A stretch of 64,000 nucleotides of DNA, taken from assembly GCA_003278545.1 (NCBI GenBank), contig QCEF01000005.1, positions 62,001-126,000 of the forward strand. Reading direction: 5' to 3'. The translations under genes and the position numbers were made by a program. Positions 1-64,000 of the stretch are shown piece by piece. Source of the DNA: Prochlorococcus sp. AG-355-N16. Lineage in GTDB: Bacteria > Cyanobacteriota > Cyanobacteriia > PCC-6307 > Cyanobiaceae. Numbering within the stretch: the stretch's first letter is position 1; every line of letters starts with the position of its first letter. The notes beneath the pieces are model-generated. The model was not told the DNA's origin. It did not search any database and saw only the letters and a program-made list of their open reading frames with translations.

Positions 1-207
<207 letters not shown>

Positions 208-234
208 TTACTTTTAAAAAGTAAATGAATTGTA

Positions 235-672
235 TCAACTTTCTCTTAGAACCATTTTTTCAGCAAGAGAAAATTCTTTGGTTAAACGCTCTTTAAGTTT
301 ATCTGGCAAAGGTCTACTTGCAAAGTTTTTGTAATGACCTGCCATAGCATTTAATGCTGTTTGCATTGTGGTAAATGATTGCGTTTTATTCACCATCCCT
401 CTATTTCTATATCTGGAAATATAGTCAGTTATAAGTGTAAGAGCTTCACTTCTTACTTCATCTTTATTTGGAGAATCTTTTGGAGTATCAACAGCTGTTT
501 GTAATGTTTTAACAACTGAAATTGTATCCTTTGTATAGTCACCTGTCATAGCGGTTTTTGCAGCTATGGAAGGGGAACTAAATAGTGTAAAAACAACAAT
601 TAAGGATATTCCAAAAGATATAGCTTTGGTAAGATTCTTAAAAAATAATTTTGATGTCCATTTCAGTAACAT
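235..672 (-). CDS. psb27: Photosystem II assembly factor Psb27
   Basis: The 145-residue protein has a hydrophobic signal segment (about residues 17-38) followed by a four-helix type domain with the Psb27 hallmarks (TGDYTKDT, SRYRNRG, YKNFASRPLPDKLKERL). Psb27 binds the lumenal side of CP43 in immature photosystem II and keeps the manganese cluster from assembling too early. In many cyanobacteria it is a lipoprotein, but here the signal region (SSPSIAAK) has no cysteine, so it is predicted to be cleaved as an ordinary secreted protein. It lies between purA and proS, all leftward. Confidence 0.93.
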   Translation of the reverse strand: MLLKWTSKLFFKNLTKAISFGISLIVVFTLFSSPSIAAKTAMTGDYTKDTISVVKTLQTAVDTPKDSPNKDEVRSEALTLITDYISRYRNRGMVNKTQSFTTMQTALNAMAGHYKNFASRPLPDKLKERLTKEFSLAEKMVLRES

Positions 673-697
673 AACTTAGCTCCCAAAAAAATAAGCC

Positions 698-2500
698 TCA
701 AGACTTTTTATTGTACATTATTTCAGATTCGGAAATAAATGTTTCTAACAATTTATCAGTACTAATTTTAAGCTTAGTATTATTTGTTCTGCATAAAAGT
801 TCTACCTCTTTATTAATAGAATCTCTGCCAATAATTATTTGAAAAGGAATACCAATTAATTCCGCATCTTTAAATTTTACTCCAGCTCTATCGTTTCTAT
901 CATCAAGAAGGACATCAATTTTATTAATTAAAAAGTTGTTATAGATATTCTCAGTAAGATCACTTTGAATAGGATCTTTTAGGTTTGTTGGGATAATAAT
1001 AACTTCAAAAGGAGAAATCTGGATAGGCCAACAAATGCCTTTTTGATCATGATTCTGTTCGATAGCGGCTTGAGCTATTCTTGTTACTCCTATTCCATAA
1101 CAACCCATCCATAAATTTTTTAGCTGACCGTCCTTATCAGAGAACTTTGCATTTAATTTTTCACTATATTTCTGACCTAGTTGGAAAATATGTCCAATCT
1201 CGATACCTTTTTTTTCTTTAAGTTTTTCATCATCATTAACACTTATTTTATCTCCTTTTTTGGCATTCCTGATATCCCCAATTAGATAGTCTTTCGAATC
1301 AAAAGAAAATTCTTGAAAAACTTTATGAAAATTAACTTTATTCCCACCACTTATGAACTTTGAAAGGTCACTTGCAGAATGGTCAATTATTCTTGTCCAT
1401 TTTTGTTCCCAATTAGAACTAGCTTTAATAGTTTTATTATCTAAATCTGGCCCGATAAAACCAAAGGGTAAATCTATTAGATTTTTTTCGATAGTATTAT
1501 TGTCTTCAATCTTTTTAAGATTAATAAGATTGAAATTATGAAGTTTATTGATTAAGTTAAAAAGCTTTACTTCATTAATATGTTGATCGCCTCTTATGCA
1601 TGCAAGAATTGGTACATTAAATTCACCTTCGAACTGTGCAAGGAATATTACTACTTTAATAATCTGACTTGGGTCTAAATTGTTATTATCGCAAATTTCT
1701 TGGATTGTTTTTTGATGAGGCGTTTCCAACCACTCTGCGATATTATCTTTAAGTGGAATAGGTTGAGTGGGTAGAGAAACAGCTTTTTCGATATTGGCAG
1801 CATAAGAACCACTTTGAGTAAACAAAATGGAATCTTCCCCAGCATCAGCAGTGACCATAAATTCTTTAGATGAAGCACCTCCAATTGCTCCACTATCAGC
1901 TTCAACCCCTACTGTCTGCAGTCCACAAGATTTAAAAATATTTTCATAAGCATTGCCCACCTTTTCATAGAAAGAAGCTAGATCGTGTTCTGAAGAATGA
2001 AAAGAATAACCATCTTTCATTATGAATTCTCTACTTCTCATCAATCCAAACCTTGGCCTTATTTCATCTCTAAATTTTGTCTGAATTTGATAAAAACATT
2101 GAGGTAATTGCTTATAGGAGTTGATGGTCTCTGAGGCAATACTCGTGATCACCTCTTCGTGAGTTGGTGCTAAACCAAATTCTTTACCTTGTCTATCTTT
2201 GAGATTAAACATTATTCCTTCACCTGCGGTATATCCTTCCCACCTTTCACTTTTTTTCCATAAATCTGCAGGATGAAGTTGGGGTAATAGTAATTTTGTG
2301 CAACCAATACTATTAAGTTCTTTCTCTATTATTGCGGATATTTTTTCAATAACTCTAAGCATTAGTGGCATGTATGCATAAATACCGCTGTTAACTCTGC
2401 GAATATACCCAGCTTTTAAGAGTAATTGATGTGAAATAATCTCAGCTTCAGAAGGTGTGTCACGAAGTGTCCCCAGAGGAAATGAGGTTGTCACGCGCAT
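698..2500 (-). CDS. proS: Prolyl-tRNA synthetase
   Basis: This is a 600-residue class II synthetase that charges tRNA-Pro. The N-terminus (MRVTTSFPLGTLRDTPSEAE) and class II motif 2 (FRDEIRPRFGLMRSREF, about residues 142-158) are visible. An inserted YbaK-like editing domain fills roughly residues 225-400, and a C-terminal anticodon-binding domain starts near residue 480. The length and insertion fit the bacterial-type ProS. The ATG start precedes the conserved N-terminus directly. Confidence 0.97.
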   Translation of the reverse strand: MRVTTSFPLGTLRDTPSEAEIISHQLLLKAGYIRRVNSGIYAYMPLMLRVIEKISAIIEKELNSIGCTKLLLPQLHPADLWKKSERWEGYTAGEGIMFNLKDRQGKEFGLAPTHEEVITSIASETINSYKQLPQCFYQIQTKFRDEIRPRFGLMRSREFIMKDGYSFHSSEHDLASFYEKVGNAYENIFKSCGLQTVGVEADSGAIGGASSKEFMVTADAGEDSILFTQSGSYAANIEKAVSLPTQPIPLKDNIAEWLETPHQKTIQEICDNNNLDPSQIIKVVIFLAQFEGEFNVPILACIRGDQHINEVKLFNLINKLHNFNLINLKKIEDNNTIEKNLIDLPFGFIGPDLDNKTIKASSNWEQKWTRIIDHSASDLSKFISGGNKVNFHKVFQEFSFDSKDYLIGDIRNAKKGDKISVNDDEKLKEKKGIEIGHIFQLGQKYSEKLNAKFSDKDGQLKNLWMGCYGIGVTRIAQAAIEQNHDQKGICWPIQISPFEVIIIPTNLKDPIQSDLTENIYNNFLINKIDVLLDDRNDRAGVKFKDAELIGIPFQIIIGRDSINKEVELLCRTNNTKLKISTDKLLETFISESEIMYNKKS

Positions 2501-2674
2501 ACAAAAAAATCATTGATTATATTTAATTTTATCAATTAGGATGAAAAAATAATTTAAAGTGTCTTGAGTCCCTCAACGCGGCTAGTCTAAAAATATTGTT
2601 TCTGCTAACTTCTTCAGTAATGAAGTTCAAATTCTTTTAAAAGTTCATTATTACTAAAACATTTTCTTAAGTTT

Positions 2675-3025
2675 ATGGAAAATATAGATTCCAATATTTC
2701 TAGCGAAGAGGAATTAGTAGGTATTGATGAAGTTCAAAAATTCCTAAACAGATCAAGAGCTTCTGTCTATAGGTATACAAATACAGATTTAAGAAATCTT
2801 AACCCTAGCTTTAATCCAAGAAAATTAAATCCCGAATTTAGAACTGATCAAAAAGATCCTTTAAAGTTTCATCCTAATGAAGTAGCAAGATTTGCAAAAG
2901 ATATTTTAAGAATTAAGGAGGTTACTGTAGAGGTCTTTAATACACCTTCTTCCGCTGCTCAAAATATACTGGTTCAAATATTAGAGGAACTAAAATCTAT
3001 CAGGTCTTTGCTAGAAAAAGAGTAA
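2675..3025 (+). CDS. Small predicted helix-turn-helix protein
   Basis: The 116-residue protein contains a likely helix-turn-helix segment at about residues 16-40 (VGIDEVQKFLNRSRASVYRY), which resembles the DNA-binding part of MerR/excisionase-like or resolvase-like regulators. The C-terminus (ILVQILEELKSIRSLLEKE) is amphipathic and may be a short coiled coil for dimerisation. It is transcribed away from proS and lies 97 nt upstream of the next rightward gene. DNA binding is inferred; the target is unknown. Confidence 0.75.
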   Translation: MENIDSNISSEEELVGIDEVQKFLNRSRASVYRYTNTDLRNLNPSFNPRKLNPEFRTDQKDPLKFHPNEVARFAKDILRIKEVTVEVFNTPSSAAQNILVQILEELKSIRSLLEKE

Positions 3026-3121
3026 TTAAAAAGTTACTAATCAATGTTTTGATTTATTGACATTTTGAATGTAAGATTATTATGTTTAATTATCTCCTTA
3101 ATCTTTACCAATTAAGAGTTC

Positions 3122-3376
3122 TTGAGTTACACGAAGTCAAAGCAGTTTATTCAAAGTAAATCAAGTGAAGAATCTTCTCATGGTTCTGCTCGAAGTGATT
3201 TTGAAAGAGATGATGATGACCCTTTAAGTATAAGGAGTTTATCAATAACATCTTTAGGTATTATTTTTGCCTTTTTGACAATTTTTTTACCTTCAATAAG
3301 CGTTTTAATTGGAAGACCTTCATCTCAAGGAAACGAGATAATTCATAATCACGATTTTAAAAAAGATGGACCTTAG
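3122..3376 (+). CDS. Small single-span membrane protein upstream of ppa
   Basis: The 84-residue reading frame starts at TTG. It has an acidic, serine-rich N-terminal half and one clear membrane segment (about residues 43-63, SLGIIFAFLTIFLPSISVLIG). Its last codons overlap the start of ppa by 11 nt, so the two are probably co-translated. I do not recognise the family. The TTG start is the only reasonable one upstream of the hydrophilic domain. Confidence 0.65.
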   Translation: MSYTKSKQFIQSKSSEESSHGSARSDFERDDDDPLSIRSLSITSLGIIFAFLTIFLPSISVLIGRPSSQGNEIIHNHDFKKDGP

Positions 3377-3920
3377 TTCAATACCTCCATCTCCAATGAA
3401 GGGAACAGTAAATATTGTTGTTGAAATACCTGCAGGTAGTAGGAATAAATATGAATATTGCTCTGATGCAGGAATTATGGCCTTAGACAGAGTATTGCAT
3501 TCTTCAGTGAGGTACCCTTTTGATTATGGTTTTATCCCAAATACCCTTGCTGATGATGGTGCTCCTCTTGATGCAATGGTGATAATGGATGAGCCTACTT
3601 TCGCGGGCTGTTTAATAAAAGCTAGACCTATTGGAGTACTGGATATGCATGATTGTGGTGCATATGATGGAAAACTTTTATGTGTGCCTATAGCTAATCC
3701 TAGGCAGGATAATATAGTGAGTATTAATCAAATTGCTCCTAATCAGCTTGAGGATGTTGCTGAATTTTTTAGAACAAGTAAAGGACTTGATGGAAGAACA
3801 GTTCAAATTGACGGTTGGAGGGATTTTGATGTTGTTGAAAATTTATTGAAAAGTTGTATACCCTTAAAAAAGAGAAACTATAAAGTACTTAAGAAATCAA
3901 AAATTAGTAAATTAAATTGA
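3366..3920 (+). CDS. ppa: Family I inorganic pyrophosphatase with altered active-site residues
   Basis: The 184-residue protein has the overall fold signature of family I soluble pyrophosphatase (VVEIPAGSRNKYEY, RYPFDYGFIPNT, ARPIGVLDM). Against the remembered E. coli enzyme, the metal motif DGDPxD reads DGAPLD: Ala66 replaces the aspartate equivalent to E. coli D67. The MTDEAGEDAK region reads MHDCGAYDGK, so E98 is Cys97. The equivalent of Y141 is Ser. D65, D70, D97, D102 and K104 equivalents are kept. Activity is therefore doubtful, although the gene is intact and sits in an overlapping gene set with the next gene. Confidence 0.9.
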   Translation: MDLSSIPPSPMKGTVNIVVEIPAGSRNKYEYCSDAGIMALDRVLHSSVRYPFDYGFIPNTLADDGAPLDAMVIMDEPTFAGCLIKARPIGVLDMHDCGAYDGKLLCVPIANPRQDNIVSINQIAPNQLEDVAEFFRTSKGLDGRTVQIDGWRDFDVVENLLKSCIPLKKRNYKVLKKSKISKLN

Positions 3921-4273
3921 AAAAAATAATTTTTTATAGTTATTTAAAATGCTCTACTTGCAGAAAAGCTGAAAAGTGGCTTAAAAGCAAAGATTTCGAA
4001 TTCCAATTAATTGATATTGTAAAAGAACCACCACTTGTTAATTATTTAAATCTAGCTTTAAAACAATACTCTGATGATAAGAAAAGGATTTTTAATACAA
4101 GAGGTAAAGCTTTTAAAACTCTCAATCTTGATATTAATGGTTTATCAAGTGAAGAAATTATTAAACTTCTTTTAAGTGATGGTAAATTAATAAAAAGACC
4201 ATTTTTGATTTACGAAGGAAAAAAAGTAATATTAGGTTTTAACGAAATTGAATATGCAAAACAATTTATATAA
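3917..4273 (+). CDS. ArsC/Spx-family thioredoxin-fold protein
   Basis: The 118-residue protein carries a CSTC motif at residues 12-15 in an N-terminal thioredoxin-like strand-helix (FYSYLKCSTCRKAEKWL) and the KRPFLIYEGKKVILGF segment typical of the ArsC/Spx/YffB family. It may be a glutaredoxin-coupled reductase or a redox regulator; the sequence does not decide between arsenate reductase and another role. The start is TTG, overlapping the ppa stop as TTGA, so it is probably translated by coupling with ppa. Confidence 0.85.
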   Translation: MKKIIFYSYLKCSTCRKAEKWLKSKDFEFQLIDIVKEPPLVNYLNLALKQYSDDKKRIFNTRGKAFKTLNLDINGLSSEEIIKLLLSDGKLIKRPFLIYEGKKVILGFNEIEYAKQFI

Positions 4274-4302
4274 GTTTAGAAAATCAAGACTTCTTTAGTT
4301 TT

Positions 4303-4962
4303 ATGCCTGGTTCCATAAAAAGTTTTTTAAAAGAATGGGGTCTACTAATTCTATTAACTGTTTTTGTTTCTTCTTGTAGATCATTTTTTGCGGAACCACG
4401 TTATATCCCTTCTGGTTCAATGCTCCCAGAATTACAAATAAATGATAGGTTAATTATTGAAAAATTTTCGCTAAGAAACTCTCTACCAAAAAGAGGAGAT
4501 ATTGTTGTTTTTAACTCACCTTACTCGTTTAATAAAAAATTAATCTCATTAAGATCTAAGCCTTTACCAAAAAAAAGATATTGTTTTTTTATGAGTTTTC
4601 CTCCAATGTCGTTTATTCCTGGTTTGAGGGATCAAGCTTGCGATGCTTATATCAAAAGAGTGGTGGCACTTCCAGGAGAAATTGTAAGTGTAAACTCTAA
4701 TGGTGAATTAATAATAAATAATAAATTAATTTCTGAACCCTATGTATCTTATAAGTGCTCATTATCCCTATTTAATAATTGTGGTAAATTTGAAAACATA
4801 AAAGTGCCAGAAGATCATTTTTTAGTTTTAGGTGATAATAGGGCAAATAGCTGGGATGGAAGATATTGGCCTGGAAGTAAATTTCTTCATAAAAAAGAGA
4901 TTATTGGTAAAGCATACTTCAGATTTTGGCCTCTTAGTCAAGTTGGCTTTTTCAGTAAATGA
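4303..4962 (+). CDS. lepB: Signal peptidase I
   Basis: The 219-residue membrane protease cleaves signal peptides from exported proteins. One N-terminal membrane anchor (about residues 12-30) is followed by the catalytic serine motif PSGSM (Ser39), the general-base lysine in YIKRVVALPGE (Lys118), and the conserved box GDNRANSWDGRYWP near the C-terminus. It is the last gene of the rightward ppa-lepB run, 29 nt after the ArsC-like gene. Confidence 0.96.
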   Translation: MPGSIKSFLKEWGLLILLTVFVSSCRSFFAEPRYIPSGSMLPELQINDRLIIEKFSLRNSLPKRGDIVVFNSPYSFNKKLISLRSKPLPKKRYCFFMSFPPMSFIPGLRDQACDAYIKRVVALPGEIVSVNSNGELIINNKLISEPYVSYKCSLSLFNNCGKFENIKVPEDHFLVLGDNRANSWDGRYWPGSKFLHKKEIIGKAYFRFWPLSQVGFFSK

Positions 4963-5019
4963 GGCTATTTACTAATTTTTAAAAATTAACGATCATTATG
5001 AATGCCTTTTACGATTCAT

Positions 5020-5187
5020 TCATAAGATAATATTTTCTTCCTCAAGTTTTTTTTTAAGTTCTATAGGCATATATGCAATATCTTTCTTTATTGCATAAAT
5101 AGCATCTCTATACTTTTCAGGTTCTGCTAAAAGCATTTTTATTAAATTGTATTGACTTTCGATTTCTCCAGAAGAAAATTTTCCCAT
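5020..5187 (-). CDS. Small conserved-looking hypothetical protein, 55 aa
   Basis: An ATG-initiated leftward frame encodes 55 residues beginning MGKFSSGEIESQYNLIKMLL and ending EEENIIL. It is charged, probably helical and has no membrane segment. It fills what would otherwise be a 287-nt gap between lepB and the DUF3303-like gene. It is supported by a continuous frame with normal amino-acid composition. Function unknown. Confidence 0.6.
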   Translation of the reverse strand: MGKFSSGEIESQYNLIKMLLAEPEKYRDAIYAIKKDIAYMPIELKKKLEEENIIL

Positions 5188-5248
5188 AAAAAATAGTTCC
5201 GACCCTTTTTATTTTAGATCAACAGTCAATTACTAAAAAAATTAATCG

Positions 5249-5560
5249 TTAGTTAGAGGCTGCTGCAATTTCTTTATGGACAGAAAGAAATTCTTTATCT
5301 GTTAGAACTGGTGTAACTTCAATTTCCACACCAAAATTATCGACCCAGATACTACTCCATTTCCAAATGTTCTGATGGTTTGAAGATTCAACGATTGCCC
5401 AACCATTAGCCCCCTCAGGATTAACTACTCGATTAAGAACTTTAAACCCATCAAATTCATCACCTTCGCATCCTCCTTCTACAAACCCTGCAAAAGCTTC
5501 GGCTCCTTGCATATGACTCTCTTGATCTGGAAATTGCCAGTGAACGATGTAAGTTTGCAT
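5249..5560 (-). CDS. DUF3303-like small protein
   Basis: The 103-residue protein begins MQTYIVHWQFPDQ and contains the pattern NGWAIVESSNHQNIWKWSSIW followed by VEIEVTPVLTD, which matches my memory of the DUF3303 ferredoxin-like barrel fold. No catalytic motif is visible and it has no signal peptide. It is monocistronic and leftward. Confidence 0.85.
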   Translation of the reverse strand: MQTYIVHWQFPDQESHMQGAEAFAGFVEGGCEGDEFDGFKVLNRVVNPEGANGWAIVESSNHQNIWKWSSIWVDNFGVEIEVTPVLTDKEFLSVHKEIAAASN

Positions 5561-5689
5561 AAATAAAATTATTATTTTAAATATTAATTATCGAATTTAA
5601 AAATTAAATAAAAAGTCTTTAAACACTAATTAAAAACTAAAAAGAAAAAAGGCAAACAAACAAAAAAAAAGACTCTTACGAGCCTAGGT

Positions 5690-5808
5690 GATGGGGACTC
5701 CTATAATGACAAATTAAACAGAAACAAACAACCCCATCAATAGGTAATTTTAAATACTTACAAACACCATATGTAGTGCTAAAATTTTAAAAAGGCTGGG
5801 TGATGGGG
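5690..5808 (+). promoter_or_regulatory. Leader with alternating complementary GATGGGG/CCCCATC segments
   Basis: GATGGGG occurs at 5690-5696 and again at 5802-5808, each inside a longer similar stretch (GGTGATGGGGA). The exact complement CCCCATC is at 5732-5738 between them. The middle segment could pair with either flank, a layout seen in attenuators and riboswitch-like leaders. A hairpin-plus-T-run terminator follows at 5829-5853. The segment could also be a free-standing small RNA. This is an inference from base pairing only. Confidence 0.4.
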
Positions 5809-6069
5809 ATTATCCTGCTTTTTGATTGGGGCGAAGCTAACGCCCTTTTTTTTATAGAAAAATTTACTTTAATCAATAAAGCCAGATCAAGGATTAAAGT
5901 ATTTGAACCTTTTAACCCTAAGAACTCTTCTATGATTAATGCGATTTTAATCTCTTATGGTTGTGTTTCTAAGCACTCAAGTAAGCCAGTTATTAAAGGT
6001 TCTCGGATTGAATCTATCGAAGAAGCGAGAAACGAATATAAAAAACTTTTAGAGGAAGGGTGGGAATAG
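5800..6069 (+). CDS. Possible DUF1651-type small protein, start uncertain
   Basis: An open frame of 89 residues begins GTG-ATG at 5800-5805. Residues 20-89 (KARSRIKVFEPFN ... EEARNEYKKLLEEGWE) resemble the cyanobacterial DUF1651 family, which ends in a W-xx-L-xxx-GW pattern. A strong terminator-like hairpin with eight T lies within codons 10-18, so the 5' part may be an RNA terminator rather than coding. The next ATG in frame is at 5932, which would remove half the domain. The gene may be attenuated, mis-started or decayed. Confidence 0.5.
   Translation: MMGIILLFDWGEANALFFIEKFTLINKARSRIKVFEPFNPKNSSMINAILISYGCVSKHSSKPVIKGSRIESIEEARNEYKKLLEEGWE
5829..5853 (+). terminator. Rho-independent terminator or attenuator
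   Basis: GGGCG (5829-5833), a 7-nt loop and CGCCC (5841-5845) are followed by eight T. It lies just after the GATGGGG repeat leader and inside the first codons of the frame that starts at 5800. Confidence 0.6.
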
Positions 6070-6126
6070 ACTTATAGATTCAATAGTTTTTAAAAAATGG
6101 TGTAGCTTCAGAATGGAAGATAAACC

Positions 6127-6293
6127 ATGAATAAAGAAATTTATTCAAATATTAAAGATTCCGTGCTTTGGCAAGTTTTTTTGAATGTGTAACTTCTTGT
6201 AGCATCAATAGTGAGGGAGTAGATTGCGCAACAGCATGTTACGTAAAACACTCAGAACCTAACAATATCGATTATCGTTTAAAATTTTCATAA
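6127..6293 (+). pseudogene. Frameshifted small protein gene
   Basis: ATG at 6127 reads MNKEIYSNIKDSVLWQVF and then stops after LNV. Shifting frame at a run of seven T (6176-6182) lets the reading continue as ECVTSCSINSEGVDCATACY and on to DYRLKFS before a stop at 6291-6293. One extra T would give a single frame of about 55 residues. It may be a decayed gene, a sequencing indel in a homopolymer, or a slippery site. Function unknown. Confidence 0.55.
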
Positions 6294-6326
6294 GCAGAAC
6301 TTATTTATAATTGTTATATTTCATTG

Positions 6327-6440
6327 ATGTTATTTCCTCCTCCTCAAGTTATTTTTGGACTATTGCTTTTATCCATAGCAGTAGTTCTCATCTGGGATAT
6401 TAGATACAATCCTTTTGGAGAAGATGAAGACGGAATTTAA
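6327..6440 (+). CDS. 37-aa single-span membrane peptide
   Basis: ATG at 6327 starts a 37-residue frame with a prolines-first N-terminus (MLFPPPQVIFG), one membrane helix (about residues 8-23) and an acidic tail ending FGEDEDGI. The size and layout are like many picocyanobacterial membrane peptides. It is convergent with the next small leftward gene, with only 3 nt between stops. Confidence 0.55.
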   Translation: MLFPPPQVIFGLLLLSIAVVLIWDIRYNPFGEDEDGI

Positions 6441-6443
6441 ACT

Positions 6444-6560
6444 TCAACTAGGAAGCTGATTTGTAGGTGGTGCGTGAAATTGCCGTTTCTTTCGTTTGAG
6501 TCTTTTGTAAGCGACTAAAGAGCCTAATAATAACAATGTAATAGCTATTGAGTTAATCAT
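6444..6560 (-). CDS. 38-aa membrane peptide with basic tail
   Basis: A leftward ATG frame of 38 residues: an N-terminal membrane helix (INSIAITLLLLGSLVAY) followed by a strongly basic segment (KRLKRKKRQF) and a proline-containing tail. Inside-positive topology suggests the tail is cytoplasmic. Function unknown. Confidence 0.55.
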   Translation of the reverse strand: MINSIAITLLLLGSLVAYKRLKRKKRQFHAPPTNQLPS

Positions 6561-6739
6561 ATCAAGTAGTTTTATATATATAAAAACAAATATGTTCTAA
6601 ATATCAATGATTAAAGTTATTTTTCAAAAAGTGATTAATTTTGGACTAATTTTTAATATTAAGCTTTGACATTAGTTACCCAAAACAACTAAGAGAAATG
6701 CTTTTCTTACCAAAATAATTTCTATGCAATAAGAATAAA

Positions 6740-6844
6740 TCACTTTTTCTTATTTCTTATTTGATATTGCAAAACAGCTTTTAGGTGTTGTACTTCTTTT
6801 TCTAAAGTCTCAATTCTTTTTTCTAGTTCTTCATTAGTTGCCAT
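6740..6844 (-). CDS. 34-aa coiled-coil peptide
   Basis: The leftward ATG frame reads MATNEELEKRIETLEKEV and continues with heptad-spaced Leu/Ile to a basic end. It resembles a SlyX-like short coiled coil. It is supported by the clean heptad pattern; function unknown. Confidence 0.5.
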   Translation of the reverse strand: MATNEELEKRIETLEKEVQHLKAVLQYQIRNKKK

Positions 6845-6961
6845 ATTTTTGGGAGATAAATTCCTTGATATTTATACTATTAAAAAAGTGACTTGTTACC
6901 CATGACAAATGTCAAATAAGTATTAGAGCCTATTGATGGGCATAATTTCTCAAGATAAATT

Positions 6962-7138
6962 ATGCAGAGTATAAATTTAGAGGGAATGGAATTTATGAGT
7001 GGAGATTATGAGACGCTAGAAATCAATCAACCTAAAATTAGATATTTTCAGAAAAGATCCGAAAATAATACAGAATGGTTAGATGAATTAATCAACCAAA
7101 TTGAAGATATGAAAAACAATATATCCAAATCTGCTTAA
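6962..7138 (+). CDS. Small hypothetical protein, first gene of the 7-9 kb operon
   Basis: ATG at 6962 opens 58 residues beginning MQSINLEGMEFMSGDYETLE and ending in an amphipathic helix (WLDELINQIEDMKNN). The stop codon shares one base with the next ATG (TAATG), which indicates translational coupling. Function unknown; a soluble partner or regulator is possible. Confidence 0.6.
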   Translation: MQSINLEGMEFMSGDYETLEINQPKIRYFQKRSENNTEWLDELINQIEDMKNNISKSA

Positions 7139-7254
7139 TGATAGAAAAAGAGTTAAAGGAATTAGAGGAATTTGCAAAAAAAAATGGATACAATGACGAG
7201 CTAAAGGATATATATTTAAGAGAAGTTATTGACAGAAATAAAGAATACGAATGA
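7138..7254 (+). CDS. Small acidic/helical hypothetical protein, 38 aa
   Basis: The frame starts at the ATG that overlaps the previous stop and ends in TGA overlapping the next ATG (ATGA). It encodes 38 charged residues (MIEKELKELEEFAKKNGYND ...), predicted helical. The tight overlaps on both sides support it being real. Confidence 0.55.
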   Translation: MIEKELKELEEFAKKNGYNDELKDIYLREVIDRNKEYE

Positions 7255-7481
7255 GATCAAATTTTCGACCAAATATTCGACTAGCTACAAACATTCTTTT
7301 AGTTATTGGTACTTTTGCTATTGCTTTAAAGATTGCTCCAATAGCAATGGTATATCAGGAAAAAAATTTATGTATTAAATATTTAAAACATCAAATAGAT
7401 CGAGACGAACTTATCAAAAGACTAAAAATAGTTAAACAAGCAAATCCATCTAGTATTTGTGACTCTATCCTTAAAAGTTAA
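7251..7481 (+). CDS. Small membrane-anchored protein, 76 aa
   Basis: One hydrophobic segment (about residues 12-34) is followed by a basic domain with two cysteines (LCIKYLKH and SSICDSIL). The 4-nt ATGA overlap with the upstream gene and the 2-nt gap to the MauE/DoxX-like gene place it in one transcript with the following genes. A signal anchor with a periplasmic Cys pair is a possible reading. Confidence 0.65.
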   Translation: MRSNFRPNIRLATNILLVIGTFAIALKIAPIAMVYQEKNLCIKYLKHQIDRDELIKRLKIVKQANPSSICDSILKS

Positions 7482-7483
7482 AA

Positions 7484-7936
7484 ATGAAGATCAAGTCATT
7501 TGCACCCTTAATTGCAGTCTTTGTTACTTCATTTCTGATAACCATTACATTGCTTAAAAGTTTCCAAATTTTTATGGGGATATCAATTTGTCTTTTAGCG
7601 ATGCTCAAGCTTATGGATATTGAAGCTTTTGGAACAAGTTATAAGAAATATGATTTAATATCTTCTAAATTTGATGGCTGGATATATATTTATCCTTTTT
7701 GCGAATTATTAATTGGAATAAGTTTTCTAAATTCTTCTCCACCTTCTTTAATTATTTTTATTGCACTAATTTTAGGAATTTCTGGAATGATTTCAGTTTT
7801 TAAGGCTGTTTATTTGGATAAATTAAAATTAAATTGTGCATGTATTGGTGGATATGCAAAAACTCCTTTGGGAATTATTAGTTTTATCGAAAATCTTTTA
7901 ATGGCAATTATGAGTGTCTTAATTTTGAATAAATAG
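7484..7936 (+). CDS. MauE/DoxX-like membrane protein
   Basis: The 150-residue protein has four predicted membrane helices and the C-terminal motif NCACIGGYAKTPLG seen in MauE-like proteins, members of the DoxX-like membrane superfamily associated with redox or disulfide chemistry in the periplasm. It is followed by DUF411, DUF3721 and a PepSY-type gene, which suggests a role in metal (probably copper) handling at the membrane. Family identification is from memory. Confidence 0.75.
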   Translation: MKIKSFAPLIAVFVTSFLITITLLKSFQIFMGISICLLAMLKLMDIEAFGTSYKKYDLISSKFDGWIYIYPFCELLIGISFLNSSPPSLIIFIALILGISGMISVFKAVYLDKLKLNCACIGGYAKTPLGIISFIENLLMAIMSVLILNK

Positions 7937-8007
7937 CTATTTAATAAATTTTCATTTATGGTAAATTTATATATTCAATTTAATCGTAGTAATTAGTCGT
8001 AATTAGT

Positions 8008-8526
8008 ATGGCATTTAATAAAATATTTATGAAAACAGGATTTTTAAATTATCTAATTTTTTCTGGAATTCTTTTTACAAATATAATTAATCCAAATAAG
8101 AGTATTGCTTTAACTCAAGAAAATATAGATATCCCAAAAGTTTCTTCTTACAGATCAGCATCATGTCGTTGTTGCAAAAAATGGATCAATCATTTAAGAG
8201 ATAATGGATTAGAAGTTGTTGATAATATAGTTAAGGATGTTTCAGTAATTAAAAACCAATATCAAATTCCCAATGATCTGAGATCATTTCACTCTGCTCA
8301 AATAGCTAACTATAAGATTGAAGGACATGTCCCTATTGAATCAATCAACAAACTTTTTAGAGAAGTACCAAATATCAATGGAATAGCAGTTCCGGCCATG
8401 CCACTTGGCTCTCCAGGGATGGAAATGCATTCTCACGACTCTCACTCTCATGATTATGAGAACTACAAAGTAGTTTCATTTAGTAAAACTCGCAAAACAA
8501 AAATATTTGATAAAATCTCTCCTTAA
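8008..8526 (+). CDS. DUF411 metal-binding-type exported protein
   Basis: The 172-residue protein has an N-terminal signal or anchor segment (about residues 13-31), then the DUF411 signature: SCRCCKKWINHLRDNG, a central FHSAQIANYKIEGHVP block and MPLGSPGMEM. The tail adds a histidine-rich HSHDSHSHD stretch. DUF411 proteins occur in copper-resistance loci, and the CCC and His clusters look like metal ligands. It probably acts in the periplasm. It lies 71 nt after the MauE-like gene. Confidence 0.88.
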   Translation: MAFNKIFMKTGFLNYLIFSGILFTNIINPNKSIALTQENIDIPKVSSYRSASCRCCKKWINHLRDNGLEVVDNIVKDVSVIKNQYQIPNDLRSFHSAQIANYKIEGHVPIESINKLFREVPNINGIAVPAMPLGSPGMEMHSHDSHSHDYENYKVVSFSKTRKTKIFDKISP

Positions 8527-8548
8527 TACAAATACTTAATTTGAAATA

Positions 8549-8770
8549 ATGCATATTTTTCTAAGAAATTTTAAATTTTTAATTTTTTTATGCTCCTTAT
8601 TTCTAAATTTAAATAGTTATTCGCGTGCACATGTGAGGGGTACATTTCTTACTGAAGAGGACGCCGAAAAAAGATCTTTAGAACTTGGTTGCGAAGGAAT
8701 ACATAAGAATCAAGATAAATGGATGCCATGCAAAAACGAAAAAGAATTACATATCTATTTGAGGAAATAG
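8549..8770 (+). CDS. DUF3721-type small exported protein
   Basis: The 73-residue protein has a signal peptide (about residues 1-27) followed by the DUF3721 pattern: GTFLTEEDAEKRSLELGCEG, then HKNQDKWMPC. The two cysteines and the histidine of the GCxGxH ... WMPC motif are potential ligands or a disulfide. Its stop is immediately followed by the next ATG, which makes co-translation likely. Confidence 0.82.
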   Translation: MHIFLRNFKFLIFLCSLFLNLNSYSRAHVRGTFLTEEDAEKRSLELGCEGIHKNQDKWMPCKNEKELHIYLRK

Positions 8771-9031
8771 ATGGAAAAATTAAAAACAAATCAAAGAAAA
8801 ATTCATAGAAAAATAACCGCAATTTCAGCAATCCCCTTACTAATTACTATTCTATCTGGGACTATTTATAGTATTCTTCAACCATTAGGAGTAGATGTTT
8901 TTTGGTTAATAAAATGGCATACGGGTAATTTTGGAATTATTAATTTGCAACCTTTTTACTCGATATTTCTTGGTATAGCTTCAATAATCTCAATAATATC
9001 TGGCGTTAAACTATTACAAAAAAAATCTTAG
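8771..9031 (+). CDS. PepSY-associated-type membrane protein, 86 aa
   Basis: The protein starts MEKLKTNQRKIHRKITAIS and has two or three hydrophobic segments (SAIPLLITILSGTIYSIL, an internal WLIKWHTG motif, and a C-terminal helix). RKIHRKI ... SG and the WHTG motif recall PepSY-associated transmembrane proteins found near metal-uptake systems. The ATG directly abuts the previous stop codon. It is the last gene of the operon. Confidence 0.68.
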   Translation: MEKLKTNQRKIHRKITAISAIPLLITILSGTIYSILQPLGVDVFWLIKWHTGNFGIINLQPFYSIFLGIASIISIISGVKLLQKKS

Positions 9032-9052
9032 ATATTCTAAGCCAAAATCTAA

Positions 9053-9250
9053 CTAATTAATACTATTTGCACCCCCACTTACTAAGAAAATTATCGCTCC
9101 TAGTGCCATTGTTGCTACACCCATATAAGGGTATTTTTTAATTCTTGATTTAGTAATTGGAAGCCATGAAAGGTATCTATCAGATTTATTTAATTCATTT
9201 TTTTGTCTAGGTGGCAATCCTAATTCTTCTCTTCTTTTGGCTTCGCCCAT
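9053..9250 (-). CDS. DUF2839-type small membrane protein
   Basis: The 65-residue protein begins with the family hallmark MGEAKRREELGLPPRQ and ends in one membrane helix. A second member with the same N-terminus is at 11456-11671. A GAGTTAAC element lies about 52 nt upstream (9302-9309), similar to the sites near 18.6 kb. Function unknown. Confidence 0.85.
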   Translation of the reverse strand: MGEAKRREELGLPPRQKNELNKSDRYLSWLPITKSRIKKYPYMGVATMALGAIIFLVSGGANSIN

Positions 9251-9356
9251 AATCTTAAATTTGTATATGTACCAATAATAAAAATTATGTTCTACACTTG
9301 CGAGTTAACTTTATTAAAAACAGAGGTCTTTTATAGATAAACAAATTATTTAAAAT

Positions 9357-9503
9357 TTATTTAGCCTTCTTTAAATAAAGATTCTTTGTATTTGCCTGAT
9401 CTGATGTAAATAACAAAATTAAGATAGTTCCAACTAGAAATGAAAAAATCATTGTCAAACCAACAACTTCAACCATTTCACTAGGCAGATAATTTAGAAA
9501 CAT
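9357..9503 (-). CDS. 48-aa single-span membrane peptide
   Basis: A leftward ATG frame of 48 residues: MFLNYLPSEMVEVVGL, then a long membrane helix (about residues 15-33) and a basic tail (KNLYLKKAK). The layout resembles small photosynthetic-complex subunits but I do not recognise it. It occupies the 9251-9658 gap. Confidence 0.55.
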   Translation of the reverse strand: MFLNYLPSEMVEVVGLTMIFSFLVGTILILLFTSDQANTKNLYLKKAK

Positions 9504-9658
9504 TAATGAATAGATCTCTTATCTTAAACTTAGCAATTGTATTTTTTATGTAAAGTAAGTATTCCTCCTTAAATTTCGAAAAAAACTTTCTGAGACTTTT
9601 TAATCTTTGTTTATTTTTATTTGCGGGATAAATCTAGTTCTAGCCGATCATAATTTTT

Positions 9659-9949
9659 TTACTTAGCTATTCCTATTTTCTTAAGCAATTTCAAGTAAGG
9701 TAAGGCCCAATTCCCAAAGGTAAAAGAGATTGTCGTATTTTTTGTAGTTGTGAATAATGTTTTAGAACGTGTAGAGGCTAATTTAGAAAATATCTTAATA
9801 GTCTCTGCTTCTAGATTATCCAGATACAATTTTTTTTGAACACCTCGATCTTTCTTTTGGGGCAAATAATTTTCTATAAACCATAAAACTTGATCTAAAT
9901 TTGATTTATTGTGTGAGTTTTTAATTTGTTTATTTTTCTTTTTAAACAT
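9659..9949 (-). CDS. Hypothetical basic protein, 96 aa
   Basis: Lysine-rich N-terminus (MFKKKNKQIKNSHNKS) followed by a segment with LDQVLWFIENYLPQ and a C-terminal ISFTFGNWALPYLKLLKKIG. No known motif is seen. The length and composition suggest a genuine soluble small protein. Confidence 0.55.
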   Translation of the reverse strand: MFKKKNKQIKNSHNKSNLDQVLWFIENYLPQKKDRGVQKKLYLDNLEAETIKIFSKLASTRSKTLFTTTKNTTISFTFGNWALPYLKLLKKIGIAK

Positions 9950-10090
9950 ATTTATTAACCTCTTAATTACTGAATTAAATTTGCCATTTATATAATTTAA
10001 ATCAATAGTAAAAGCCTCAAAATTATGTTCTTTTTAATAATCGATAATCGAAAAAATAAATTAATAATTAAGTTGTTTTTATGAAAATAA

Positions 10091-10115
10091 AAAAAAAGAG
10101 GGATAAACCCCCTTA
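10091..10115 (-). terminator. Weak rho-independent terminator
   Basis: Read leftward, GGGGGTTTATCCCTC is followed by nine T. The stem is short (4-5 bp). It lies 33-57 nt past the stop of the gene at 10148-10309. Confidence 0.4.
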
Positions 10116-10147
10116 TGGATCAGTTTCAAATATGAATTAAAAATTTT

Positions 10148-10309
10148 TTAATCTTTCAATTTCATTCCTATTTGTGTTTTCCTGATTCTTTCTTCAAAGA
10201 CGGATCTTCTGTATGGAGTTACTTCTCCATTTTTTGTAGCCAAAAGTTTGGCTTTGTGAAGCCTATTGGCTCTTTTGATTTTTTCTCTTATTTGTAAGAG
10301 GTTATTCAT
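10148..10309 (-). CDS. Small basic hypothetical protein, 53 aa
   Basis: The leftward ATG frame encodes 53 residues, strongly basic (MNNLLQIREKIKRANRLHKA, then TPYRRSVFEERIRKTQIG). The positive charge suggests nucleic-acid or ribosome contact, but no motif is recognised. It is followed by a weak terminator. Confidence 0.6.
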   Translation of the reverse strand: MNNLLQIREKIKRANRLHKAKLLATKNGEVTPYRRSVFEERIRKTQIGMKLKD

Positions 10310-10497
10310 GGTCTTTTGCAGTTAATGAGAATCCCGTTCCCTACTCTCATTTCATGCGTCCAGAGATATAAACTTGGATGAACGTTAATGAACGATAACA
10401 TCTTGACAAAAATTCCGCGAGAGTAATTTTTACTAATTTTTCTTAAAAAAATAAATATTGAATAAATCGTATAAATAAGCTTTTAATAATACGTAAA

Positions 10498-10773
10498 TTA
10501 GGATAAGAAAATTGTTTGTGACCCATCATTATTATCCTGAATCACTATTTTTTTATTTGGGAAAATATCTGATAATATTCTTTTCAAATTTGAATTATCT
10601 GAAGGAATTATATTACTTATATTTTTTGAATTTATTTTCCAATTTTCATCTACAAATAGTTCTTTATCATCACCTTTTTTATTATCCAGTGATGCCTTAT
10701 TTTGAATCTTAAGTAACAGTTCTGAATTATAATCTTTAAATTCTTCAGGGCTTTTTTTTAAATTTTCAGTCAT
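10498..10773 (-). CDS. Hypothetical acidic protein, 91 aa
   Basis: MTENLKKSPEEFKDYNSELL leads into a polar, probably disordered middle part and a C-terminal strand-rich segment (KKIVIQDNNDGSQTIFLS). No known domain was recognised. Monocistronic and leftward. Confidence 0.55.
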   Translation of the reverse strand: MTENLKKSPEEFKDYNSELLLKIQNKASLDNKKGDDKELFVDENWKINSKNISNIIPSDNSNLKRILSDIFPNKKIVIQDNNDGSQTIFLS

Positions 10774-10998
10774 TATTTAGAAATCTAATGTTTCTAAATC
10801 TTGCATGAAAAATTTTAAGAATACAAGGTATTAATTACCTAAAAATTTCTCTCAAGATAAAAAATCCAGATGCAATTAAAATAATTTTCTTTAGAAAATT
10901 TAATTCCAAAATAGCTAAAGGATGATGTTTAAAAAGATTAATAAATCATTTACACCATTTATTTACTTGTTAGGTTGCAACTAAAGGAGTCAGAAAAA

Positions 10999-11130
10999 AT
11001 GCCAAGAGTAATTAACAAAAAAATTAGACTTTTAAGATGGTTAAACTCAGGCATGATACTACCATTTATCATTATGGCTGCATCCTCATCAATCATTCTT
11101 TATGGTGTTTTATTTATCCTAATAAAATAG
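10999..11130 (+). CDS. 43-aa membrane peptide
   Basis: ATG at 10999 is preceded by a good ribosome-binding site (AAAGGAG at 10983-10989). The peptide has a basic start (MPRVINKKIRLLRWLN) and one long membrane helix to its end. The RBS makes this one of the better-supported small genes here. Function unknown. Confidence 0.65.
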   Translation: MPRVINKKIRLLRWLNSGMILPFIIMAASSSIILYGVLFILIK

Positions 11131-11139
11131 CTTTCTAAT

Positions 11140-11274
11140 TTAAGCAGCTAAGTTTTCCTCAGATTTAGACATAAGCATTGCAGCTTTTTTTAATAAACTA
11201 ACTACTTCTTTTCTTCCAACTGCATTATCAGCTTGTCGCATTATTTCAGCATATTTTTTATTTATTTTTTTCAT
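11140..11274 (-). CDS. Small helical protein, paralogue of 18739-18876
   Basis: The 44-residue leftward frame shares the pattern KKYA-xxx-xQA-xN-xxGRKE-xx-SL-xK-xA with the 45-residue protein at 18739. Both are two-helix sized and basic. Paralogy supports both being real genes. Function unknown. Confidence 0.68.
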   Translation of the reverse strand: MKKINKKYAEIMRQADNAVGRKEVVSLLKKAAMLMSKSEENLAA

Positions 11275-11455
11275 GAAAAATTTTAATTTAATCTAAAATT
11301 ACAGCACCACAAGATGGTGTCAATCGTAAATAATTATCATATGTTATTTTTTCATCATTCCTTACACATTTATTTTTGATAATTTAATATCTTTAAAAAT
11401 TTTTTAAACAATGGTTACAAAGAGTCATCAATATCAAAATTCACAATCCTTATAG

Positions 11456-11671
11456 TTAAGCAATTTTAAATGATTTGAAAACATAAAATAAACCTCCGAT
11501 TAGGATCAATATGGCAGCTCCATAAAAAAGAAAAGGGATAATTGGATATTTATATAGTGTGGACCTAACTTTTTGCTGTATGGCTTTTTTATCGAGTTGG
11601 GGCAAATTTATGTCTCCATTTTTTTCTCTAGGCGGAATACCTAAATTTTTTCTTCTCTTTGCCTCGCCCAT
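11456..11671 (-). CDS. DUF2839-type small membrane protein, second copy
   Basis: Beginning at ATG 11671 the protein reads MGEAKRRKNLGIPPREKN, matching the first copy at 9053-9250, and ends with a membrane helix (about residues 44-65). The frame is open a little further upstream, but the family N-terminus fixes the start here. It follows the stop of the upstream gene by 2 nt. Confidence 0.82.
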   Translation of the reverse strand: MGEAKRRKNLGIPPREKNGDINLPQLDKKAIQQKVRSTLYKYPIIPFLFYGAAILILIGGLFYVFKSFKIA

Positions 11672-11673
11672 AA

Positions 11674-11904
11674 TTAATACTGAGGTATGCCCATACATTT
11701 TAAATAATTTTTATCAGCTAAATCTAAAATTTGAATCCATTCTTCATGAGATATTTCCAAATGATTTTTAAAATCTTTTTCAAATTTAATAATACATCTT
11801 TTTTCTATATTGTCTGGAGAATTATAATTTCTTAAAAAAGTAATACTCAAATAAGATAATGATGAAAAAACTATAATTATTTTAGCAATTCTAAAACGAT
11901 TCAT
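11674..11904 (-). CDS. Small membrane-anchored protein, 76 aa
   Basis: The start is taken as the ATG at 11904, whose ATGA overlaps the stop of the preceding DUF3764-like gene. One N-terminal membrane helix (IAKIIIVFSSLSYLSITFL) is followed by a soluble domain with two cysteines (KRCIIKFEKD and YLKCMGIPQY). It has no recognised domain. It is part of a three-gene leftward operon. Confidence 0.7.
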   Translation of the reverse strand: MNRFRIAKIIIVFSSLSYLSITFLRNYNSPDNIEKRCIIKFEKDFKNHLEISHEEWIQILDLADKNYLKCMGIPQY

Positions 11905-12227
11905 ATCCAAGATAATTCTTTCATAATTGAGAAATCAACTTTGTGACTTTTTATATATTCACTATTTGCTTGAACAAACTTTTGAATATTTCCCTCTGGA
12001 GCCTGATGTATACAAATAAATTTTTTAGGATCATCTTTACTGAATTCTCTAAATAGTGGCTTAATATCAAATTCAGAATATCTTAGATCTGCTTCTTTAC
12101 TATCAAAAATTTTTACCCATTCTTCAAATGCACTTTCAATTTTAAATGAAATTACGGTCCTTATTTCCCTAGACATTAAAGAATAAGCTATTTTTTTTAT
12201 ATTAAAAGGTATTTCAAACATTCTCAA
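11901..12227 (-). CDS. DUF3764-like protein
   Basis: The 108-residue protein contains FEEWVKIFDSKEADLR, KDDPKKFICIHQAPEGN and a final SW, the layout I remember for DUF3764. A second, diverged member is at 14286-14567 with the same spacing of FE, DP, QxPE and terminal W. It is probably a ferredoxin-like fold of unknown function. It is the first gene of the leftward operon 12227-11456. Confidence 0.75.
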   Translation of the reverse strand: MRMFEIPFNIKKIAYSLMSREIRTVISFKIESAFEEWVKIFDSKEADLRYSEFDIKPLFREFSKDDPKKFICIHQAPEGNIQKFVQANSEYIKSHKVDFSIMKELSWI

Positions 12228-12450
12228 TTATTTAAACCCTCTAATTTTGAAAACAAAATAACTCAAAGATAAAAAATTTCATCTTAATCTTTTAAGTAAT
12301 TTTCAATAGAACTTTAAAAGAAAAATAATATAATTTTAGTAATCTCAAAAATTGAAGAATAGATATTAGAAATACTTAATTAAAAGGTGTAGTGTTATTA
12401 GTAGGAGCTTAGTTAAAAGTAATAATTTCAAAAGTAGGGATAAATATTCA

Positions 12451-12597
12451 ATGAAAAATTTAGTTGTGGCAGATTTTTCATCAAGCAATAATTTCACATT
12501 AAATAAACTATATACAACGGTAATGATTGGCGTTACATTTGCGAGTTTTATATTTCTTACTTATGGATTAAGTAGTTCTATTACATCAATTAGTTGA
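12451..12597 (+). CDS. 48-aa membrane peptide
   Basis: ATG at 12451, preceded by AGTAGGGA, opens MKNLVVADFSSSNNFTLNKL followed by one membrane helix (about residues 22-45). The stop overlaps a TGAATG junction with the next tiny frame. Function unknown. Confidence 0.5.
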   Translation: MKNLVVADFSSSNNFTLNKLYTTVMIGVTFASFIFLTYGLSSSITSIS

Positions 12598-12681
12598 ATG
12601 GATTCTATATATGTAATTGTTTTCTTAATTTGCTTCCTTTATTTTATTTTCGACTCTTTAAAAAATACAGGTATCAAATAA
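12598..12681 (+). CDS. 27-aa hydrophobic peptide
   Basis: Directly after the preceding stop, ATG 12598 opens a 27-residue hydrophobic peptide (MDSIYVIVFLICFLYFIF ...). The size is like that of small photosystem or cytochrome subunits, but no match is recognised. Support is only position and composition. Confidence 0.35.
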   Translation: MDSIYVIVFLICFLYFIFDSLKNTGIK

Positions 12682-12685
12682 ATTG

Positions 12686-12811
12686 CTAATGCTTTTCACC
12701 CTTCAATAAAATTTTTCTCCTTATATAAAAGAAAACTAATGTAGTTATTATCATCACCGGTGGATGAAATGAGATTGAATTAAGATATTCATAATAACTA
12801 AAGTTTTCCAA
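12686..12811 (-). CDS. 41-aa membrane peptide (TTG start)
   Basis: Leftward from TTG at 12809-12811 the frame reads ENFSYYEYLNSISFHPPVM, then a short membrane helix (IITTLVFFYI) and a basic tail (RRKILLKGEKH). An AAAGA element sits upstream of the TTG. It may start instead at the internal ATG, giving 22 residues. Confidence 0.4.
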   Translation of the reverse strand: MENFSYYEYLNSISFHPPVMIITTLVFFYIRRKILLKGEKH

Positions 12812-13061
12812 ATCTTTAAAAACAAGATGTAAAAACTATATCCTTTTTTCGAATCTTAAATTGATATTAATAAACCATTCTCATGTATAAAATGTTTATT
12901 CAATTTATATATTTATTTAAAGTTTTTAGTAAATAAAGATTTTTAAATTGAATGATCATCTTATCCTTCTTTTAAAAGAAATGAAAGTATGTAAAAACCT
13001 ATAAGTAAATAATTCTCTATCTGGGTTTATAATTTTTTAATCTATTATTTACAATAATCAA

Positions 13062-13259
13062 ATGATTAGTTCTCTTAATTTAAAAGATTTGCCTATTAAG
13101 GATTTGGTTATTTCAGGGTTAATGATATTTATTATGTCGACAATTATTGCCAATATTTATAACCCATTATTGGGAATAACTTATGCATTTAGTAATATTC
13201 TCACTCTTACTTTTTTGAGTTGGTTATATAAAGAGACTTGGAATGATCCAAGGAAATAA
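13062..13259 (+). CDS. Small membrane protein, 65 aa
   Basis: Two hydrophobic segments (about residues 14-31 and 37-55) follow a short N-terminus (MISSLNLKDLPIKDLV) and the protein ends in KETWNDPRK. It has no family I recognise. Convergent with the next gene. Confidence 0.6.
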   Translation: MISSLNLKDLPIKDLVISGLMIFIMSTIIANIYNPLLGITYAFSNILTLTFLSWLYKETWNDPRK

Positions 13260-13289
13260 ATCTAATTAAGACATAAGATAAATAAAAAA

Positions 13290-13484
13290 CTACTTCTGTA
13301 TTTTTAATTTTGAAGAATACTTTAAATTAACAATGTACGTTGCAAGAAGAGAAAGTATCAAAAAAAATAATAAACTTTCCAAGGTAGATTGGGGCATAAC
13401 CATGAGTAGTACCAAAAATGATATATATTTAAAGAAACGAATTCTGATAAAAAAATCAACCCTTGCATTATTTTTTATTCTCAA
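13290..13484 (-). CDS. Small membrane protein, 64 aa
   Basis: Basic N-terminus (MRIKNNARVDFFIRIRFF) followed by two membrane stretches around residues 19-30 and 36-52, and a lysine-rich end. Function unknown. Confidence 0.5.
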   Translation of the reverse strand: MRIKNNARVDFFIRIRFFKYISFLVLLMVMPQSTLESLLFFLILSLLATYIVNLKYSSKLKIQK

Positions 13485-13533
13485 ACTTATAAATTAAATT
13501 TGTCTTATAGAATTTCTGAGAATTAGTTTGATT

Positions 13534-13890
13534 TTAATTAAAATAATATTTTTCTGCCCTCCTAATGGCTTTTATTGCTCCTTTATAATCAAGACTTTTT
13601 AATTTTTCCTTACTTTTTTGTTCAAGCATTTTTACTATTTCATTTCTCTTTATTTCATCAATTTTCAGCTTATGATCGAATATAAGATCAAATTTTGAGG
13701 AATACAATCTAGATAATTCTTTTCTATATTTTTCAATAATTTTTTCATTACAAGATTTGGATTTCAATATTGCATTAGCCTTCATTTTGTCATCTATTGC
13801 CCCTTTAAAATTTCCTAGTTTGAATTTCTTTTCACTTGATCTAGTTAGCTTAATAATATTTCCTAATATCAATTCATTAGAACCTTTCAT
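13534..13890 (-). CDS. Two TPR-like repeat halves, 118 aa
   Basis: The N-terminal half contains KKFKLGNFKGAIDDKMKANAIL and the C-terminal half contains EKLKSLDYKGAIKAIRRAEKY (quoted without flanks). Both have the tetratricopeptide-like pattern of alternating small and aromatic residues, G-N/D-F/Y-KGAI followed by A. The middle is a charged helix. It may be a minimal protein-interaction module. It has no signal peptide. Confidence 0.6.
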   Translation of the reverse strand: MKGSNELILGNIIKLTRSSEKKFKLGNFKGAIDDKMKANAILKSKSCNEKIIEKYRKELSRLYSSKFDLIFDHKLKIDEIKRNEIVKMLEQKSKEKLKSLDYKGAIKAIRRAEKYYFN

Positions 13891-13970
13891 TTATTTATCT
13901 GATCCTACGATAATGCTACCAGAATAAAGAAAAAACAAATCATTTTTTTAATATTCAAATATTTAAATAA

Positions 13971-14270
13971 TTAGCCAATAACAAGTCCTTTTTCAAGTAG
14001 TAAATCGAAAACCTGCACACTTTTGGTTTTCCCAAATTTGGTAGGCTTATGTAAATCTAATACTTGAGCAAGGCACATAATCCAATAAGTATCTTTTTTT
14101 AAATTTAGACCTTCACAAATATGGGTAGGAGCCGATTTAAAACAGCCAAATTCTGTTGATATATTAATGTTCATGATTTGAGTTTCTAGTTCCAGACTTA
14201 AAAGTTCTATTTCTTGTTCAGAAAGGGATGTCCCAAAAGAATATGATTCAATTAAAAGTTGATAATTCAT
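13971..14270 (-). CDS. Small conserved-type protein, paralogue of 18989-19279
   Basis: The 99-residue protein shares with the 18989 protein the order LS-xx-EI-xx-L-xx-EL, then K-xAP-xx-IC-xx-L-xL, W-xxC-xA-xVLD-xxx-P and a final F-xx-L. The conserved Cys-Cys-Trp pattern suggests a specific fold but no known domain is recognised. It is 15 nt upstream of the DUF3764 gene's 3' side, both leftward. Confidence 0.7.
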   Translation of the reverse strand: MNYQLLIESYSFGTSLSEQEIELLSLELETQIMNINISTEFGCFKSAPTHICEGLNLKKDTYWIMCLAQVLDLHKPTKFGKTKSVQVFDLLLEKGLVIG

Positions 14271-14285
14271 AAAAGATTTATTTTT

Positions 14286-14567
14286 TCAAGAACTCCATCG
14301 AGTTATTTTTGTACCTGCATAAATATGCCCTGAAGCTTCAACAATAGGTTTTGTTTCAGGATTCATAAAAATATCGTATAGAACATTTTCTGGCCCTTGA
14401 AAAATTACAGTTGCGCGTTGAGGATCATTTAATGATTTACCAATATAAAATGTTTTAACTCCCATTTCTTTAAACATCGACTGCTGTTCCTCAGCATTCA
14501 TATGAGCTTCATATTGTTCAAACGTATTACTTAGTTGAAAATCTAGAATAGTTGTTTCAATAGTCAT
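14286..14567 (-). CDS. DUF3764-type protein
   Basis: This 93-residue protein begins MTIETTILDFQLSNTFEQYE and contains DPQRATVIFQGPENV and a C-terminal RWSS, matching remembered DUF3764 members. It is a diverged paralogue of 11901-12227. It is followed on the same strand, after 15 nt, by the gene at 13971-14270, so the two probably form an operon. Confidence 0.8.
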   Translation of the reverse strand: MTIETTILDFQLSNTFEQYEAHMNAEEQQSMFKEMGVKTFYIGKSLNDPQRATVIFQGPENVLYDIFMNPETKPIVEASGHIYAGTKITRWSS

Positions 14568-14709
14568 AGTAGTAATTAAGATGTTTATAAGATTTTAAAT
14601 CTTTTTGCAAAAAAAAAATAATTGAATAAAGATTAGTTTTTATTAAGCTATGTATTAACTATTTTTTATTTATGAGTTATAAATCAACTATAAAAAACAG
14701 ATTTTAATT

Positions 14710-14778
14710 TTGGACTCAGAAATTTCTCCAAGAGAACAATGGACTAGTAAGTTGGGATTCATTCTTGCAGCTGGGTAA
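14710..14778 (+). pseudogene. Remnant of a SNF-family sodium-dependent transporter (N-terminus only)
   Basis: TTG at 14710 opens MDSEISPREQWTSKLGFILAAG then stop. REQWTSxLGFILAAxG is the first conserved block of the neurotransmitter:sodium symporter (SNF) family, where it normally continues AGSAVGLGN. Here the frame ends after 22 codons and no further transporter sequence follows, so this is a deletion remnant. Confidence 0.7.
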
Positions 14779-15186
14779 GTTAAAAATATATTAAAAATAA
14801 TAATGTGTAAAATTGAATAAATTTACTGCGATGTAGTGCGGAAATAGAGGGAGTGGTACAAGTCAAAAAAAGATTAAATAGTTTAACTTTTTTCATTATT
14901 TTTTGAGCAAACTCAAAAAAATACTAGTCAATAATTAAGTATTTGTAATGGTTATTAATTAAAAAATTGATATGAAGGCTAGGTGTTTTGTTTTATTTTT
15001 AAATGTCTCAATATTTTTCTAAAGATAATGTTTTACTGCGGAACCTTTTTAGTAAATATTAAATTTTAACTTATATTTAATCTCAAACTTATCGACAAAA
15101 ACCATCCCTAATAGAATCTATATAAAATATATCAAGGTACTAATTTTAAAAAATTAGAAAGCCTTTAAGAATAGATAACAAATTTG
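14779..15186. other. Non-coding AT-rich stretch
   Basis: About 400 nt between the transporter remnant and selO. I see no convincing gene; the sequence is mainly A/T with short frames only. It is probably the scar of the transporter deletion plus the selO promoter. Confidence 0.5.
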
Positions 15187-16890
15187 ATGTCATCCAAATC
15201 TGATTTATTAAAAGGAAAGCTTACGGAAAATTTTTCTGAATTTTCTCAACTATCTGACTATTCTTTTATGGATTCTCTTAAAGCAGATCCTCATTCAACA
15301 AAAGATGGAAATGATCATAAGCCGCGTTCAGTATATTCGGGTCATTACGTACCAGTTGTTCCAACTGCTATTCCAAACCCAGAATATATTTCCCATAGCA
15401 ACAAACTTTTTAAAGAACTAAGACTAAGTTCAGAACTTACTAAAGACAAGGAGTTTTGTCGTTTTTTCTCAGGTGATATTTCTGTTGCTAATTATCCAAT
15501 GAGTCCTGTTGGTTGGGCAACAGGTTATGCATTATCAATTTACGGGACTGAATATACCCAGCAATGTCCCTTTGGCACTGGCAATGGTTATGGAGATGGC
15601 AGAGCAATTTCTGTTTTTGAAGGTTTATTCAATGGGAAAAGAATGGAAATGCAACTTAAAGGAGGAGGTCCAACTCCATACTGTCGTGGAGCAGATGGTA
15701 GAGCTGTCTTAAGGTCTAGCGTACGAGAATTTCTTGCGCAGGAATTAATGGATGCCATGGGAATACCTACCTCAAGATCTTTAACACTTTATGTCTCACG
15801 TTCAGAAATAGTTAGAAGACCGTGGTATTCCAAAGGGTCCAGGTATTTTGAACCTGATATCATGCTTGATAATCTAGCGGCAATTACTACGAGAGTCGCT
15901 CCATCTTTTTTACGTGTAGGCCAGATTGAGCTTTTTTCAAGACGAGTTCGGAATAATGCGCATGATAAGGCACTCAATGAACTAAAGATGATAGTTCAAC
16001 ATCTTATTGATAGAAATTATAAAGATGAAATTGAATGTGAGATTTCAATTGAAAGTAAGGTAATAAAACTGGCTTCTTTATACAGATCAAGACTTGTATC
16101 ACTTATAGCCAACTGGATGCGAGTTGGTTATTGCCAGGGTAACTTCAATAGTGATAATTGTGCTGCTGGAGGTTATACCTTGGATTATGGCCCCTTTGGA
16201 TTCTGTGAATTATTTGATCCAAGATTTCAACCATGGACAGGTGGAGGTGAACATTTCTCATTTTTCAACCAACCTTCTGCTGCGGCAATCAACTTTAAAA
16301 CATTCTGTTCCTCTCTTAGTCCATTACTTTCAGAAAACAAACAAGATCAAGAAAAGTTAGATCAAATCGAAAAGGATTTTTCAGAATTGATGAACAAAGA
16401 GTTGAAGAAAATGTGGGCAAACAAGCTTGGTTTAGAACATTACAACGAAACTCTAATTAATGAATTTTTTAATCTCATGGTCATTTCAAAAGCAGACTAT
16501 ACAATTTTGTTCCGTAAACTCTCTGAAATACCTGATAACTTAGATTCTTTAAAAGACAGTTTCTATTTTCCAATTAATGATGAGCTAAATAATAAGTGGG
16601 AAGTATGGCTTAAAAACTGGCAATCAATTTTGAAGAAAGAGGGAAATATTAAAGCAAAATCAGCATCAATGAAATCTCTTAATCCAGTCTATACATGGCG
16701 CGAATGGATGGTCGTTCCCGCATATGAAGAAGCTGAAAAAGGAAATTACAAAAAAATAAAAGAGTTGCAGGATGTTTTCAGTAACCCATATATAGAACAA
16801 CCCTCAGAAATAGATCAAAAATATAATCGACTAAAGCCAAGCCAGTATTTTAACTATGGAGGAGTATCTCACTACAGCTGTTCTTCATAA
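15187..16890 (+). CDS. selO: SelO-family protein adenylyltransferase (YdiU/UPF0061)
   Basis: The 567-residue protein shows the pseudokinase-like SelO core: GNGYGDGRAISVFEGL, MQLKGGGPTPYCRGADGRA, REFLAQELMDAMGIPTSRSL, then QGNFNSDNCAAGG and DYGPFGF with the metal-binding Asp/Asn. Family members transfer AMP from ATP to Ser/Thr/Tyr of redox proteins. The motif here is QGNFNSDN rather than HGVxNTDN, as in a divergent SelO subgroup. ATG at 15187 follows a TTG at 15184; the ATG is preferred. Confidence 0.9.
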   Translation: MSSKSDLLKGKLTENFSEFSQLSDYSFMDSLKADPHSTKDGNDHKPRSVYSGHYVPVVPTAIPNPEYISHSNKLFKELRLSSELTKDKEFCRFFSGDISVANYPMSPVGWATGYALSIYGTEYTQQCPFGTGNGYGDGRAISVFEGLFNGKRMEMQLKGGGPTPYCRGADGRAVLRSSVREFLAQELMDAMGIPTSRSLTLYVSRSEIVRRPWYSKGSRYFEPDIMLDNLAAITTRVAPSFLRVGQIELFSRRVRNNAHDKALNELKMIVQHLIDRNYKDEIECEISIESKVIKLASLYRSRLVSLIANWMRVGYCQGNFNSDNCAAGGYTLDYGPFGFCELFDPRFQPWTGGGEHFSFFNQPSAAAINFKTFCSSLSPLLSENKQDQEKLDQIEKDFSELMNKELKKMWANKLGLEHYNETLINEFFNLMVISKADYTILFRKLSEIPDNLDSLKDSFYFPINDELNNKWEVWLKNWQSILKKEGNIKAKSASMKSLNPVYTWREWMVVPAYEEAEKGNYKKIKELQDVFSNPYIEQPSEIDQKYNRLKPSQYFNYGGVSHYSCSS

Positions 16891-16932
16891 AAGTTCAATC
16901 CTCATACCGATAGAACAACTTTGAGAAAAATC

Positions 16933-17355
16933 CTATTTATTTATGGCCGTAGGCATTCCAACTACTGATACAACTCCCACATGAAGTATGACCGGCTTCT
17001 TCCCAACATTTTTCACATAGTGGGCTCCCCCATTATTACTCTCTATAAATGCATCACCCGCTTTAAAGAAATTAATTTCTTCACCCCTCACATGCTTTAA
17101 TCTTCCTCTGGTGACATGAATCAACATTGGGGAAGGATGAGTATGAATTGGAGTTTTCAAGCCAACTGGAATTTTTACTTTTAAGAGTCTTAATTCAGGC
17201 TTACCCTCGAGATAATTAAAATTTTTACCACTTAGTCCTTTTGAACTTTGAATAATAGGTATAACCTCAATCTTTTCTTCAGCAAGAGATGGGTATGATA
17301 AAGCTAAAGTCCCAATAAAAAGGAAACATGATGGAATAAATTTTTTTAATTTCAT
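16933..17355 (-). CDS. Exported cupin-domain protein
   Basis: A signal peptide (KKFIPSCFLFIGTLALSYPSLA) is followed by a small cupin barrel: HTHPSPMLIHVTRGRLKHV (first cupin motif, metal-binding His) and GDAFIESNNGGAHYVKN (second motif). It is probably periplasmic; the substrate is not evident. An upstream GTG at 17371-17373 in frame would add six residues, but the ATG at 17353-17355 fits the signal peptide better. Confidence 0.8.
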   Translation of the reverse strand: MKLKKFIPSCFLFIGTLALSYPSLAEEKIEVIPIIQSSKGLSGKNFNYLEGKPELRLLKVKIPVGLKTPIHTHPSPMLIHVTRGRLKHVRGEEINFFKAGDAFIESNNGGAHYVKNVGKKPVILHVGVVSVVGMPTAINK

Positions 17356-17408
17356 TAGATATTTGATTTTCACTAATAATAGGTAGTTTGCAAAATTAAT
17401 AAACTAAT

Positions 17409-17570
17409 TTATTTTTTATATAACTTTTCTAATTGCTTTATTTCCTCTCTTAAATCCTTACCTCTCTTATTTAATTTATTATTCTTAATAACTATTGGGA
17501 TAATCCACCAAGCTTGAAGACCTAAAAAGATAAATATAAGAATCAATAATTCAAAAGTTCCAGGCTGCAT
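17409..17570 (-). CDS. 53-aa membrane-anchored peptide
   Basis: ATG at 17570 opens MQPGTFELLILIFIFLGLQA, one membrane helix, then a basic and coiled-coil tail (KRGKDLREEIKQLEKLYKK). The N-out helix plus charged coil is a common layout of small picocyanobacterial proteins. Function unknown. Confidence 0.6.
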   Translation of the reverse strand: MQPGTFELLILIFIFLGLQAWWIIPIVIKNNKLNKRGKDLREEIKQLEKLYKK

Positions 17571-17643
17571 TTAAAAAATTAACCTTATTTGTAAATACCA
17601 ACATTCTAAAAGCTATTAAATATTCATGAGATTTGCAATATTT

Positions 17644-17826
17644 CTAGGCTGCTTCTAATTCAATATGAAGTTCAATACCTTTTGATATTATTGCTTCTTT
17701 AAATTCAATAAGTTTGGAAATTATTCTTTGCTTCTCAGGATCAGTTTTATGGATATCCTCTACAACTTCTTGCATTGCAAGTGTTACTTTTTGTAGTTTG
17801 ATTTCTAGATCTTCCCTGTAATTCAT
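17644..17826 (-). CDS. Small helical hypothetical protein, 60 aa
   Basis: From ATG at 17826 the protein reads MNYREDLEIKLQKVTLAMQE and is entirely helical and charged, ending HIELEAA. An extended open frame upstream adds a hydrophobic 28-residue piece that is probably not translated. Function unknown. Confidence 0.6.
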   Translation of the reverse strand: MNYREDLEIKLQKVTLAMQEVVEDIHKTDPEKQRIISKLIEFKEAIISKGIELHIELEAA

Positions 17827-17975
17827 AAGCCTAAAGAAATTATCTTTTTTATTAAAAAACAAAATTATTATTAGTAAATAAGTACTTAACCTTAAAAGGA
17901 TTGACAGCAAAACAAGGAGGATATATTTTATAGTACAAACGTATTAATAGTCAACCAGCTAATTAAAGGTAAAGT

Positions 17976-18245
17976 ATGGAGCCTAAGTACTCATTTGGTT
18001 GTAGCACTAGCAAACCCAACGGATGCCTACTAAATCCCGAAGGCAGCAGAATGATCTTTTTCGAAGAATGCAAAAATTCTCTTAAACCTAATTTAAAAAT
18101 TCATACGCATCTTTTCTACACAAATCACCTTGGCGAACCAGGAGGGTACAAATTCTCTGAAAAACTCAACATAGATTCAGCCTGGGAAAAGTGGCACGAA
18201 CTTCACCAAAAAGGGTGGACAGAAGTATCTCACAATTACGGATAA
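17976..18245 (+). CDS. DUF1651-type small protein
   Basis: The 89-residue protein has the remembered DUF1651 layout: a central SRMIFFEECKNSLKPNLKIH and the C-terminal SAWEKWHELHQKGW. It also has an unusual N-terminus (GCSTSKPNGCLLNPEGS) with two cysteines. Its TAA stop overlaps ATA of a decayed gene downstream (ATAA). Confidence 0.75.
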   Translation: MEPKYSFGCSTSKPNGCLLNPEGSRMIFFEECKNSLKPNLKIHTHLFYTNHLGEPGGYKFSEKLNIDSAWEKWHELHQKGWTEVSHNYG

Positions 18246-18437
18246 GGGATCCGGCCAAGAAAAAGCCATTAAAAGTTCAACCAGTTATCGCTCATCAATC
18301 AACTTTATGGGCAGCTTTAGGAGAACAAGATACTCCTATTGTTAAAAATAAAGTTTCTAATGCAAAAAACTACAGGAGTTGTCCCTGTTATAGGTTCTGA
18401 AGCAACTCTTTGGGCTCCTCTAGGTTTAGGTAATTAG
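18242..18437 (+). pseudogene. Decayed small gene with a two-fold LWAxLG repeat
   Basis: From ATA at 18242 the frame reads RDPAKKKPLKVQPVIAHQS then TLWAALGEQDTPIV; after a run of six A (18364-18369) the continuation is in another frame, TTGVVPVIGSEATLWAPLGL to a TAG at 18435-18437. PVI-xxx-xTLWA-xLG occurs twice, an internal repeat. The lack of ATG (ATA instead) and a one-base homopolymer shift suggest loss of function. A strong terminator follows. Confidence 0.5.
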
Positions 18438-18463
18438 TAAATTAGGTCTTTTAATAACCCGAA

Positions 18464-18487
18464 GGGGGTTTGTAACCCCCTTTTTTT
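18464..18487 (+). terminator. Strong rho-independent terminator
   Basis: GGGGGTT (18464-18470), loop TGT, AACCCCC (18474-18480) and seven T. It ends the transcript carrying the DUF1651 gene and the decayed frame. Confidence 0.85.
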
Positions 18488-18622
18488 ATTAATTGCATTA
18501 AAAAGATGATTGAAAATTTTCAATCCAATTCATGGATAACTATAAATTAAATCAGGGTTTGAAAACAATGTAATCGTAGATACCAACAGCTTTTTTATTA
18601 ATTGATTATAAATAAAAAACAC

Positions 18623-18695
18623 GAGTTAACCCGTTCCAATTTGTTGACTCTGAGGTTTTAACCGTTGACTCCTTATTTACTTCTAGTTGTGACTC
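18623..18695. promoter_or_regulatory. Array of GTTGACTC-like elements at about 21-bp spacing
   Basis: GAGTTAAC (inverted GTTAACTC) at 18623-18630, GTTGACTC at 18643-18650, GTTGACTC at 18664-18671 and GTTGTGACTC at 18686-18695 are spaced by about two helical turns and lie 40-115 nt upstream of the gene at 18739. This looks like an operator array for a regulator binding one face of the DNA. The rest of 18488-18738 shows no gene. Confidence 0.45.
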
Positions 18696-18738
18696 GCTAG
18701 TTTCAAGATTCAAAAACGGTATTTATATATCTTAAATT

Positions 18739-18876
18739 ATGGAAAAAAAAATCGCAAAGAAATACGCCGATCTTATAGTCCAGGCTAATAATTCAACAGG
18801 CAGAAAAGAAGCTTTGTCATTGATTAAACAAGCAACAAAATTAAAAACCAAACTTGATCAATACGAAATGATGTAG
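18739..18876 (+). CDS. Small helical protein, paralogue of 11140-11274
   Basis: The 45-residue protein begins MEKKIAKKYADLIVQANN and shares GRKEALSLIKQA with the paralogue's GRKEVVSLLKKA. It is basic and helical. It lies behind the GTTGACTC-type repeat array, so it is probably regulated. Function unknown. Confidence 0.68.
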   Translation: MEKKIAKKYADLIVQANNSTGRKEALSLIKQATKLKTKLDQYEMM

Positions 18877-18988
18877 TCTCTTAAAATCTACAGGATATTC
18901 AAGATGAGGTAGAAACTAGTTCCTTTTTTTTTATACTGCTATAAAAATACTAAGAGATTATTAAACTTATCTGCTTTAATAAAATATC

Positions 18989-19279
18989 GTGGAATTAACT
19001 GAGCTAATTAAGGATTACGTTGCTACAGAATTATTATCAAGTATTGAAATTGATTTTCTTGAAGGAGAATTATGGGAAACCACTCAACATATTGCAGAAA
19101 TAAATACAGTTATCAAAGCTCCAAAAAATATATGCAAGAAATTGGGACTAGATGAAAAATCTTGCTGGCAATTATGTTGTGCAGCCGTTCTTGACTCCTC
19201 AAGACCATTAAAAAATGGACAAAAGAGAGTAGATGATTTTAAAAAATTAATTAATCGATATGAAATCAGCTACATATAA
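18989..19279 (+). CDS. Small conserved-type protein, paralogue of 13971-14270
   Basis: Starting at GTG, the 96-residue protein matches the paralogue in SS-xEI-xFLEGEL, KAPKNICKKLGL and W-xLCCAAVLDSSRP. Shared Cys and Trp positions indicate common ancestry. It begins a compact rightward set with the two following genes. Confidence 0.7.
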   Translation: MELTELIKDYVATELLSSIEIDFLEGELWETTQHIAEINTVIKAPKNICKKLGLDEKSCWQLCCAAVLDSSRPLKNGQKRVDDFKKLINRYEISYI

Positions 19280-19291
19280 ACTAAAGACTCA

Positions 19292-19588
19292 ATGATACGT
19301 TTACTTATTGCATCAATTCTTTTTTTTACTCCACTAGGAGGTTTTGCTGATGAAAAGCAAAGAGAAATTGAGAATGAAGCTATAAATCTTGTTATTAAAA
19401 AATATGGAAAAGGCTTAAAAAATAGATTAAAAGGAACAGGAGTAACTCCCAGTTATCGAAGTTGGTATGAAAATGATTGTTTTGTAAGCATTGCAGCAGG
19501 TACATATCAAGAAGATACTTGGTCGGCAATGAAGTGGTTTAGCGTTAATGTCTGTTCTGAATCAGCTGAAATAATGGAAAGTGAATGA
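19292..19588 (+). CDS. Small exported protein, 98 aa
   Basis: A signal peptide (MIRLLIASILFFTPLGGFAD) precedes an approximately 78-residue mature domain with two cysteines (NDCFVSIAAG and NVCSESAE) that could form a disulfide. Its stop overlaps the next start (ATGA), so it is coupled to the amidotransferase gene. No known domain. Confidence 0.72.
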   Translation: MIRLLIASILFFTPLGGFADEKQREIENEAINLVIKKYGKGLKNRLKGTGVTPSYRSWYENDCFVSIAAGTYQEDTWSAMKWFSVNVCSESAEIMESE

Positions 19589-20322
19589 AGGAAATAAAAC
19601 GCCTATTAGTTTTGCAGCATTTAGAAATAGAGGGGCCTGGTCTTTTTGAACAAATTGCTAAAGAAAGAGATTTGAAAATCGAAATTATTCGTTTAGATAA
19701 TAAAAATGCTCTGCCGCAAACAAAAAAAGGTGACTTAATTCTAATTATGGGTGGACCAATGGGAGTTAAAGATATTGGAAGCGACATATATCCCTGGCTT
19801 AAGTTAGAAAGAGATTTTTTAAAAGAAGAATTAGAAAATGAAAGACCTATAATCGGTGTTTGCTTGGGTGCTCAGTTGCTTGCGAGTGCTGCTGGAGGAG
19901 ATGTAGAAATTCTTAAATATGGATCACCTCCAAAAGCATTACCGGAAATTGGATGGTCTCAAATTTTTATTAATAAATCAAATAAAGACTTTAAAGCACT
20001 GTTTGAAGACCCTTTTCATGTACTGCATTGGCATGGAGATAGGATTTTATTACCTAATAAAGCAGTACTCATTGCTAGTAGTTCACGTTGTAAGGAACAG
20101 TTTTTTAGGATTGGTAATTTTGCTTACGGATTACAATTCCATATAGAGACGACGGGGGGAATGATAAATAACTGGATTAAAGAAGATAAAGAGTTTGTCC
20201 TTAAAGGATTAGGCTTAAATGGCCAGGAAACTTTAAAAGAAGAGAATAAAAAATATATTGATAAAACTTTTTTAAAAAGAAAGCTTCTAATAAATAAATT
20301 ATTTGAATTATTAGATAATTAA
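19585..20322 (+). CDS. Class I glutamine amidotransferase-like protein
   Basis: The 245-residue protein has a GATase1 fold: LILMGGPMGV, the nucleophile elbow GVCLGAQLLASAAGG (Cys about residue 94) and the catalytic HxE in QFHIETT (about residues 191-195). It is a stand-alone domain similar to GMP-synthase-type GATases (YfeJ-like), with no fused synthase. The substrate is unknown. ATG overlaps the upstream stop by 4 nt. Confidence 0.88.
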   Translation: MKEIKRLLVLQHLEIEGPGLFEQIAKERDLKIEIIRLDNKNALPQTKKGDLILIMGGPMGVKDIGSDIYPWLKLERDFLKEELENERPIIGVCLGAQLLASAAGGDVEILKYGSPPKALPEIGWSQIFINKSNKDFKALFEDPFHVLHWHGDRILLPNKAVLIASSSRCKEQFFRIGNFAYGLQFHIETTGGMINNWIKEDKEFVLKGLGLNGQETLKEENKKYIDKTFLKRKLLINKLFELLDN

Positions 20323-20342
20323 AAAGAGCATAATAATTCAGT

Positions 20343-20364
20343 AAAAAAGGGCTTGATAAAGCCC
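20343..20364 (-). terminator. Rho-independent terminator of the leftward hli gene
   Basis: Read leftward: GGGCTT, loop TATC, AAGCCC, six T. It lies 27 nt past the hli stop. Confidence 0.82.
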
Positions 20365-20390
20365 CTGAAAAAATTTAAAAAGGATTTTTA

Positions 20391-20519
20391 TTAGAAAATA
20401 CCTGGAAGAATTTGACCAGTAAAATAGTAGGCTCCTACAAGAGCAAACATTCCAAGCATTGCTGCTTTACCATTAAGCTTTTCAGCTTTTTCGGTCATGA
20501 TTTTTTTTGCGAATTCCAT
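20391..20519 (-). CDS. hli: High-light-inducible protein (Hli), 42 aa
   Basis: This short Hli has the chlorophyll-binding helix EKLNGKAAMLGMFALVGAYY followed by FTGQILPGIF. Hli proteins bind chlorophyll and carotenoid in thylakoids and protect photosystem assembly intermediates under stress. The usual arginine of NGR is lysine here. It is divergent from the next hli gene, with a 303-nt shared upstream region. Confidence 0.93.
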   Translation of the reverse strand: MEFAKKIMTEKAEKLNGKAAMLGMFALVGAYYFTGQILPGIF

Positions 20520-20822
20520 AAGAAAGTAAAATAAATTATATCTAAAAACTAATTATTCAAATATCAGAATGATGTAGTTTTTTCTACCAAATTGATATCT
20601 TTCTAAGGATTTTAAAATAATTACTGAAACAACAAAATGAACTTTTAATAGTTTCGAGCCAATCTGTAAAGCGTAGCAGGCCTAAAAAACAACAATTTAA
20701 AAGTTATTGTTACTGTTATGTGACATTTATGTAGTAAATATCTTGAAAATAACTTAATTTCGACTCAATACTTTACATTTGTTAATAGTAGTGTTACATT
20801 AGTTAACAATTACACAACTTCA
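20520..20822. promoter_or_regulatory. Shared upstream region between divergent hli genes
   Basis: No gene is seen in these 303 nt. The part near 20780-20822 contains repeated GTTAAT/GTTACA words (TTTGTTAATAGTAGTGTTAC, then TTAGTTAAC). Promoters for both hli directions are expected here. No conserved operator was identified. Confidence 0.35.
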
Positions 20823-21029
20823 ATGGCTAATTCAAACGTTACTACTGAATCAGGCGGCAGACAGAATATGTTTCCTACTGAGACACGTCCTTACATAGAT
20901 GAGTCTGTTTCTTACGACAGCTACCCACAAAATGCAGAAAAAGTTAACGGTCGTTGGGCAATGATTGGGCTTGTTGCGTTAGTAGGTGCTTACGTTTCAA
21001 CCGGACAAATTATTCCTGGCATTTTTTAA
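20823..21029 (+). CDS. hli: High-light-inducible protein (Hli), 68 aa
   Basis: A polar N-terminus (about 38 residues) precedes the Hli helix EKVNGRWAMIGLVALVGAYV and STGQIIPGIF. The TAA stop shares a base with the next ATG (TAATG), so it is translationally coupled to a second Hli. Confidence 0.94.
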   Translation: MANSNVTTESGGRQNMFPTETRPYIDESVSYDSYPQNAEKVNGRWAMIGLVALVGAYVSTGQIIPGIF

Positions 21030-21289
21030 TGAGTCCACTTTCAGGTTTCTTAGCCGTAATTGTATTCTTTACAGCCATTCTCGTTGCTTATTTAACCAAG
21101 CAATTTCAAAACGAAAATTTAAACTATTCATCTTCTAATCAAATGAAAAACACAAACACAAAAGTCAAAACAATCGAAAAAGAAAAAGTTGTTGCTGAAA
21201 CTCTTAACGGCAGATTCGCAATGCTTGGATTAATTGCTGCTGTTGGAGCATACCTAACAACAGGTCAAATAATTCCTGGTTTTGTTTAA
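21029..21289 (+). CDS. hli: Hli protein with an extra N-terminal membrane helix, 86 aa
   Basis: From ATG at 21029 the protein has an N-terminal hydrophobic helix (LSGFLAVIVFFTAILVAYL), a polar linker and a C-terminal Hli helix (ETLNGRFAMLGLIAAVGAYL, then TTGQIIPGFV). Two membrane spans in one Hli-type protein are unusual, because most Hli have one. A frame extending upstream to 20954 overlaps the previous hli and is not used. Confidence 0.9.
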   Translation: MSPLSGFLAVIVFFTAILVAYLTKQFQNENLNYSSSNQMKNTNTKVKTIEKEKVVAETLNGRFAMLGLIAAVGAYLTTGQIIPGFV

Positions 21290-21325
21290 AAACCTACTAT
21301 TTAACATTTCTACAAAATCAGAAAA

Positions 21326-21454
21326 ATGGAAAATTCAAAAACAACTTATTGGCAAAACGCCGAGAGAACTAATGGAAGAATGGCAATGATGGGCTTATTT
21401 GCATTAGTTGTAAATTATGGCTTATTCGGATGGATAATTCCAGGAATTTTTTAA
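21326..21454 (+). CDS. hli: High-light-inducible protein (Hli), 42 aa
   Basis: ATG at 21326 opens MENSKTTYWQNAERTNGRMA and then MMGLFALVVNYGLFGWIIPG. It keeps the ExxNGRxAM core but has VVNYGLFGW instead of VGAYxxTGQ, so it belongs to a different Hli subtype from its neighbours. It is 1 nt from the next small gene. Confidence 0.92.
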   Translation: MENSKTTYWQNAERTNGRMAMMGLFALVVNYGLFGWIIPGIF

Positions 21455-21455
21455 A

Positions 21456-21635
21456 ATGAATTTAGGCTTACTTTTTCTTAAAGTAAATACTTTGGGAGTT
21501 ATAACTCTTTCTGAACTTGATTGGATAACTAACCATCAATCTGAATTTTCAAGGTTAGATATGGCTTTAGTTATAAAGATCGGCCGTCTTATGGATTCTG
21601 GAGTGGTAGAAATTGATAATAGAATGCCTGTTTAA
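21456..21635 (+). CDS. Small conserved protein at the end of the hli cluster, 59 aa
   Basis: The protein begins MNLGLLFLKVNTLGVITLSE and continues with ELDWITNHQSEFSRLDMALV and IKIGRLMDSGVVEID. It is soluble and helical. I recall similar small proteins behind Hli genes in other Prochlorococcus, but the function is unknown. A strong terminator follows. Confidence 0.78.
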   Translation: MNLGLLFLKVNTLGVITLSELDWITNHQSEFSRLDMALVIKIGRLMDSGVVEIDNRMPV

Positions 21636-21657
21636 TTTTTAAAAAATGATCGTCATG

Positions 21658-21695
21658 AGTGTTTGTCAATAGGGATACTGACAAACACTTTTTTA
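21658..21695 (+). terminator. Strong rho-independent terminator of the hli cluster
   Basis: A perfect 11-bp stem AGTGTTTGTCA (21658-21668) / TGACAAACACT (21679-21689) with a 10-nt loop is followed by T6. Confidence 0.88.
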
Positions 21696-21712
21696 TGAGA
21701 AAAAATATTTGT

Positions 21713-21750
21713 AAAAAAAAGAGATTGTTTCTTAGCTAAAAACAATCTCT
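21713..21750 (-). terminator. Strong rho-independent terminator (leftward)
   Basis: AGAGATTGTTT and its complement flank a short loop (21720-21750). Read leftward it is followed by eight T. It ends transcripts from the membrane-protein genes at 21844-22707. Confidence 0.8.
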
Positions 21751-21843
21751 CAATTACCTAATTCTTACATGAAAATTTCAAGTAAGCTTTCAGATCTTAA
21801 CTGATTTGTTTTTATAGTAAATCCGTAAAAATGCTTTTGTAAT

Positions 21844-22059
21844 TTATCTTTTTAAACCACCTCTTTTTATCCAAAGGAACCATGTAACCCAAATAGGAGG
21901 GAGGAATCTTATTAAAAAAGAAATTTTATAAATATAAAATGGGGCATTTTCACTTTGAAATAAATTCATCAAAAATGAAGATATAGTTAACCAAAGTAAA
22001 ATTATTAATATATTTGCTCCCAACAAAGCGAACTTATTTTGTTTGAATATTTTTGGCAT
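21844..22059 (-). CDS. Small two-span membrane protein, 71 aa
   Basis: Basic N-terminus (MPKIFKQNKF), first helix about residues 11-33, second about 45-63, and a basic end (WIKRGGLKR). No family recognised. Confidence 0.6.
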   Translation of the reverse strand: MPKIFKQNKFALLGANILIILLWLTISSFLMNLFQSENAPFYIYKISFLIRFLPPIWVTWFLWIKRGGLKR

Positions 22060-22117
22060 AAAATAAATTTTTTATATTCTTAATTTTAAATAACCTTGGG
22101 AAGTAAATTATACATTT

Positions 22118-22369
22118 TCAAAAAAACTTTAAATTTAAAATCCATATCCAAATAAAAAAAATACTAAATTTTAATCCCTCTCCAAATAATATTCCGAAAG
22201 TAATAGGAGGCGAAAATACTAAAAAAAGAATAGAGAATAAACTAAATAAAGCAAATGATCCTCTTAAAAAATAATTCTTTCTTTTTGTTCTTCTTAGATT
22301 TTTTAAGGTATTCCACTCCCATTGAATAATCCTGTAGAACTTTTCTGATAATAAAAATAAATACTTCAT
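22118..22369 (-). CDS. Small membrane protein, 83 aa
   Basis: A basic N-terminal half (NTLKNLRRTKRKNYFLRGS) is followed by two hydrophobic stretches (FALFSLFSILFLVFSPPI and FSIFFIWIWILNL). No known motif. Confidence 0.55.
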   Translation of the reverse strand: MKYLFLLSEKFYRIIQWEWNTLKNLRRTKRKNYFLRGSFALFSLFSILFLVFSPPITFGILFGEGLKFSIFFIWIWILNLKFF

Positions 22370-22422
22370 TAATATTATTAATTTCTATCGGATTTTCTTA
22401 TTTATAAAATTAATTTAACCTT

Positions 22423-22707
22423 TTAGCAATAAACCTTATCCCCTTCTTCAGAAAGATAGTAAATTTTATTTTCTGAACTTACGAAGAAAGTTAATCCCTT
22501 ATATTGTGATCTTTTAAATTTATCTAATCTAAGTTTGTGTAAATCCCAATTATCAGTACTTATGTCAGGATTAAATTCTTGTTCTTTTAAGAAAGGTACA
22601 TAAGTTGGACTAATTGTTGTTTTTTGGGCTAACCCTCTATTTCGTTTTGAATAAAAAAGTAATAAAAATAAAAGTACAAAAAAAAGAATTAATAATATAT
22701 TTGTCAT
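22423..22707 (-). CDS. Membrane-anchored small protein, 94 aa
   Basis: One N-terminal helix (NILLILFFVLLFLLLFY) with a basic stop-transfer (SKRNRG) is followed by a soluble domain with W and Y (TDNWDLHKLRLDKFKRSQ and IYYLSEEGDKVYC). The start at ATG 22707 is used; an in-frame TTG lies six bases upstream. Function unknown. Confidence 0.6.
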   Translation of the reverse strand: MTNILLILFFVLLFLLLFYSKRNRGLAQKTTISPTYVPFLKEQEFNPDISTDNWDLHKLRLDKFKRSQYKGLTFFVSSENKIYYLSEEGDKVYC

Positions 22708-22850
22708 TGTCAATTTTTCTAATTTGAAAAAACTTTATTTGGAGAATCAAGAACTTTTCACAATAAATTTATTAGTAAGTAAAAAATCCTATTTTTATAT
22801 TCTTGTATTTTTGAATACTTATCAAGGGGTTACCTAAATCAGATTATAAA

Positions 22851-23012
22851 ATGAGTCGCATTTTCAACATGACTCAAAATTCCATGAACACTCCTTATGC
22901 AAAAAGAGTAGCTGAAAAATTTAGAGAGGCTCAAAACTATTTAAAAACTAATGGTTTTAGTAGATCAACTAAACATTTACTGGAAGATATTGAGAATTCT
23001 GTTGAAAAATAA
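22851..23012 (+). CDS. Small hypothetical protein, 53 aa
   Basis: ATG at 22851 opens MSRIFNMTQNSMNTPYAKRV and continues as a charged helix (AEKFREAQNYLKTNGFSRST). The stop overlaps the next ATG (TAATG). It may alternatively start at an internal ATG (residue 7 or 12). Confidence 0.6.
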   Translation: MSRIFNMTQNSMNTPYAKRVAEKFREAQNYLKTNGFSRSTKHLLEDIENSVEK

Positions 23013-23170
23013 TGCCAATACCTCCTCACTTACCACAACTACAATATGGCTACGATGATGGCTTTACAACCATTGTTTTTGGGTTAATAGGAAGTTGCTT
23101 AGGATGTATCTTAATTTTATTAATTTCATTTTTTGAATTTAAATTCAAAAAGCAAAATAGTAAGCCTTAA
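23012..23170 (+). CDS. 52-aa single-span membrane peptide
   Basis: MPIPPHLPQLQYGYDDG leads into one membrane helix (TTIVFGLIGSCLGCILILLI) and a basic tail. It is coupled by TAATG overlap to the preceding gene and convergent with ychF. Confidence 0.62.
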   Translation: MPIPPHLPQLQYGYDDGFTTIVFGLIGSCLGCILILLISFFEFKFKKQNSKP

Positions 23171-23178
23171 GAGACTTA

Positions 23179-24270
23179 CTAAACATTAAATAAGAACTCC
23201 ATTACATCACCTTCGTTAACAATATATTCCTTACCTTCACTTCTTAAAAGACCTTTAGTTTTTGCATTGGCAATTGAACCTGAATCAATTAAATTTTGAT
23301 ACGAAATAGTCTGAGCTCTTATAAATCCTTTTTCAAAATCAGTATGAATTACTCCTGCTGCCTGTGGCGCAGTCATCCCATCTTTTATTGTCCAAGCTTT
23401 TGTCTCCTTTTCTCCGGTAGTGAAATAAGTTTTTAATCCCAATAATTTATATGTTGATCTAATTAATGAACTTAATCCCCCTTCTTCTACTCCTAAGCCA
23501 ATAAGGTAGTCTTTTTTATCTTCTGGTTCTAACTCTATTAATTCAGATTCGACTTGCGCTGATATTTTTATACATTCTGTATTTTCATTGCTTGCAAAAC
23601 TCTGAACTGTTGATGAAAAATCATTACCTTCAGCTAAGTCATTTTCATTCAAATTAGTTGCGTAAATAATTGGTTTAGCAGTAAGGAAGCCTAATTGCTT
23701 AATTATTAAATTTTCTTCTTCATTCAAAGATATTGATCTAACTGAAAGGCCTTTCTCTAGCTCTTCTTCAATTTTTTCTAGTAAGGTATCTTCTTTAGCT
23801 GCCTCTTTACTAGTTCTAACCTGTTTTTTAATTCTTTCTCTTCTTTTTTGGAGTTGAGATAAATCAGCTAAATTCAATTCCAGATTAATTATCTCAATGT
23901 CATCCAGGGGATCTACCTTTCCAGAAACATGAATTACATCAATATCTTCAAAGCACCTTACAACATGAACTATTGCATCAACCTCCCTAATATTTGATAA
24001 AAATTTATTTCCCAAACCTTCGCCTTTACTAGCTCCTTTTACTAGTCCTGCGATATCTACAAATTCAATTTTTGTTGGGATAATATTTTGGCTAGAACTT
24101 AAATTACCTAACTCTTGCAACCTTTGATCTGGGACTGAAACTATGCCTTTATTAGGTTCTATAGTACAAAAGGGAAAATTAGCCGCTTGGGCCTTTGCAT
24201 TTTCTACAAGTGCATTAAATAGAGTTGATTTTCCAACATTTGGTAATCCAATAATACCTGCTTTTAACAT
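23179..24270 (-). CDS. ychF: Ribosome-associated ATPase/GTPase YchF
   Basis: The 363-residue Obg-family protein has the P-loop GLPNVGKST (residues 8-16), a G2/G3 region with DIAGLVKGASKGEGLG, the NxxE-type G4 motif (ATNLNEND) and a C-terminal TGS domain ending NEGDVMEFLFNV. YchF/OLA1 hydrolyses ATP and associates with ribosomes in stress and redox responses. The length is standard. Confidence 0.97.
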   Translation of the reverse strand: MLKAGIIGLPNVGKSTLFNALVENAKAQAANFPFCTIEPNKGIVSVPDQRLQELGNLSSSQNIIPTKIEFVDIAGLVKGASKGEGLGNKFLSNIREVDAIVHVVRCFEDIDVIHVSGKVDPLDDIEIINLELNLADLSQLQKRRERIKKQVRTSKEAAKEDTLLEKIEEELEKGLSVRSISLNEEENLIIKQLGFLTAKPIIYATNLNENDLAEGNDFSSTVQSFASNENTECIKISAQVESELIELEPEDKKDYLIGLGVEEGGLSSLIRSTYKLLGLKTYFTTGEKETKAWTIKDGMTAPQAAGVIHTDFEKGFIRAQTISYQNLIDSGSIANAKTKGLLRSEGKEYIVNEGDVMEFLFNV

Positions 24271-24414
24271 TTGAAAAAACTTATGGAAAAATTATCAAGA
24301 AAACATCTTCTAGTAATATAGTATTTACTTAACCAATCTTGGATAAGTTAATTATAATCGTCTTGATTATTTATTTAGTTCCTAAATATTCTCTAATTCT
24401 GCTTTTAAAAAGAA

Positions 24415-25476
24415 ATGTTTGATTTAATAAAAAAAAATATAAATCTAAGAAGTGGAATTATATTGCTTTCTCTAGCTATATTTTTCGTTTTTATAACCAA
24501 TTCCTTCAAGAAAAATAAGTCAAAAGATATTTCTGATTTTGTAGTTCAAGTTGAAAAAGGAATCCTCTCAGATTCAATTAATACTAGTGGTGAAGTAAAA
24601 GCAATAAGGACAAGCAATATTGGGCCTCGGAAGCAAGGCGTAATAAAAGAAATCAAAGTAGATGAGGGCGATCTTGTAAAAAAAGATCAGGTTTTAGCTT
24701 CTCTTGATGATGAAGATTTTATCTATAAAATTGAAGAACTTGAATTAAATGTAGAAAAACAAAAATCTGAATTTTTAAGAAGGGAATATTTATATCAAGA
24801 AGGCGCAGTAAGTAAAGAAGACTATGAAAGTTATAAAAATAACTACAACATTAGTAGCGCAAAACTTAATGATGCAAAAGCTGAAAAAAGTTTCTATCTA
24901 ATTAAAGCTCCTTATGGAGGAAAGATAACTGCAAAATATGCTGAGATAGGATCTTATGTCACACCAAGTACAAACTTAAGTTCAGACCCTAAAACCAAAA
25001 ACTTTATTTTTGAACTATCAGAGGGCTTAGAAATTGTTGCCAAAGTTCCTGAGAGTGATATTGGCAGAATAAAAATAGGTCAAGAAGCTTCAGTAAGAAT
25101 TGAGGCTTATCCCTCAAAAAAATATATTGCCATAGTTAAAAAAATAGCTACAAGAGCTGTAAAAGATAATAATGTAACCTCATTCGAAGTAACTTTAAAT
25201 TTTAAAGATATTTCTGAAGAAATTAAAATTGGAATGACTGCTGATCTTGAATTTAGAGTTGAAGGTAATGAAGAAAAAATCCTAGTGCCAACAGTTTCTA
25301 TTGTCACAGAGAAAGGTGAAAAAGGAATTTTAAAAGTCGATAAAAATAATTCTCCTAAATTTGAAATAATTGAAATTGGCATTAGTAGTGGAAATAAAAC
25401 TTCAGTCATTGATGGATTAGAACCTGGAGAGCAAATCTTTATTGATATTCCACCTTGGGCTAAGAAGAGAAAATGA
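24415..25476 (+). CDS. HlyD/MFP-family membrane fusion protein
   Basis: The 353-residue protein has one N-terminal membrane helix (about residues 14-27), a lipoyl/barrel-sandwich half (GVIKEIKVDEGDLVKKDQVL), a central coiled coil (about 100-155), the second half (IKAPYGGKITAKYAEIGSYV) and a beta-barrel domain. It would link an inner-membrane exporter to an outer-membrane channel, but no permease or ATPase gene is adjacent. It overlaps polA by 4 nt (ATGA). Confidence 0.88.
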   Translation: MFDLIKKNINLRSGIILLSLAIFFVFITNSFKKNKSKDISDFVVQVEKGILSDSINTSGEVKAIRTSNIGPRKQGVIKEIKVDEGDLVKKDQVLASLDDEDFIYKIEELELNVEKQKSEFLRREYLYQEGAVSKEDYESYKNNYNISSAKLNDAKAEKSFYLIKAPYGGKITAKYAEIGSYVTPSTNLSSDPKTKNFIFELSEGLEIVAKVPESDIGRIKIGQEASVRIEAYPSKKYIAIVKKIATRAVKDNNVTSFEVTLNFKDISEEIKIGMTADLEFRVEGNEEKILVPTVSIVTEKGEKGILKVDKNNSPKFEIIEIGISSGNKTSVIDGLEPGEQIFIDIPPWAKKRK

Positions 25477-28403
25477 GTTTAAAATCGAAAAACTCTAAAA
25501 AACCAATTTTACTTTTAGTCGATGGCCACTCACTTGCTTTTAGAAGCTTCTATGCATTTAGCAAAGGGATTGATGGGGGTTTAACCACCAAAGAGGGATT
25601 CCCAACGAGTGTCACTTATGGATTTCTAAAAAGTCTTCTGGACAATTGCAAAAACATTAGTCCTGAAGGTGTTTGTATTACGTTTGATACCGAAAAACCA
25701 ACTTTCAGACATGAATTAGATCCAAACTATAAGGCCAATAGAGATGTGGCTCCAGATGTTTTTTTTCAGGATATTGAACAACTAGAAATCATTTTAGAAG
25801 AAAGTCTTAATTTACCAATTTTCAAATCTCCTGGGTACGAAGCAGATGATCTCCTAGGCACAATTGCAAATGATGCTGCTACTAAAGGTTGGTGCGTGAA
25901 TATTCTTTCTGGGGATCGGGACTTATTTCAATTAGTAGATGATCAAAAAGATATTTATGTACTTTATATGGGTGGTGGTCCATATGCAAAAAGTGGTAAT
26001 CCAACTCTTATGAATGAAAATGGAGTAAAAGAAAAATTAGGAGTTGCGCCAGAAAGAGTAGTTGATCTTAAAGCCCTAACTGGTGATAGTTCTGATAATA
26101 TTCCGGGTATTAAAGGGGTAGGTCCAAAAACTGCAATTAATCTACTAAAAGAGAATGACACTCTTGATGGAATCTATCAGGCTTTGGACAAGATTCAGAA
26201 GAACAACGATAAGAAATATAAAGGATTCATCAAAGGTTCAGTTATAGAAAAGCTCAGAAACGATAAACATAATGCTTTTCTTTCCAGGGATTTAGCAAAA
26301 ATAAATACTGAGGTTCCTTTAATTTTAAGTAACGGTTATGAATTAAAAAATATAAATCAAGAACTACTTTCAGAGTCACTGCAAAAACTTGAATTATCAA
26401 CACTACTTAGACAAATTGATATTTTCAATTCAACTTTCAGTAAAGGTGGTTTTGACAAAAATTATGTAGCTAAAGAAGACGAGAAGGCACCACAAGTCTC
26501 AAGTAATAAAGAATTAGAAAATAGTGAAAATAAAATCCCTAAAATCAACGTAATTGTTGTGAATAATTTAGAGTTACTTGATAAATTAATTCAAAGATTA
26601 AACAAGACCAATCAAATAGTTTCTTTAGATACAGAAACCAATAGTTTGAATCCAATCGATGCAGAACTTGTTGGGATAGGGTTATGTCTTGGAGAAGAAA
26701 GTGATGATTTATTTTATATACCTCTTGGTCATCAAACAAAAAAAGAGCCCTCCAATCAATTATCAATTGAAGATGTTTTCTCAAAGCTAAGAAATTGGAT
26801 AGAAGATCCAAACAAAGAAAAGGCACTCCAAAATTCTAAATTTGATAGGCAAATATTTTTTAATCATGGATTAGATCTTAAAGGCGTAACCTTTGACACC
26901 TTGTTAGCAGACTACCTTCTTAATAATCAGGAGAAGCATGGGTTAAGTGAAATTAGTTTTAGATTATTTGGATTTAAGCCCCCTTCATTTAAGGAGACAG
27001 TTGGGAAAAATAAAGACTTTTCATTTGTTGATATTGATGAAGCAAGTATTTACTGCGGTTATGATGTTTTTCTAACTTTTAAGATTGTCAAAATTTTTAA
27101 AGAAAGATTTTCAAAGGAAAAAGATGAATTAATCAAATTGTTCGAAGAAATCGAGCTGCCTTTAGAGCCGGTATTGTCCCAAATGGAAATAAATGGCATA
27201 ACCATCGATATCCCTTATTTGGAAAAACTCTCAAAAGAACTAAAAAGTACTTTAGAAGATATTGAAAGTAAAGTTTATAAGTTAGCAGAGGAGACTTTTA
27301 ATCTATCTTCACCAAAACAACTTGGTGAGATCTTGTTTGAAAAATTAAATTTGGATAAGAAAAAATCACGGAAAACAAAAACAGGATGGAGTACAGATGC
27401 AGTAGTTCTGGAAAGATTAGTAGACGAACATGAAATAATCCAACATTTAATACAACACAGAACTCTTAGCAAATTACTTAGCACCTATATTGATGCTCTT
27501 CCAAATCTTATTAACAAAAAGACTGGAAGAGTTCATACAAACTTTAATCAAGCTGCCACGGCGACTGGGAGACTAAGTAGTAGCAATCCTAATCTTCAAA
27601 ATATCCCGGTTAGGACTGAATTTAGCCGGAGAATCAGAAAAGCATTCTTGCCTGAAAGAAATTGGAAACTTTTATCAGCTGATTATTCTCAGATCGAGTT
27701 AAGAATACTCGCTCACTTAGCGGATGAAGAAATACTAATAAATGCGTTCCATAAAAATGATGACATTCATTCTTTGACTGCAAGATTAATTTTTGAGAAA
27801 GAAGAAATATCATCCGACGAAAGGAGAGTTGGCAAAACAATAAATTTTGGAGTTATCTATGGTATGGGTATAAAAAAGTTTGCCCGTTCAACAGGAGTAA
27901 GTACTTCAGAGGCAAAAGAATTCCTAATAAAATACAAAGAAAGATATTCAAAAATTTTCAAATTTCTTGAACTCCAAGAAAGGCTTGCCTTATCAAAAGG
28001 TTATGTAAAAACAATTTTTGGTCGAAAAAGAGAATTTAAGTTTGATAAAAATGGACTTGGAAGATTAATAGGGAAAGATCCTTACGAAATTGACCTGCAA
28101 TCTGCAAGAAGGGCTGGCATGGAAGCACAGTCATTAAGAGCCGCAGCTAATGCACCAATTCAGGGTTCAAGTGCAGACATTATTAAAATTGCGATGGTTC
28201 AACTAAATAAGAAATTCATAGAAATGAACGTTCCTGCAAAAATGCTTTTACAAGTACATGATGAATTATTGTTTGAAGTTGAACCAGATTCTTTGGAAAT
28301 TACGACGAAATTAGTAAAGAAGACTATGGAAGATTGTGTAAAATTAAATGTACCTCTTCTAGTTGATATTGGTATTGGAGACAATTGGATGGAGACAAAA
28401 TAA
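25473..28403 (+). CDS. polA: DNA polymerase I
   Basis: The 976-residue protein has all three domains: the 5' nuclease (about 1-300, with EADDLLGT and GDSSDNIPG), the 3'-5' exonuclease (SLDTETNS near residue 387, later NSKFDRQ and YCGYDV, so proofreading residues are kept), and the polymerase (motif A DYSQIELRILAHL near 735, motif C VHDELLFEVE near 929). It fills gaps and removes primers. Coupled to the upstream HlyD gene by overlap. Confidence 0.97.
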   Translation: MSLKSKNSKKPILLLVDGHSLAFRSFYAFSKGIDGGLTTKEGFPTSVTYGFLKSLLDNCKNISPEGVCITFDTEKPTFRHELDPNYKANRDVAPDVFFQDIEQLEIILEESLNLPIFKSPGYEADDLLGTIANDAATKGWCVNILSGDRDLFQLVDDQKDIYVLYMGGGPYAKSGNPTLMNENGVKEKLGVAPERVVDLKALTGDSSDNIPGIKGVGPKTAINLLKENDTLDGIYQALDKIQKNNDKKYKGFIKGSVIEKLRNDKHNAFLSRDLAKINTEVPLILSNGYELKNINQELLSESLQKLELSTLLRQIDIFNSTFSKGGFDKNYVAKEDEKAPQVSSNKELENSENKIPKINVIVVNNLELLDKLIQRLNKTNQIVSLDTETNSLNPIDAELVGIGLCLGEESDDLFYIPLGHQTKKEPSNQLSIEDVFSKLRNWIEDPNKEKALQNSKFDRQIFFNHGLDLKGVTFDTLLADYLLNNQEKHGLSEISFRLFGFKPPSFKETVGKNKDFSFVDIDEASIYCGYDVFLTFKIVKIFKERFSKEKDELIKLFEEIELPLEPVLSQMEINGITIDIPYLEKLSKELKSTLEDIESKVYKLAEETFNLSSPKQLGEILFEKLNLDKKKSRKTKTGWSTDAVVLERLVDEHEIIQHLIQHRTLSKLLSTYIDALPNLINKKTGRVHTNFNQAATATGRLSSSNPNLQNIPVRTEFSRRIRKAFLPERNWKLLSADYSQIELRILAHLADEEILINAFHKNDDIHSLTARLIFEKEEISSDERRVGKTINFGVIYGMGIKKFARSTGVSTSEAKEFLIKYKERYSKIFKFLELQERLALSKGYVKTIFGRKREFKFDKNGLGRLIGKDPYEIDLQSARRAGMEAQSLRAAANAPIQGSSADIIKIAMVQLNKKFIEMNVPAKMLLQVHDELLFEVEPDSLEITTKLVKKTMEDCVKLNVPLLVDIGIGDNWMETK

Positions 28404-28427
28404 ACCTCATGAAATACTTAATTTAAG

Positions 28428-29897
28428 ATGATCAAACTTTTTAATACTTTAAGCAGAAGAGTTGAGGTTTTTAAGCCTATTGATGATGTAGTAAAAATAT
28501 ATTGTTGTGGAGTAACTGTTTATGATTTATGTCATCTTGGTCATGCCAGAAGTTATATAGCTTGGGATGTATTGAGAAGATTTTTAATTTACAGTGATTA
28601 CAAAGTTAAGTATGTTCAAAATTTTACAGATATTGATGACAAGATCTTAAAAAGAGCTAAAGAAGAAAGCAGTTCAATGAAGGAAGTATCTGAAAAAAAT
28701 ATTATTGAATTTCATAAAGATATGGATTCTTTAGGAATAATGCGTCCGGATAGTATGCCAAGAGCAACGAATCATATATGCAATATCTGCTCCTTCATAA
28801 CAATCCTTGAGGACAAAGGTTATGCATACTCTAGGGATGGAGATGTTTATTATTCTGTTTTAAAAAATAAAAATTATGGAAAGCTAAGTAATCAAAATAT
28901 GCAAGAACAAAATACTAATCAGCAAGGAAGAATGGCTAATGATGAAAATAGTAAAAAACTTAATCCGCAAGATTTTGCACTATGGAAAAAAGCCAAAGAT
29001 GATGAACCATTTTTTGATTCACCATGGGGTAAAGGTAGGCCAGGCTGGCATATTGAATGTTCGGCGATGGTTAAAGATGAATTAGGAGATACTATTGATA
29101 TCCATTTAGGTGGTTCTGATTTGATTTTCCCACATCATGAGAATGAAATCGCGCAATCAGAAGCAGCCAATGGCAAAAAGCTAGCGAACTATTGGTTACA
29201 CAATGGGATGGTCAATGTAAATGGACAAAAGATGAGTAAATCCCTTAAAAATTTTAAAACTATCAGAGAGCTAATTAAGTCAGGTATAAGTCCTATGACT
29301 TTGCGATATTTTGTTATGACTGTGAATTATAGAAAACCACTTGATCTTACTGAAGAAGCTTTAAGGAGTGCTTCAGAAGCTTGGAAAAACATTAATGTAG
29401 CCCTTTCATTTATGGACCTTACAAAAGGTGCTTTTAGATCGATTGATAAAAATGAATCTCTCGAAGAAGAATATAAAGAGAAAATAAGTTTTGAATTATC
29501 TCAAAAAAAGCTTAAATTTTCTGAGGCTCTTGGAAATGATCTTAATACGGCAGGTGCTATTGCAATTATTTACGATTTAGCAAAACCATTAAAAAACTTT
29601 TTAAACCAATTTCAAAGGGTTGAAGGTTTTAAAATAGGCCTAAATGAAAAATTCTTTCTACTTGAGAATTTTAAAACTCTTGAAAAGTTGACCGAGGTAC
29701 TTGGTCTTAAAAAAGAGGTTTTAGTAAAAGAAAGTAAAATAAAAGAAGATGAAATATCATCGCTTATTAATGAAAGATTGAAAGCAAAAATGGAAAAGAA
29801 TTATGCGAAGGCGGATGAAATCAGGAATTTGTTAAAGGAAAAAGGTATTGAACTTATTGATCAATCAAAGGAAATAACAACATGGATAAGGGTCTAA
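28428..29897 (+). CDS. cysS: Cysteinyl-tRNA synthetase
   Basis: The 489-residue class I synthetase has the zinc-ligand CCGVTVYDL, the HIGH-type motif HLGHARS, a second zinc region (GWHIECSAM and HHENE) and the signature KMSKSLKNF. The C-terminus has the typical extension (KADEIRNLLKEKGIEL). The length is normal. Confidence 0.97.
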   Translation: MIKLFNTLSRRVEVFKPIDDVVKIYCCGVTVYDLCHLGHARSYIAWDVLRRFLIYSDYKVKYVQNFTDIDDKILKRAKEESSSMKEVSEKNIIEFHKDMDSLGIMRPDSMPRATNHICNICSFITILEDKGYAYSRDGDVYYSVLKNKNYGKLSNQNMQEQNTNQQGRMANDENSKKLNPQDFALWKKAKDDEPFFDSPWGKGRPGWHIECSAMVKDELGDTIDIHLGGSDLIFPHHENEIAQSEAANGKKLANYWLHNGMVNVNGQKMSKSLKNFKTIRELIKSGISPMTLRYFVMTVNYRKPLDLTEEALRSASEAWKNINVALSFMDLTKGAFRSIDKNESLEEEYKEKISFELSQKKLKFSEALGNDLNTAGAIAIIYDLAKPLKNFLNQFQRVEGFKIGLNEKFFLLENFKTLEKLTEVLGLKKEVLVKESKIKEDEISSLINERLKAKMEKNYAKADEIRNLLKEKGIELIDQSKEITTWIRV

Positions 29898-29979
29898 ATT
29901 TTAAGAAAAAAACCAATTTGAAATTTTTGTTTTTTAAATACACCTTTAAATGGGAAGATATTAGAAATATCAGAGAAAA

Positions 29980-31209
29980 TTGAAATACATTACTGTGCTC
30001 GGTTCTACTGGTTCAATAGGGACTCAAACTCTCGAAATAGCTAGTGAGCAGCCTGATAAGTTTAAAGCCGTAGCTCTTTCTGCAGGAAGAAATATTAATT
30101 TATTGACTGAACAAGTTAAAACACATAAACCAGAGGTAGTTGCAATTGAGGATGAAAGTCTTATAGAAGATTTAAAAAATAATATTAATAACTTAGATTT
30201 GGATTGTGCTCCCTTGGTTTTAGGTGGAAAGCAGGGGATTAATGCAGTCGCAGCATGGGATAAGGCAGATACTGTTGTAACAGGGATAGTAGGCTGTGCA
30301 GGCTTAATTCCAACAATGTCAGCAATTAATGCGGGGAAAAATATTGCACTTGCTAACAAAGAAACTTTAATTGCGGCAGGACCAATTGTTATTCCTGCAT
30401 TAAAGAAAAATAATAGTAGGCTTTTACCTGCTGATTCAGAACACTCTGCTATCTTTCAATGTTTACAAGGATTACCTAATTCTGAAAATGCAGATTTTTC
30501 AACAGGTGTGATGCCCAAGGGTTTAAAAGCCATACATTTAACAGCTTCTGGTGGTGCTTTCAGAGATTGGCCTGTTGAGGATTTAAAGCATGTCACAGTA
30601 GAAGATGCGACTTCACATCCTAATTGGGATATGGGGAAAAAAATAACTGTAGATTCTGCAACTCTTATGAATAAAGGATTAGAAGTTATAGAAGCTCATT
30701 ATTTATTTGGGACCTCTTACGAAAATATCGAAATAGTTATCCACCCTCAAAGTATTATTCATTCAATGATTGAGATGGAAGATTCTTCAGTATTAGCTCA
30801 ATTAGGTTGGCCAGATATGAAACTACCCATTTTATATGCTATGAGTTGGCCTGAAAGATTTAAAACAAATTGGAAAAGATTAAACCTAAGTGAAATTGGA
30901 AAATTAACTTTTAAAGAGCCAGACGAGTTTAAATATCCATGCATGGGACTTGCCTATGCCGCAGGAAAATCTTCTGGGACTATGCCTGCAGTCTTAAATG
31001 CCGCTAATGAAATGGCTGTTGAACAATTCCTTAAAGAAAAAATTTCTTTTCAAGAAATTCCAACATTTATAAGTAAAGCTTGTGAATCACATATGGAGAA
31101 TTTGAATTTGAGTCCCGAATTGGAGGATATTCTTGAAGTAGACAATTGGGCCAGACTTTTTGTTGAGCAAGAAATTAATAAAGGGAAAAAATACGTAAGT
31201 ATTGGATAA
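29980..31209 (+). CDS. dxr: 1-deoxy-D-xylulose 5-phosphate reductoisomerase
   Basis: This is the second enzyme of the MEP isoprenoid pathway, which makes 2-C-methyl-D-erythritol 4-phosphate with NADPH. The N-terminal NADPH motif GSTGSIGTQ, active-site [22 protein letters not shown] and [20 protein letters not shown] (the last cut at 20) are all present in 409 residues. TTG at 29980 is the start because the Rossmann strand begins there. Confidence 0.96.
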
Positions 31210-31211
31210 AA

Positions 31212-31553
31212 GTGAATATAAAAAAACATCTTCTCCTATGCGCAACACCCACAAAACAGAAATGCTTTAAAGGCAATGAAGGTCAAAAAACATGGGAATG
31301 TCTGAAAAAGACTTTAAAAAAATTTGAGAATGATCCCTGTACAAAAAACGTTCATATATTAAGATCAAAAGCTGACTGTTTAAGGATATGTAAGAACGGC
31401 CCAATTCTTCTAGTGTGGCCTGATGGTATTTGGTACGAGAAAGTTTCTCCAGAGAAAATTTCAGAAATTTTTACCTCACACATTATAAATGGTAAGCCAA
31501 TAGAAAAATGGATTTTTAAAAAAACACCATTTTTAAATAGTCCTAGATACTAA
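31212..31553 (+). CDS. Thioredoxin-like [2Fe-2S] ferredoxin domain protein
   Basis: The 113-residue protein has four candidate cluster cysteines: LLCATPTKQKC and, later, DCLRIC, in the order typical of thioredoxin-like 2Fe-2S ferredoxins, with NGPILLVWPDGIWY between the last pair and the helix. GTG start, 2 nt after dxr, so it is probably co-transcribed. Role in electron transfer is inferred. Confidence 0.82.
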   Translation: MNIKKHLLLCATPTKQKCFKGNEGQKTWECLKKTLKKFENDPCTKNVHILRSKADCLRICKNGPILLVWPDGIWYEKVSPEKISEIFTSHIINGKPIEKWIFKKTPFLNSPRY

Positions 31554-32631
31554 TTAACCAGTTCTTTACTACTTCGTCTGACCAGCAGCCATTAATAGAG
31601 TGAAAACCATTATGACCTCCTTTTTCAGTTATAAAAATAGTAAATTTATCAATAAATTTCCCTCTTAAATTCAAAGTTGCATTATATGGAACCCAAGGAT
31701 CATCCTTGGCATGAATAAAAAGCATTTGAGGTAATTTTTTTATTGAGTTTTGGATTCTAAATATTGGAGAAGCTTTAACATAATAATCTTCTAAAGAATC
31801 AAATCCCCAACTTGGAGCTGTAAATTTCTGATCAAATTCCCTTATGCTTTTTAAAGCTCTAATTTTTTTTCTTAATTTCTCATTATTAAGAATTTTGCCT
31901 TCATCATTAAATCCCTCCCATAACTGATTTTTTAAGCGATGAAGTAACCATTTTTGGTATATATAATTTCTAGATTTTTCAATGCAGAGACTGCATGATG
32001 ATAAATCTAAAGGGCTACTCACACAGGCTAGGCCATCTAAAAGTTTTTCTCCTTTGTTTTCATCGTAATCTAAGCAGGCATTTAAGAGAATTGTTCCGCC
32101 TAAAGATAATCCAACGCCGTAAATTGGAAGATTATTATTCCTTTTCATAAGATCTTTGAACTCTAAATTAATCAATTTTTTAAAATAATTAATTGCTGAA
32201 ATAACATCACTGGAGCATCTAGCACAATAATTTCCTTTGGCTAAATATCTCGCAGATCCAGATCCTCTTAGATTTAATTTGAGAACTCCAAAACCATTAT
32301 TGGCTAATTTTCTAGAGATTCTTCTTAAACCAAACCGTTTAGTTGAGCCCCCTAAACCATGTGTAACAATTATAAAACCCCTAAGTGACTCTAAGTTTTC
32401 AGGTAATTCTAAAAAACCTAAAAGATACTCAAATTCAAATTTTTGAGAAAGAATTTTATTAATCGGAAACAATATTTTTTTATTTTTTTTTGATTTACCA
32501 AAATCAATAATAAAAGTATCTCTCAAAGTTTGTAAGTCGCCACCTATCCAAGGTAAGACTTCTCTGAATGGCTTAATTTTTAAGTAATTTGAAAAACTAA
32601 AAGATATACTATTATTTCTCCCCAACTCCAA
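31543..32631 (-). CDS. Alpha/beta-hydrolase of the YheT type
   Basis: The 362-residue protein shows the YheT-family order: VTHGLGGSTKRFG (oxyanion), LNLRGSGSA, the nucleophile elbow GVGLSLGGTILLN, HAKDDPWVPY (Asp region) and the catalytic His in GGHNGFHS. It overlaps the 3' end of the upstream pntB by 20 nt and the convergent ferredoxin gene by 11 nt. The start is a TTG. Substrate unknown. Confidence 0.85.
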   Translation of the reverse strand: MELGRNNSISFSFSNYLKIKPFREVLPWIGGDLQTLRDTFIIDFGKSKKNKKILFPINKILSQKFEFEYLLGFLELPENLESLRGFIIVTHGLGGSTKRFGLRRISRKLANNGFGVLKLNLRGSGSARYLAKGNYCARCSSDVISAINYFKKLINLEFKDLMKRNNNLPIYGVGLSLGGTILLNACLDYDENKGEKLLDGLACVSSPLDLSSCSLCIEKSRNYIYQKWLLHRLKNQLWEGFNDEGKILNNEKLRKKIRALKSIREFDQKFTAPSWGFDSLEDYYVKASPIFRIQNSIKKLPQMLFIHAKDDPWVPYNATLNLRGKFIDKFTIFITEKGGHNGFHSINGCWSDEVVKNWLISI

Positions 32632-34051
32632 GATCCTTTAATTCTCCAATCAAATCATTCAGTACCTTTTTCGCATCACCAAAGACCATTGAGGTATTTG
32701 GCAGATCAAATAAATCATTTTTTATTCCTGAGTAACCTGCATTCATACCACGTTTAATTACAAATACCGTTCTTGCTTCCTGCACATCAAGAACTGGCAT
32801 GCCATATAAAGGAGAAGAACTATCATTTTTAGCTTGAGGATTAACCACATCATTTGCTCCTAAAACTAAAACAACATCCGTTGCTGGAAAATCAGGATTT
32901 ACAACGTCCATCTCTTTAAGTTGTTCGTAAGGAACATCTGCTTCTGCTAAAAGTACATTCATATGTCCAGGCATCCTTCCTGCTACAGGATGAATTGCAT
33001 AAACAACTTCAATACCATTTTGCTCTAGTTTTTTTGTAACTTCCCTCAAAGTATGTTGAGCTTGAGCAACTGCTAGACCATAACCAGGAACAATAATTAC
33101 CTTGTTTGCTGCTTCCAAAGTCAATGCACATTCTTCAACACTGCAAGAAGTTATATTTGTATATTCTCCTGAACCAGAAGAGGCTGTACTTTGAGCAGAT
33201 AAAGATCCTCCAAAAAGAACTGAGACTAATGATCTATTCATACCCTTGCACATTACTTGAGTAAGTATTAGGCCTGCTGCTCCAACCATTGCGCCTGCTA
33301 CTATCAAAAGCTGACTATCTACAACGAAACCTGCTGCTGCTGCTGCAATCCCTGAATAGCTATTTAATAAAGATATAACGACTGGCATATCAGCTCCACC
33401 AATTGGTAAAGTAACTCCAATACCTAATAAAGAGGAAACTATAACTAAAAGCCAAATAGAACTAGTATTGCCGTTTATCAAATCAAAAAAAGCTATCAAG
33501 GAAGCAACTGCAAAAACAATATTTACAAAATGTCTAACTTTGCTCTGAGTCCATCCTGGAGTTGACAACCAACCCTGCAATTTTGCCATCGCTACAATTG
33601 AACCTGTGAAAGTTATGGCACCAACAAATATAGAAACAGATATTGAAACTTCGTTAATCAGTGACTTAAAAAAATCAAAATTTTCTTGGCCATCAGATAT
33701 AGGAAAAATAGCTACTCCTAAGGCCACTAAAAGTGATGACATTCCTCCACAACCATTGAACAATGCCACTGTTTCAGGCATAGAGGTCATAGGTACTTTT
33801 TTAGCAAGAATTGCTCCGAATAAACTACCTATGATCGATCCAATTATTATCCAAATCCAAGACTGAATAGCAATTCCAGAAGTGCCTAAATAATAAGAAA
33901 GTAATCCTACTACTGATAGCGACATTGCAAAAGCAGCTAATCTATTGGCATCCCTTGCTGATTTTACTTTTGACAATCCTTTTATTCCCAAAGCAAGCAA
34001 AAGTACTGCTAGAAGGTCAATAACGAATTTAATGATTACAGGTAGATTCAT
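32612..34051 (-). CDS. pntB: NAD(P) transhydrogenase subunit beta
   Basis: The 479-residue membrane protein has about eight membrane helices in the first 270 residues and a C-terminal NADP-binding domain (PGYGLAVAQAQH, HPVAGRMPGHMN, LGANDVVNP). It transfers hydride from NADH to NADP coupled to proton flow. It is the last of the three pnt genes in one leftward operon. Confidence 0.97.
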   Translation of the reverse strand: MNLPVIIKFVIDLLAVLLLALGIKGLSKVKSARDANRLAAFAMSLSVVGLLSYYLGTSGIAIQSWIWIIIGSIIGSLFGAILAKKVPMTSMPETVALFNGCGGMSSLLVALGVAIFPISDGQENFDFFKSLINEVSISVSIFVGAITFTGSIVAMAKLQGWLSTPGWTQSKVRHFVNIVFAVASLIAFFDLINGNTSSIWLLVIVSSLLGIGVTLPIGGADMPVVISLLNSYSGIAAAAAGFVVDSQLLIVAGAMVGAAGLILTQVMCKGMNRSLVSVLFGGSLSAQSTASSGSGEYTNITSCSVEECALTLEAANKVIIVPGYGLAVAQAQHTLREVTKKLEQNGIEVVYAIHPVAGRMPGHMNVLLAEADVPYEQLKEMDVVNPDFPATDVVLVLGANDVVNPQAKNDSSSPLYGMPVLDVQEARTVFVIKRGMNAGYSGIKNDLFDLPNTSMVFGDAKKVLNDLIGELKDLGVGEK

Positions 34052-34059
34052 GTTAAAAA

Positions 34060-34353
34060 TTACTTCTTATTTGAAGGTTTACGACTAAACATAGCGAGCA
34101 TTCGATCAGTTACAAAGAAACCTCCTACAACGTTGAAAAGGGCAAATCCAAGAGAAACTGAACCAATGATTAAAAGTGGTACGTTACCTTCTGCTTTTAC
34201 AATTAAAGTCAAGGCTGCAAGCATTGTTATTCCTGAAATTGCATTTGCTCCACTCATTAGAGGTGTGTGAAGAGTAGGAGGTACTTTCCCAATTAACTCG
34301 AGACCTAATAAACTACCAAGTAAAAGAACCCAAAGAAGACTTATAAAAGACAT
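34060..34353 (-). CDS. pntAB: NAD(P) transhydrogenase alpha, membrane part
   Basis: This 97-residue subunit has three hydrophobic segments and the conserved THTPLMSGANAISG-like sequence (TLHTPLMSGANAISG), equivalent to the membrane part of PntA, which is split from the soluble part in this organism. It sits 8 nt upstream of pntB. Confidence 0.95.
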   Translation of the reverse strand: MSFISLLWVLLLGSLLGLELIGKVPPTLHTPLMSGANAISGITMLAALTLIVKAEGNVPLLIIGSVSLGFALFNVVGGFFVTDRMLAMFSRKPSNKK

Positions 34354-34365
34354 AATTTTAAAACC

Positions 34366-35514
34366 TCAATTTTCAAAAACTTTATTTTGAAGAACAACTC
34401 CTTCATCGCTTAATAAACATCCAGAAATGAGTTCATCCTCTTTATCTAATTTAATTACACCATCTTTTATAAATGGTGTAATCAAAGATGTTAAGTTCTT
34501 AGCATAAAGTGAACTTGCATCATAAGGAACTGAAGAGGGTAATTCGCCCGCTCCTATAAGTTTTACCCCATCTTTGATAATAGTTTCATTTGATTTTGTT
34601 CCTTCGCAGTTCCCTCCCTGAGAAACTGCTAAATCAATAACTACTGCTCCAGACCTCATTTTTTCAATCATGGGTGAGTCTATTAAAACAGGGGCCTTTT
34701 TACCTAGAACTTGCGCAGTACATATAGCGACATCAGCTTCAGATAAATATTTAGTTAAAGTTGCCTTCTGTTTTGAGAGGAATTCGGGTGTTACAGCTTT
34801 TGCATAACCTCCTGCCTCTCCTGGCTTTTCCTCAACTTCAGGAAGTTCTATAAATCTTGCTCCGAGGGACTCCACTTGTTCTTTAACAGCAGGTCTAATA
34901 TCAGATACAAATACTATTGCTCCAAGTCTTTTCGCTGTCGCAACTGCCTGTAATCCAGCAACGCCTCCACCAAGAACCACTACTTTGGCAGGTTGGACTG
35001 TCCCTGCTGCAGTCATAAGCATTGGGAAATATCTATCTAACTCACTTGCAGCCAAAAGAACTGCTTTATATCCAGCAATATTTGCCTGTGAAGAAAGAAC
35101 ATCAGAAGATTGAGCTCTACTAATCCTCGGAAGCAACTCTAGTGATAAAGCAGAAATCTTATTACTATTTATAATCCCAAGAAGCTCCTTATTACCATAT
35201 GGGTTAAGAAGACCAAGAAGAACAGCGCCTTTCTTTAACTTAGTTAAATTATCCTCTGATGGAGTTTGAACACAAAATATTAAGTCAGCTTCACCCCAAA
35301 TTTTTTGATCTAAGTTGTTTATTATTATTCCGCCCGATTCTTCATATGATAAGTCACTAAATCCTGATAATTTTCCTGCTGAACTTTCAATATAAACTTC
35401 ACATCCAAGGCTTTTTAATTTCTTTACCGCTTCTGGCGTAGCTGAAACTCTCCTTTCACCAGAGCTTGTTTCGGAAGGAATAAGTATCTTTGTCAATTTA
35501 TTTTTTTTAAACAT
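34366..35514 (-). CDS. pntA: NAD(P) transhydrogenase alpha, NAD-binding part
   Basis: The 382-residue soluble NAD-binding subunit starts KKNKLTKILIPSETSSGERR and has the AlaDH/PNT Rossmann fingerprint VLGGGVAGLQAVATAKRLGA and the RQD-loop region around residues 120-140. It is the promoter-proximal gene of the pntA-pntAB-pntB operon. Confidence 0.96.
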   Translation of the reverse strand: MFKKNKLTKILIPSETSSGERRVSATPEAVKKLKSLGCEVYIESSAGKLSGFSDLSYEESGGIIINNLDQKIWGEADLIFCVQTPSEDNLTKLKKGAVLLGLLNPYGNKELLGIINSNKISALSLELLPRISRAQSSDVLSSQANIAGYKAVLLAASELDRYFPMLMTAAGTVQPAKVVVLGGGVAGLQAVATAKRLGAIVFVSDIRPAVKEQVESLGARFIELPEVEEKPGEAGGYAKAVTPEFLSKQKATLTKYLSEADVAICTAQVLGKKAPVLIDSPMIEKMRSGAVVIDLAVSQGGNCEGTKSNETIIKDGVKLIGAGELPSSVPYDASSLYAKNLTSLITPFIKDGVIKLDKEDELISGCLLSDEGVVLQNKVFEN

Positions 35515-35621
35515 ACTAAATATAAATTGAAGAAAGTCAAAAGTCTTGGATTTTTGTTAAAAATATATTTTCTTTTCTATAAAAAATAGCTATCTAGAAT
35601 ATAAAGGTACTAAATAATCAA

Positions 35622-36200
35622 ATGAGTATAAAAGCAATCGAATGTCCTGATGGAGTTTGTCACAGTCATCATGGTGGACATGCTGTCCCAAGGCAAGCTA
35701 TGCAGAAAAACCTAGAAAAGCATGGAAAAGACTGGTGCGAGAAATTAGCAGAGAGAATTTATGAAATGTCAGTTGATACTTATTCACAGACAGTCATGCC
35801 CAGTCTCCACTCAGCAGGCTGGCAAAGAAGACATCTTGATTGGGAATTTAAGCTGGCAGAAAATGATTCTGAACCTGATGAAGCTCTCGTTGAAGGAATT
35901 ATTAATGCAACAGAAAGCTTTCTAAGGAGTAGTGAGGTTCATCGATTATTTATTCAGGAATTAGTTCAGGGCACATTCGAGGAAGCAAATGACAAAAAAA
36001 TAATTTCTAAAGCAATAAAATCTATCATTGAAGAAGAAATTGTTAGTTCACTCAGAGAAAAAAAAGAAACTCTTTTGAAGAAAATATCTTCAAAATTAGT
36101 TTCAGAAGAAAAAGTTAGCGAGGAACTTGCAATAAATTCAGCCAAAGAGGGTTTCGAGGAAGTCGAAAGGCTTCTTGCAAATCATAGCGAGGCTGTTTAA
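35622..36200 (+). CDS. Conserved hypothetical protein, 192 aa
   Basis: A short histidine-rich N-terminus (DGVCHSHHGGHAVPRQ) is followed by a mostly helical, acidic protein (SVDTYSQTVMPSLHSAGWQR near residues 49-68). It has no signal peptide. I recognise it as a typical conserved cyanobacterial hypothetical but cannot assign a function. Confidence 0.78.
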   Translation: MSIKAIECPDGVCHSHHGGHAVPRQAMQKNLEKHGKDWCEKLAERIYEMSVDTYSQTVMPSLHSAGWQRRHLDWEFKLAENDSEPDEALVEGIINATESFLRSSEVHRLFIQELVQGTFEEANDKKIISKAIKSIIEEEIVSSLREKKETLLKKISSKLVSEEKVSEELAINSAKEGFEEVERLLANHSEAV

Positions 36201-36354
36201 TTCTATTTCTTAAGATTTTCTTTATAATTAGCGCAAAAATCCGCTCAAATATAAATTAAAGATTAAATTATTGTTTGGAAGTACGAAGTTGTAACTTATT
36301 AGACAATACATGAGCTGTTTGATGTGTTTATCTATAGACAACTTTTAAGTTTCA

Positions 36355-36579
36355 ATGGAAAATTTCATTAGAAAAAGGATCGACATTGCAACATGTTGGG
36401 CAACTAACAGAATTTCTGCAATGGATACTCTAGAAAGATATGAAGATAGTTATGCAATTGCAGAAGAATTTAGAGAGTGGATATTACATATTGGAGAAAA
36501 GAACGAAAATTTAAAAGATTCTGTTTTAAACTTCCCAAAGGAATTAAAAAAATTATTAGACCAAAAAGTAAACGATTAA
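36355..36579 (+). CDS. Small helical hypothetical protein, 74 aa
   Basis: MENFIRKRIDIATCWATNRI leads into a helical protein with two Trp and several acidic residues. No motif is recognised. Confidence 0.6.
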   Translation: MENFIRKRIDIATCWATNRISAMDTLERYEDSYAIAEEFREWILHIGEKNENLKDSVLNFPKELKKLLDQKVND

Positions 36580-36658
36580 ATAACAAATCGATCGAGTGAT
36601 ACCCGCCCTTCATTATTTGGGTTTGTTTATTAATATTAGTATTGAAATAAAAAAATAA

Positions 36659-38035
36659 ATGGAAAATAAAGAAAATACATCAAAAGTAGAAAATGTTGTA
36701 ATTATAGGTTCGGGACCTGCAGGTTATACTGCCGCAATATATGCAGCAAGAGCAAACCTTCACCCTTTGCTCGTAACAGGATTTAATTCTGGTGGAATTC
36801 CTGGTGGGCAATTAATGACTACAACATTTGTTGAAAATTATCCAGGCTTCCCAGATGGTGTACTAGGCCCTGAGTTGATGGATCTAATGAAGGCTCAAGC
36901 AGAAAGATGGGGCACTAATTTATACGAAAGTGATGTTGTCTCAATAAATACTGATTTACATCCCTTTGAAATAAAGACTTTAGAAGGAACTATAAAATCT
37001 AACTCAATTATTATTGCAACTGGAGCAAGTGCAAATAGATTAGGGGTGATAAATGAAGATAAATTCTGGAGTAAAGGAATAAGTGCTTGTGCAATATGTG
37101 ATGGAGCGACTCCACAATTTAGAGATGAGGAATTAGCTGTTATTGGAGGAGGCGATTCTGCATGTGAAGAAGCAGCATATCTCACAAAGTATGGAAGCAA
37201 AGTGCATTTGATTGTTAGGTCAGAAAAATTAAGGGCTAGCGCAGCAATGATAGATAGAGTAAAAGCTAATCCAAAGATAGAAATTCATTGGAACACAAAA
37301 GTTGATAAAGCTGATGGTTCCGAATGGCTTGAGAGAATAGAAACTATTCACTCTCAAGAAGGTAAAGGGGAAATCAATATAAAAGGTCTTTTTTACGCGA
37401 TAGGACACACACCAAATACGAAGTTCTTAGGCAACAAAATTGATTTAGATAATAAAGGATATATTGCTTGTAAATCAGGAAGACCAGAAACATCTATTGA
37501 AGGCATCTTCGCAGCAGGCGATGTTGTTGATTCTGAGTGGAGACAAGGAGTTACTGCTGCGGGAACTGGATGCATGGCAGCATTAGCTACAGAAAGATGG
37601 CTAGCCGAGAAAAACTTGGCAAAAACTATAGTTAGAGAAACACCCGAACCAGAAAAAAAACTTAATTCATCAGATTTTAATGAAGAAGAAGTTAATGAAG
37701 ATACTTTTGATTCAAATTCTGAATGGCAAAAAGGCAGTTATGCACTAAGGAAACTTTATCACGAGAGTAAAAAACCTATCTTAGTAATTTTTAGTTCCCC
37801 AAGCTGCGGCCCATGTCATGTCTTAAAACCTCAGTTAAAAAGGGTAATCAGAGAACTTGATGGTGCAGTTCTTGGCGTTGAAATAGATATTGATAAAGAT
37901 CAAGATATTGCAAAACAAGCTGGTATCAACGGTACACCAACAGTTCAACTTTTTAAAGAAAAATTATTAAAAAAACAATGGCAAGGTGTTAAACAAAGAA
38001 GTGAGTTTAAAGAAGCGATAAAAAATATTATCTAA
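36659..38035 (+). CDS. NADPH-thioredoxin reductase with C-terminal thioredoxin (NTRC)
   Basis: The 458-residue protein fuses a flavoprotein thioredoxin reductase (FAD motif GSGPAGYTAAIYAARA, redox pair CAICDG at 144-147, NADPH motif GGGDSACEEA) to a thioredoxin domain with active site CGPC at residues 383-386, preceded by SPS instead of the usual W. NTRC supplies NADPH reducing power to 2-Cys peroxiredoxin and chlorophyll and starch enzymes. A 30-residue acidic linker joins the domains. Confidence 0.94.
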   Translation: MENKENTSKVENVVIIGSGPAGYTAAIYAARANLHPLLVTGFNSGGIPGGQLMTTTFVENYPGFPDGVLGPELMDLMKAQAERWGTNLYESDVVSINTDLHPFEIKTLEGTIKSNSIIIATGASANRLGVINEDKFWSKGISACAICDGATPQFRDEELAVIGGGDSACEEAAYLTKYGSKVHLIVRSEKLRASAAMIDRVKANPKIEIHWNTKVDKADGSEWLERIETIHSQEGKGEINIKGLFYAIGHTPNTKFLGNKIDLDNKGYIACKSGRPETSIEGIFAAGDVVDSEWRQGVTAAGTGCMAALATERWLAEKNLAKTIVRETPEPEKKLNSSDFNEEEVNEDTFDSNSEWQKGSYALRKLYHESKKPILVIFSSPSCGPCHVLKPQLKRVIRELDGAVLGVEIDIDKDQDIAKQAGINGTPTVQLFKEKLLKKQWQGVKQRSEFKEAIKNII

Positions 38036-38044
38036 GTTAACTGT

Positions 38045-38311
38045 TTACTTATTATTCCTCTTAGGGTTATTTTTATTAGTTGTAGGTTTAGCCCCTCCTG
38101 CATTTCTTTCTCTATAAGTTATCCTCCCTCTAGAAAGATCATAAGGACTTATTTCAACTAACACTTTGTCCCCAGCTAATAATTTAATTCTAAATTTAGT
38201 CAATTTACCAGCAGCTCTACATAAACATTGATGCCCTTCAGGTTGCTCTAGGGTAACCAAATAAAATCCATTTCCCTGCTCTTTTTCTATTACACCTGAA
38301 GTTTCAATCAT
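38045..38311 (-). CDS. infA: Translation initiation factor IF-1
   Basis: The 88-residue OB-fold protein reads GVIEKEQGNGFYLVTLEQPE and has AAGKLTKFRIKLLAGDKVLV and EISPYDLSRGRITYRER. It has a longer basic tail than E. coli IF-1. It occupies the ribosomal A site during initiation. It lies convergent with the NTRC gene with 9 nt between. Confidence 0.95.
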   Translation of the reverse strand: MIETSGVIEKEQGNGFYLVTLEQPEGHQCLCRAAGKLTKFRIKLLAGDKVLVEISPYDLSRGRITYRERNAGGAKPTTNKNNPKRNNK

Positions 38312-38403
38312 TAATTAATCTTTTACTGAGTTCATATTATCAGAAAAAGATTGGTCAAAATTGATTTAAGGAAAATTAAATACGCAACAGTATTAAATTC
38401 AAT

Positions 38404-38616
38404 TCAAATTGAAAATTTAATTTCATTAATTATTTGAAGTTGACCATAGTAAAAATTCGCTTTTGCAATTTTTTCAGAATCTTCTAATTGATCAAAAAAA
38501 ACAAAACCTAGGCTTTCCCATAATGAAGATCCGCAAACATTATTCAATTCATTTTTTGCTTCTTTTGCAAAATTATCTAGTTTTCGTTCAAGATTTTTAG
38601 ATTTAGAAACAGACAT
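38404..38616 (-). CDS. Small hypothetical protein, 70 aa
   Basis: MSVSKSKNLERKLDNFAKEA starts a mainly helical soluble protein with CGSSLWESLGFVFFDQLEDS in the middle. No domain recognised; length suggests a real gene. Confidence 0.6.
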   Translation of the reverse strand: MSVSKSKNLERKLDNFAKEAKNELNNVCGSSLWESLGFVFFDQLEDSEKIAKANFYYGQLQIINEIKFSI

Positions 38617-38670
38617 AGATCAAAAAATTTTCATAGTACAAATATACTATATAAGCCTAGAATTGCAACA

Positions 38671-39633
38671 TTAAAAAGGTAATCTCTTTTTTTCTTCAAT
38701 ATTTAGATCTGCTTCCATTTCCCTTAGTCTCTTAAGAATTTGTTGGTAGTACTCCTTTATATAACTCTCTAGTGATGTCATATCTTCTTTTTTAAGTTCT
38801 AATATTTCGTAAGTTTTGCTCATGTCAGCATCTAATGATTCACCACTACTAGTTACTTCAGCAAAAGCCAATCTTTCAGCAACATTTAAAGAATCTTGGA
38901 AAAAGGAAACTACTTTTTGAGTGACACTAATTAGGAATGGGGAAACTCTAAAAATTTTAGCCTTCTTTTCGCTAAATTTTTCACATAGGGATATGACTTC
39001 ATTTGAATCCCATGCTTTAGGACCAACCAATGGCAATGAGGTTCTATATGTTTTTGGATTATTAACTGCTGCGACAATAACTTTTGCCATGTCTTGAGTA
39101 TTCATGTATGCAATTTTAGTTGGAGTTCCACTCATCCATACTGCTTGACTATCTAGAATTGGTATAGCAAATTGACTTATAACTCCTTGCATAAAAGCTG
39201 CACATTTGAAGACTGTATAATCTAGACCAGATTTCTCAAGAAGTTTTTCAGTGCAATATTTAATGTCCATTAACGGAACATTTCTAAATTTCTCTGTTAG
39301 AAGGATTGAAAGGAATATGACTCTTTTTACATTTAAAGATTCACAAGCATTAAATAAGTTGAGTTTCCCATCCCAATCTATTTCATAAATACTTTTAGGA
39401 TCATCTGGTTTACTAGTAGCAGCATCAATAACAACTTCAATATCTTGTAATGCATATTCAATATCAGAAGAATTCAACAAGTTACCTTTTGTTAATTCAC
39501 AACCCCACTCTTGTAGGAAGGAAGCTTTTCTTGGGTTTCTTACAAAGCATCTAACTTCATGTCCATCTTCTATTGCTTGCTTAGCTATTTGCCTTCCAAG
39601 TGTCCCAGTTGCTCCTACTAAAAGAATCTTCAT
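38671..39633 (-). CDS. ycf39: Ycf39-type NmrA/SDR protein
   Basis: This 320-residue atypical short-chain dehydrogenase begins MKILLVGATGTLGRQIAKQA (NAD(P) Rossmann fingerprint). It matches Ycf39, which with Hli proteins helps deliver chlorophyll to newly made photosystem II subunits. It lies just downstream of petM on the same strand. Confidence 0.9.
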   Translation of the reverse strand: MKILLVGATGTLGRQIAKQAIEDGHEVRCFVRNPRKASFLQEWGCELTKGNLLNSSDIEYALQDIEVVIDAATSKPDDPKSIYEIDWDGKLNLFNACESLNVKRVIFLSILLTEKFRNVPLMDIKYCTEKLLEKSGLDYTVFKCAAFMQGVISQFAIPILDSQAVWMSGTPTKIAYMNTQDMAKVIVAAVNNPKTYRTSLPLVGPKAWDSNEVISLCEKFSEKKAKIFRVSPFLISVTQKVVSFFQDSLNVAERLAFAEVTSSGESLDADMSKTYEILELKKEDMTSLESYIKEYYQQILKRLREMEADLNIEEKKRLPF

Positions 39634-39690
39634 ATTTTAGATTTACTTAACCTGTAGACAATAACTCAATTTGTGATGTGTTCGCGAGAA

Positions 39691-39789
39691 TCAATCTCCC
39701 TGAAACTTTAATAATAATGCGCCTCCAACCAATCCTATTGGTATTAGTATCCAAAAAACTGCCGCAATACTAAAAATTTCTTTAGCCAT
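39691..39789 (-). CDS. petM: Cytochrome b6f subunit PetM
   Basis: The 32-residue frame reads [20 protein letters not shown] and then [12 protein letters not shown], the single-helix PetM subunit of the cytochrome b6f complex. It is too short for most gene callers but matches the family closely. Confidence 0.93.
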
Positions 39790-39882
39790 AGTAAAATTTA
39801 ATCATTACTATAATTTACATTCAATATACATTTATTTGTTAAAAAAGTAGATAATGCAAATATCTTGAAAATTTTTGAGTAT

Positions 39883-40827
39883 ATGAATAGTAATCTTAAA
39901 GAAAAAAATATTAATTTTCCTAACTATTGGAATTGGAACGGTATTAAAGTTTGTTGGAGTGTTTCAGGCGAAGACAATGAAATCCCAATTATCTTTCTTC
40001 ATGGATTTGGCGCCAGTCGAAAACATTGGAGGAACAATTTAGAATATTTTGCGAAAAGGAATTGTGCCTCATATTCTTTAGATTTAATAGGATTTGGAGA
40101 TTCGGATCAACCTGGGATAAGACAAATTGGAAAATTAAATAATGAGATTTGGTGTAATCAAGTTAAAGACTTCATTACACAGGTGATAAGACCAAAGAAT
40201 TCTGGGAAAGTAATTCTTATTGGCAATTCCCTTGGATCATTAGTGGCTTTAACATGTGCTGTTTTTTTAGAGGATCAGATTGCAACAGTTATAGCATCGC
40301 CTCTGCCAGATCAAATTCAAGAATATAAAAAGTCAATAACAAAAAAATCATTATTTAAGAAATTTCAAGATAGATTCATAACAATTTTTTTTATTTTTTT
40401 CCCTTTGGAGATTATTTTATTTTTGATAACCAAATTAGGGGTAATAAAACTGGGACTAAATTCTGCCTATTTCAAAAAAGACAACATTGATCGCGAACTA
40501 ATAGATTTGGTGACAAAACCAGTTTTAAGGAGAACTTCAGCTAGATCATTAAGAGCGATGTGTATTGGAATGTCTTCAAGAGATGAAAAATTTCAGGCTT
40601 CTTACCTTTTGGGAAAACTTAGTGCCTCAAAAAAAGTTCCTTTTTTATTGATTTGGGGAGAAAAAGATAATTTCATACCTTTGTTTGTTGGTAAAAAGAT
40701 TGCAAATTTCTATAGATGGGTAAAATTAAAAATAGTATCCAATTCAGGGCATTGTATCCATGATGAAGATCCTTCAGTATTCAATAGAATCTCTTATGAA
40801 TGGATTAGAAATTTAAAAACTTTTTAA
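39883..40827 (+). CDS. Alpha/beta-fold hydrolase
   Basis: The 314-residue protein has [17 protein letters not shown] (oxyanion hole region), the nucleophile elbow [10 protein letters not shown], the Asp in [13 protein letters not shown] and the His in [10 protein letters not shown]. It matches cyanobacterial hydrolases of unknown substrate. A TTG at 39865 would add six residues; ATG at 39883 is preferred. It lies 4 nt upstream of ilvH. Confidence 0.86.
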
Positions 40828-40831
40828 AAAT

Positions 40832-41356
40832 ATGAAACATACATTATCAGTCCTTGTAGAAGACGAATCGGGAGCTTTGAGTAGAATCTCAGGTCTCTTC
40901 GCTCGAAGGGGATTCAACATAGATAGCCTTGCAGTAGGTCCTGCCGAATCTAAAGGGATTTCAAGGTTAACAATGGTAGTAGAAGGTGATGATGAAACTC
41001 TTCAACAAATGACTAAGCAGCTTAATAAGTTATTTAATGTTCTGGGAGTTGTAGATTTTACTAATCTCGCAGCTGTTGAGAGGGAGTTGATGTTACTAAA
41101 AGTTTCATCGAAAGAAGATACCAGAAGTAATATCCTTGATATAGTTCAGATTTTCCGTGCAAAAGTTGTTGATGTATCAGATATGGCCTTAACTCTCGAG
41201 GTAGTTGGAGATCCTGGGAAGTTAGTTGCTCTAGAAAAATTACTTGAGCCATACGGCATCCTTGAAATTGCAAGGACTGGTAAGGTAGCTCTTAAACGCT
41301 CTTCAGGAGTTAATACAGAAATGTTGAAAATAAACAAATATTCTCTAGAAATTTAA
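40832..41356 (+). CDS. ilvH: Acetolactate synthase small (regulatory) subunit
   Basis: The 174-residue protein begins with the ACT domain [20 protein letters not shown] and [17 protein letters not shown], followed by the IlvH C-terminal domain. It gives valine feedback control to acetohydroxyacid synthase. It overlaps the convergent cyclophilin gene by 4 nt. Confidence 0.96.
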
Positions 41357-42015
41357 TCTATTATCTGGATTGCCTTGATGTAGTCTTCTTTATTAATTTT
41401 TTTGAGTACATCTAATCCTTTTATAATCTTTCCAAAAATCGAATATCTTCCATCTAATTCTGGGATCTTAGTAGTTACAAAGAAAAATTCAGTTGATGAA
41501 GACTTATTTTTGCCGCTCTTAACCATAGCAATTGAACCACTCTCAAAAGTATTAACTAAATTTTCAGTTTCATTAGGATTTTTTATTTGATATTTATATC
41601 TTGGTTTACTTTCTTCTTTGAATTTTATTTCCAAAGGTATTGATGGACTTGTCTTATTCAGGTTTTGATTTCGATTTCGTTCAAAATAAAGTTTATTTTT
41701 TGTATTGACACCTCCATGTATAAACTTTATTTGGGGATAAATTATTATTTTATAGAATTTTTGATTTAAGTAAATATCATTGTCTATGTTTTCCAGAAAG
41801 TTTGATACTGTTACTGGGTTATCTTTACCAAATAATTCGACCTCAAAATCACCTTTTGTGGTTTTAAAATAAATTTTTTTATTAGTCTGAATACAACTAA
41901 AACTAAGTTTTTGGCAGTAATAATTTGAATCAATCTTATTTTTATAACTACAAGCTTGAGCCAAAAACAAAACCTGTATAAAAGATAATGTTTTTAAAAA
42001 ATATTTTTTTTTTAT
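41353..42015 (-). CDS. Cyclophilin-type peptidyl-prolyl isomerase, exported, possible ATA start
   Basis: The conserved part ([25 protein letters not shown]-like [46 protein letters not shown]) is a cyclophilin domain. The first canonical start is a TTG at 41970, inside the signal peptide. Reading upstream in frame to an ATA at 42013-42015 gives [21 protein letters not shown], a complete signal sequence with a possible lipid-attachment Cys. GGAGG lies just upstream. The ATA overlaps the ycf4 stop as ATAA. Confidence 0.78.
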
Positions 42016-42569
42016 TTTAAGCCCTCCAAATTAACATCCAAAAATTTAGCCAGGCGAGCCCCTTCTTCCTCAACTTGAAGAAGTGGTTTAAGTTCACCTG
42101 CGCCACTTAAAGGGAGAGGTTTTTTTCTACCTTTTAATACTAAAGCGATTCTTCTTCTAGGATTAAATCCCTCACTTATATCCAATTTAACAGATTTTAT
42201 TTCATCGAAATTCAATTTAACTTCAATATCTTTTAATAATCCTTTTCTTTTTATTTCTACAGATTTTGATGATTTATCAAAATAATTACTTCCTGAACCA
42301 AAGTTTATGTAAACCAAATACCACAAGTAAAAATTTAATAAATTTGCTATTACTCCGTATGCTCCCATAATTATTCCTTGAGGGATAAACAATAAAGTTG
42401 AAGGATTTCCTAAAGGTAATAAATCCCTTCCTGTGTAGCTAGATATAGAAGCCAAAAGAAAACCAATACCCCCAATCGTTAGCATTCCCCCAATGATATA
42501 GTTTGAAATTTTTCTTGATCCACCAATTTTTTGTTCGATTTTATCGAAAGACGTGAGGTCTGAATTCAT
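42012..42569 (-). CDS. ycf4: Photosystem I assembly protein Ycf4
   Basis: The 185-residue protein has two N-terminal membrane hairpin helices (about 26-46 and 64-88) and the C-terminal soluble domain with FNPRRRIALVLKGRKKPLPL, characteristic of Ycf4, a scaffold for photosystem I assembly. It is divergent from psbD. Confidence 0.94.
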   Translation of the reverse strand: MNSDLTSFDKIEQKIGGSRKISNYIIGGMLTIGGIGFLLASISSYTGRDLLPLGNPSTLLFIPQGIIMGAYGVIANLLNFYLWYLVYINFGSGSNYFDKSSKSVEIKRKGLLKDIEVKLNFDEIKSVKLDISEGFNPRRRIALVLKGRKKPLPLSGAGELKPLLQVEEEGARLAKFLDVNLEGLK

Positions 42570-42752
42570 TTTTATCTTTATTTAAGAGCCTAATTCAAAT
42601 AATTTAACAAACTAAGGGAGTATTCTTACCTAATTTTTAATAAAAAAGTCAGGAAAGCTTTACAAGGCATTTCAGATATACAAATATTTCCCCACATTAC
42701 TCTCAATCTTTGTTACAGTCACTGCGTATCCCGAAGCTAAAAACGATTTCTC

Positions 42753-43829
42753 ATGACGATCGCAGTTGGTAGCGCCCCACAAAGAGGATGGTTTGATGTC
42801 CTCGATGATTGGTTGAAGCGTGACCGCTTTGTATTTATTGGTTGGTCCGGACTACTTCTACTTCCTTGTGCATATCTTGCTATAGGTGGTTGGTTTGTCG
42901 GAACAACATTTGTTACCTCATGGTACACACACGGAGTTGCAAGTTCATACCTTGAAGGTTGTAACTTCCTAACAGCAGCTGTAAGCACCCCTGGTGATGC
43001 CATGGGACACAGTCTTCTATTTTTATGGGGTCCTGAAGCCCAAGGTAGTTTCGTAAGATGGCTACAACTTGGTGGCCTTTGGAACTTCGTTGCATTACAT
43101 GGAGTATTTGGCCTAATTGGCTTTATGCTTCGTCAGTTTGAAATTGCTGGCCTTGTTGGAATTAGACCATACAACGCACTAGCTTTTTCAGCAGTAATTG
43201 CAGTATTTACAAGTATTTTCCTTATTTATCCTTTAGGACAGCATAGTTGGTTCTTCGCACCTTCATTCGGTGTTGCAGCAATCTTCCGCTACATACTGTT
43301 CATTCAAGGCTTTCATAATATCACTTTAAATCCATTCCACATGATGGGGGTTGCTGGAATTCTTGGTGGTGCTCTACTTTGCGCTATTCATGGAGCTACA
43401 GTACAAAATACTTTGTATGAAGATACAAGTATTTATACAGATGGTAAGGTTCAAAGTTCAACATTTAGAGCTTTCGACCCAACTCAAGAAGAAGAAACTT
43501 ATTCAATGATTACAGCGAATAGATTCTGGAGTCAAATCTTTGGTATTGCTTTCTCAAACAAGCGTTTCTTACATTTCTTGATGTTATTTGTACCTGTTAT
43601 GGGTATGTGGACATCTTCAATCGGTATTGTTGGCTTAGCACTAAATTTAAGAGCTTATGATTTCGTAAGCCAAGAAATTCGTGCAGCAGAAGATCCAGAA
43701 TTTGAAACTTTCTACACAAAAAATATACTTTTGAACGAAGGTATGCGAGCATGGATGTCTTCTGTGGATCAACCACACGAAAACTTTGTATTCCCTGAGG
43801 AGGTTCTTCCACGTGGAAACGCCCTTTAA
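42753..43829 (+). CDS. psbD: Photosystem II reaction centre protein D2
   Basis: The 358-residue D2 protein carries the five helices and known sites of the reaction centre ([19 protein letters not shown] region, [20 protein letters not shown] for iron and quinone binding). It starts [15 protein letters not shown]. psbC begins before psbD ends, in another frame. Confidence 0.98.
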
Positions 43830-45195
43830 TAATCTATTAAGAGCTCCAAACCAAAGTATTGAGGAAACTGGTTATGCCTGGTATGTAGGCAATGCTAGAT
43901 TAATCAATTTATCTGGTCGTTTATTAGGAGCTCACATTGCTCACTCTGGACTAATAGTCTTTTGGGCGGGAGCAATGATGCTCTTTGAGGTTAATCATTT
44001 TACTTTTGATAAACCAATGTGGGAGCAAGGTTTAATCTGTATGCCACACGTCGCAATGTTTGGTTATGGAATAGGCCCTGGTGGTGAAGTCACCGATATC
44101 ATGCCTTTCTTCCAAGCAGGTGTGGTTCACTTGATAGCATCTGCTGTTCTTGGTTTTGGTGGTATTTACCATTCATTAGCAGGTCCAGAAAAGCTTGAAG
44201 AAGATTTCCCATTTTTCTCTACTGATTGGAGAGACAAAAATCAAATGACAAATATCCTCGGATATCATTTGATTGTTTTAGGTGTTGGTGCATTAGCATG
44301 GTCAATTAACTGGTGTTTTATTGGCGGTGCATATGACACATGGGCACCTGGTGGTGGTGAAGTAAGACTTGTTAACCCAACATTAGATCCAAGAGTTATT
44401 CTTGGTTATCTGTTTAGATCTCCATGGGGAGGAGCTGGTTCTATAATCGGTGTTAATTCCATTGAAGATATTGTTGGTGGACATGTTTATGTGGGTATTA
44501 CTGCAATTATTGGAGGAATATTCCATATCTTTACCAAACCTTTTGGTTGGGCAAGAAGAGCATTCATCTGGAACGGTGAAGGTCTATTAAGTTATGCTCT
44601 TGGTGGAATTTGTGTAGCAAGTTTCATTGCTTCAACATTCATCTGGTTTAACAATACTGCTTATCCTTCAGAGTTTTATGGCCCAACAAATGCTGAAGCT
44701 TCACAGGCTCAAAGCTTTACTTTCCTCGTGAGAGATCAAAGAATTGGAGCTAACGTAGGTTCAACAATGGGACCAACAGGTCTAGGTAAGTATCTCATGA
44801 GATCTCCTACTGGTGAAATTATATTTGGTGGCGAAACAATGAGATTTTGGGATTTCAGAGGTCCATGGTTAGAGCCTTTAAGAGGTCCTAACGGATTGAG
44901 CCTTGAGAAAATTCAAAATGATATTCAGCCTTGGCAGGTAAGAAGAGCTGCTGAATATATGACTCATGCTCCTAACGCTTCTATCAATTCTGTTGGTGGA
45001 ATTATTACAGAGCCTAATGCTGTTAACTTCGTTAACTTAAGACAATGGTTAGCCGCAGCTCAATTTTTCCTAGGATGGTTTACATTCATTGGTCACCTTT
45101 GGCATGCTGGACGTGCTAGAGCTGCCGCTGCTGGTTTCGAAAAAGGAATCGACAGAAAGAGTGAACCAGCTCTAGAAATGCCTGATCTAGATTAA
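43813..45195 (+). CDS. psbC: Photosystem II CP43 core antenna
   Basis: From GTG at 43813 the 460-residue protein reads [20 protein letters not shown], and it has the six-helix chlorophyll-binding core and the long lumenal loop ([20 protein letters not shown], Mn-cluster contact). It overlaps psbD by 17 nt, the conserved psbD-psbC arrangement. A longer frame upstream is not used. Confidence 0.97.
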
Positions 45196-45213
45196 TTTCT
45201 ATTTCAAATAAAA

Positions 45214-45242
45214 AACCCTATCTTTAGATAGGGTTTTTTTTT
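45214..45242. terminator. Bidirectional rho-independent terminator
   Basis: AACCCTATCT and AGATAGGGTT form a long stem (45214-45235). T9 follows on the right and the complementary A-run lies to the left, so it can end both psbDC and the convergent maf transcript. Confidence 0.87.
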
Positions 45243-45253
45243 GCTCAATTTTA

Positions 45254-45865
45254 TTATCTATATAAATTTTCTCTGAGCCATGGCAAACTTAAACCCATTA
45301 CATTACTAAAACAACCCTCTATTTTTTCTATATATTTACCGCCTATACCTTCTAAGGCAAATCCTCCTGCGCAATATAAAGGTTCATTTGTATCTACATA
45401 ACTCTTAATTTCCCAATCTTCCAAATTAGAAAAATAAACTCTTGAACTTACTGTTTTTTTTATTATTTCAGTGATTTTAAAAATTTTGGAAGTTGAATCA
45501 AAATTCCCAATTATTAGAGTATGACCAGTATGTAAAAATCCAAATTCTCCAGACATTTTTTTCCATCTAATAAATGCCTCCTCTTTATTAGATGGTTTTC
45601 CATAAGCTTCTCCTTTAAATTCAAAAATTGAATCGCACCCAAGTATTTCCAAAGGACCATAAATAAATTCTTTGGGCAATGATATGTTTTGAATATTTTC
45701 AGATAAACTATTAGCCTTTTGAAAAGATAATTCCAAAGCTAAATTAAATATATTCTTTTCTTGAATAGTAGTTTCATCAAAGTCACTTGATATTTGGATA
45801 AATTCGATTTGACAATTTTCTAGTAATTTCTTTCTAGATTGAGAAGCAGAGGCTAGAATTAACAC
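45254..45865 (-). CDS. maf: Maf-type nucleotide pyrophosphatase
   Basis: GTG-initiated, 203 residues: [19 protein letters not shown] (Maf signature SxSxxRxxLL), the conserved DSIFEF loop with Asp and GKPSNKEEA, and [20 protein letters not shown] near the end. Maf proteins hydrolyse non-canonical nucleoside triphosphates. Confidence 0.92.
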
Positions 45866-45931
45866 AAATTTTTTACCAAATTATAATTCAATTTAATAAT
45901 TAATAAATTTTAAAATTAATATAAATTACTA

Positions 45932-47461
45932 ATGGAATTAGAAGCAAAATTAGATGAAATAAATAAACCAATAATGGTCCTGGGCACTTCCAGTGGAGCA
46001 GGTAAATCTTTAACAGTTACTGCTATTTGCAGGATTCTTAAAAATTTAGGAGAAGAACCAATACCTTTTAAAGGACAAAATATGAGTAACAACGCATGGG
46101 TTGATTGGGAAGGTGGAGAGATGGCATATTCACAAGCAATTCAAGCTTTTGCTTGTGGTATTAATCCCTCTGCAGAGATGAATCCCATTTTATTAAAACC
46201 ACAAGGAAACTCAATAAGCGAGGTGATTCACCTTGGCAAAAGCATAGGGATTACAACCGCAAAAAATTACTATAAAGAATGGTTTATTCCAGGCTGGGAA
46301 GTAATTAAAAAAAGTTTAAACTCTATTTACGAACGGAATCCGAATTGCCGTTTAATTATCGAAGGAGCTGGAAGTCCGGTAGAGATGAATTTAATTCATA
46401 GAGATCTGACTAATTTAAGAGTTGCTAAGTATTTAAATGCAAATTGTATTCTTGTTACTGATATTGAAAGGGGAGGCGTATTTGCGCAAATAATTGGGAC
46501 TCTTGAATTAATGAAGCCTGAAGAGAAGAAGCTTATTAAGGGGATTATTATAAATAGATTCAGAGGAGACCTGTCATTATTTGAAGACGGAAAAAAGTGG
46601 ATAGAGAATAAAACTCAAATCCCTGTCGTTGGGATTATTCCATGGTTAAATGATTCATTTCCTCCGGAAGATTCTTTAGATTTGCTTGAAAGAAAATCCC
46701 ATTTCAATAAACCTGAATTAAAAATTGGAATTGTAAAGTTGCCTTCTATAAGCAACTTTTCAGATTTTGACCCTTTAGAAAATGAAGAAACAATATTAAT
46801 TGAATGGATTAGAGAATCACAAAACCTCAGTAAGTATGACTTCATTATTCTGCCTGGTAGTAAACAAACGATTAAAGATCAAATATTTCTTGAAAATTCT
46901 GGCTTATCTCAGGATATAAGGGAATATTCAAACAACAACGGAAATATTATTGGAATATGTGGAGGTTTACAAATGTTGGGGACTACACTTGAAGATCCTT
47001 ATTTTAAAGAGGGTTCCAAAAATAATTCTGAACAAAAAATAAAAGGAATTGGAATATTACCATTAAAAACAACATTCTTAAAGAAAAAATTAACACGTCA
47101 AATCAACTCTGAATCTATATGGCCATGTCAATCAGAAATTAACGGGTTTGAAATTCATAATGGTCAAACTGTATTGGACGACATGGAAAGTTCATTAAAG
47201 ATTAACCCTATTTTTAAAGATTTAAATCTTGGTTGGTACAAAGAAAATAATAAAGGGGGGTCTATTGCAGGAACATACATTCATGGAATCTTTGAAAATG
47301 ACAGTTGGCGTGAGCAATATATTAATTTAATAAGGAAGAGTAAAAATCTACCAATATTAAATAAAAAATCAATATCTTATAAAGTGAAAAGAGAATCAAT
47401 TATTGATAATCTTGCGAATGAATTCCACAAACATTTAAATCTCAAATCATTTTTAAGTTGA
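45932..47461 (+). CDS. cobQ: Cobyric acid synthase CobQ
   Basis: The 509-residue enzyme amidates adenosylcobyrinic diamide in cobalamin synthesis. It has the P-loop-like GTSSGAGKSLTVTAICRIL and a C-terminal glutaminase domain with the Cys in GICGGLQMLG and the His in YIHGIFEN. It overlaps the ferredoxin gene by 4 nt. Confidence 0.96.
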   Translation: MELEAKLDEINKPIMVLGTSSGAGKSLTVTAICRILKNLGEEPIPFKGQNMSNNAWVDWEGGEMAYSQAIQAFACGINPSAEMNPILLKPQGNSISEVIHLGKSIGITTAKNYYKEWFIPGWEVIKKSLNSIYERNPNCRLIIEGAGSPVEMNLIHRDLTNLRVAKYLNANCILVTDIERGGVFAQIIGTLELMKPEEKKLIKGIIINRFRGDLSLFEDGKKWIENKTQIPVVGIIPWLNDSFPPEDSLDLLERKSHFNKPELKIGIVKLPSISNFSDFDPLENEETILIEWIRESQNLSKYDFIILPGSKQTIKDQIFLENSGLSQDIREYSNNNGNIIGICGGLQMLGTTLEDPYFKEGSKNNSEQKIKGIGILPLKTTFLKKKLTRQINSESIWPCQSEINGFEIHNGQTVLDDMESSLKINPIFKDLNLGWYKENNKGGSIAGTYIHGIFENDSWREQYINLIRKSKNLPILNKKSISYKVKRESIIDNLANEFHKHLNLKSFLS

Positions 47462-47709
47462 AAGAGACAAATATTAAAGTAATATGGCCAAACAATAGAG
47501 AAACCTTTGTTTCAGAGGGAGATGACTGGTTTTCTTCTGCTAAAAAAGCAGGTTTAGAAATTCCAACTGGCTGCCTCACAGGAAGTTGTGGAGCCTGTGA
47601 AATAGATGTAAATGGTGAGACAGTAAGGGCTTGTATCAGTGAAATAAAAAAAACCAAAAAAAGTACTTTAAAGGTTTCTTTAACTACAGACCCCTTTTGG
47701 GAAAAATAA
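47458..47709 (+). CDS. Plant-type [2Fe-2S] ferredoxin-like protein
   Basis: The 83-residue protein has the cluster motif CLTGSCGAC (C-x4-C-x2-C) and a fourth cysteine in RACIS. It starts TTG overlapping the cobQ stop (TTGA). It could supply electrons to a corrin or other oxygenase/reductase step. The pairing with cobQ suggests this but does not prove it. Confidence 0.85.
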   Translation: MKETNIKVIWPNNRETFVSEGDDWFSSAKKAGLEIPTGCLTGSCGACEIDVNGETVRACISEIKKTKKSTLKVSLTTDPFWEK

Positions 47710-47775
47710 AGTTCACTAAACATTACCCATTATTAGATTAGAAAAAACAAAGTAGAAGAAAGAATAAATTTTCAT

Positions 47776-47868
47776 AAAAAAAAGACCCCTAAAAGGGGTC
47801 ATCTTATGAATTCATTGAATCAAGTGTTTCCTTGTTTCCACTGATTCAATAAATTCACTCCTTCACAC
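47776..47868 (-). ncRNA. Yfr2-family small RNA
   Basis: Read leftward, a stem TTGAATCA / TGATTCAA encloses GTGGAAACAAGGAAACACT, the tandem GGAAACA loop motif I remember for cyanobacterial Yfr2-5 RNAs. An upstream TTTATAAA could be the -10 box. A GACCCC/GGGGTC hairpin with T8 (47776-47800) ends it. The exact 5' end near 47868 is inferred. Confidence 0.72.
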
Positions 47869-48006
47869 TTTTATAAATTACGATATAAATTTCTTTTTCG
47901 TGGGTGGGACGAATGGAATGTTACTTAACTGTCACATGTGCCAGTTTTTCATTTCTTGACATATAGCTATAAAAAATAAAGAAACAGGTGTTTAAAAAAT
48001 CAAGGG

Positions 48007-48087
48007 TTGAGTAATATTCAAATAGCGAAGAAACTTGGTTTAAACCGAACAACCATTACTAGAAAACTAAGAAATGAAAAACTATAA
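48007..48087 (+). pseudogene. Helix-turn-helix fragment at the island edge
   Basis: TTG at 48007 opens a 26-residue frame SNIQIAKKLGLNRTTITRKL to a stop at 48085-48087. IAKKLGxNRTTITRKL is a clear HTH pattern as in transposase/invertase or phage regulators. The frame is open slightly upstream but has no good start, so it is probably a remnant. It ends just before the distal att-like repeat. Confidence 0.45.
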
Positions 48088-48094
48088 AATAACT

Positions 48095-48151
48095 GGAGAG
48101 GGTGTTCATAGAGTCATTTTAATATGAACAGTCCTGAACAGGTTTGAACAG
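48095..48151. repeat. Distal att-like site with three phased arm repeats
   Basis: GGAGAGGGTG at 48095-48104 equals part of the 3' end of the tRNA-Ser gene at 54.6 kb. It is followed after 20 nt by three copies of TGAACAG (48125, 48135, 48145) at exactly 10-bp spacing. The layout resembles a recombinase core site with arm-type sites and is repeated at 49531-49589. Confidence 0.6.
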
Positions 48152-48364
48152 GTTTTTAATTAAAAATTTTATATATCACAAACATTATTAATGCTTTTCT
48201 TTACTTCACTCTTTAGGAAAATTAGAGACTTGTCAAAATCTTTCAATCTTATTTAATAACTAATTCTATTTTTAAATTCATTTCTATTTTTAATATTTAA
48301 TTGATAAAATCATCGCAATTTTTATCATTTAACGCAATAATAAAAAACCTACTCAGTATTTAAA

Positions 48365-49183
48365 ATGTTCAATTCATTTTTCACACTTGGAATTGGCATT
48401 TCTTTATTAATAAATCCACTAAGAGTTAAATCTGAAGAATTATCAAATAGGTTTTGTGAGCAATCAATTCGAAAAGAATTAAATAAGTTAACTTCAGAGA
48501 AATTAAATTCAAGAGAACCTTTCTTATCGAAAACTGAGGTAATTGATATTAATAATGATCAAAAAAAAGAAATATTAATTGAAAGATCTCTAGGAGGTAA
48601 TTGTTGTTCTCCTAAATTAGAAATCGTCTACTTCACTTCAAAATGTTATCCAAGAAAATATGAATTTTCAAAATATGAATGGGTTTGGGGCGGTTGGGAA
48701 GTCGTTGATTTTAAAAAGACAAATGAGGGACTATTATTAAGTGCTAATAATCGTATTGAAGGATTTGACAATAGGAAATTAGAAGTTAATACAGTCAATT
48801 ATCTTTTTGATGGCAAATCATTTAATTTCCACTCAAAAATAATAAAAAAAGAAATTGATGCAATATCAGAAATTAGAACTTCAGATTTAAGAATTGATAC
48901 TGCCATTGAGAAACAAACTTTACTGGGTTATGACATCAATAATGATCAAAAGAAAGAAATTATTTCATGTAATTACTGGGATAGATGGGGTAGATTTACA
49001 AATTGTTCTATTAAAGTTCAAGATCTTGATGAAGATATAAAAATCAACTTTAACCCTAAAAGATTAGGAATTCTAAAAGAGAAAAGTAATGGTTGGAATA
49101 TCTTAGTTTTTGATCATGATACAAAGTATTTTTTTAATCCAAAAATAAAAAATTATGAGAAAATGATTTTGAATTCTTTTTAA
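48365..49183 (+). CDS. Exported protein with two DINNDQKKEI (FG-GAP-like) repeats, 272 aa
   Basis: The signal sequence MFNSFFTLGIGISLLINPLR is followed by a domain in which VIDINNDQKKEILIER and GYDINNDQKKEIISCN are repeated, an Asp-rich, calcium-type loop as in FG-GAP/VCBS or EF-hand-like repeats. An NCCSPK pair suggests a disulfide. It is the only clear gene between the first two att-like sites. Confidence 0.7.
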   Translation: MFNSFFTLGIGISLLINPLRVKSEELSNRFCEQSIRKELNKLTSEKLNSREPFLSKTEVIDINNDQKKEILIERSLGGNCCSPKLEIVYFTSKCYPRKYEFSKYEWVWGGWEVVDFKKTNEGLLLSANNRIEGFDNRKLEVNTVNYLFDGKSFNFHSKIIKKEIDAISEIRTSDLRIDTAIEKQTLLGYDINNDQKKEIISCNYWDRWGRFTNCSIKVQDLDEDIKINFNPKRLGILKEKSNGWNILVFDHDTKYFFNPKIKNYEKMILNSF

Positions 49184-49530
49184 ACAAGAAAAAAATTTTA
49201 AGAAAGATTTTTATGCATCAGAAAATCGTTTATCGACCATAAAGTGGATTTGTAAAAATAAATTCTTACCAATCTATACAAATAAATCATCGCCTACTAG
49301 TCAAATAGATTTTTGAAGCAATACTAAATCCCATATTTAAATTGAATATTCTCTAATAATTTCTAAATAACAAACACAACACTTGGAAATCAGAAACATA
49401 TCACAAACAGACAAACCCAAATACTGAACTAAACTGTAACTAGGTGATTTTAATTTTTTTAAGAAAACCTAGTTATAAATTGAATCTCGGTGAATTTGAA
49501 ATAACTTGCAAACACCTGAAACGTAAAAAT
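49184..49530. other. Gap without a gene
   Basis: No convincing frame. The part from 49368 to 49432 is rich in ACAAACAC/CACAAACAGACAAACC words, which could be the opposite-arm sites of the first element but are not clean repeats. Confidence 0.35.
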
Positions 49531-49589
49531 TACGGAGAGGGTGATCGTGGGATGATCTCAGTTTGTCCAGTGATGTCCATATTTGTCCA
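49531..49589. repeat. Second att-like site with three phased arm repeats
   Basis: TACGGAGAGGGTG (49531-49543) is a 13-nt exact match to 54563-54575, the 3' end of the tRNA-Ser gene. After 20 nt come TGTCCA at 49564, 49574 and 49584, again at 10-bp spacing, sharing the TGNNCA pattern with the distal site. Confidence 0.65.
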
Positions 49590-49614
49590 AAGAAATATAG
49601 AAAATATCTCGAAA

Positions 49615-49635
49615 ACCCTAACACAACCCTAACAC
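49615..49635. repeat. ACCCTRACAC repeat cluster A
   Basis: Two direct copies of ACCCTAACAC at 49615-49624 and 49626-49635, preceded by ATATCTC as in cluster D. It lies just inside the left end of the tRNA-proximal element. Confidence 0.7.
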
Positions 49636-49700
49636 CAATAATTTTTTTATTTACTCATCAAAATTTATTTGGAATAATTAGTTTCAAAAAAGACTAGAAA

Positions 49701-49742
49701 ATGTTTAAATCTTTTATTCAAATTAAGATGTATTTAATCTAA
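49701..49742 (+). pseudogene. Truncated leader/signal-peptide start
   Basis: MFKSFIQIKMYLI then stop. The DNA around the ATG (AAATGTTTAAATC and the preceding AAAAGAC) matches the start regions of the secreted proteins at 49983 and 53961. It may be a broken copy of the shared leader or a tiny leader peptide for the next gene, which starts 23 nt later. Confidence 0.4.
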
Positions 49743-49764
49743 TTTCGTTAATAATTTAAAACTA

Positions 49765-49917
49765 ATGAAAACCTTCTTAATATCTGGTTTAATAGATGAT
49801 TACAGAATAAAAACAAGTATTTTTGCTATTTCTCCTAATCATGCAATAAAAGTGTTTCAACAGAAATATCCAAATGCTATTGATATTTATGTTATTCAGA
49901 ATTTATTTAATAAATGA
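49765..49917 (+). CDS. Small hypothetical protein, 50 aa (intact copy of a duplicated segment)
   Basis: ATG at 49765 opens MKTFLISGLIDDYRIKTSIF and continues AISPNHAIKVFQQKYPNAID to a stop at 49915. It has one shallow hydrophobic part. A frameshifted copy of the same segment lies at 51817-51880. Function unknown. Confidence 0.55.
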   Translation: MKTFLISGLIDDYRIKTSIFAISPNHAIKVFQQKYPNAIDIYVIQNLFNK

Positions 49918-49982
49918 ATAAATTTTTTAATTGACTTATCAAAAATAATTTGTAATCATTAGTTTCTTAAAAAGACAAAGAA

Positions 49983-50465
49983 ATGTTTAAATCCTTTCTT
50001 CATATTGGGATAGGGATGATTCTAATTTTACCTTTGCAATCAGTAAAGACTGAAGAAGTCCCTCCAGATCTTGTATATCATTCGCCGGGATGTGGAACTG
50101 GTTGCACAATTAAACAAATATCAAAAACTTATCCAGAGAAATTAGATAATGGTTGGATAAGAGTGAAGGTAGAACGAACTTGGTCTTTTAATACATCATA
50201 TCCTTATTCAAAACCAATAAAATACAATATCGAAAAAGGTGAGGAAGGGTTTTATTTTAGAGATACTTGGATTCCAAAAGTAAGTGAGGGTTGGGTTTTT
50301 GCTAATTGTTCAGAAGGTCTTTATGGAAGTGATGGGTCAAAGAAAGATATGTCTGATTCAAGAATTAGGAGCATATATTACACTGATGATTCGGGAAATA
50401 AATATTTTAACAGTTCAACAGCAGGTGGTTTTACATATATGAATTGGAAGAAGTTATGTGATTAA
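49983..50465 (+). CDS. Exported protein, 160 aa, shared leader
   Basis: The signal peptide MFKSFLHIGIGMILILPLQS leads into a mature domain with four Cys (SPGCGTGCTIK, FANCSEG, KKLCD), likely disulfide bonded. Its first codons and upstream DNA are nearly identical to those of 53961-54362, whose mature part is unrelated. No known domain. Confidence 0.7.
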   Translation: MFKSFLHIGIGMILILPLQSVKTEEVPPDLVYHSPGCGTGCTIKQISKTYPEKLDNGWIRVKVERTWSFNTSYPYSKPIKYNIEKGEEGFYFRDTWIPKVSEGWVFANCSEGLYGSDGSKKDMSDSRIRSIYYTDDSGNKYFNSSTAGGFTYMNWKKLCD

Positions 50466-50490
50466 TTACTTGTAAACAAATAGAGATTCT

Positions 50491-50637
50491 TTACTTATCT
50501 TCACGCCAAACTAAAAACCAAATTATTCCAAAAACTAAAAATAAGAAAACTAATATAGGAAAAATACTTGGTAATAAGATTAAAAAAAGAATTACAAAAG
50601 GAATAAGCAATATGCTTACAAGAATCTTAAGAATCAA
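50491..50637 (-). CDS. 48-aa membrane peptide
   Basis: TTG-initiated, overlapping the preceding stop as TTGA. It contains one or two hydrophobic helices (ILKILVSILLIPFVILFLIL) and ends VWREDK. It is the last of three leftward membrane genes in the island. Confidence 0.5.
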   Translation of the reverse strand: MILKILVSILLIPFVILFLILLPSIFPILVFLFLVFGIIWFLVWREDK

Positions 50638-50840
50638 AAGGGTTTTCCCGCTGTCCGCCTTCCTACATGCCCACCATCAAAATGAGGAACTGATTGATAA
50701 GTTGTTCCAGGAATATTTGTCTTGTATTGAGGAGTTAATAAATTAGCAATAAATAATAATCCTGTGAAAATTAATATTGTTCTTAATAGTTTTCTATTAT
50801 TTTCCAAATTTATGAAAATCCTATGAACATTATAATCCAA
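50634..50840 (-). CDS. Small membrane-anchored protein, 68 aa
   Basis: One membrane helix (LLRTILIFTGLLFIANLL) is followed by a short soluble tail with PHFDGGHVGRRTAGKPF. It overlaps the upstream gene by 11 nt and has only a TTG start. Function unknown. Confidence 0.5.
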   Translation of the reverse strand: MDYNVHRIFINLENNRKLLRTILIFTGLLFIANLLTPQYKTNIPGTTYQSVPHFDGGHVGRRTAGKPF

Positions 50841-51492
50841 TAATTTTTTCTTTCAATTTTTGATATTCTTCTTTTGAAATTAGTTCCATTTCAAAAAGAG
50901 ATTTTGCTTCAATAAGTTGCTCTCTAATACTTAAATCGGAATTATTTATTTGCTTTTGTTTTTCTTGAGTTTTTGTAATAGGTTTGTCTTTTTTCAATTT
51001 TTCTGAAAATTTATTATGTTTAACTCCCTTTTTTTTATTTTCTTGATTAGTAACAATCATGCCTAAACCACAATCATGCAAAAGTAATTTAAATGATTCA
51101 GTAGATATTTCCATAAATTTTATTTTTAGTTTTTGATCAACAATTTTTTCTTTCATTTCTCTAGCGACTCTTCTATCGTGATTAATAGCGAGTTTTATCA
51201 TTAAAAGTTCACTAATTCCTGATATTAATCTCCATATAATAATTGGTCTATAAGTTATTGAATTGCTATAAATTACTCCTCCAAGAATTTGTGATAGAAA
51301 TAAATTTGAACCAAACCAATATAACAAAGGGGTAATTGTTTTTCTTGTAAAAGAATGATTTATAACACCATATATTGGAATACAAAATATTAAAAGAGAC
51401 TTCCAACCTCGATCTTTTATTCTATTATCAAATGCATCTTCCCAAGTTAAGGTCTTATACTTTTTTATTATCGTTTTAACTTTAGATATCAT
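50830..51492 (-). CDS. Membrane protein with a C-terminal SHOCT-like domain, 220 aa
   Basis: Two or three membrane segments occupy residues 30-100, followed by a long charged linker and the ending REQLIEAKSLFEMELISKEE-YQKLKEKIIGL, a typical SHOCT (short C-terminal) oligomerisation motif. It leads a leftward operon of three membrane genes, all in the island. Confidence 0.65.
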   Translation of the reverse strand: MISKVKTIIKKYKTLTWEDAFDNRIKDRGWKSLLIFCIPIYGVINHSFTRKTITPLLYWFGSNLFLSQILGGVIYSNSITYRPIIIWRLISGISELLMIKLAINHDRRVAREMKEKIVDQKLKIKFMEISTESFKLLLHDCGLGMIVTNQENKKKGVKHNKFSEKLKKDKPITKTQEKQKQINNSDLSIREQLIEAKSLFEMELISKEEYQKLKEKIIGL

Positions 51493-51643
51493 CTTAATTT
51501 AATTTAAATATCATTTGAGAATTTGAATAATTAATTCTTTAATTATTTTAAGTTTTATTTACTTAATTAAAGTAAAAATAGATTCTTTTTAAAAAAGATT
51601 TTAATAAATTTCTACTGAAAATTCCTGACACCAAGTCTCAAAA

Positions 51644-51676
51644 ACCCTGACACTTTTATAAAAATTACCCTGACAC
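51644..51676. repeat. ACCCTRACAC repeat cluster B and duplicated segment boundary
   Basis: ACCCTGACAC at 51644-51653 and 51667-51676, separated by TTTTATAAAAATT as in cluster D. It shares ACACCAAGTCTCAAAA with cluster C. The DNA following (51690-51880) is a copy of 49640-49830. Confidence 0.7.
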
Positions 51677-51752
51677 ATCCCTCACAAATAATTTTTTTAT
51701 TGACTCATCAAAAATAATTTGTAATCATTAGTTTTCTAAAAAAGACCAGCAA

Positions 51753-51880
51753 ATGTCTAAATCTTTTACTCTAATTAAGATGTATTTAACCGATTTTCGT
51801 TAATAATTTAAAACTAATGAAAACATTTTTTAATATCTGATTTAATAGTTGATTACATAATAAAAATAGTAATTTTGTGA
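51753..51880 (+). pseudogene. Decayed copy of the 49.7-49.9 kb leader and 50-aa gene
   Basis: MSKSFTLIKMYLTDFR then stop (51753-51803) matches the truncated leader at 49701. ATG at 51817 starts MKTFFNI and stops, where the intact copy reads MKTFLISGLID; an extra T shifts the frame. The similarity ends near 51880. Confidence 0.6.
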
Positions 51881-51977
51881 AAAATGTAGAATCTTTTTTG
51901 AAGATTATTTTATTTGTTTTCGTTTAGACATTTATAATTAAAATTTTATATATCCGTACTAATTTATCTCTAATTGT

Positions 51978-52514
51978 ATGGATCAGATGGAAAAACAAAA
52001 TTTTAATTGTCCAGAATGTAATTCGAATGATTTATTTTTTAATAATTCAAACTATTTAAGATGTAATAAATGTAATTATTCTTGGTTTACAAATACAACC
52101 AAAAAAAGAACTACTTCTTTAGTTGATAAAGATATTTTATTTTATAGATTGAAAAAAAATAAGAAGGTCATTATTACTGCTTTTTTATTAATATCTGTTC
52201 CCTTAATGATAAACATTATAGGAACAACTGTTATCAAAGATTTCTTAATAAAAGTAGTTGCTTTAGTTGGTTTACTAGCATTCTTTGCTTTGATAATCTT
52301 TCTTATTTTTTGGTGGTGGAGAGCAAGAAATACATGCCCAAACTGTGATTCTAAATTCACTAAGCAATTAATTGAAAAAGAATATTTAGGAGCAGATAGG
52401 GTTTATACAACAAATACAGGTTTAAAAGTCAATAATAGATATAAAAATTACTATCAATGTCAAAGTTGTCGACATCAATGGTGGGAAGAACATGTTGATT
52501 TTTGGGCAGTATAA
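51978..52514 (+). CDS. Membrane protein with zinc ribbons at both ends, 178 aa
   Basis: An N-terminal zinc ribbon (NCPECNSND then LRCNKCNYSWF), a pair of hydrophobic segments (about residues 65-110) and a C-terminal second ribbon (NTCPNCDSKF and YQCQSCRHQWW). Both halves carry CxxC pairs that could bind one zinc each, on the same side of the membrane. No known family by name. Confidence 0.68.
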   Translation: MDQMEKQNFNCPECNSNDLFFNNSNYLRCNKCNYSWFTNTTKKRTTSLVDKDILFYRLKKNKKVIITAFLLISVPLMINIIGTTVIKDFLIKVVALVGLLAFFALIIFLIFWWWRARNTCPNCDSKFTKQLIEKEYLGADRVYTTNTGLKVNNRYKNYYQCQSCRHQWWEEHVDFWAV

Positions 52515-52633
52515 ATTGTAATTAAAAACTTTTTAGATTTATTCAATGATGATGACTCTTAATTTTTAATAGATCTTTTTCTTTAATTGATAATAATGTG
52601 AGATTTTCAGAAACTTAAATCATTTTTTTTATA

Positions 52634-53149
52634 ATGTTTAAATCAATTTTTTTTAGTGCAGTAGCGACATTATTATCATTATCGATTGAAACTAATGCTG
52701 AAGAATTTCCAAAAAATAAACATTGTTTATGGATTAGCGAAGTAATCCCAGAAGCAATAATCAAGGTGAATGACCATAAACGTTTTTCAGTTAGAGCAGA
52801 TTTAATATTTGATAAAAAAATTGTTGGAGAGATTGAAATGAGCGAACCAAATGGTTATGGTTCAAAATCATGGGTTTGGGTTACCAAAAATGAAAATAAA
52901 GTATTAGGAAAAGGAGGTCGTCTAATTCCTTTTTTTGGGAATAAACCTGCACGTGGTTTGAAATGGGACAAAGGTTTCTTTTTAAATAATCCTAGAAAAG
53001 TGATATTTGTTGGTATGGGTTCAGATCTATATTATTTGGGGTTCAGAGGTAAAAAAAGATTGATAACTGCCGCTGAAGGTTTATGGCGTCTAGACAAGAA
53101 TTGTCAATTCCCTGGAATTTTATTCAATGATAGGCACCTAGGAATATAG
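52634..53149 (+). CDS. Exported protein, 171 aa, WISEV family
   Basis: The signal peptide MFKSIFFSAVATLLSLSIET precedes a mature part with CLWISEVIPEA, RADLIF, GGRLIPFFG, KVIFVGMGSDLYYLGFR and AEGLWRLDKNC. It is a diverged paralogue of the oppositely oriented 53284-53796. The two cysteines at both ends are conserved. Fold unknown. Confidence 0.68.
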   Translation: MFKSIFFSAVATLLSLSIETNAEEFPKNKHCLWISEVIPEAIIKVNDHKRFSVRADLIFDKKIVGEIEMSEPNGYGSKSWVWVTKNENKVLGKGGRLIPFFGNKPARGLKWDKGFFLNNPRKVIFVGMGSDLYYLGFRGKKRLITAAEGLWRLDKNCQFPGILFNDRHLGI

Positions 53150-53208
53150 AAATTAAGTTCTTCTTTAAATTTTAGTTGGTAGAAAATTATTAAAATTACC
53201 AACCAACA

Positions 53209-53240
53209 ACCCTAACACCAAGTCTCAAAAACCCTGACAC
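53209..53240. repeat. ACCCTRACAC repeat cluster C
   Basis: ACCCTAACAC at 53209-53218 and ACCCTGACAC at 53231-53240, with CAAGTCTCAAAA between them as in cluster B. Confidence 0.7.
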
Positions 53241-53283
53241 TTATATTTGTTTTTATTAGATGAGAAGGTAATTACTAGGATGG

Positions 53284-53796
53284 TTAACATTTATCATTCA
53301 TTGTCCAATATCCTTCTAATGCCTGTGATAACCCATCTCTACGAAATTCATACATTACTGTAGTCCTGTAAAGAAGAGAACCCAAACCAACAAGTAATAC
53401 TTTTTTGGGTTTTATTTTATAACTTTCAGAATAATTGCTAAAACTCCTTACTGGAATATTTTTATCACTCACAAAAAAAACAAGTCGACCTCCTCCTCGT
53501 TTATCAATATTTACTCTGCCATTTTCTCTTGAGATTCCCCCCTCTAAATTCCAGTAATCGATAGCATATCCAAGAGTTCTCCCATATACGATAGATCTAA
53601 TTACTTTATCTTTGTAAATCAAATCTGCTCTTCTTAAAGACCTTGCCAATCCTTCGACATGTTTTTTTTGTTTAAAAGATGCCTCTGGTAAAACTTCACT
53701 TATCCATTCACACTGGGTATATTCATTAAAATTTTCTGATCTAACAGGAGTAAATAATGAAATTAAAAATGTAGTAGTAAAAATAATTTTTAACAT
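53284..53796 (-). CDS. Exported protein, 170 aa, WISEV family
   Basis: Signal peptide MLKIIFTTTFLISLFTPVRS, then CEWISEVLPEASFK, RRADLIYKDKV, GGRLVFFV, PKKVLLVGLGSLLYR and ALEGYWTMNDKC. It is a paralogue of 52634-53149 in the opposite orientation. Confidence 0.68.
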   Translation of the reverse strand: MLKIIFTTTFLISLFTPVRSENFNEYTQCEWISEVLPEASFKQKKHVEGLARSLRRADLIYKDKVIRSIVYGRTLGYAIDYWNLEGGISRENGRVNIDKRGGGRLVFFVSDKNIPVRSFSNYSESYKIKPKKVLLVGLGSLLYRTTVMYEFRRDGLSQALEGYWTMNDKC

Positions 53797-53960
53797 TTAA
53801 AGTTTTTTAATAATGATCAACAAACTTATTTTTAACAAACAAATTAAATCCTTTCCCAATTATTGATAAGTAACAAGTCGCTGATATTTTCAAGTATCAA
53901 TAACTTTTTTGACTCCCAATAGATTATTAGGAATAATTAAAACCCTACACACAATTAAAA

Positions 53961-54362
53961 ATGTTTAAATCCTTTCTTCATGTTGGGATGGTGATAGTTT
54001 TATTTTTGCCATCATTACCAGTTAAATCAAACGACAATATCAAAAGAAATAATCTTATTAACGATATGGTTGAAAAGAGAAGGAGGAGTGGGAAAGAAAT
54101 GAAAGTGACTATGGATGAATTTTGGGAAGAATTAAAAGAAACCAGAAAAATAAAATATGGATACGATATGCACTTTGAAAAGAATCTAGATTATTGTCGT
54201 CACTTTGCAGAAATATCAGTTCTTCACAGAGAGGAAGAATGGAATCTAAAGAATATCGTTAAATATTGTTATTACTGTATGAATACTCTTAATGGGATGA
54301 CGAGAGAGGTTAAAAAAGAAGATTTTGATATTAATAAATGGTCAAGTGAAAGGATCAACTGA
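53961..54362 (+). CDS. Exported protein, 133 aa, shared leader
   Basis: Signal peptide MFKSFLHVGMVIVLFLPSLP is almost the same DNA as the start of 49983, but the mature part is different: charged and helical with three or four Cys (LDYCRHF, VKYCYYCMN). It is the last gene before the tRNA-Ser. Function unknown. Confidence 0.66.
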   Translation: MFKSFLHVGMVIVLFLPSLPVKSNDNIKRNNLINDMVEKRRRSGKEMKVTMDEFWEELKETRKIKYGYDMHFEKNLDYCRHFAEISVLHREEEWNLKNIVKYCYYCMNTLNGMTREVKKEDFDINKWSSERIN

Positions 54363-54396
54363 GATACAAAATTTCAAATAAGAAAATATCTCAAAA

Positions 54397-54440
54397 ACCC
54401 TGACACATTTATAAAAATTACCCTTACACAACCCTGACAC
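54397..54440. repeat. ACCCTRACAC repeat cluster D
   Basis: ACCCTGACAC at 54397-54406, ACCCTTACAC at 54420-54429 and ACCCTGACAC at 54431-54440. It lies 123 nt from the tRNA-Ser 3' end, at the right end of the element, with the ATATCTC prefix shared with cluster A. Confidence 0.7.
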
Positions 54441-54564
54441 CATCAGATTATTTGTGATATGGTTTGGGTGTGTTTGACTAAACAAATTACAGATTTTTCT
54501 CTTTGATACCAATCATTCTGGACGATTTGACTATCCCTGACTACACTCTGTCTATATGAAAATA

Positions 54565-54649
54565 CGGAGAGGGTGGGATTCGAACCCACGAATAGTTTCC
54601 TATTAAACGATTTCGAGTCGTTCGCTTTCAACCACTCAGCCACCTCTCC
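54565..54649 (-). tRNA. trnS: tRNA-Ser (anticodon CGA)
   Basis: Read leftward: acceptor GGAGAGG, D arm TGGCTGAGTGG, anticodon loop CTCGAAA (CGA), a long variable arm (AATAGGAAACTATT) and T arm GTGGGTTCGAATCCCAC, closing with CCTCTCC and discriminator G. CCA is not encoded. Its 3' end faces the island and is copied at 49531 and, partly, at 48095. Confidence 0.95.
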
Positions 54650-54710
54650 GCCTGTTTAAAGTATGCACATAATAAAAGTAAAATTATGAACTATATAATT
54701 ATCTTAATTT

Positions 54711-55733
54711 TTAATTCCAACCTGCATCTTTCATCAACTTAATAGCTAATGAATTTTTCTCTCCAAGGTCTTCTACAGTGACACTATCAGGTAAAAACTC
54801 TCCAAATTTCTTTACTATTTCATTCTGATTAACTTCCTTCAAAGGATGTTCAAAAGTAGGTGCAGCTAAACCTTTACTTCCTTCAGGAGATGCTAAGAAT
54901 TCAAGTAACTGAATAGCTTCATTTTTATTTTTTGCATATTTTGCAACACCACCGGCACTAATATTTACGTGTGCAGGATTAGGAGTAAGGACCTTTGTTT
55001 TTTTCGCATACAAAGCATCTCTTCTTCCATTAACACCCGCTAACATTCTTGCGACATAATAATGATTAACAATTCCTACTCCGCATTTCTTCTTAGAAAC
55101 TGCCCTAATTATTGAAATATCACCAGGGAAGAATGGCTGGGAAACGTTTGAAATCATTCCGCTTAACCAAGCTTTAGTTTCTAATTCACCTTTTTTTATT
55201 ATTTGATTGGCAACTAAAGATTGATTGTATGGACTTTTTCTATTCCTTAAACATACTTTTCCTTTCAAAGAAGGATCAGCTAAATCATTGTAATCATTAA
55301 TCTTGCTTACATCTACTACCTTTGGATTCGCAACCATGACTCTTACTCTTCTTGTTAATGCATACCACTCCTTATTCGGATCTTTTAATCCAACAGGAAC
55401 ATCATTTTCTAAATTAGAAGAAGTAATTGGTTGAAGTAATCCAGCTTTTGCTGCATTAGTGATTCTTGCTGCATCTACAAGCAATATCAAATCTGCTTGA
55501 GAATTCTTCCCTTCTCTTTTCAATCTTTCTATTAAAGATATTCCTGTTGCTTCTATAAGTCTAACTTTAATGCCTGTTTCTTCTGCGAATTTTTTATAAA
55601 CACTTCGGTCTGTATTGTAATGTCTACCCGAAAAAACTTTGACTTCTTTTTCTGTTGAATTAACAGGAATACTTATATTTATTAAAAATGAACATGTTAA
55701 TACTGTATAAAATAGTTTTTTGAGTTTTTGCAC
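54711..55733 (-). CDS. futA: Ferric-iron ABC transporter substrate-binding protein
   Basis: The 340-residue exported protein (signal peptide about residues 1-27) has the FutA/IdiA layout: VFSGRHYNTDRSVYKKFAEE, AADLILLVDAARI-like QADLILLVDAARITNAAKAG and iron-ligand Tyr in NHYYVARML. It binds Fe3+ in the periplasm. GTG start. It is divergent from a PiuC-type hydroxylase gene, a pairing that fits iron regulation. Confidence 0.94.
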   Translation of the reverse strand: MQKLKKLFYTVLTCSFLINISIPVNSTEKEVKVFSGRHYNTDRSVYKKFAEETGIKVRLIEATGISLIERLKREGKNSQADLILLVDAARITNAAKAGLLQPITSSNLENDVPVGLKDPNKEWYALTRRVRVMVANPKVVDVSKINDYNDLADPSLKGKVCLRNRKSPYNQSLVANQIIKKGELETKAWLSGMISNVSQPFFPGDISIIRAVSKKKCGVGIVNHYYVARMLAGVNGRRDALYAKKTKVLTPNPAHVNISAGGVAKYAKNKNEAIQLLEFLASPEGSKGLAAPTFEHPLKEVNQNEIVKKFGEFLPDSVTVEDLGEKNSLAIKLMKDAGWN

Positions 55734-55835
55734 TTTTTCAAATTAGTATCTATGGTTACTTTATACTTATCAAAACTGTAAAATCCTTAAAAGCGATCTT
55801 CTATACACAAAGATGTATCATTTTTTATATTACAA

Positions 55836-56501
55836 ATGAATTATTTAACCCATCAGTTACTAAATGCTGAAGAAATCAATTTTATAAAGAAAGAATTAGA
55901 AGAAGCAACTCAAGATTGGGAAGATGGGAAAAAAACTGCTGGCAGTCATGCCTCAATGGTAAAAAATAATTTGCAACTAAATAGAAATTCTGAAGTATCA
56001 AAAAAAAATTCGCAGTTAATTAATAAAAAGATCCTTGCAAACCAGTTAATAAAAAGTTTTTCTTTACCAAAAATAATACACGGAATAATGTTTACAAAAT
56101 CATCAAAAAATATGAATTATGGGAGACATATTGATAATCCATATATGTCTTCAGGGAGATCAGATTTATCTTTTACTCTATCTCTAACGAATAAAGATCT
56201 TTATAAAGGGGGTGAATTAATTATTGAAACAATTAATTCGGAAGAGCGATTTAAGTTAAATGCTGGAGAAATTATTATATATCCAAGTTCTTACTTGCAT
56301 TCAGTAAGTAAAATAATTAATGGCGAAAGATTAGTTTGCGTAGGCTGGATTGAAAGTTATGTTAAGTCAGCAGAAGAAAGAGAATATTTATTCGATCTTG
56401 ATGCAGGAGCAAGAGGAGTCTTAGCAAAATATGGGATGTCCGATGAAGTTGATTTAATTTTCAAATCTTATTCAAACTTATTAAGAGTATTAGGTAATTA
56501 A
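55836..56501 (+). CDS. Fe(II)/2-oxoglutarate-dependent PKHD-type hydroxylase (PiuC-like)
   Basis: The 221-residue protein has the metal-binding HxD in GRHIDNPYMSSG, the distal His in SSYLHSVSKI and the 2-oxoglutarate Arg in NGERLVCVGW. PiuC-type enzymes are iron-regulated in many bacteria. The 102-nt divergent spacer to futA probably holds both promoters; no clear Fur box was read. Confidence 0.9.
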   Translation: MNYLTHQLLNAEEINFIKKELEEATQDWEDGKKTAGSHASMVKNNLQLNRNSEVSKKNSQLINKKILANQLIKSFSLPKIIHGIMFTKSSKNMNYGRHIDNPYMSSGRSDLSFTLSLTNKDLYKGGELIIETINSEERFKLNAGEIIIYPSSYLHSVSKIINGERLVCVGWIESYVKSAEEREYLFDLDAGARGVLAKYGMSDEVDLIFKSYSNLLRVLGN

Positions 56502-56574
56502 TGGATCATTTTATACATCAATTGGGAAATTAACTCTAAGCTTACTAAAGTGGACAAAGAATAATTTTCTATAA

Positions 56575-56802
56575 ATGCATAAAAAAAGTTCAATTTCTCT
56601 ATTTCTTGCAGCCACAAGTGCGCTAGCGATCTCATCATCTGCTAGTGCTGGAGAAAAAGATTTAGGAGGGCTTAAAGAATGGAATACAGATATGTCCATT
56701 AATGCTGATTTTATTTTAGATAAAGATGCTCAAAAATTGGCAGATGAAGCTGCAAAATCAAGTGTTTGTATCCCGATTGGTGAAGGTGAAAATTGTTGGT
56801 AA
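56575..56802 (+). CDS. Small exported protein, 75 aa
   Basis: A signal peptide (SSISLFLAATSALAISSSASA) is followed by a 50-residue acidic mature part with two Cys (SVCIPIGEGENCW). It is conserved-looking but unidentified. It ends 6 nt before the terminator-like palindrome. Confidence 0.72.
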   Translation: MHKKSSISLFLAATSALAISSSASAGEKDLGGLKEWNTDMSINADFILDKDAQKLADEAAKSSVCIPIGEGENCW

Positions 56803-56831
56803 AAAAAAACGCCTAATTTAAATTAGGCGTT
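56801..56831 (-). terminator. Terminator of the porin gene
   Basis: The palindrome AACGCCTAATTT / AAATTAGGCGTT (56808-56831) is followed, leftward, by an A-run on the plus strand, that is T9 in the porin transcript. On the plus strand the T-run is weaker (AATAAATTTTTT), so it may also serve the small exported gene. Confidence 0.75.
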
Positions 56832-56840
56832 AATAAATTT

Positions 56841-56876
56841 TTTAAGAATGGTATCTTATAAGATACCCTTCTTAAA
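56841..56876 (-). other. Long imperfect hairpin in the porin 3' UTR
   Basis: TTTAAGAA and TTCTTAAA flank the perfect palindrome GGTATCTTATAAGATACC, giving a 17-bp stem with one mismatch pair. It lies between the porin stop and its terminator and may protect the mRNA. Confidence 0.55.
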
Positions 56877-56890
56877 TCTAAATAAGAAAT

Positions 56891-58147
56891 TTAGAATTTA
56901 AATGTTGTCTGAACAACTGCACCTGTAATGTCTACACCTGAAGTGCCAGTTCTATCGGTAGCGCCGAAAATAGCAGGACTTACAGTAACTGAATCATTAA
57001 CCTTATAAGAGTAATAAGCTTCCCATGTAAATGGTGTTACTGTGTCTGTATCTGCTGTTTGAGGCTGACCTAAAGCAATACCAATTTTATCATCAGCTTG
57101 GAATGTATCCTTCCAAGTTAATCCTACGAAGTAAGCATCGGTATCTGCATCTTGCCCTTCAACAGTTGAGATATCGTAACCAGCAGAAATTTCAGGAATT
57201 GCCTGACTTTCACTATCTGGTTTCCAATATCCTCTTAAACCATAGTTAGTGCTGTTCCCATTGGGACGAGCTTTACCTAATGAAGTTGTGAAGTAGGAAT
57301 CTGTCCATCCGTTATACTTAAGAGCACTTATAAGTGAAAGATGATAGGTATCAGTGGTGTAAGCAATTTGTGTAGACCAGTTAGTCTTAGATTCATCGGT
57401 TAAGAATCCCTTAGTTGATTTATTCTGTTTACTTACAACATTTGAGCTTAAAGAGAAGCCATTATCACCTTTATAAGCCCAACCTATACCTGAATCGGTA
57501 CTTGCTCCATATGCAGCACCATTACCTCCCAGCTTAAATTGTTTTGTAATTGGTTTATAAATAGAAGGTGTCGCACCATGCATATAGTAATTTTCGATTT
57601 TTGGACCAATCCAAAAAGTATTGTTTTCTCCTACAGGGAACGAATACCAAATTTTATCTACCTTAATAGTGTCATCATTACCATTGGATGAAGAAAGGTA
57701 AGTACCATATGTCTTACTGGAAAATACATCTGTAGCATTACCAGTTTTTAATCTTACATATAAATCATCATCCCCAGTAAAACTGGTATTCAGATTTAGT
57801 TGATAAGTATATTGGAATCCAATAGCTTCGCTAAGAGCACCAGAAGAGTTTTCAACTCCACCGACATCAAAAATGGCTTTACCATTCATTACTGTTGTAT
57901 CTGAAAAGCCACCAGCTTCAAATTCATTTTGCTGAGCTTCTAAGCCATCAACACGGCCTTTGAGAATAGCAATATCTTCACTAACTTCGTTAATGAATGT
58001 GTTACTGTCTAATCTTGAAGAATTTTTTTGGCTACGAGAGTAGCTATCAATTTCTTCTAAATTGACAACGTCGGAAGCTTGAGCAGCAACTGGAGCTAAT
58101 AAGCTCAAAGATGCTCCTGCCACCAACATTTGTTGGAAGAGTTTCAT
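56891..58147 (-). CDS. Outer-membrane porin of the picocyanobacterial type
   Basis: Signal peptide MKLFQQMLVAGASLSLLAPV, a short N-terminal coiled coil (ILKGRVDGLEAQQNEF, about residues 62-77) and a 16-18-strand beta barrel ending in TTFKF with terminal Phe. It is the abundant general porin of marine picocyanobacteria (OprB-like family), though it lacks a complete SLH domain at its N-terminus. The gene is monocistronic with a strong 3' hairpin. Confidence 0.9.
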   Translation of the reverse strand: MKLFQQMLVAGASLSLLAPVAAQASDVVNLEEIDSYSRSQKNSSRLDSNTFINEVSEDIAILKGRVDGLEAQQNEFEAGGFSDTTVMNGKAIFDVGGVENSSGALSEAIGFQYTYQLNLNTSFTGDDDLYVRLKTGNATDVFSSKTYGTYLSSSNGNDDTIKVDKIWYSFPVGENNTFWIGPKIENYYMHGATPSIYKPITKQFKLGGNGAAYGASTDSGIGWAYKGDNGFSLSSNVVSKQNKSTKGFLTDESKTNWSTQIAYTTDTYHLSLISALKYNGWTDSYFTTSLGKARPNGNSTNYGLRGYWKPDSESQAIPEISAGYDISTVEGQDADTDAYFVGLTWKDTFQADDKIGIALGQPQTADTDTVTPFTWEAYYSYKVNDSVTVSPAIFGATDRTGTSGVDITGAVVQTTFKF

Positions 58148-58276
58148 TTTACCTCACACTAAAGTAGCCCAAATAATTTGGGTAACTATACTGTATCGAG
58201 CGTAACAAAAAAGGAAAGAAATATAAGATTCAAAGCGGTGTAACTTTTGTTACAATTTTTTAATTCTGAAATATCT

Positions 58277-59146
58277 TTATTCCCTTGATAATGGGAAGTC
58301 TAGCAATTCCCTTTCCTCTACCCATGATGATGCAACTTCTCTTGCTAATTTTCGAATCTTTTCAATATATTGAGCACGATCTGTAACTGAAATCACTCCT
58401 CTAGCATCAAGAAGATTAAATGTATGACTACATTTCAGAACAAAATCAAGGGCTGGATAAGTTAATTTCTTTTCGATTAAATTATTTGCCTCCGCTTGGT
58501 AAATTTCAAATAATTTTCTGAGATTGTCAGGATTAGATTCAGTAAAATTATAAGAGCATTGACTTTTTTCAAATTGAAGCCAAATATCGCTATATTTCAA
58601 ATCTTTGTTCCAATTTAAGTCCCAGATACTTTCCTTATCCTGTAAAAACATTGCAATCCTCTCTAGCCCATAAGTGATTTCAATTGGGATTGGATTACAA
58701 TCTATACCTCCGCATTGTTGGAAATAAGTAAATTGAGTAACTTCCATTCCGTCCAACCAAACTTCCCAACCTACACCCCAGGCTCCAAGTGTTGGAGACT
58801 CCCAATTATCTTCCACAAATCTTATATCATGATTTCTAGGATCTATTCCAAGAGATTCAAGAGATGTCAAATATTTTTCCTGTATTCCATCCGGTGAAGG
58901 TTTAATTATTACTTGATATTGAAAGTAATGTTGCGCCCTATTTGGATTATCGCCAAAACGTCCATCTGTGGGTCTTCTACATGGCTCTACATATGCTACA
59001 CTCCAAGGCTCTGGTCCAATAGCCCTTAAAAAAGTATGCGGATTCATTGTCCCAGCACCCTTTTCGGTATCATATGGCTGCATAATCAAACAACCTTCTT
59101 CTGACCAAAAATTATTTAAATTTTGAATTATGTCCTGAAAAAACAT
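58277..59146 (-). CDS. glyQ: Glycyl-tRNA synthetase alpha subunit
   Basis: The 289-residue protein starts [20 protein letters not shown] and has the GlyQ signatures [34 protein letters not shown] and [16 protein letters not shown]. It is one half of the tetrameric bacterial GlyRS; glyS is not in the window. Confidence 0.97.
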
Positions 59147-59299
59147 TTAATTGAAATAGTGGAAAAATTTTGATCAATGCCACTAGATATAATAACAAAG
59201 CTTTAAAGTAAAAAATATCTTAAAATCCAAATCCTCAAAAATATCATCTGACAAAAAGCTTACATAAAATGATCCTTGATAAAATAAATGAGAAATTAA

Positions 59300-59728
59300 T
59301 TATGAAAAAAAATCTAATGGCAATGGTCCAAAAGTATTAGATTCTTTTGCACCTTTGTCATACTGACATGTTATTAAAATTCCTTCTCCAAGACCATTTT
59401 CAGATCTGACAAAAACATTACTAGTTTTTTGATTAGCTTTTAAAAAAACACCTCCATCAGCATGAAGGGAACCTAGATTCCTAAATTTAATTGAGGAATA
59501 TTTCTTAGAAATTGATTGCAATGCTTTAATAGCTTTATCATCGCTGGGTGCCATAATGCCTATTGTTATCCAATCTGCATTAAAAATATTTGGTTCTAGT
59601 TCCTTTAGAAGTTTTTTTTCTTGACTAATACTTAATTGAGGTGCAGTTCTCAGATTATTTAAATCGACTAATTTATTTATTTCCATTAGCTTTATATCTA
59701 AAAAATTCTTAACCAAATGTTCTTCCAT
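59300..59728 (-). CDS. Possible DUF1824 family protein
   Basis: From ATG at 59728 the 142-residue protein has NLRTAPQLSISQEKKLLKEL, ADWITIGIMAPSDDKAIKAL and VFLKANQKTSNVFVRSENGL, which resembles the cyanobacterial DUF1824. It overlaps the MIF-like gene by 20 nt and is probably co-translated. Function unknown. Confidence 0.72.
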   Translation of the reverse strand: MEEHLVKNFLDIKLMEINKLVDLNNLRTAPQLSISQEKKLLKELEPNIFNADWITIGIMAPSDDKAIKALQSISKKYSSIKFRNLGSLHADGGVFLKANQKTSNVFVRSENGLGEGILITCQYDKGAKESNTFGPLPLDFFS

Positions 59729-60041
59729 TCCAAGCCCACAATGAAGCTGGTACATCCTCAAAAGAAATATAAATCCTATCTACTGGGATCCCCATTTTCT
59801 CATTTACAAAATCTGATATTGGCTTTGCCATTTCTGAAGGATTGAGAGAACCTATTGATTTGATTTCCAAAAAGCAAGAAGGTGTTTCGTCATCAAAATA
59901 CATTTGGCAATTATCATCTATTTTCGCCATAACAAAACTTCTTGATTTGTTAGTTAAAGATGAAATAAGAATTGAAATCTCTTCGAGCAATTTACCTTTA
60001 TCATTTACTTTTGCTGAAGTCGAGACATTAATATAAGGCAT
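59709..60041 (-). CDS. MIF-like tautomerase
   Basis: The 110-residue protein begins MPYINVSTSAKV with the catalytic Pro immediately after the initiator Met, and has MYFDDETPSCFLEIKSIGSL and the C-terminal VPASLWAWNGRTFG, as in macrophage migration inhibitory factor. Tautomerase activity on phenylpyruvate-type substrates is expected from the family; its role in the cell is unknown. Confidence 0.87.
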   Translation of the reverse strand: MPYINVSTSAKVNDKGKLLEEISILISSLTNKSRSFVMAKIDDNCQMYFDDETPSCFLEIKSIGSLNPSEMAKPISDFVNEKMGIPVDRIYISFEDVPASLWAWNGRTFG

Positions 60042-60043
60042 CT

Positions 60044-60214
60044 CTATGCAGCAAGATAATCTTTCTTAGAATCATTTTCTAGATAAACAGTTTTATTCTT
60101 TAAATTTTTTTTTGATGAAAGATATGCCATATCGTATGAACTTATTCCGTTTTTATAAGGATTGAAAAGAGCATTTTTAGACCTGTTTTTTTTGCTCCTC
60201 TTAAACTCAATCAT
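60044..60214 (-). CDS. Small basic protein, 56 aa
   Basis: ATG at 60214 opens MIEFKRSKKNRSKNALFNPY and continues KNGISSYDMAYLSSKKNLKN to LAA. Its stop is 2 nt upstream of the MIF-like gene, so the three genes form a leftward operon. No domain recognised. Confidence 0.65.
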   Translation of the reverse strand: MIEFKRSKKNRSKNALFNPYKNGISSYDMAYLSSKKNLKNKTVYLENDSKKDYLAA

Positions 60215-60338
60215 CAATATTAAATCATTAATTAATAATTTAACTTTTTTTGAATAGATGTCTAGTTCTTTTGAGAATTTTTAACTTATTTAATGAAAAA
60301 AATTCCCAATACACAATTAAGATTTCTATTTACTAAAT

Positions 60339-61007
60339 TTGTTATACATAGATATAAAAGTACTTATCTTGGAAGTTTTAAGTAATTATCAAAGGAAAAA
60401 ACTTGATGAGAGTAATGATGAAGAATTTTATTCTGATCCAAAATTCGTTTATCATCTAGATTCTAACTTCAGGCAAAATCTATCAGATTTATATGAGAGA
60501 GAGATTAATGATTATTCAACAGTCCTTGATTTAATGTCCAGTTGGGATAGTTATTTACCTAAAGGGAAAAAATATAAAAAAGTTATTGGACATGGTTTAA
60601 ACAAACAAGAACTTGAAAAAAACAAAATTTTTGATTCTTTTTGGATACAAAATTTTAATTTAAGTCAACAAATTCCTTTAGATAAAGAAAGCGTTGATTA
60701 TTGCTTGATGGTAGCGGCATGGCAATATCTACAATATCCAGAGAATTTAACCAAAGAAATTGCAAGAATATTGAGTAGAAATGGCAAGATTATTGTTGCT
60801 TTTTCAAACAGAGCATTTTGGCATAAAGCTCCTAAAATATGGACGTCATCTACGGAAGAAGACAGGGTCAAATATGTAAGAAAAGTATTAATCTCAAACG
60901 GATTTAATGAGCCAAAAATTATCAAAAAGTTTACTGAACCAGCACTTAATATCTTTAATTTTTTAAATAAAGACCCCTTTTATTGTTTAATAGCGACCAA
61001 AGAGTGA
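60339..61007 (+). CDS. SAM-dependent methyltransferase-like protein
   Basis: The protein has a methyltransferase type 11-like fold: VLDLMSSWDSYLP (AdoMet motif I in modified form), VIGHGLNKQELEKN (motif II) and YCLMVAAWQYLQYPENL with EIARILSRNGKIIVAFS (post-motif III). The usual G-x-G of motif I is replaced by S-S-W. The start may be TTG at 60339 or 60369. Substrate unknown. Confidence 0.78.
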   Translation: MLYIDIKVLILEVLSNYQRKKLDESNDEEFYSDPKFVYHLDSNFRQNLSDLYEREINDYSTVLDLMSSWDSYLPKGKKYKKVIGHGLNKQELEKNKIFDSFWIQNFNLSQQIPLDKESVDYCLMVAAWQYLQYPENLTKEIARILSRNGKIIVAFSNRAFWHKAPKIWTSSTEEDRVKYVRKVLISNGFNEPKIIKKFTEPALNIFNFLNKDPFYCLIATKE

Positions 61008-61116
61008 ATTTTTAATTGCATTGCACTAAAGAAAATCTCTTTGAATAAGTTATCAACTATTTTTCATAGCCATACTTTTAAATTTTTACTAATATTGGGT
61101 AGTTAAAATTAATCAT

Positions 61117-61362
61117 ATGGGCTCTAAAAGAGAAAAATATCCTGAAAAATGTCCTTGGGATCTTGGCCCTAACCAACATTTAGCAAAAGAAGAAAACTGG
61201 ACTTTAAGATTAGGAGAAGCGAATGTATGCTTTAGCAAAAATAAATTAGATAATAATTATTTTCATGTAATTAGTAATGAAAATGAAGAGCAAATTCTAG
61301 CTTTTAGAGCAAGACTCCTATATCAAAAACTACTTGATAAAGGGTTTAGATTGGTTGAGTAA
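61117..61362 (+). CDS. Hypothetical protein, 81 aa
   Basis: MGSKREKYPEKCPWDLGPNQ leads into a polar protein with NENEEQILAFRARLLYQKLL and ending DKGFRLVE. Its end resembles the tail pattern of DUF1651-like proteins only weakly. No firm family. Confidence 0.62.
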   Translation: MGSKREKYPEKCPWDLGPNQHLAKEENWTLRLGEANVCFSKNKLDNNYFHVISNENEEQILAFRARLLYQKLLDKGFRLVE

Positions 61363-61366
61363 AAAA

Positions 61367-62020
61367 CTAATTTAATAAGCATAGATCCTCGAAAACAAAC
61401 TTTTGTGTTTCTTCTTCTTGATTTAAGTTTAAGTATTTTATTGTCCTCGAATTTAATATCCAATAATTGTCTTTACCCATATTTAGAAATTCATCCTCGT
61501 ATTCCAATTTTTGAGAATTTGTCTCAAGTGTAACTGGATCAATTTGTTGACTACTGTATTTTTTACTGAGAGAACCTGTTCCTGTATCTAAAAATTCTTC
61601 TACAAATATTTGTATTATGGTTCCATGAATTTTTCTGTAAACCATATTAATACAATTATTTTTAACTCTATATTTATCACCTTGATTCTTTCCTGAAACA
61701 CTCATTTCAATCCCACATTCAGAATTTTTAAGTAAATAAAAATTATTTTCTGAGTGAACCGATTCAAATTCTCTCTTTACTCTATGTATAGACACTTCAA
61801 ATAACTGAGAGGCAATACTTTTAACAACTCTCTCATCTTCTATATTTTGAATATTTGGTTTAAAATCTTTACCTAATACAAACTCACCTTTATGAAGGTT
61901 ATCATTAGTAAAAAAAATACATTTACCTTGGTAACCTTGAAAATCATCCTTCCAGGTGTAACAATTTTCATAAGCTTTTTTAAAAATCTCCTTACAATTA
62001 ATTTCTTTTAGATTATCCAT
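61367..62020 (-). CDS. DUF3386 family protein
   Basis: The 217-residue protein has FKKAYENCYTWKDDFQGYQG, FVLGKDFKPNIQNIEDERVV, SQLFEVSIHRVKREFESVHS, VSGKNQGDKYRV and MVYRKIHGTIIQIFV, matching the remembered DUF3386 family of cyanobacteria. It has no signal peptide. Function unknown. It is 76 nt downstream of pcb on the same strand, beyond a terminator-like hairpin. Confidence 0.83.
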   Translation of the reverse strand: MDNLKEINCKEIFKKAYENCYTWKDDFQGYQGKCIFFTNDNLHKGEFVLGKDFKPNIQNIEDERVVKSIASQLFEVSIHRVKREFESVHSENNFYLLKNSECGIEMSVSGKNQGDKYRVKNNCINMVYRKIHGTIIQIFVEEFLDTGTGSLSKKYSSQQIDPVTLETNSQKLEYEDEFLNMGKDNYWILNSRTIKYLNLNQEEETQKFVFEDLCLLN

Positions 62021-62050
62021 TGATTTTTTGAATACGTGGAATAATTCTAC

Positions 62051-62086
62051 AAAAAAAAACCTCCCTGTTAGAGGAGAGGTTTTTTA
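62051..62086 (-). terminator. Rho-independent terminator after pcb
   Basis: AACCTC (62058-62063) and GAGGTT (62076-62081) close a loop, with T-rich runs on both sides, so it can work in either direction; leftward it lies 10 nt after the pcb stop. Confidence 0.65.
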
Positions 62087-62096
62087 TTGGATTAAA

Positions 62097-63155
62097 CTAG
62101 TTTTGAGTGATTTTTGTATTTTCAATATTGTCAAAAGCTTGACCAATTTTCTTAAAGTCAAACCCCATTGCTCTAAGTGCGTGCCAAAGATGACCTTGTA
62201 AGAAAAAGAAACCCAAATAAAAATGAGTATTAGCAAGCCAAGCTCTTGAACTATATGTTCCTGAACCTAAATCTACTGTATCAGTAAAATAAGGAGCGAA
62301 TTCAAATTGAAGCTTTAAGGGTTCTCCATATAGATCAACTGGATATATGGTTGTATTTGAAGCACACCAAAAAGCGGCAACAAAAGCCATATAAGAAACA
62401 CCAACGACTGAGTATGACAAAATTGCCTCAGCGCCAAGTAATCCTTTACCTTTAAATTCTGTATATTCTCCAAATTGTTTAGTACAAATATGGAAAACAC
62501 CTCCAATTATTTCTAGGAAAGCTAAGAAAGCATGTCCTCCCATAACATCTTCAAGACTATCTATTTTTAGAAAATCAAATTGATGATTCCAGATAGCGGC
62601 TATATCTAAATTGTAAATAACTTGTCTTGTAGATCCTATCGCTGGGTCGTAAATTCCATGAATACGAGCCCATTCAACGAACATAATTGCTCCAAGCCCA
62701 AGAAAGATTAGATGATGACCAAGAATAAAAGTTAATTTATCTGGGTCATCCCATTCGAAATCAAATTTTTGTGGCTTACTATTTTCTGGGTAGTCTCCAA
62801 GATCACCTGCAAATTTGTTGGAGTGTAATAATCCACCAGCACCCAAAACTGCTGAAAAAATTAGATGTAATGTGCAAATTACAACAATTCCATATGGTTC
62901 TGTAATAACACCATTTTCAACGCCACCAATTCCAATACCTGCGAGGTGAGGCAAAACAATTGCTTTCTGTGCCCCCATTGGAATACTACTGTCGTAACGA
63001 GCCAATTCAAATAATCCAAAAGCTCCTGCCCAAAACATCATTAGGCCTGCATGGGCAGCATGAGCAGCTATGAATTTACCTGAACGGCCAACAACACCAG
63101 AATTCCCTGCGTACCAGTCATAGGTGACATCAGATTTTCCGTAAGTTTGTAACAC
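62097..63155 (-). CDS. pcb: Pcb chlorophyll-binding antenna protein (IsiA family)
   Basis: The 352-residue protein has six membrane helices with conserved chlorophyll-ligand His in GKFIAAHAAHAGLM, LPHLAGIG, LGHHLIFLGLGAIMF and GGHAFLAFLEIIGGVFHICT. Pcb proteins bind divinyl chlorophyll a/b around the photosystems. This one differs from my memory of the main PcbA of HL strains and lies next to flavodoxin, so it may be the iron-stress-type Pcb. GTG start. Confidence 0.92.
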   Translation of the reverse strand: MLQTYGKSDVTYDWYAGNSGVVGRSGKFIAAHAAHAGLMMFWAGAFGLFELARYDSSIPMGAQKAIVLPHLAGIGIGGVENGVITEPYGIVVICTLHLIFSAVLGAGGLLHSNKFAGDLGDYPENSKPQKFDFEWDDPDKLTFILGHHLIFLGLGAIMFVEWARIHGIYDPAIGSTRQVIYNLDIAAIWNHQFDFLKIDSLEDVMGGHAFLAFLEIIGGVFHICTKQFGEYTEFKGKGLLGAEAILSYSVVGVSYMAFVAAFWCASNTTIYPVDLYGEPLKLQFEFAPYFTDTVDLGSGTYSSRAWLANTHFYLGFFFLQGHLWHALRAMGFDFKKIGQAFDNIENTKITQN

Positions 63156-63298
63156 TTGATTTAAGTAAACAGCAAATTGAGCATATTGCTTATCGCTATT
63201 GTTTTTACATGTTCTTTACAGATTTAATTACTTATGTAAAAAAAACATATTGTGGAAGAACAAATGTTACAAACTAGGAAAGAAATATCTGAGAAGGC

Positions 63299-63823
63299 TT
63301 ACGCCAATGAAGGGATTTCACCCTTAAGTTGAGAAGACCATGTTTCAAGACGCGAATCAGTCAAATCAGATTCACTATCCTCATCAAGAGGTAATCCACA
63401 AAAGTTTTCTCCTATGACACTCTTAGACTCATCAAATGTGTAAGAGGATTTATCTACGTAACCGACCATTTCGGCACCTGCTTTTATGAAGTAGCTATGA
63501 AGTTCTTCCATTGCATCACAATAGTTTTCGGTATATGTAGAGGAATCTCCTAAACCAAAAATTGCAACTTTTTTTCCTGATAAACTTAGTTCACTAATAT
63601 CCTCTAAGATTGAATCCCATGCAGTCCCAGATCTTTCTTCATCGGCACCAGTATTCCAAGTAGGTATCCCGCAGATAATTCCATCAAGACCTTCAAATTC
63701 TGAAAGATCATCCACATCAGATACATCTTTAGGTGCTTCTGCAGAAGAGATAAAGTTGTGAAGACGATCAGCTACGTCTTCAGTTTTTCCAGTTGTAGTT
63801 GCGTAATAAATTCCTACAGTCAT
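63299..63823 (-). CDS. isiB: Flavodoxin
   Basis: The 174-residue long-chain flavodoxin begins MTVGIYYATTTGKTEDVADR (FMN phosphate loop TTTGKTE) and has IPTWNTGADEE and GLGDSSTYTENYCDAMEEL, the FMN isoalloxazine loops. It replaces ferredoxin when iron is scarce. The order isiB then pcb on the same strand parallels isiAB. Confidence 0.95.
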   Translation of the reverse strand: MTVGIYYATTTGKTEDVADRLHNFISSAEAPKDVSDVDDLSEFEGLDGIICGIPTWNTGADEERSGTAWDSILEDISELSLSGKKVAIFGLGDSSTYTENYCDAMEELHSYFIKAGAEMVGYVDKSSYTFDESKSVIGENFCGLPLDEDSESDLTDSRLETWSSQLKGEIPSLA

Positions 63824-63963
63824 AACTTCAAAATGTTTACATTAAAATAATAAAATCAAAAAACGTTAAATTAATTTCTTTAAAAACTTTTTCATGTAAA
63901 ATTTTATACTAATTAATGTAAGAAAAACTTTTTGAGAATAATTTATAAAAAATTCAAACCATT

Positions 63964-64000
63964 GTGACTGACAAATTTCAAAATGATATAAAAAATCTTA
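63964..64000 (+). CDS. Possible start of a rightward gene (runs off the window)
   Basis: GTG at 63964 opens MTDKFQNDIKNL to the end of the window. The frame is open with no stop and the start follows a spacer without a gene. Too little sequence is present to identify it. Confidence 0.35.
   Translation, partial: MTDKFQNDIKNL

Follow-up and report, generated by a model that had tools for sequence, protein, structure and literature searches.

Tycheposons were reportedly defined by Hackl et al. in 2023. In the passages that treat them, they are tRNA-bounded cargo elements of Prochlorococcus (PMC10872708, PMC11389934), 4-200 kb in length (PMC10872708). In additive flexible genomic islands, variable cassettes are bounded by repeated tRNA 3' ends (PMC10872708, PMC5217437), as when the last 20 bp of tRNA-Lys are repeated (330 bp-42 kb; PMC10872708). 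CIMEs, known from tandem accretion of the ICESt1 type, keep attL and attR, have lost their integration genes, form tandem arrays at one target and may be mobilized via a neighbour (PMC5704250). CALINs are integron cassette arrays without an integrase, whose cassettes can be mobilized in trans by an integrase elsewhere (PMC11389934). Finally, attP of phage lambda has a core with arm-type sites on both sides, the P and P' arms (PMC4880445).

The locus considered here lies in Prochlorococcus sp. AG-355-N16 (GCA_003278545.1), in a stretch of 64,000 nt from contig QCEF01000005.1 (62,001-126,000), which we call the window. Two elements, outer and inner, stand there in tandem at the 3' end of tRNA-Ser(CGA). 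They resemble tycheposons in genus and in having a tRNA at the border, and integrase-bearing relatives found here hold a tyrosine recombinase. Unlike tycheposons as portrayed in those passages, the window elements yielded no such recombinase, and the outer element (1.4 kb) falls below the length range while the inner (5.0 kb) is within it. With additive islands they share the repeated tRNA ends, but arm sites or integrase classes are not described in the island passages of the two sources. With CIMEs they share the retained ends, the missing integration genes and the tandem arrangement. They differ from the CIMEs of that source in that several arm classes use one core, some elements (213-281 bp) have no recognisable gene, and no conjugative parent appeared among the proteins scanned: Pfam found no conjugation family in 13 proteins, a minority of the ORFs, of the integrase-holding loci L206, L165, L120 and L131. 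Mobilization in trans would liken them to CALINs, but the window sites are lambda-type, core plus arms, and anchored in a tRNA. In lambda, as that source presents attP, the arms are not so close to the core as in the window (20 nt and about 7 nt), where little room would be left for IHF sites between them. The two window elements are very probably non-autonomous integrative elements in tandem that can be moved only by a matching integrase, acting in trans or from a tandem neighbour.

Organization of the Locus

The features are collected in Table 1. The tRNA-derived core is common to both junctions and, in relatives, to the empty site. Its recurrence, pointed out in the preliminary description, is far above chance: GGAGAGGGTG occurs three times in 64 kb, with 0.04 expected. 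We take the ORF at the left border of the hotspot to be ferredoxin-like, and that at the right border is presumably an iron-binding transporter protein, futA. For the helix-turn-helix relic beyond the outermost core, the best of 10 proteins tried was the serine resolvase of L206, matched in its C-terminal helix-turn-helix (27 aa, 41%, E 0.001).

In the outer element, the right arms lie at the same distance from the core as the right arms of L208 (TGACACAACT TGAACAAACC TGAAACATAA) from theirs. In the inner element, the last step of the right arms is 11 bp. The six cargo ORFs of the inner element gave no clear family (Pfam on two, PHROGs on all six). Several of them appear secreted, judged by eye. 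An ORF resembling that at 50830-51492 enters the mini-element L068 by about 90 bp from outside.

Table 1. Features of the tRNA-Ser(CGA) hotspot, in window coordinates
Feature	Position	Strand	Basis or remark
83-aa ORF, conserved left border of hotspot	47458-47709	+	ORF list; comparison of loci
35-codon helix-turn-helix relic just beyond outermost core	47980-48084	+	HTH_24 3.2e-5; resolvase HTH_7 0.018 (Pfam)
Outermost core copy GGAGAGGGTG, retaining 10 bp, with ACT in place of TAC in the flank	48095-48104	+	sequence
Outer element (1.4 kb; arms of the TGAACA class) with a single 272-aa ORF at 48365-49183; integrase not detected	48105-49530	+	
Outer left arms TGAACAGTCC TGAACAGGTT TGAACAGGTT	48125-48154	+	conserved in L200, L201, L202
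Outer subterminal repeat ATATCACAAACA, left copy	48173-48184	+	sequence; shared 9-mers
Outer subterminal repeat ATATCACAAACA, right copy	49398-49409	+	sequence; shared 9-mers
Outer right arms TGAAATAACT TGCAAACACC TGAAACGTAA (TGAAAT, TGCAAA, TGAAAC)	49497-49526	+	sequence
Core copy between elements, left junction of inner and right junction of outer, TACGGAGAGGGTG	49531-49543	+	sequence
Inner element (5.0 kb; arms of the TGTCCA class); integrase not detected	49544-54562	+	
Inner left arms TGTCCAGTGA TGTCCATATT TGTCCAAAGA	49564-49593	+	aligned with integrase-bearing L206
Inner subterminal CCCTAACAC pair, left end	49616-49635	+	
Inner cargo	49983-54362	.	49983-50465(+), 50830-51492(-), 51978-52514(+), 52634-53149(+), 53284-53796(-), 53961-54362(+)
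Inner internal CCCTGACAC pair separating cargo blocks	51645-51676	+	
Inner internal CCCTRACAC pair separating cargo blocks	53210-53240	+	
Inner subterminal CCCTGACAC pair, right end	54398-54440	+	
Inner right arms TGACTATCCC TGACTACACTC TGTCTATATG (TGACTA, TGACTA, TGTCTA)	54528-54558	+	aligned in relatives
Core at tRNA-Ser(CGA) 3' end, right junction of inner element, TACGGAGAGGGTG	54563-54575	+	sequence
tRNA-Ser(CGA), intact target, 3' end at low coordinate	54565-54649	-	ARAGORN 54564-54650; Rfam tRNA 63.5 bits
340-aa ORF, conserved right border of hotspot	54711-55733	-	ORF list; comparison of loci

Arm-Type Repeats at Both Ends

Three TGNNCA repeats at 10-bp steps occur exactly twice in the window (at 48125 and 49564; 0.00 expected), each time with a gap of 20 nt from the end of the core to the first repeat. 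The preliminary description had recognised these triplets and their fixed distance, and its account of core and left arms stands, but it covered only half of each site. It overlooked the arm sets on the opposite side, about 10-bp phased, that adjoin the cores at 49531 and 54563. Both ends of both elements carry arms, the left set beginning at that distance past one core and the right set lying near the next. The geometry was also thought to be undescribed, which in principle is an overstatement: P'1-P'2-P'3 of lambda are similarly stepped, by about 10 bp.

The arm test was applied to 38 tRNA 3' flanks of the same genome, with some tRNAs in two pieces and counted twice. Five core copies of at least 10 bp were present, and the arm triplet was significant only at the two of the window (0.002 and 0 of 500 shuffles). 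At tRNA-Asn, tRNA-Cys and tRNA-Pro, the triplets beside core copies were not significant (0.30, 0.73 and 0.25, respectively). The right arm set at the tRNA, 54528-54558, was not significant when tested alone (0.30), and support for it is drawn from genus-wide tests of the ends.

Conservation of the Ends in the Genus

Loci were picked for the core, the window's ends or an integrase, and frequencies among them are biased by this preselection. The corrected totals are 42 elements and 47 core copies; three of the 16 regions fetched (L210, L213 and L214) lie elsewhere than at tRNA-Ser(CGA) and do not enter the counts. Two of 18 matches lie outside Prochlorococcus (L103 and L110) and are taken as chance, since by a rough estimate a few chance matches are to be expected in that collection. 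When viral contigs were scanned twice for the pattern of core and arms, no match was obtained.

Before the periodicity and arm-sharing tests, redundant ends (70% alike or more) were discarded, which reduced 43 left ends to 31, 42 right ends to 27 and 40 elements to 24. Elements of up to 150 bp were left out of the arm-sharing test, and those below 400 bp out of the permutation of subterminal 9-mers. In the 31 non-redundant Prochlorococcus left ends, self-match at lag 10 is 0.525 versus 0.272 in shuffled ends (sd 0.016; 0/2000). Other lags give 0.21-0.29, 10 bp being the only periodicity. The 27 right ends behave similarly (0.407 versus 0.2745; 0/2000 shuffles). The two ends of an element are also matched. 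Across the 24 elements, arm 6-mers shared in direct orientation number 3.54 within an element and 1.15 between elements (0/20000 permutations); sharing in inverted orientation is slightly raised as well (1.46 versus 0.98, p 0.037). Subterminal 9-mers common to both ends number 7.0 versus 0.66 (0/20000 permutations), with L202, out of 24 elements compared, sharing none and L061, L066 and L203 sharing only A/T-rich ones. Chance recurrence of the core or the repeats is ruled out by the expected counts and the genus-wide periodicity at lag 10.

Conservation of the repeats, as the earlier account would have it, holds overall but not copy by copy: in 19 of the 47 core copies the arm triplet is not significant singly, among them the left end of L206 and ends in L041/L058, L042/L048 and L056/L060/L067. 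At the level of the family, repeated arm-type sites are found on both sides inside the element, as in lambda-type att sites.

Integrases and Possible Helpers

An integrase such as those of L165 and L206, both at tRNA-Ser(CGA), is encoded in 2 of 41 elements. In L206, the integrase goes together with left arms of the type seen in the inner element, TGTCCA, and with a right end that also matches. L165 has TGGCAC-type arms at both ends, beginning at about +10 and not +20, and its integrase matches Arm-DNA-bind_3 at 7.9e-13. Only 2 of 13 integrases match this domain, and Pfam detected no arm domain in the L206 integrase; a fold of the L206 type predicted from L112 gave an unusable model (pLDDT 36). 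The integrase profile also finds PDB 1z1b, which we take to be lambda Int, at 6.5e-7. An arm-binding integrase linked to the sites is thus found in relatives only (L165, and L206 without a detected arm domain). The core and arm geometry recurs in integrase-holding loci at four kinds of tRNA, Ser(CGA), Ser(TGA), Ser(GCT) and Asn(GTT), which supports the initial interpretation as sites of a tyrosine recombinase.

No integrase of the L165 or L206 kind was found in the window elements, in agreement with the preliminary description, or in the window's genome (95.5% complete). Since neither element encodes an integrase and relatives at the same tRNA do, the window elements would move only with a matching integrase supplied. 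The sole PF00589 match in the genome is a protein of 389 aa with no tRNA within the surrounding 19.9 kb (L069). Its kind (388-404 aa) is present in 31 of 34 genomes. It appears to be a housekeeping recombinase and is unlikely to serve as helper. A phage nucleotide search with the stretch 49480-49700 gave no match, and the L165 integrase had one relative in viral contigs, at 22%.

Mobile Elements or Relics

At the empty sites L054 and L055, the native flank is joined directly to the tRNA core. At four filled sites, the native flank (77-86% versus L054) ends at the outer core. In 14 of 48 pieces there is no extra exact core and the core is present only at the tRNA; relatives without the island that keep both copies were not seen. 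These comparisons support the earlier view of two tandem elements at one tRNA. That the newer one lies nearest the tRNA is not borne out: insertion at any core copy yields the same order, so the order of insertion is undecidable from the window alone, and L200 has the arrangement opposite to that of the window, its TGTCCA element standing upstream of its TGAACA element.

The elements could be immobile relics, formerly autonomous, that a deletion deprived of their integrase and that persist as fixed cargo, altered only by homologous recombination and decay. This is quite possible, although we lean away from it. The genome has no integrase of this kind, a resolvase-like relic adjoins the outer core, cores are altered (the flank of 48095; ACAGAGAGGGTG in L200), and short elements, 9 of 42 being below 300 bp, could be deletion products. 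However, in L068 and other elements without a recognisable gene, arms and subterminal repeats are still matched at both ends. One element of 257 bp is shared by two genomes at 97.3% identity and stands on unrelated flanks (30% identical over 100 bp), and the order of elements is swapped between genomes. The best reading remains that of tRNA-anchored att cassettes that need an arm-matched integrase in trans, or of relics of such elements.

Direct repeats phased by 10 bp are also typical of operators, and cargo genes do come after the arms. Still, it is highly improbable that the repeats are transcription factor sites near tRNA fragments by coincidence, since arms keep a constant position with respect to the core, occur in elements without a recognisable gene, and have a matched counterpart set at the other end beside the next core. 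Tandem copying of the tRNA end along with its surroundings, by segmental duplication without site-specific recombination, would accord with a shared core of only 10-13 bp but is scarcely credible, since the junctions share the core only and flanks switch there, a filled allele exceeds an empty one by whole elements, and sister elements hold integrases.

Proposed Mechanism and Significance

Each element is bounded by the tRNA-derived core CGGAGAGGGTG, and strand exchange most likely takes place within it. In the circular element, the left and right sets of three arms, phased by about 10 bp, together with the matched subterminal repeats, would make up a complete att site. A lambda-type tyrosine integrase would bind the arms and bridge them to the core. 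Element specificity would come from the arm sequence, and the address from the tRNA core. With a matching integrase, excision and mobilization in trans may follow; without one, the elements would stay as inert cargo.

More speculatively, tRNA-Ser(CGA) might be the landing platform of an integron-like cassette system with lambda-type sites. Vectors of about 210-280 bp without a recognisable gene, made up of two arm sets and subterminal repeats, would spread alone and load cargo such as restriction systems between subterminal repeats of the CCCTRACAC type, to be moved in trans by several integrases, each with its own arm code, at one address. Some elements do carry restriction systems. We offer this scheme tentatively and think it rather doubtful.

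A rule can be read from these sites: a tRNA 3' core, then 20 nt, then three repeats phased by 10 bp, with a matched set at the far end. It allows the limits of integrase-less elements to be drawn in Prochlorococcus islands, no marker gene being otherwise available. Cargo elements can be matched by arm class to the integrases that probably help them, which makes helper dependence testable. The results also suggest how cargo, defence genes included, arrives at a single tRNA locus of a streamlined genome, and that the non-coding mini-elements may be mobile vectors in their own right.

Core and arm sites at tRNA-Ser(CGA)

The preliminary description had the 3' end of tRNA-Ser(CGA) repeated at two distal cores, 13 and 10 bp long, each followed after 20 nt by three TGNNCA repeats in exact 10-bp steps, and this is borne out. 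The sequence GGAGAGGGTG occurs three times in the window (0.04 expected) and the TGNNCA triplet at 10-bp steps twice (0.00 expected). The cores at 49531 and 54563 also have phased repeat sets on their left side, which that description overlooked (table). Elements were defined as the stretches between consecutive cores, and each window element has left and right arms; the right arm set at tRNA-Ser(CGA) itself is singly without significance (0.30).

Coordinates and sequences of features in the window and in related loci (L numbers)
Feature	Position	Sequence or detail
Distal core, 10 bp	window 48095-48104
Distal core, 13 bp	window 49531-49543
Core at tRNA-Ser(CGA)	window 54563-54575
Outer element	window 48105-49530	left arms TGAACA-type; right arms TGAAA/TGCAAA-type; subterminal repeat ATATCACAAAC
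Inner element	window 49544-54562	left arms TGTCCA; right arms TGACTA/TGTCTA; subterminal repeat CCCTRACAC
Phased repeats left of 49531 core		TGAAATAACT TGCAAACACC TGAAACGTAA
Phased repeats left of 54563 core		TGACTATCCC TGACTACACTC TGTCTATATG
CCCTRACAC pairs	window 49616-49635, 51645-51676, 53210-53240, 54398-54440	one strand
Leader copies	window 49633-49823, 49914-50016, 51683-51876, 53905-54004
Subterminal repeat, L120		TCCCAAACAC
Subterminal repeat, L131		TCCCAACAACA
Serine resolvase, L120	12754-13371
Serine resolvase, L131	10421-11020
Serine resolvase, L165	6030-6698
Serine resolvase, L206	10033-10644 (oriented)

Left ends were tested for arm geometry at tRNA-Ser(CGA) and at integrase-holding loci at Ser(TGA), Ser(GCT), and Asn(GTT); removal of ends at least 70% alike left 31 left and 27 right ends. 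From +18 to +50, the left ends match themselves at lag 10 at 52.5% of positions compared to 27.2% (sd 1.6%) when shuffled, a level reached by 0 of 2000 shuffles, and at other lags the self-match is 21-29%. For the right ends the lag-10 values are 40.7% and 27.5%, respectively (0/2000). Tested singly, 28 of 47 core copies but only 16 of 480 random positions have arms at p<0.05. The arm rule is thus a property of the family, with some members weak or divergent, because the other 19 of the 47 copies are not significant on their own.

The arm test was also applied to 38 tRNA 3' flanks of the window's genome, some tRNAs being counted twice. Core copies of at least 10 bp were found at three other tRNAs, Asn, Cys, and Pro, with a significant arm triplet at none. 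Partial tRNA copies lie 1.3-2.0 kb from tRNA-Asn(GTT), tRNA-Cys, and tRNA-Pro(TGG) in this genome (L228, L230, L234), and are possibly further small elements. Directly left of the island is a Cyano-1 RNA (47804-47872), with a similar stretch at G000:C8:13488-13548, elsewhere in the same genome (82% identity over ~60 bp). Also on that side of the island, 24 bp at 47923-47946 are repeated (96%) at G000:C1:35766-35789, ~230 bp from tRNA-Cys, perhaps as another element end.

Elements at the same site in other genomes

The exact 13-mer core was found at 38 places in 34 of 151 genomes (150 of the genus plus the window's own). From the 33 other genomes, pieces no longer than 20 kb were taken; 13 more loci came from a search of 266 genomes with the left ends of the window, and a further one was located via its integrase. 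Together with the window, these make a biased sample of 48 loci from 47 genomes. Where they fall within the piece, the borders are a ferredoxin-like gene at one end and, at the other, tRNA-Ser(CGA) plus a presumptive futA, except in L061, where tRNA-Ala follows tRNA-Ser without futA there. At least one extra exact core is present in 34 of the 48 loci (47 copies in total), and L203 (taken as AG-920-M14) has four plus a variant within 8.7 kb. The 42 core-to-core elements range from 97 to 9331 bp. Nine are shorter than 300 bp, and are termed without recognisable gene because five lack any complete ORF of 30 aa and no ORF in the other four exceeds 66 aa (L067, TTG start). The 97-bp unit (L037, 5996-6093, oriented) contains little beyond five perfect TGAACAGGTA repeats. 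In L068, a 227-bp element looks as though the left and right ends seen in the window had been fused at a CCCTRACAC repeat, as if cargo blocks were gained or lost there.

Both empty and filled sites were found. In L054 and L055, no element separates the native flank from the tRNA core. In L040, L066, L067, and L056, a flank 77-86% identical to that of L054 reaches the outer core and is followed by an element, and the right end abutting the tRNA is a different one. The 257-bp elements of L056 and L060 are 97.3% identical and their 100-bp left flanks 30% identical. In L200, a TGTCCA element precedes a TGAACA element, opposite to the window's order; with the TGTCCA core mutated and the TGAACA part ending in an inner-class right end, L200 looks like a hybrid.

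The two ends of an element are matched. In a non-redundant set of 24 elements, the two arm regions of the same element have 3.54 6-mers in common in direct orientation, compared to 1.15 between elements (0/20000 permutations); inverted, the values are 1.46 and 0.98 (p 0.037). Subterminal 9-mers common to both ends number 7.0 versus 0.66 between elements (0/20000), except that L202 has none and L061, L066, and L203 have A/T-rich ones only. All eight CCCTRACAC sites of the window are inside the inner element on one strand (0.19 expected), forming four pairs at both element ends and between three cargo blocks.

Integrases and cargo

In the 34 genomes, every PF00589 match falls outside the island pieces. 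From two integrases, located at tRNA-Ser(TGA) and Ser(GCT), a family was built that is present in 16 of the 151 genomes searched and absent from the window's. Seven solved sequences match its profile, including PDB 1z1b (6.5e-7), which we take to be lambda Int; of 13 integrases, Arm-DNA-bind_3 matches two and PF00589 ten. A tblastn search of 41 elements identified a family integrase in two; the 42nd (L064), outside that count, has none among its listed ORFs. One integrase-bearing element, L165, lies at tRNA-Ser(CGA) itself; it has TGGCAC-type arms at both ends, the left ones beginning near +10, and an integrase matching Arm-DNA-bind_3 (7.9e-13). L206 (taken as AG-455-E15) spans 9.3 kb and shares with the window both the TGTCCA left arms and the right end (mean column identity 83% left and 87% right, five sequences each). 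Besides a tyrosine integrase (PF00589, 1.7e-8), it encodes a serine resolvase and a small HTH protein. A small serine resolvase accompanies the integrase in L120, L131, L165, and L206, identified by Pfam in three and by resemblance only in L165. An AlpA- or HTH_17-like protein is encoded in L131, L165, and L206, and L131 has a weak replication-initiator match (0.076).

The window's inner cargo belongs to no clear family by Pfam (2 of 6 ORFs) or PHROGs (6 of 6). Several of its ORFs are preceded by a repeated leader, an upstream stretch with a ATGTTTAAATC-like start; read by eye, the copies at 49701 and 51753 have early stops and no gene body. L042 and L048 have the same element ends and different restriction systems, type III and type I, respectively. 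L041 and L064 each encode one protein matching defence models, and L062 has a marginal match only (9.6e-4); two of the nine proteins searched matched none of the models. These restriction systems and the matches in L041 and L064 are cargo of integrase-less elements at tRNA-Ser(CGA).

Relation to known systems and proposed mechanism

In the excerpted accounts, CIMEs have lost integration and transfer genes, keep attL and attR, and occur as tandem arrays (PMC5704250); CALIN are cassette arrays without integrase, mobilisable in trans (PMC11389934); Methylophilaceae have additive islands with repeated tRNA ends (PMC10872708), and in an Alteromonas island a tRNA 3' end is duplicated (PMC5217437). 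The arm layout is described in no title or abstract opening among the matches listed (e.g., the best 12 of 307); the original tycheposon paper may describe it.

The observations comprise the cores and arms, the matching of element ends, alleles with and without an element, and sister elements that bear an integrase. An integrase subunit would span both arm and core in the way described for lambda (PMC4880445), and the arm sequence would determine which integrase acts. Elements lacking an integrase would depend on an enzyme provided in trans or by an adjacent tandem element. The window elements are very probably att-bounded non-autonomous elements, and the chances that such att-bounded elements are mobile at present are about even.
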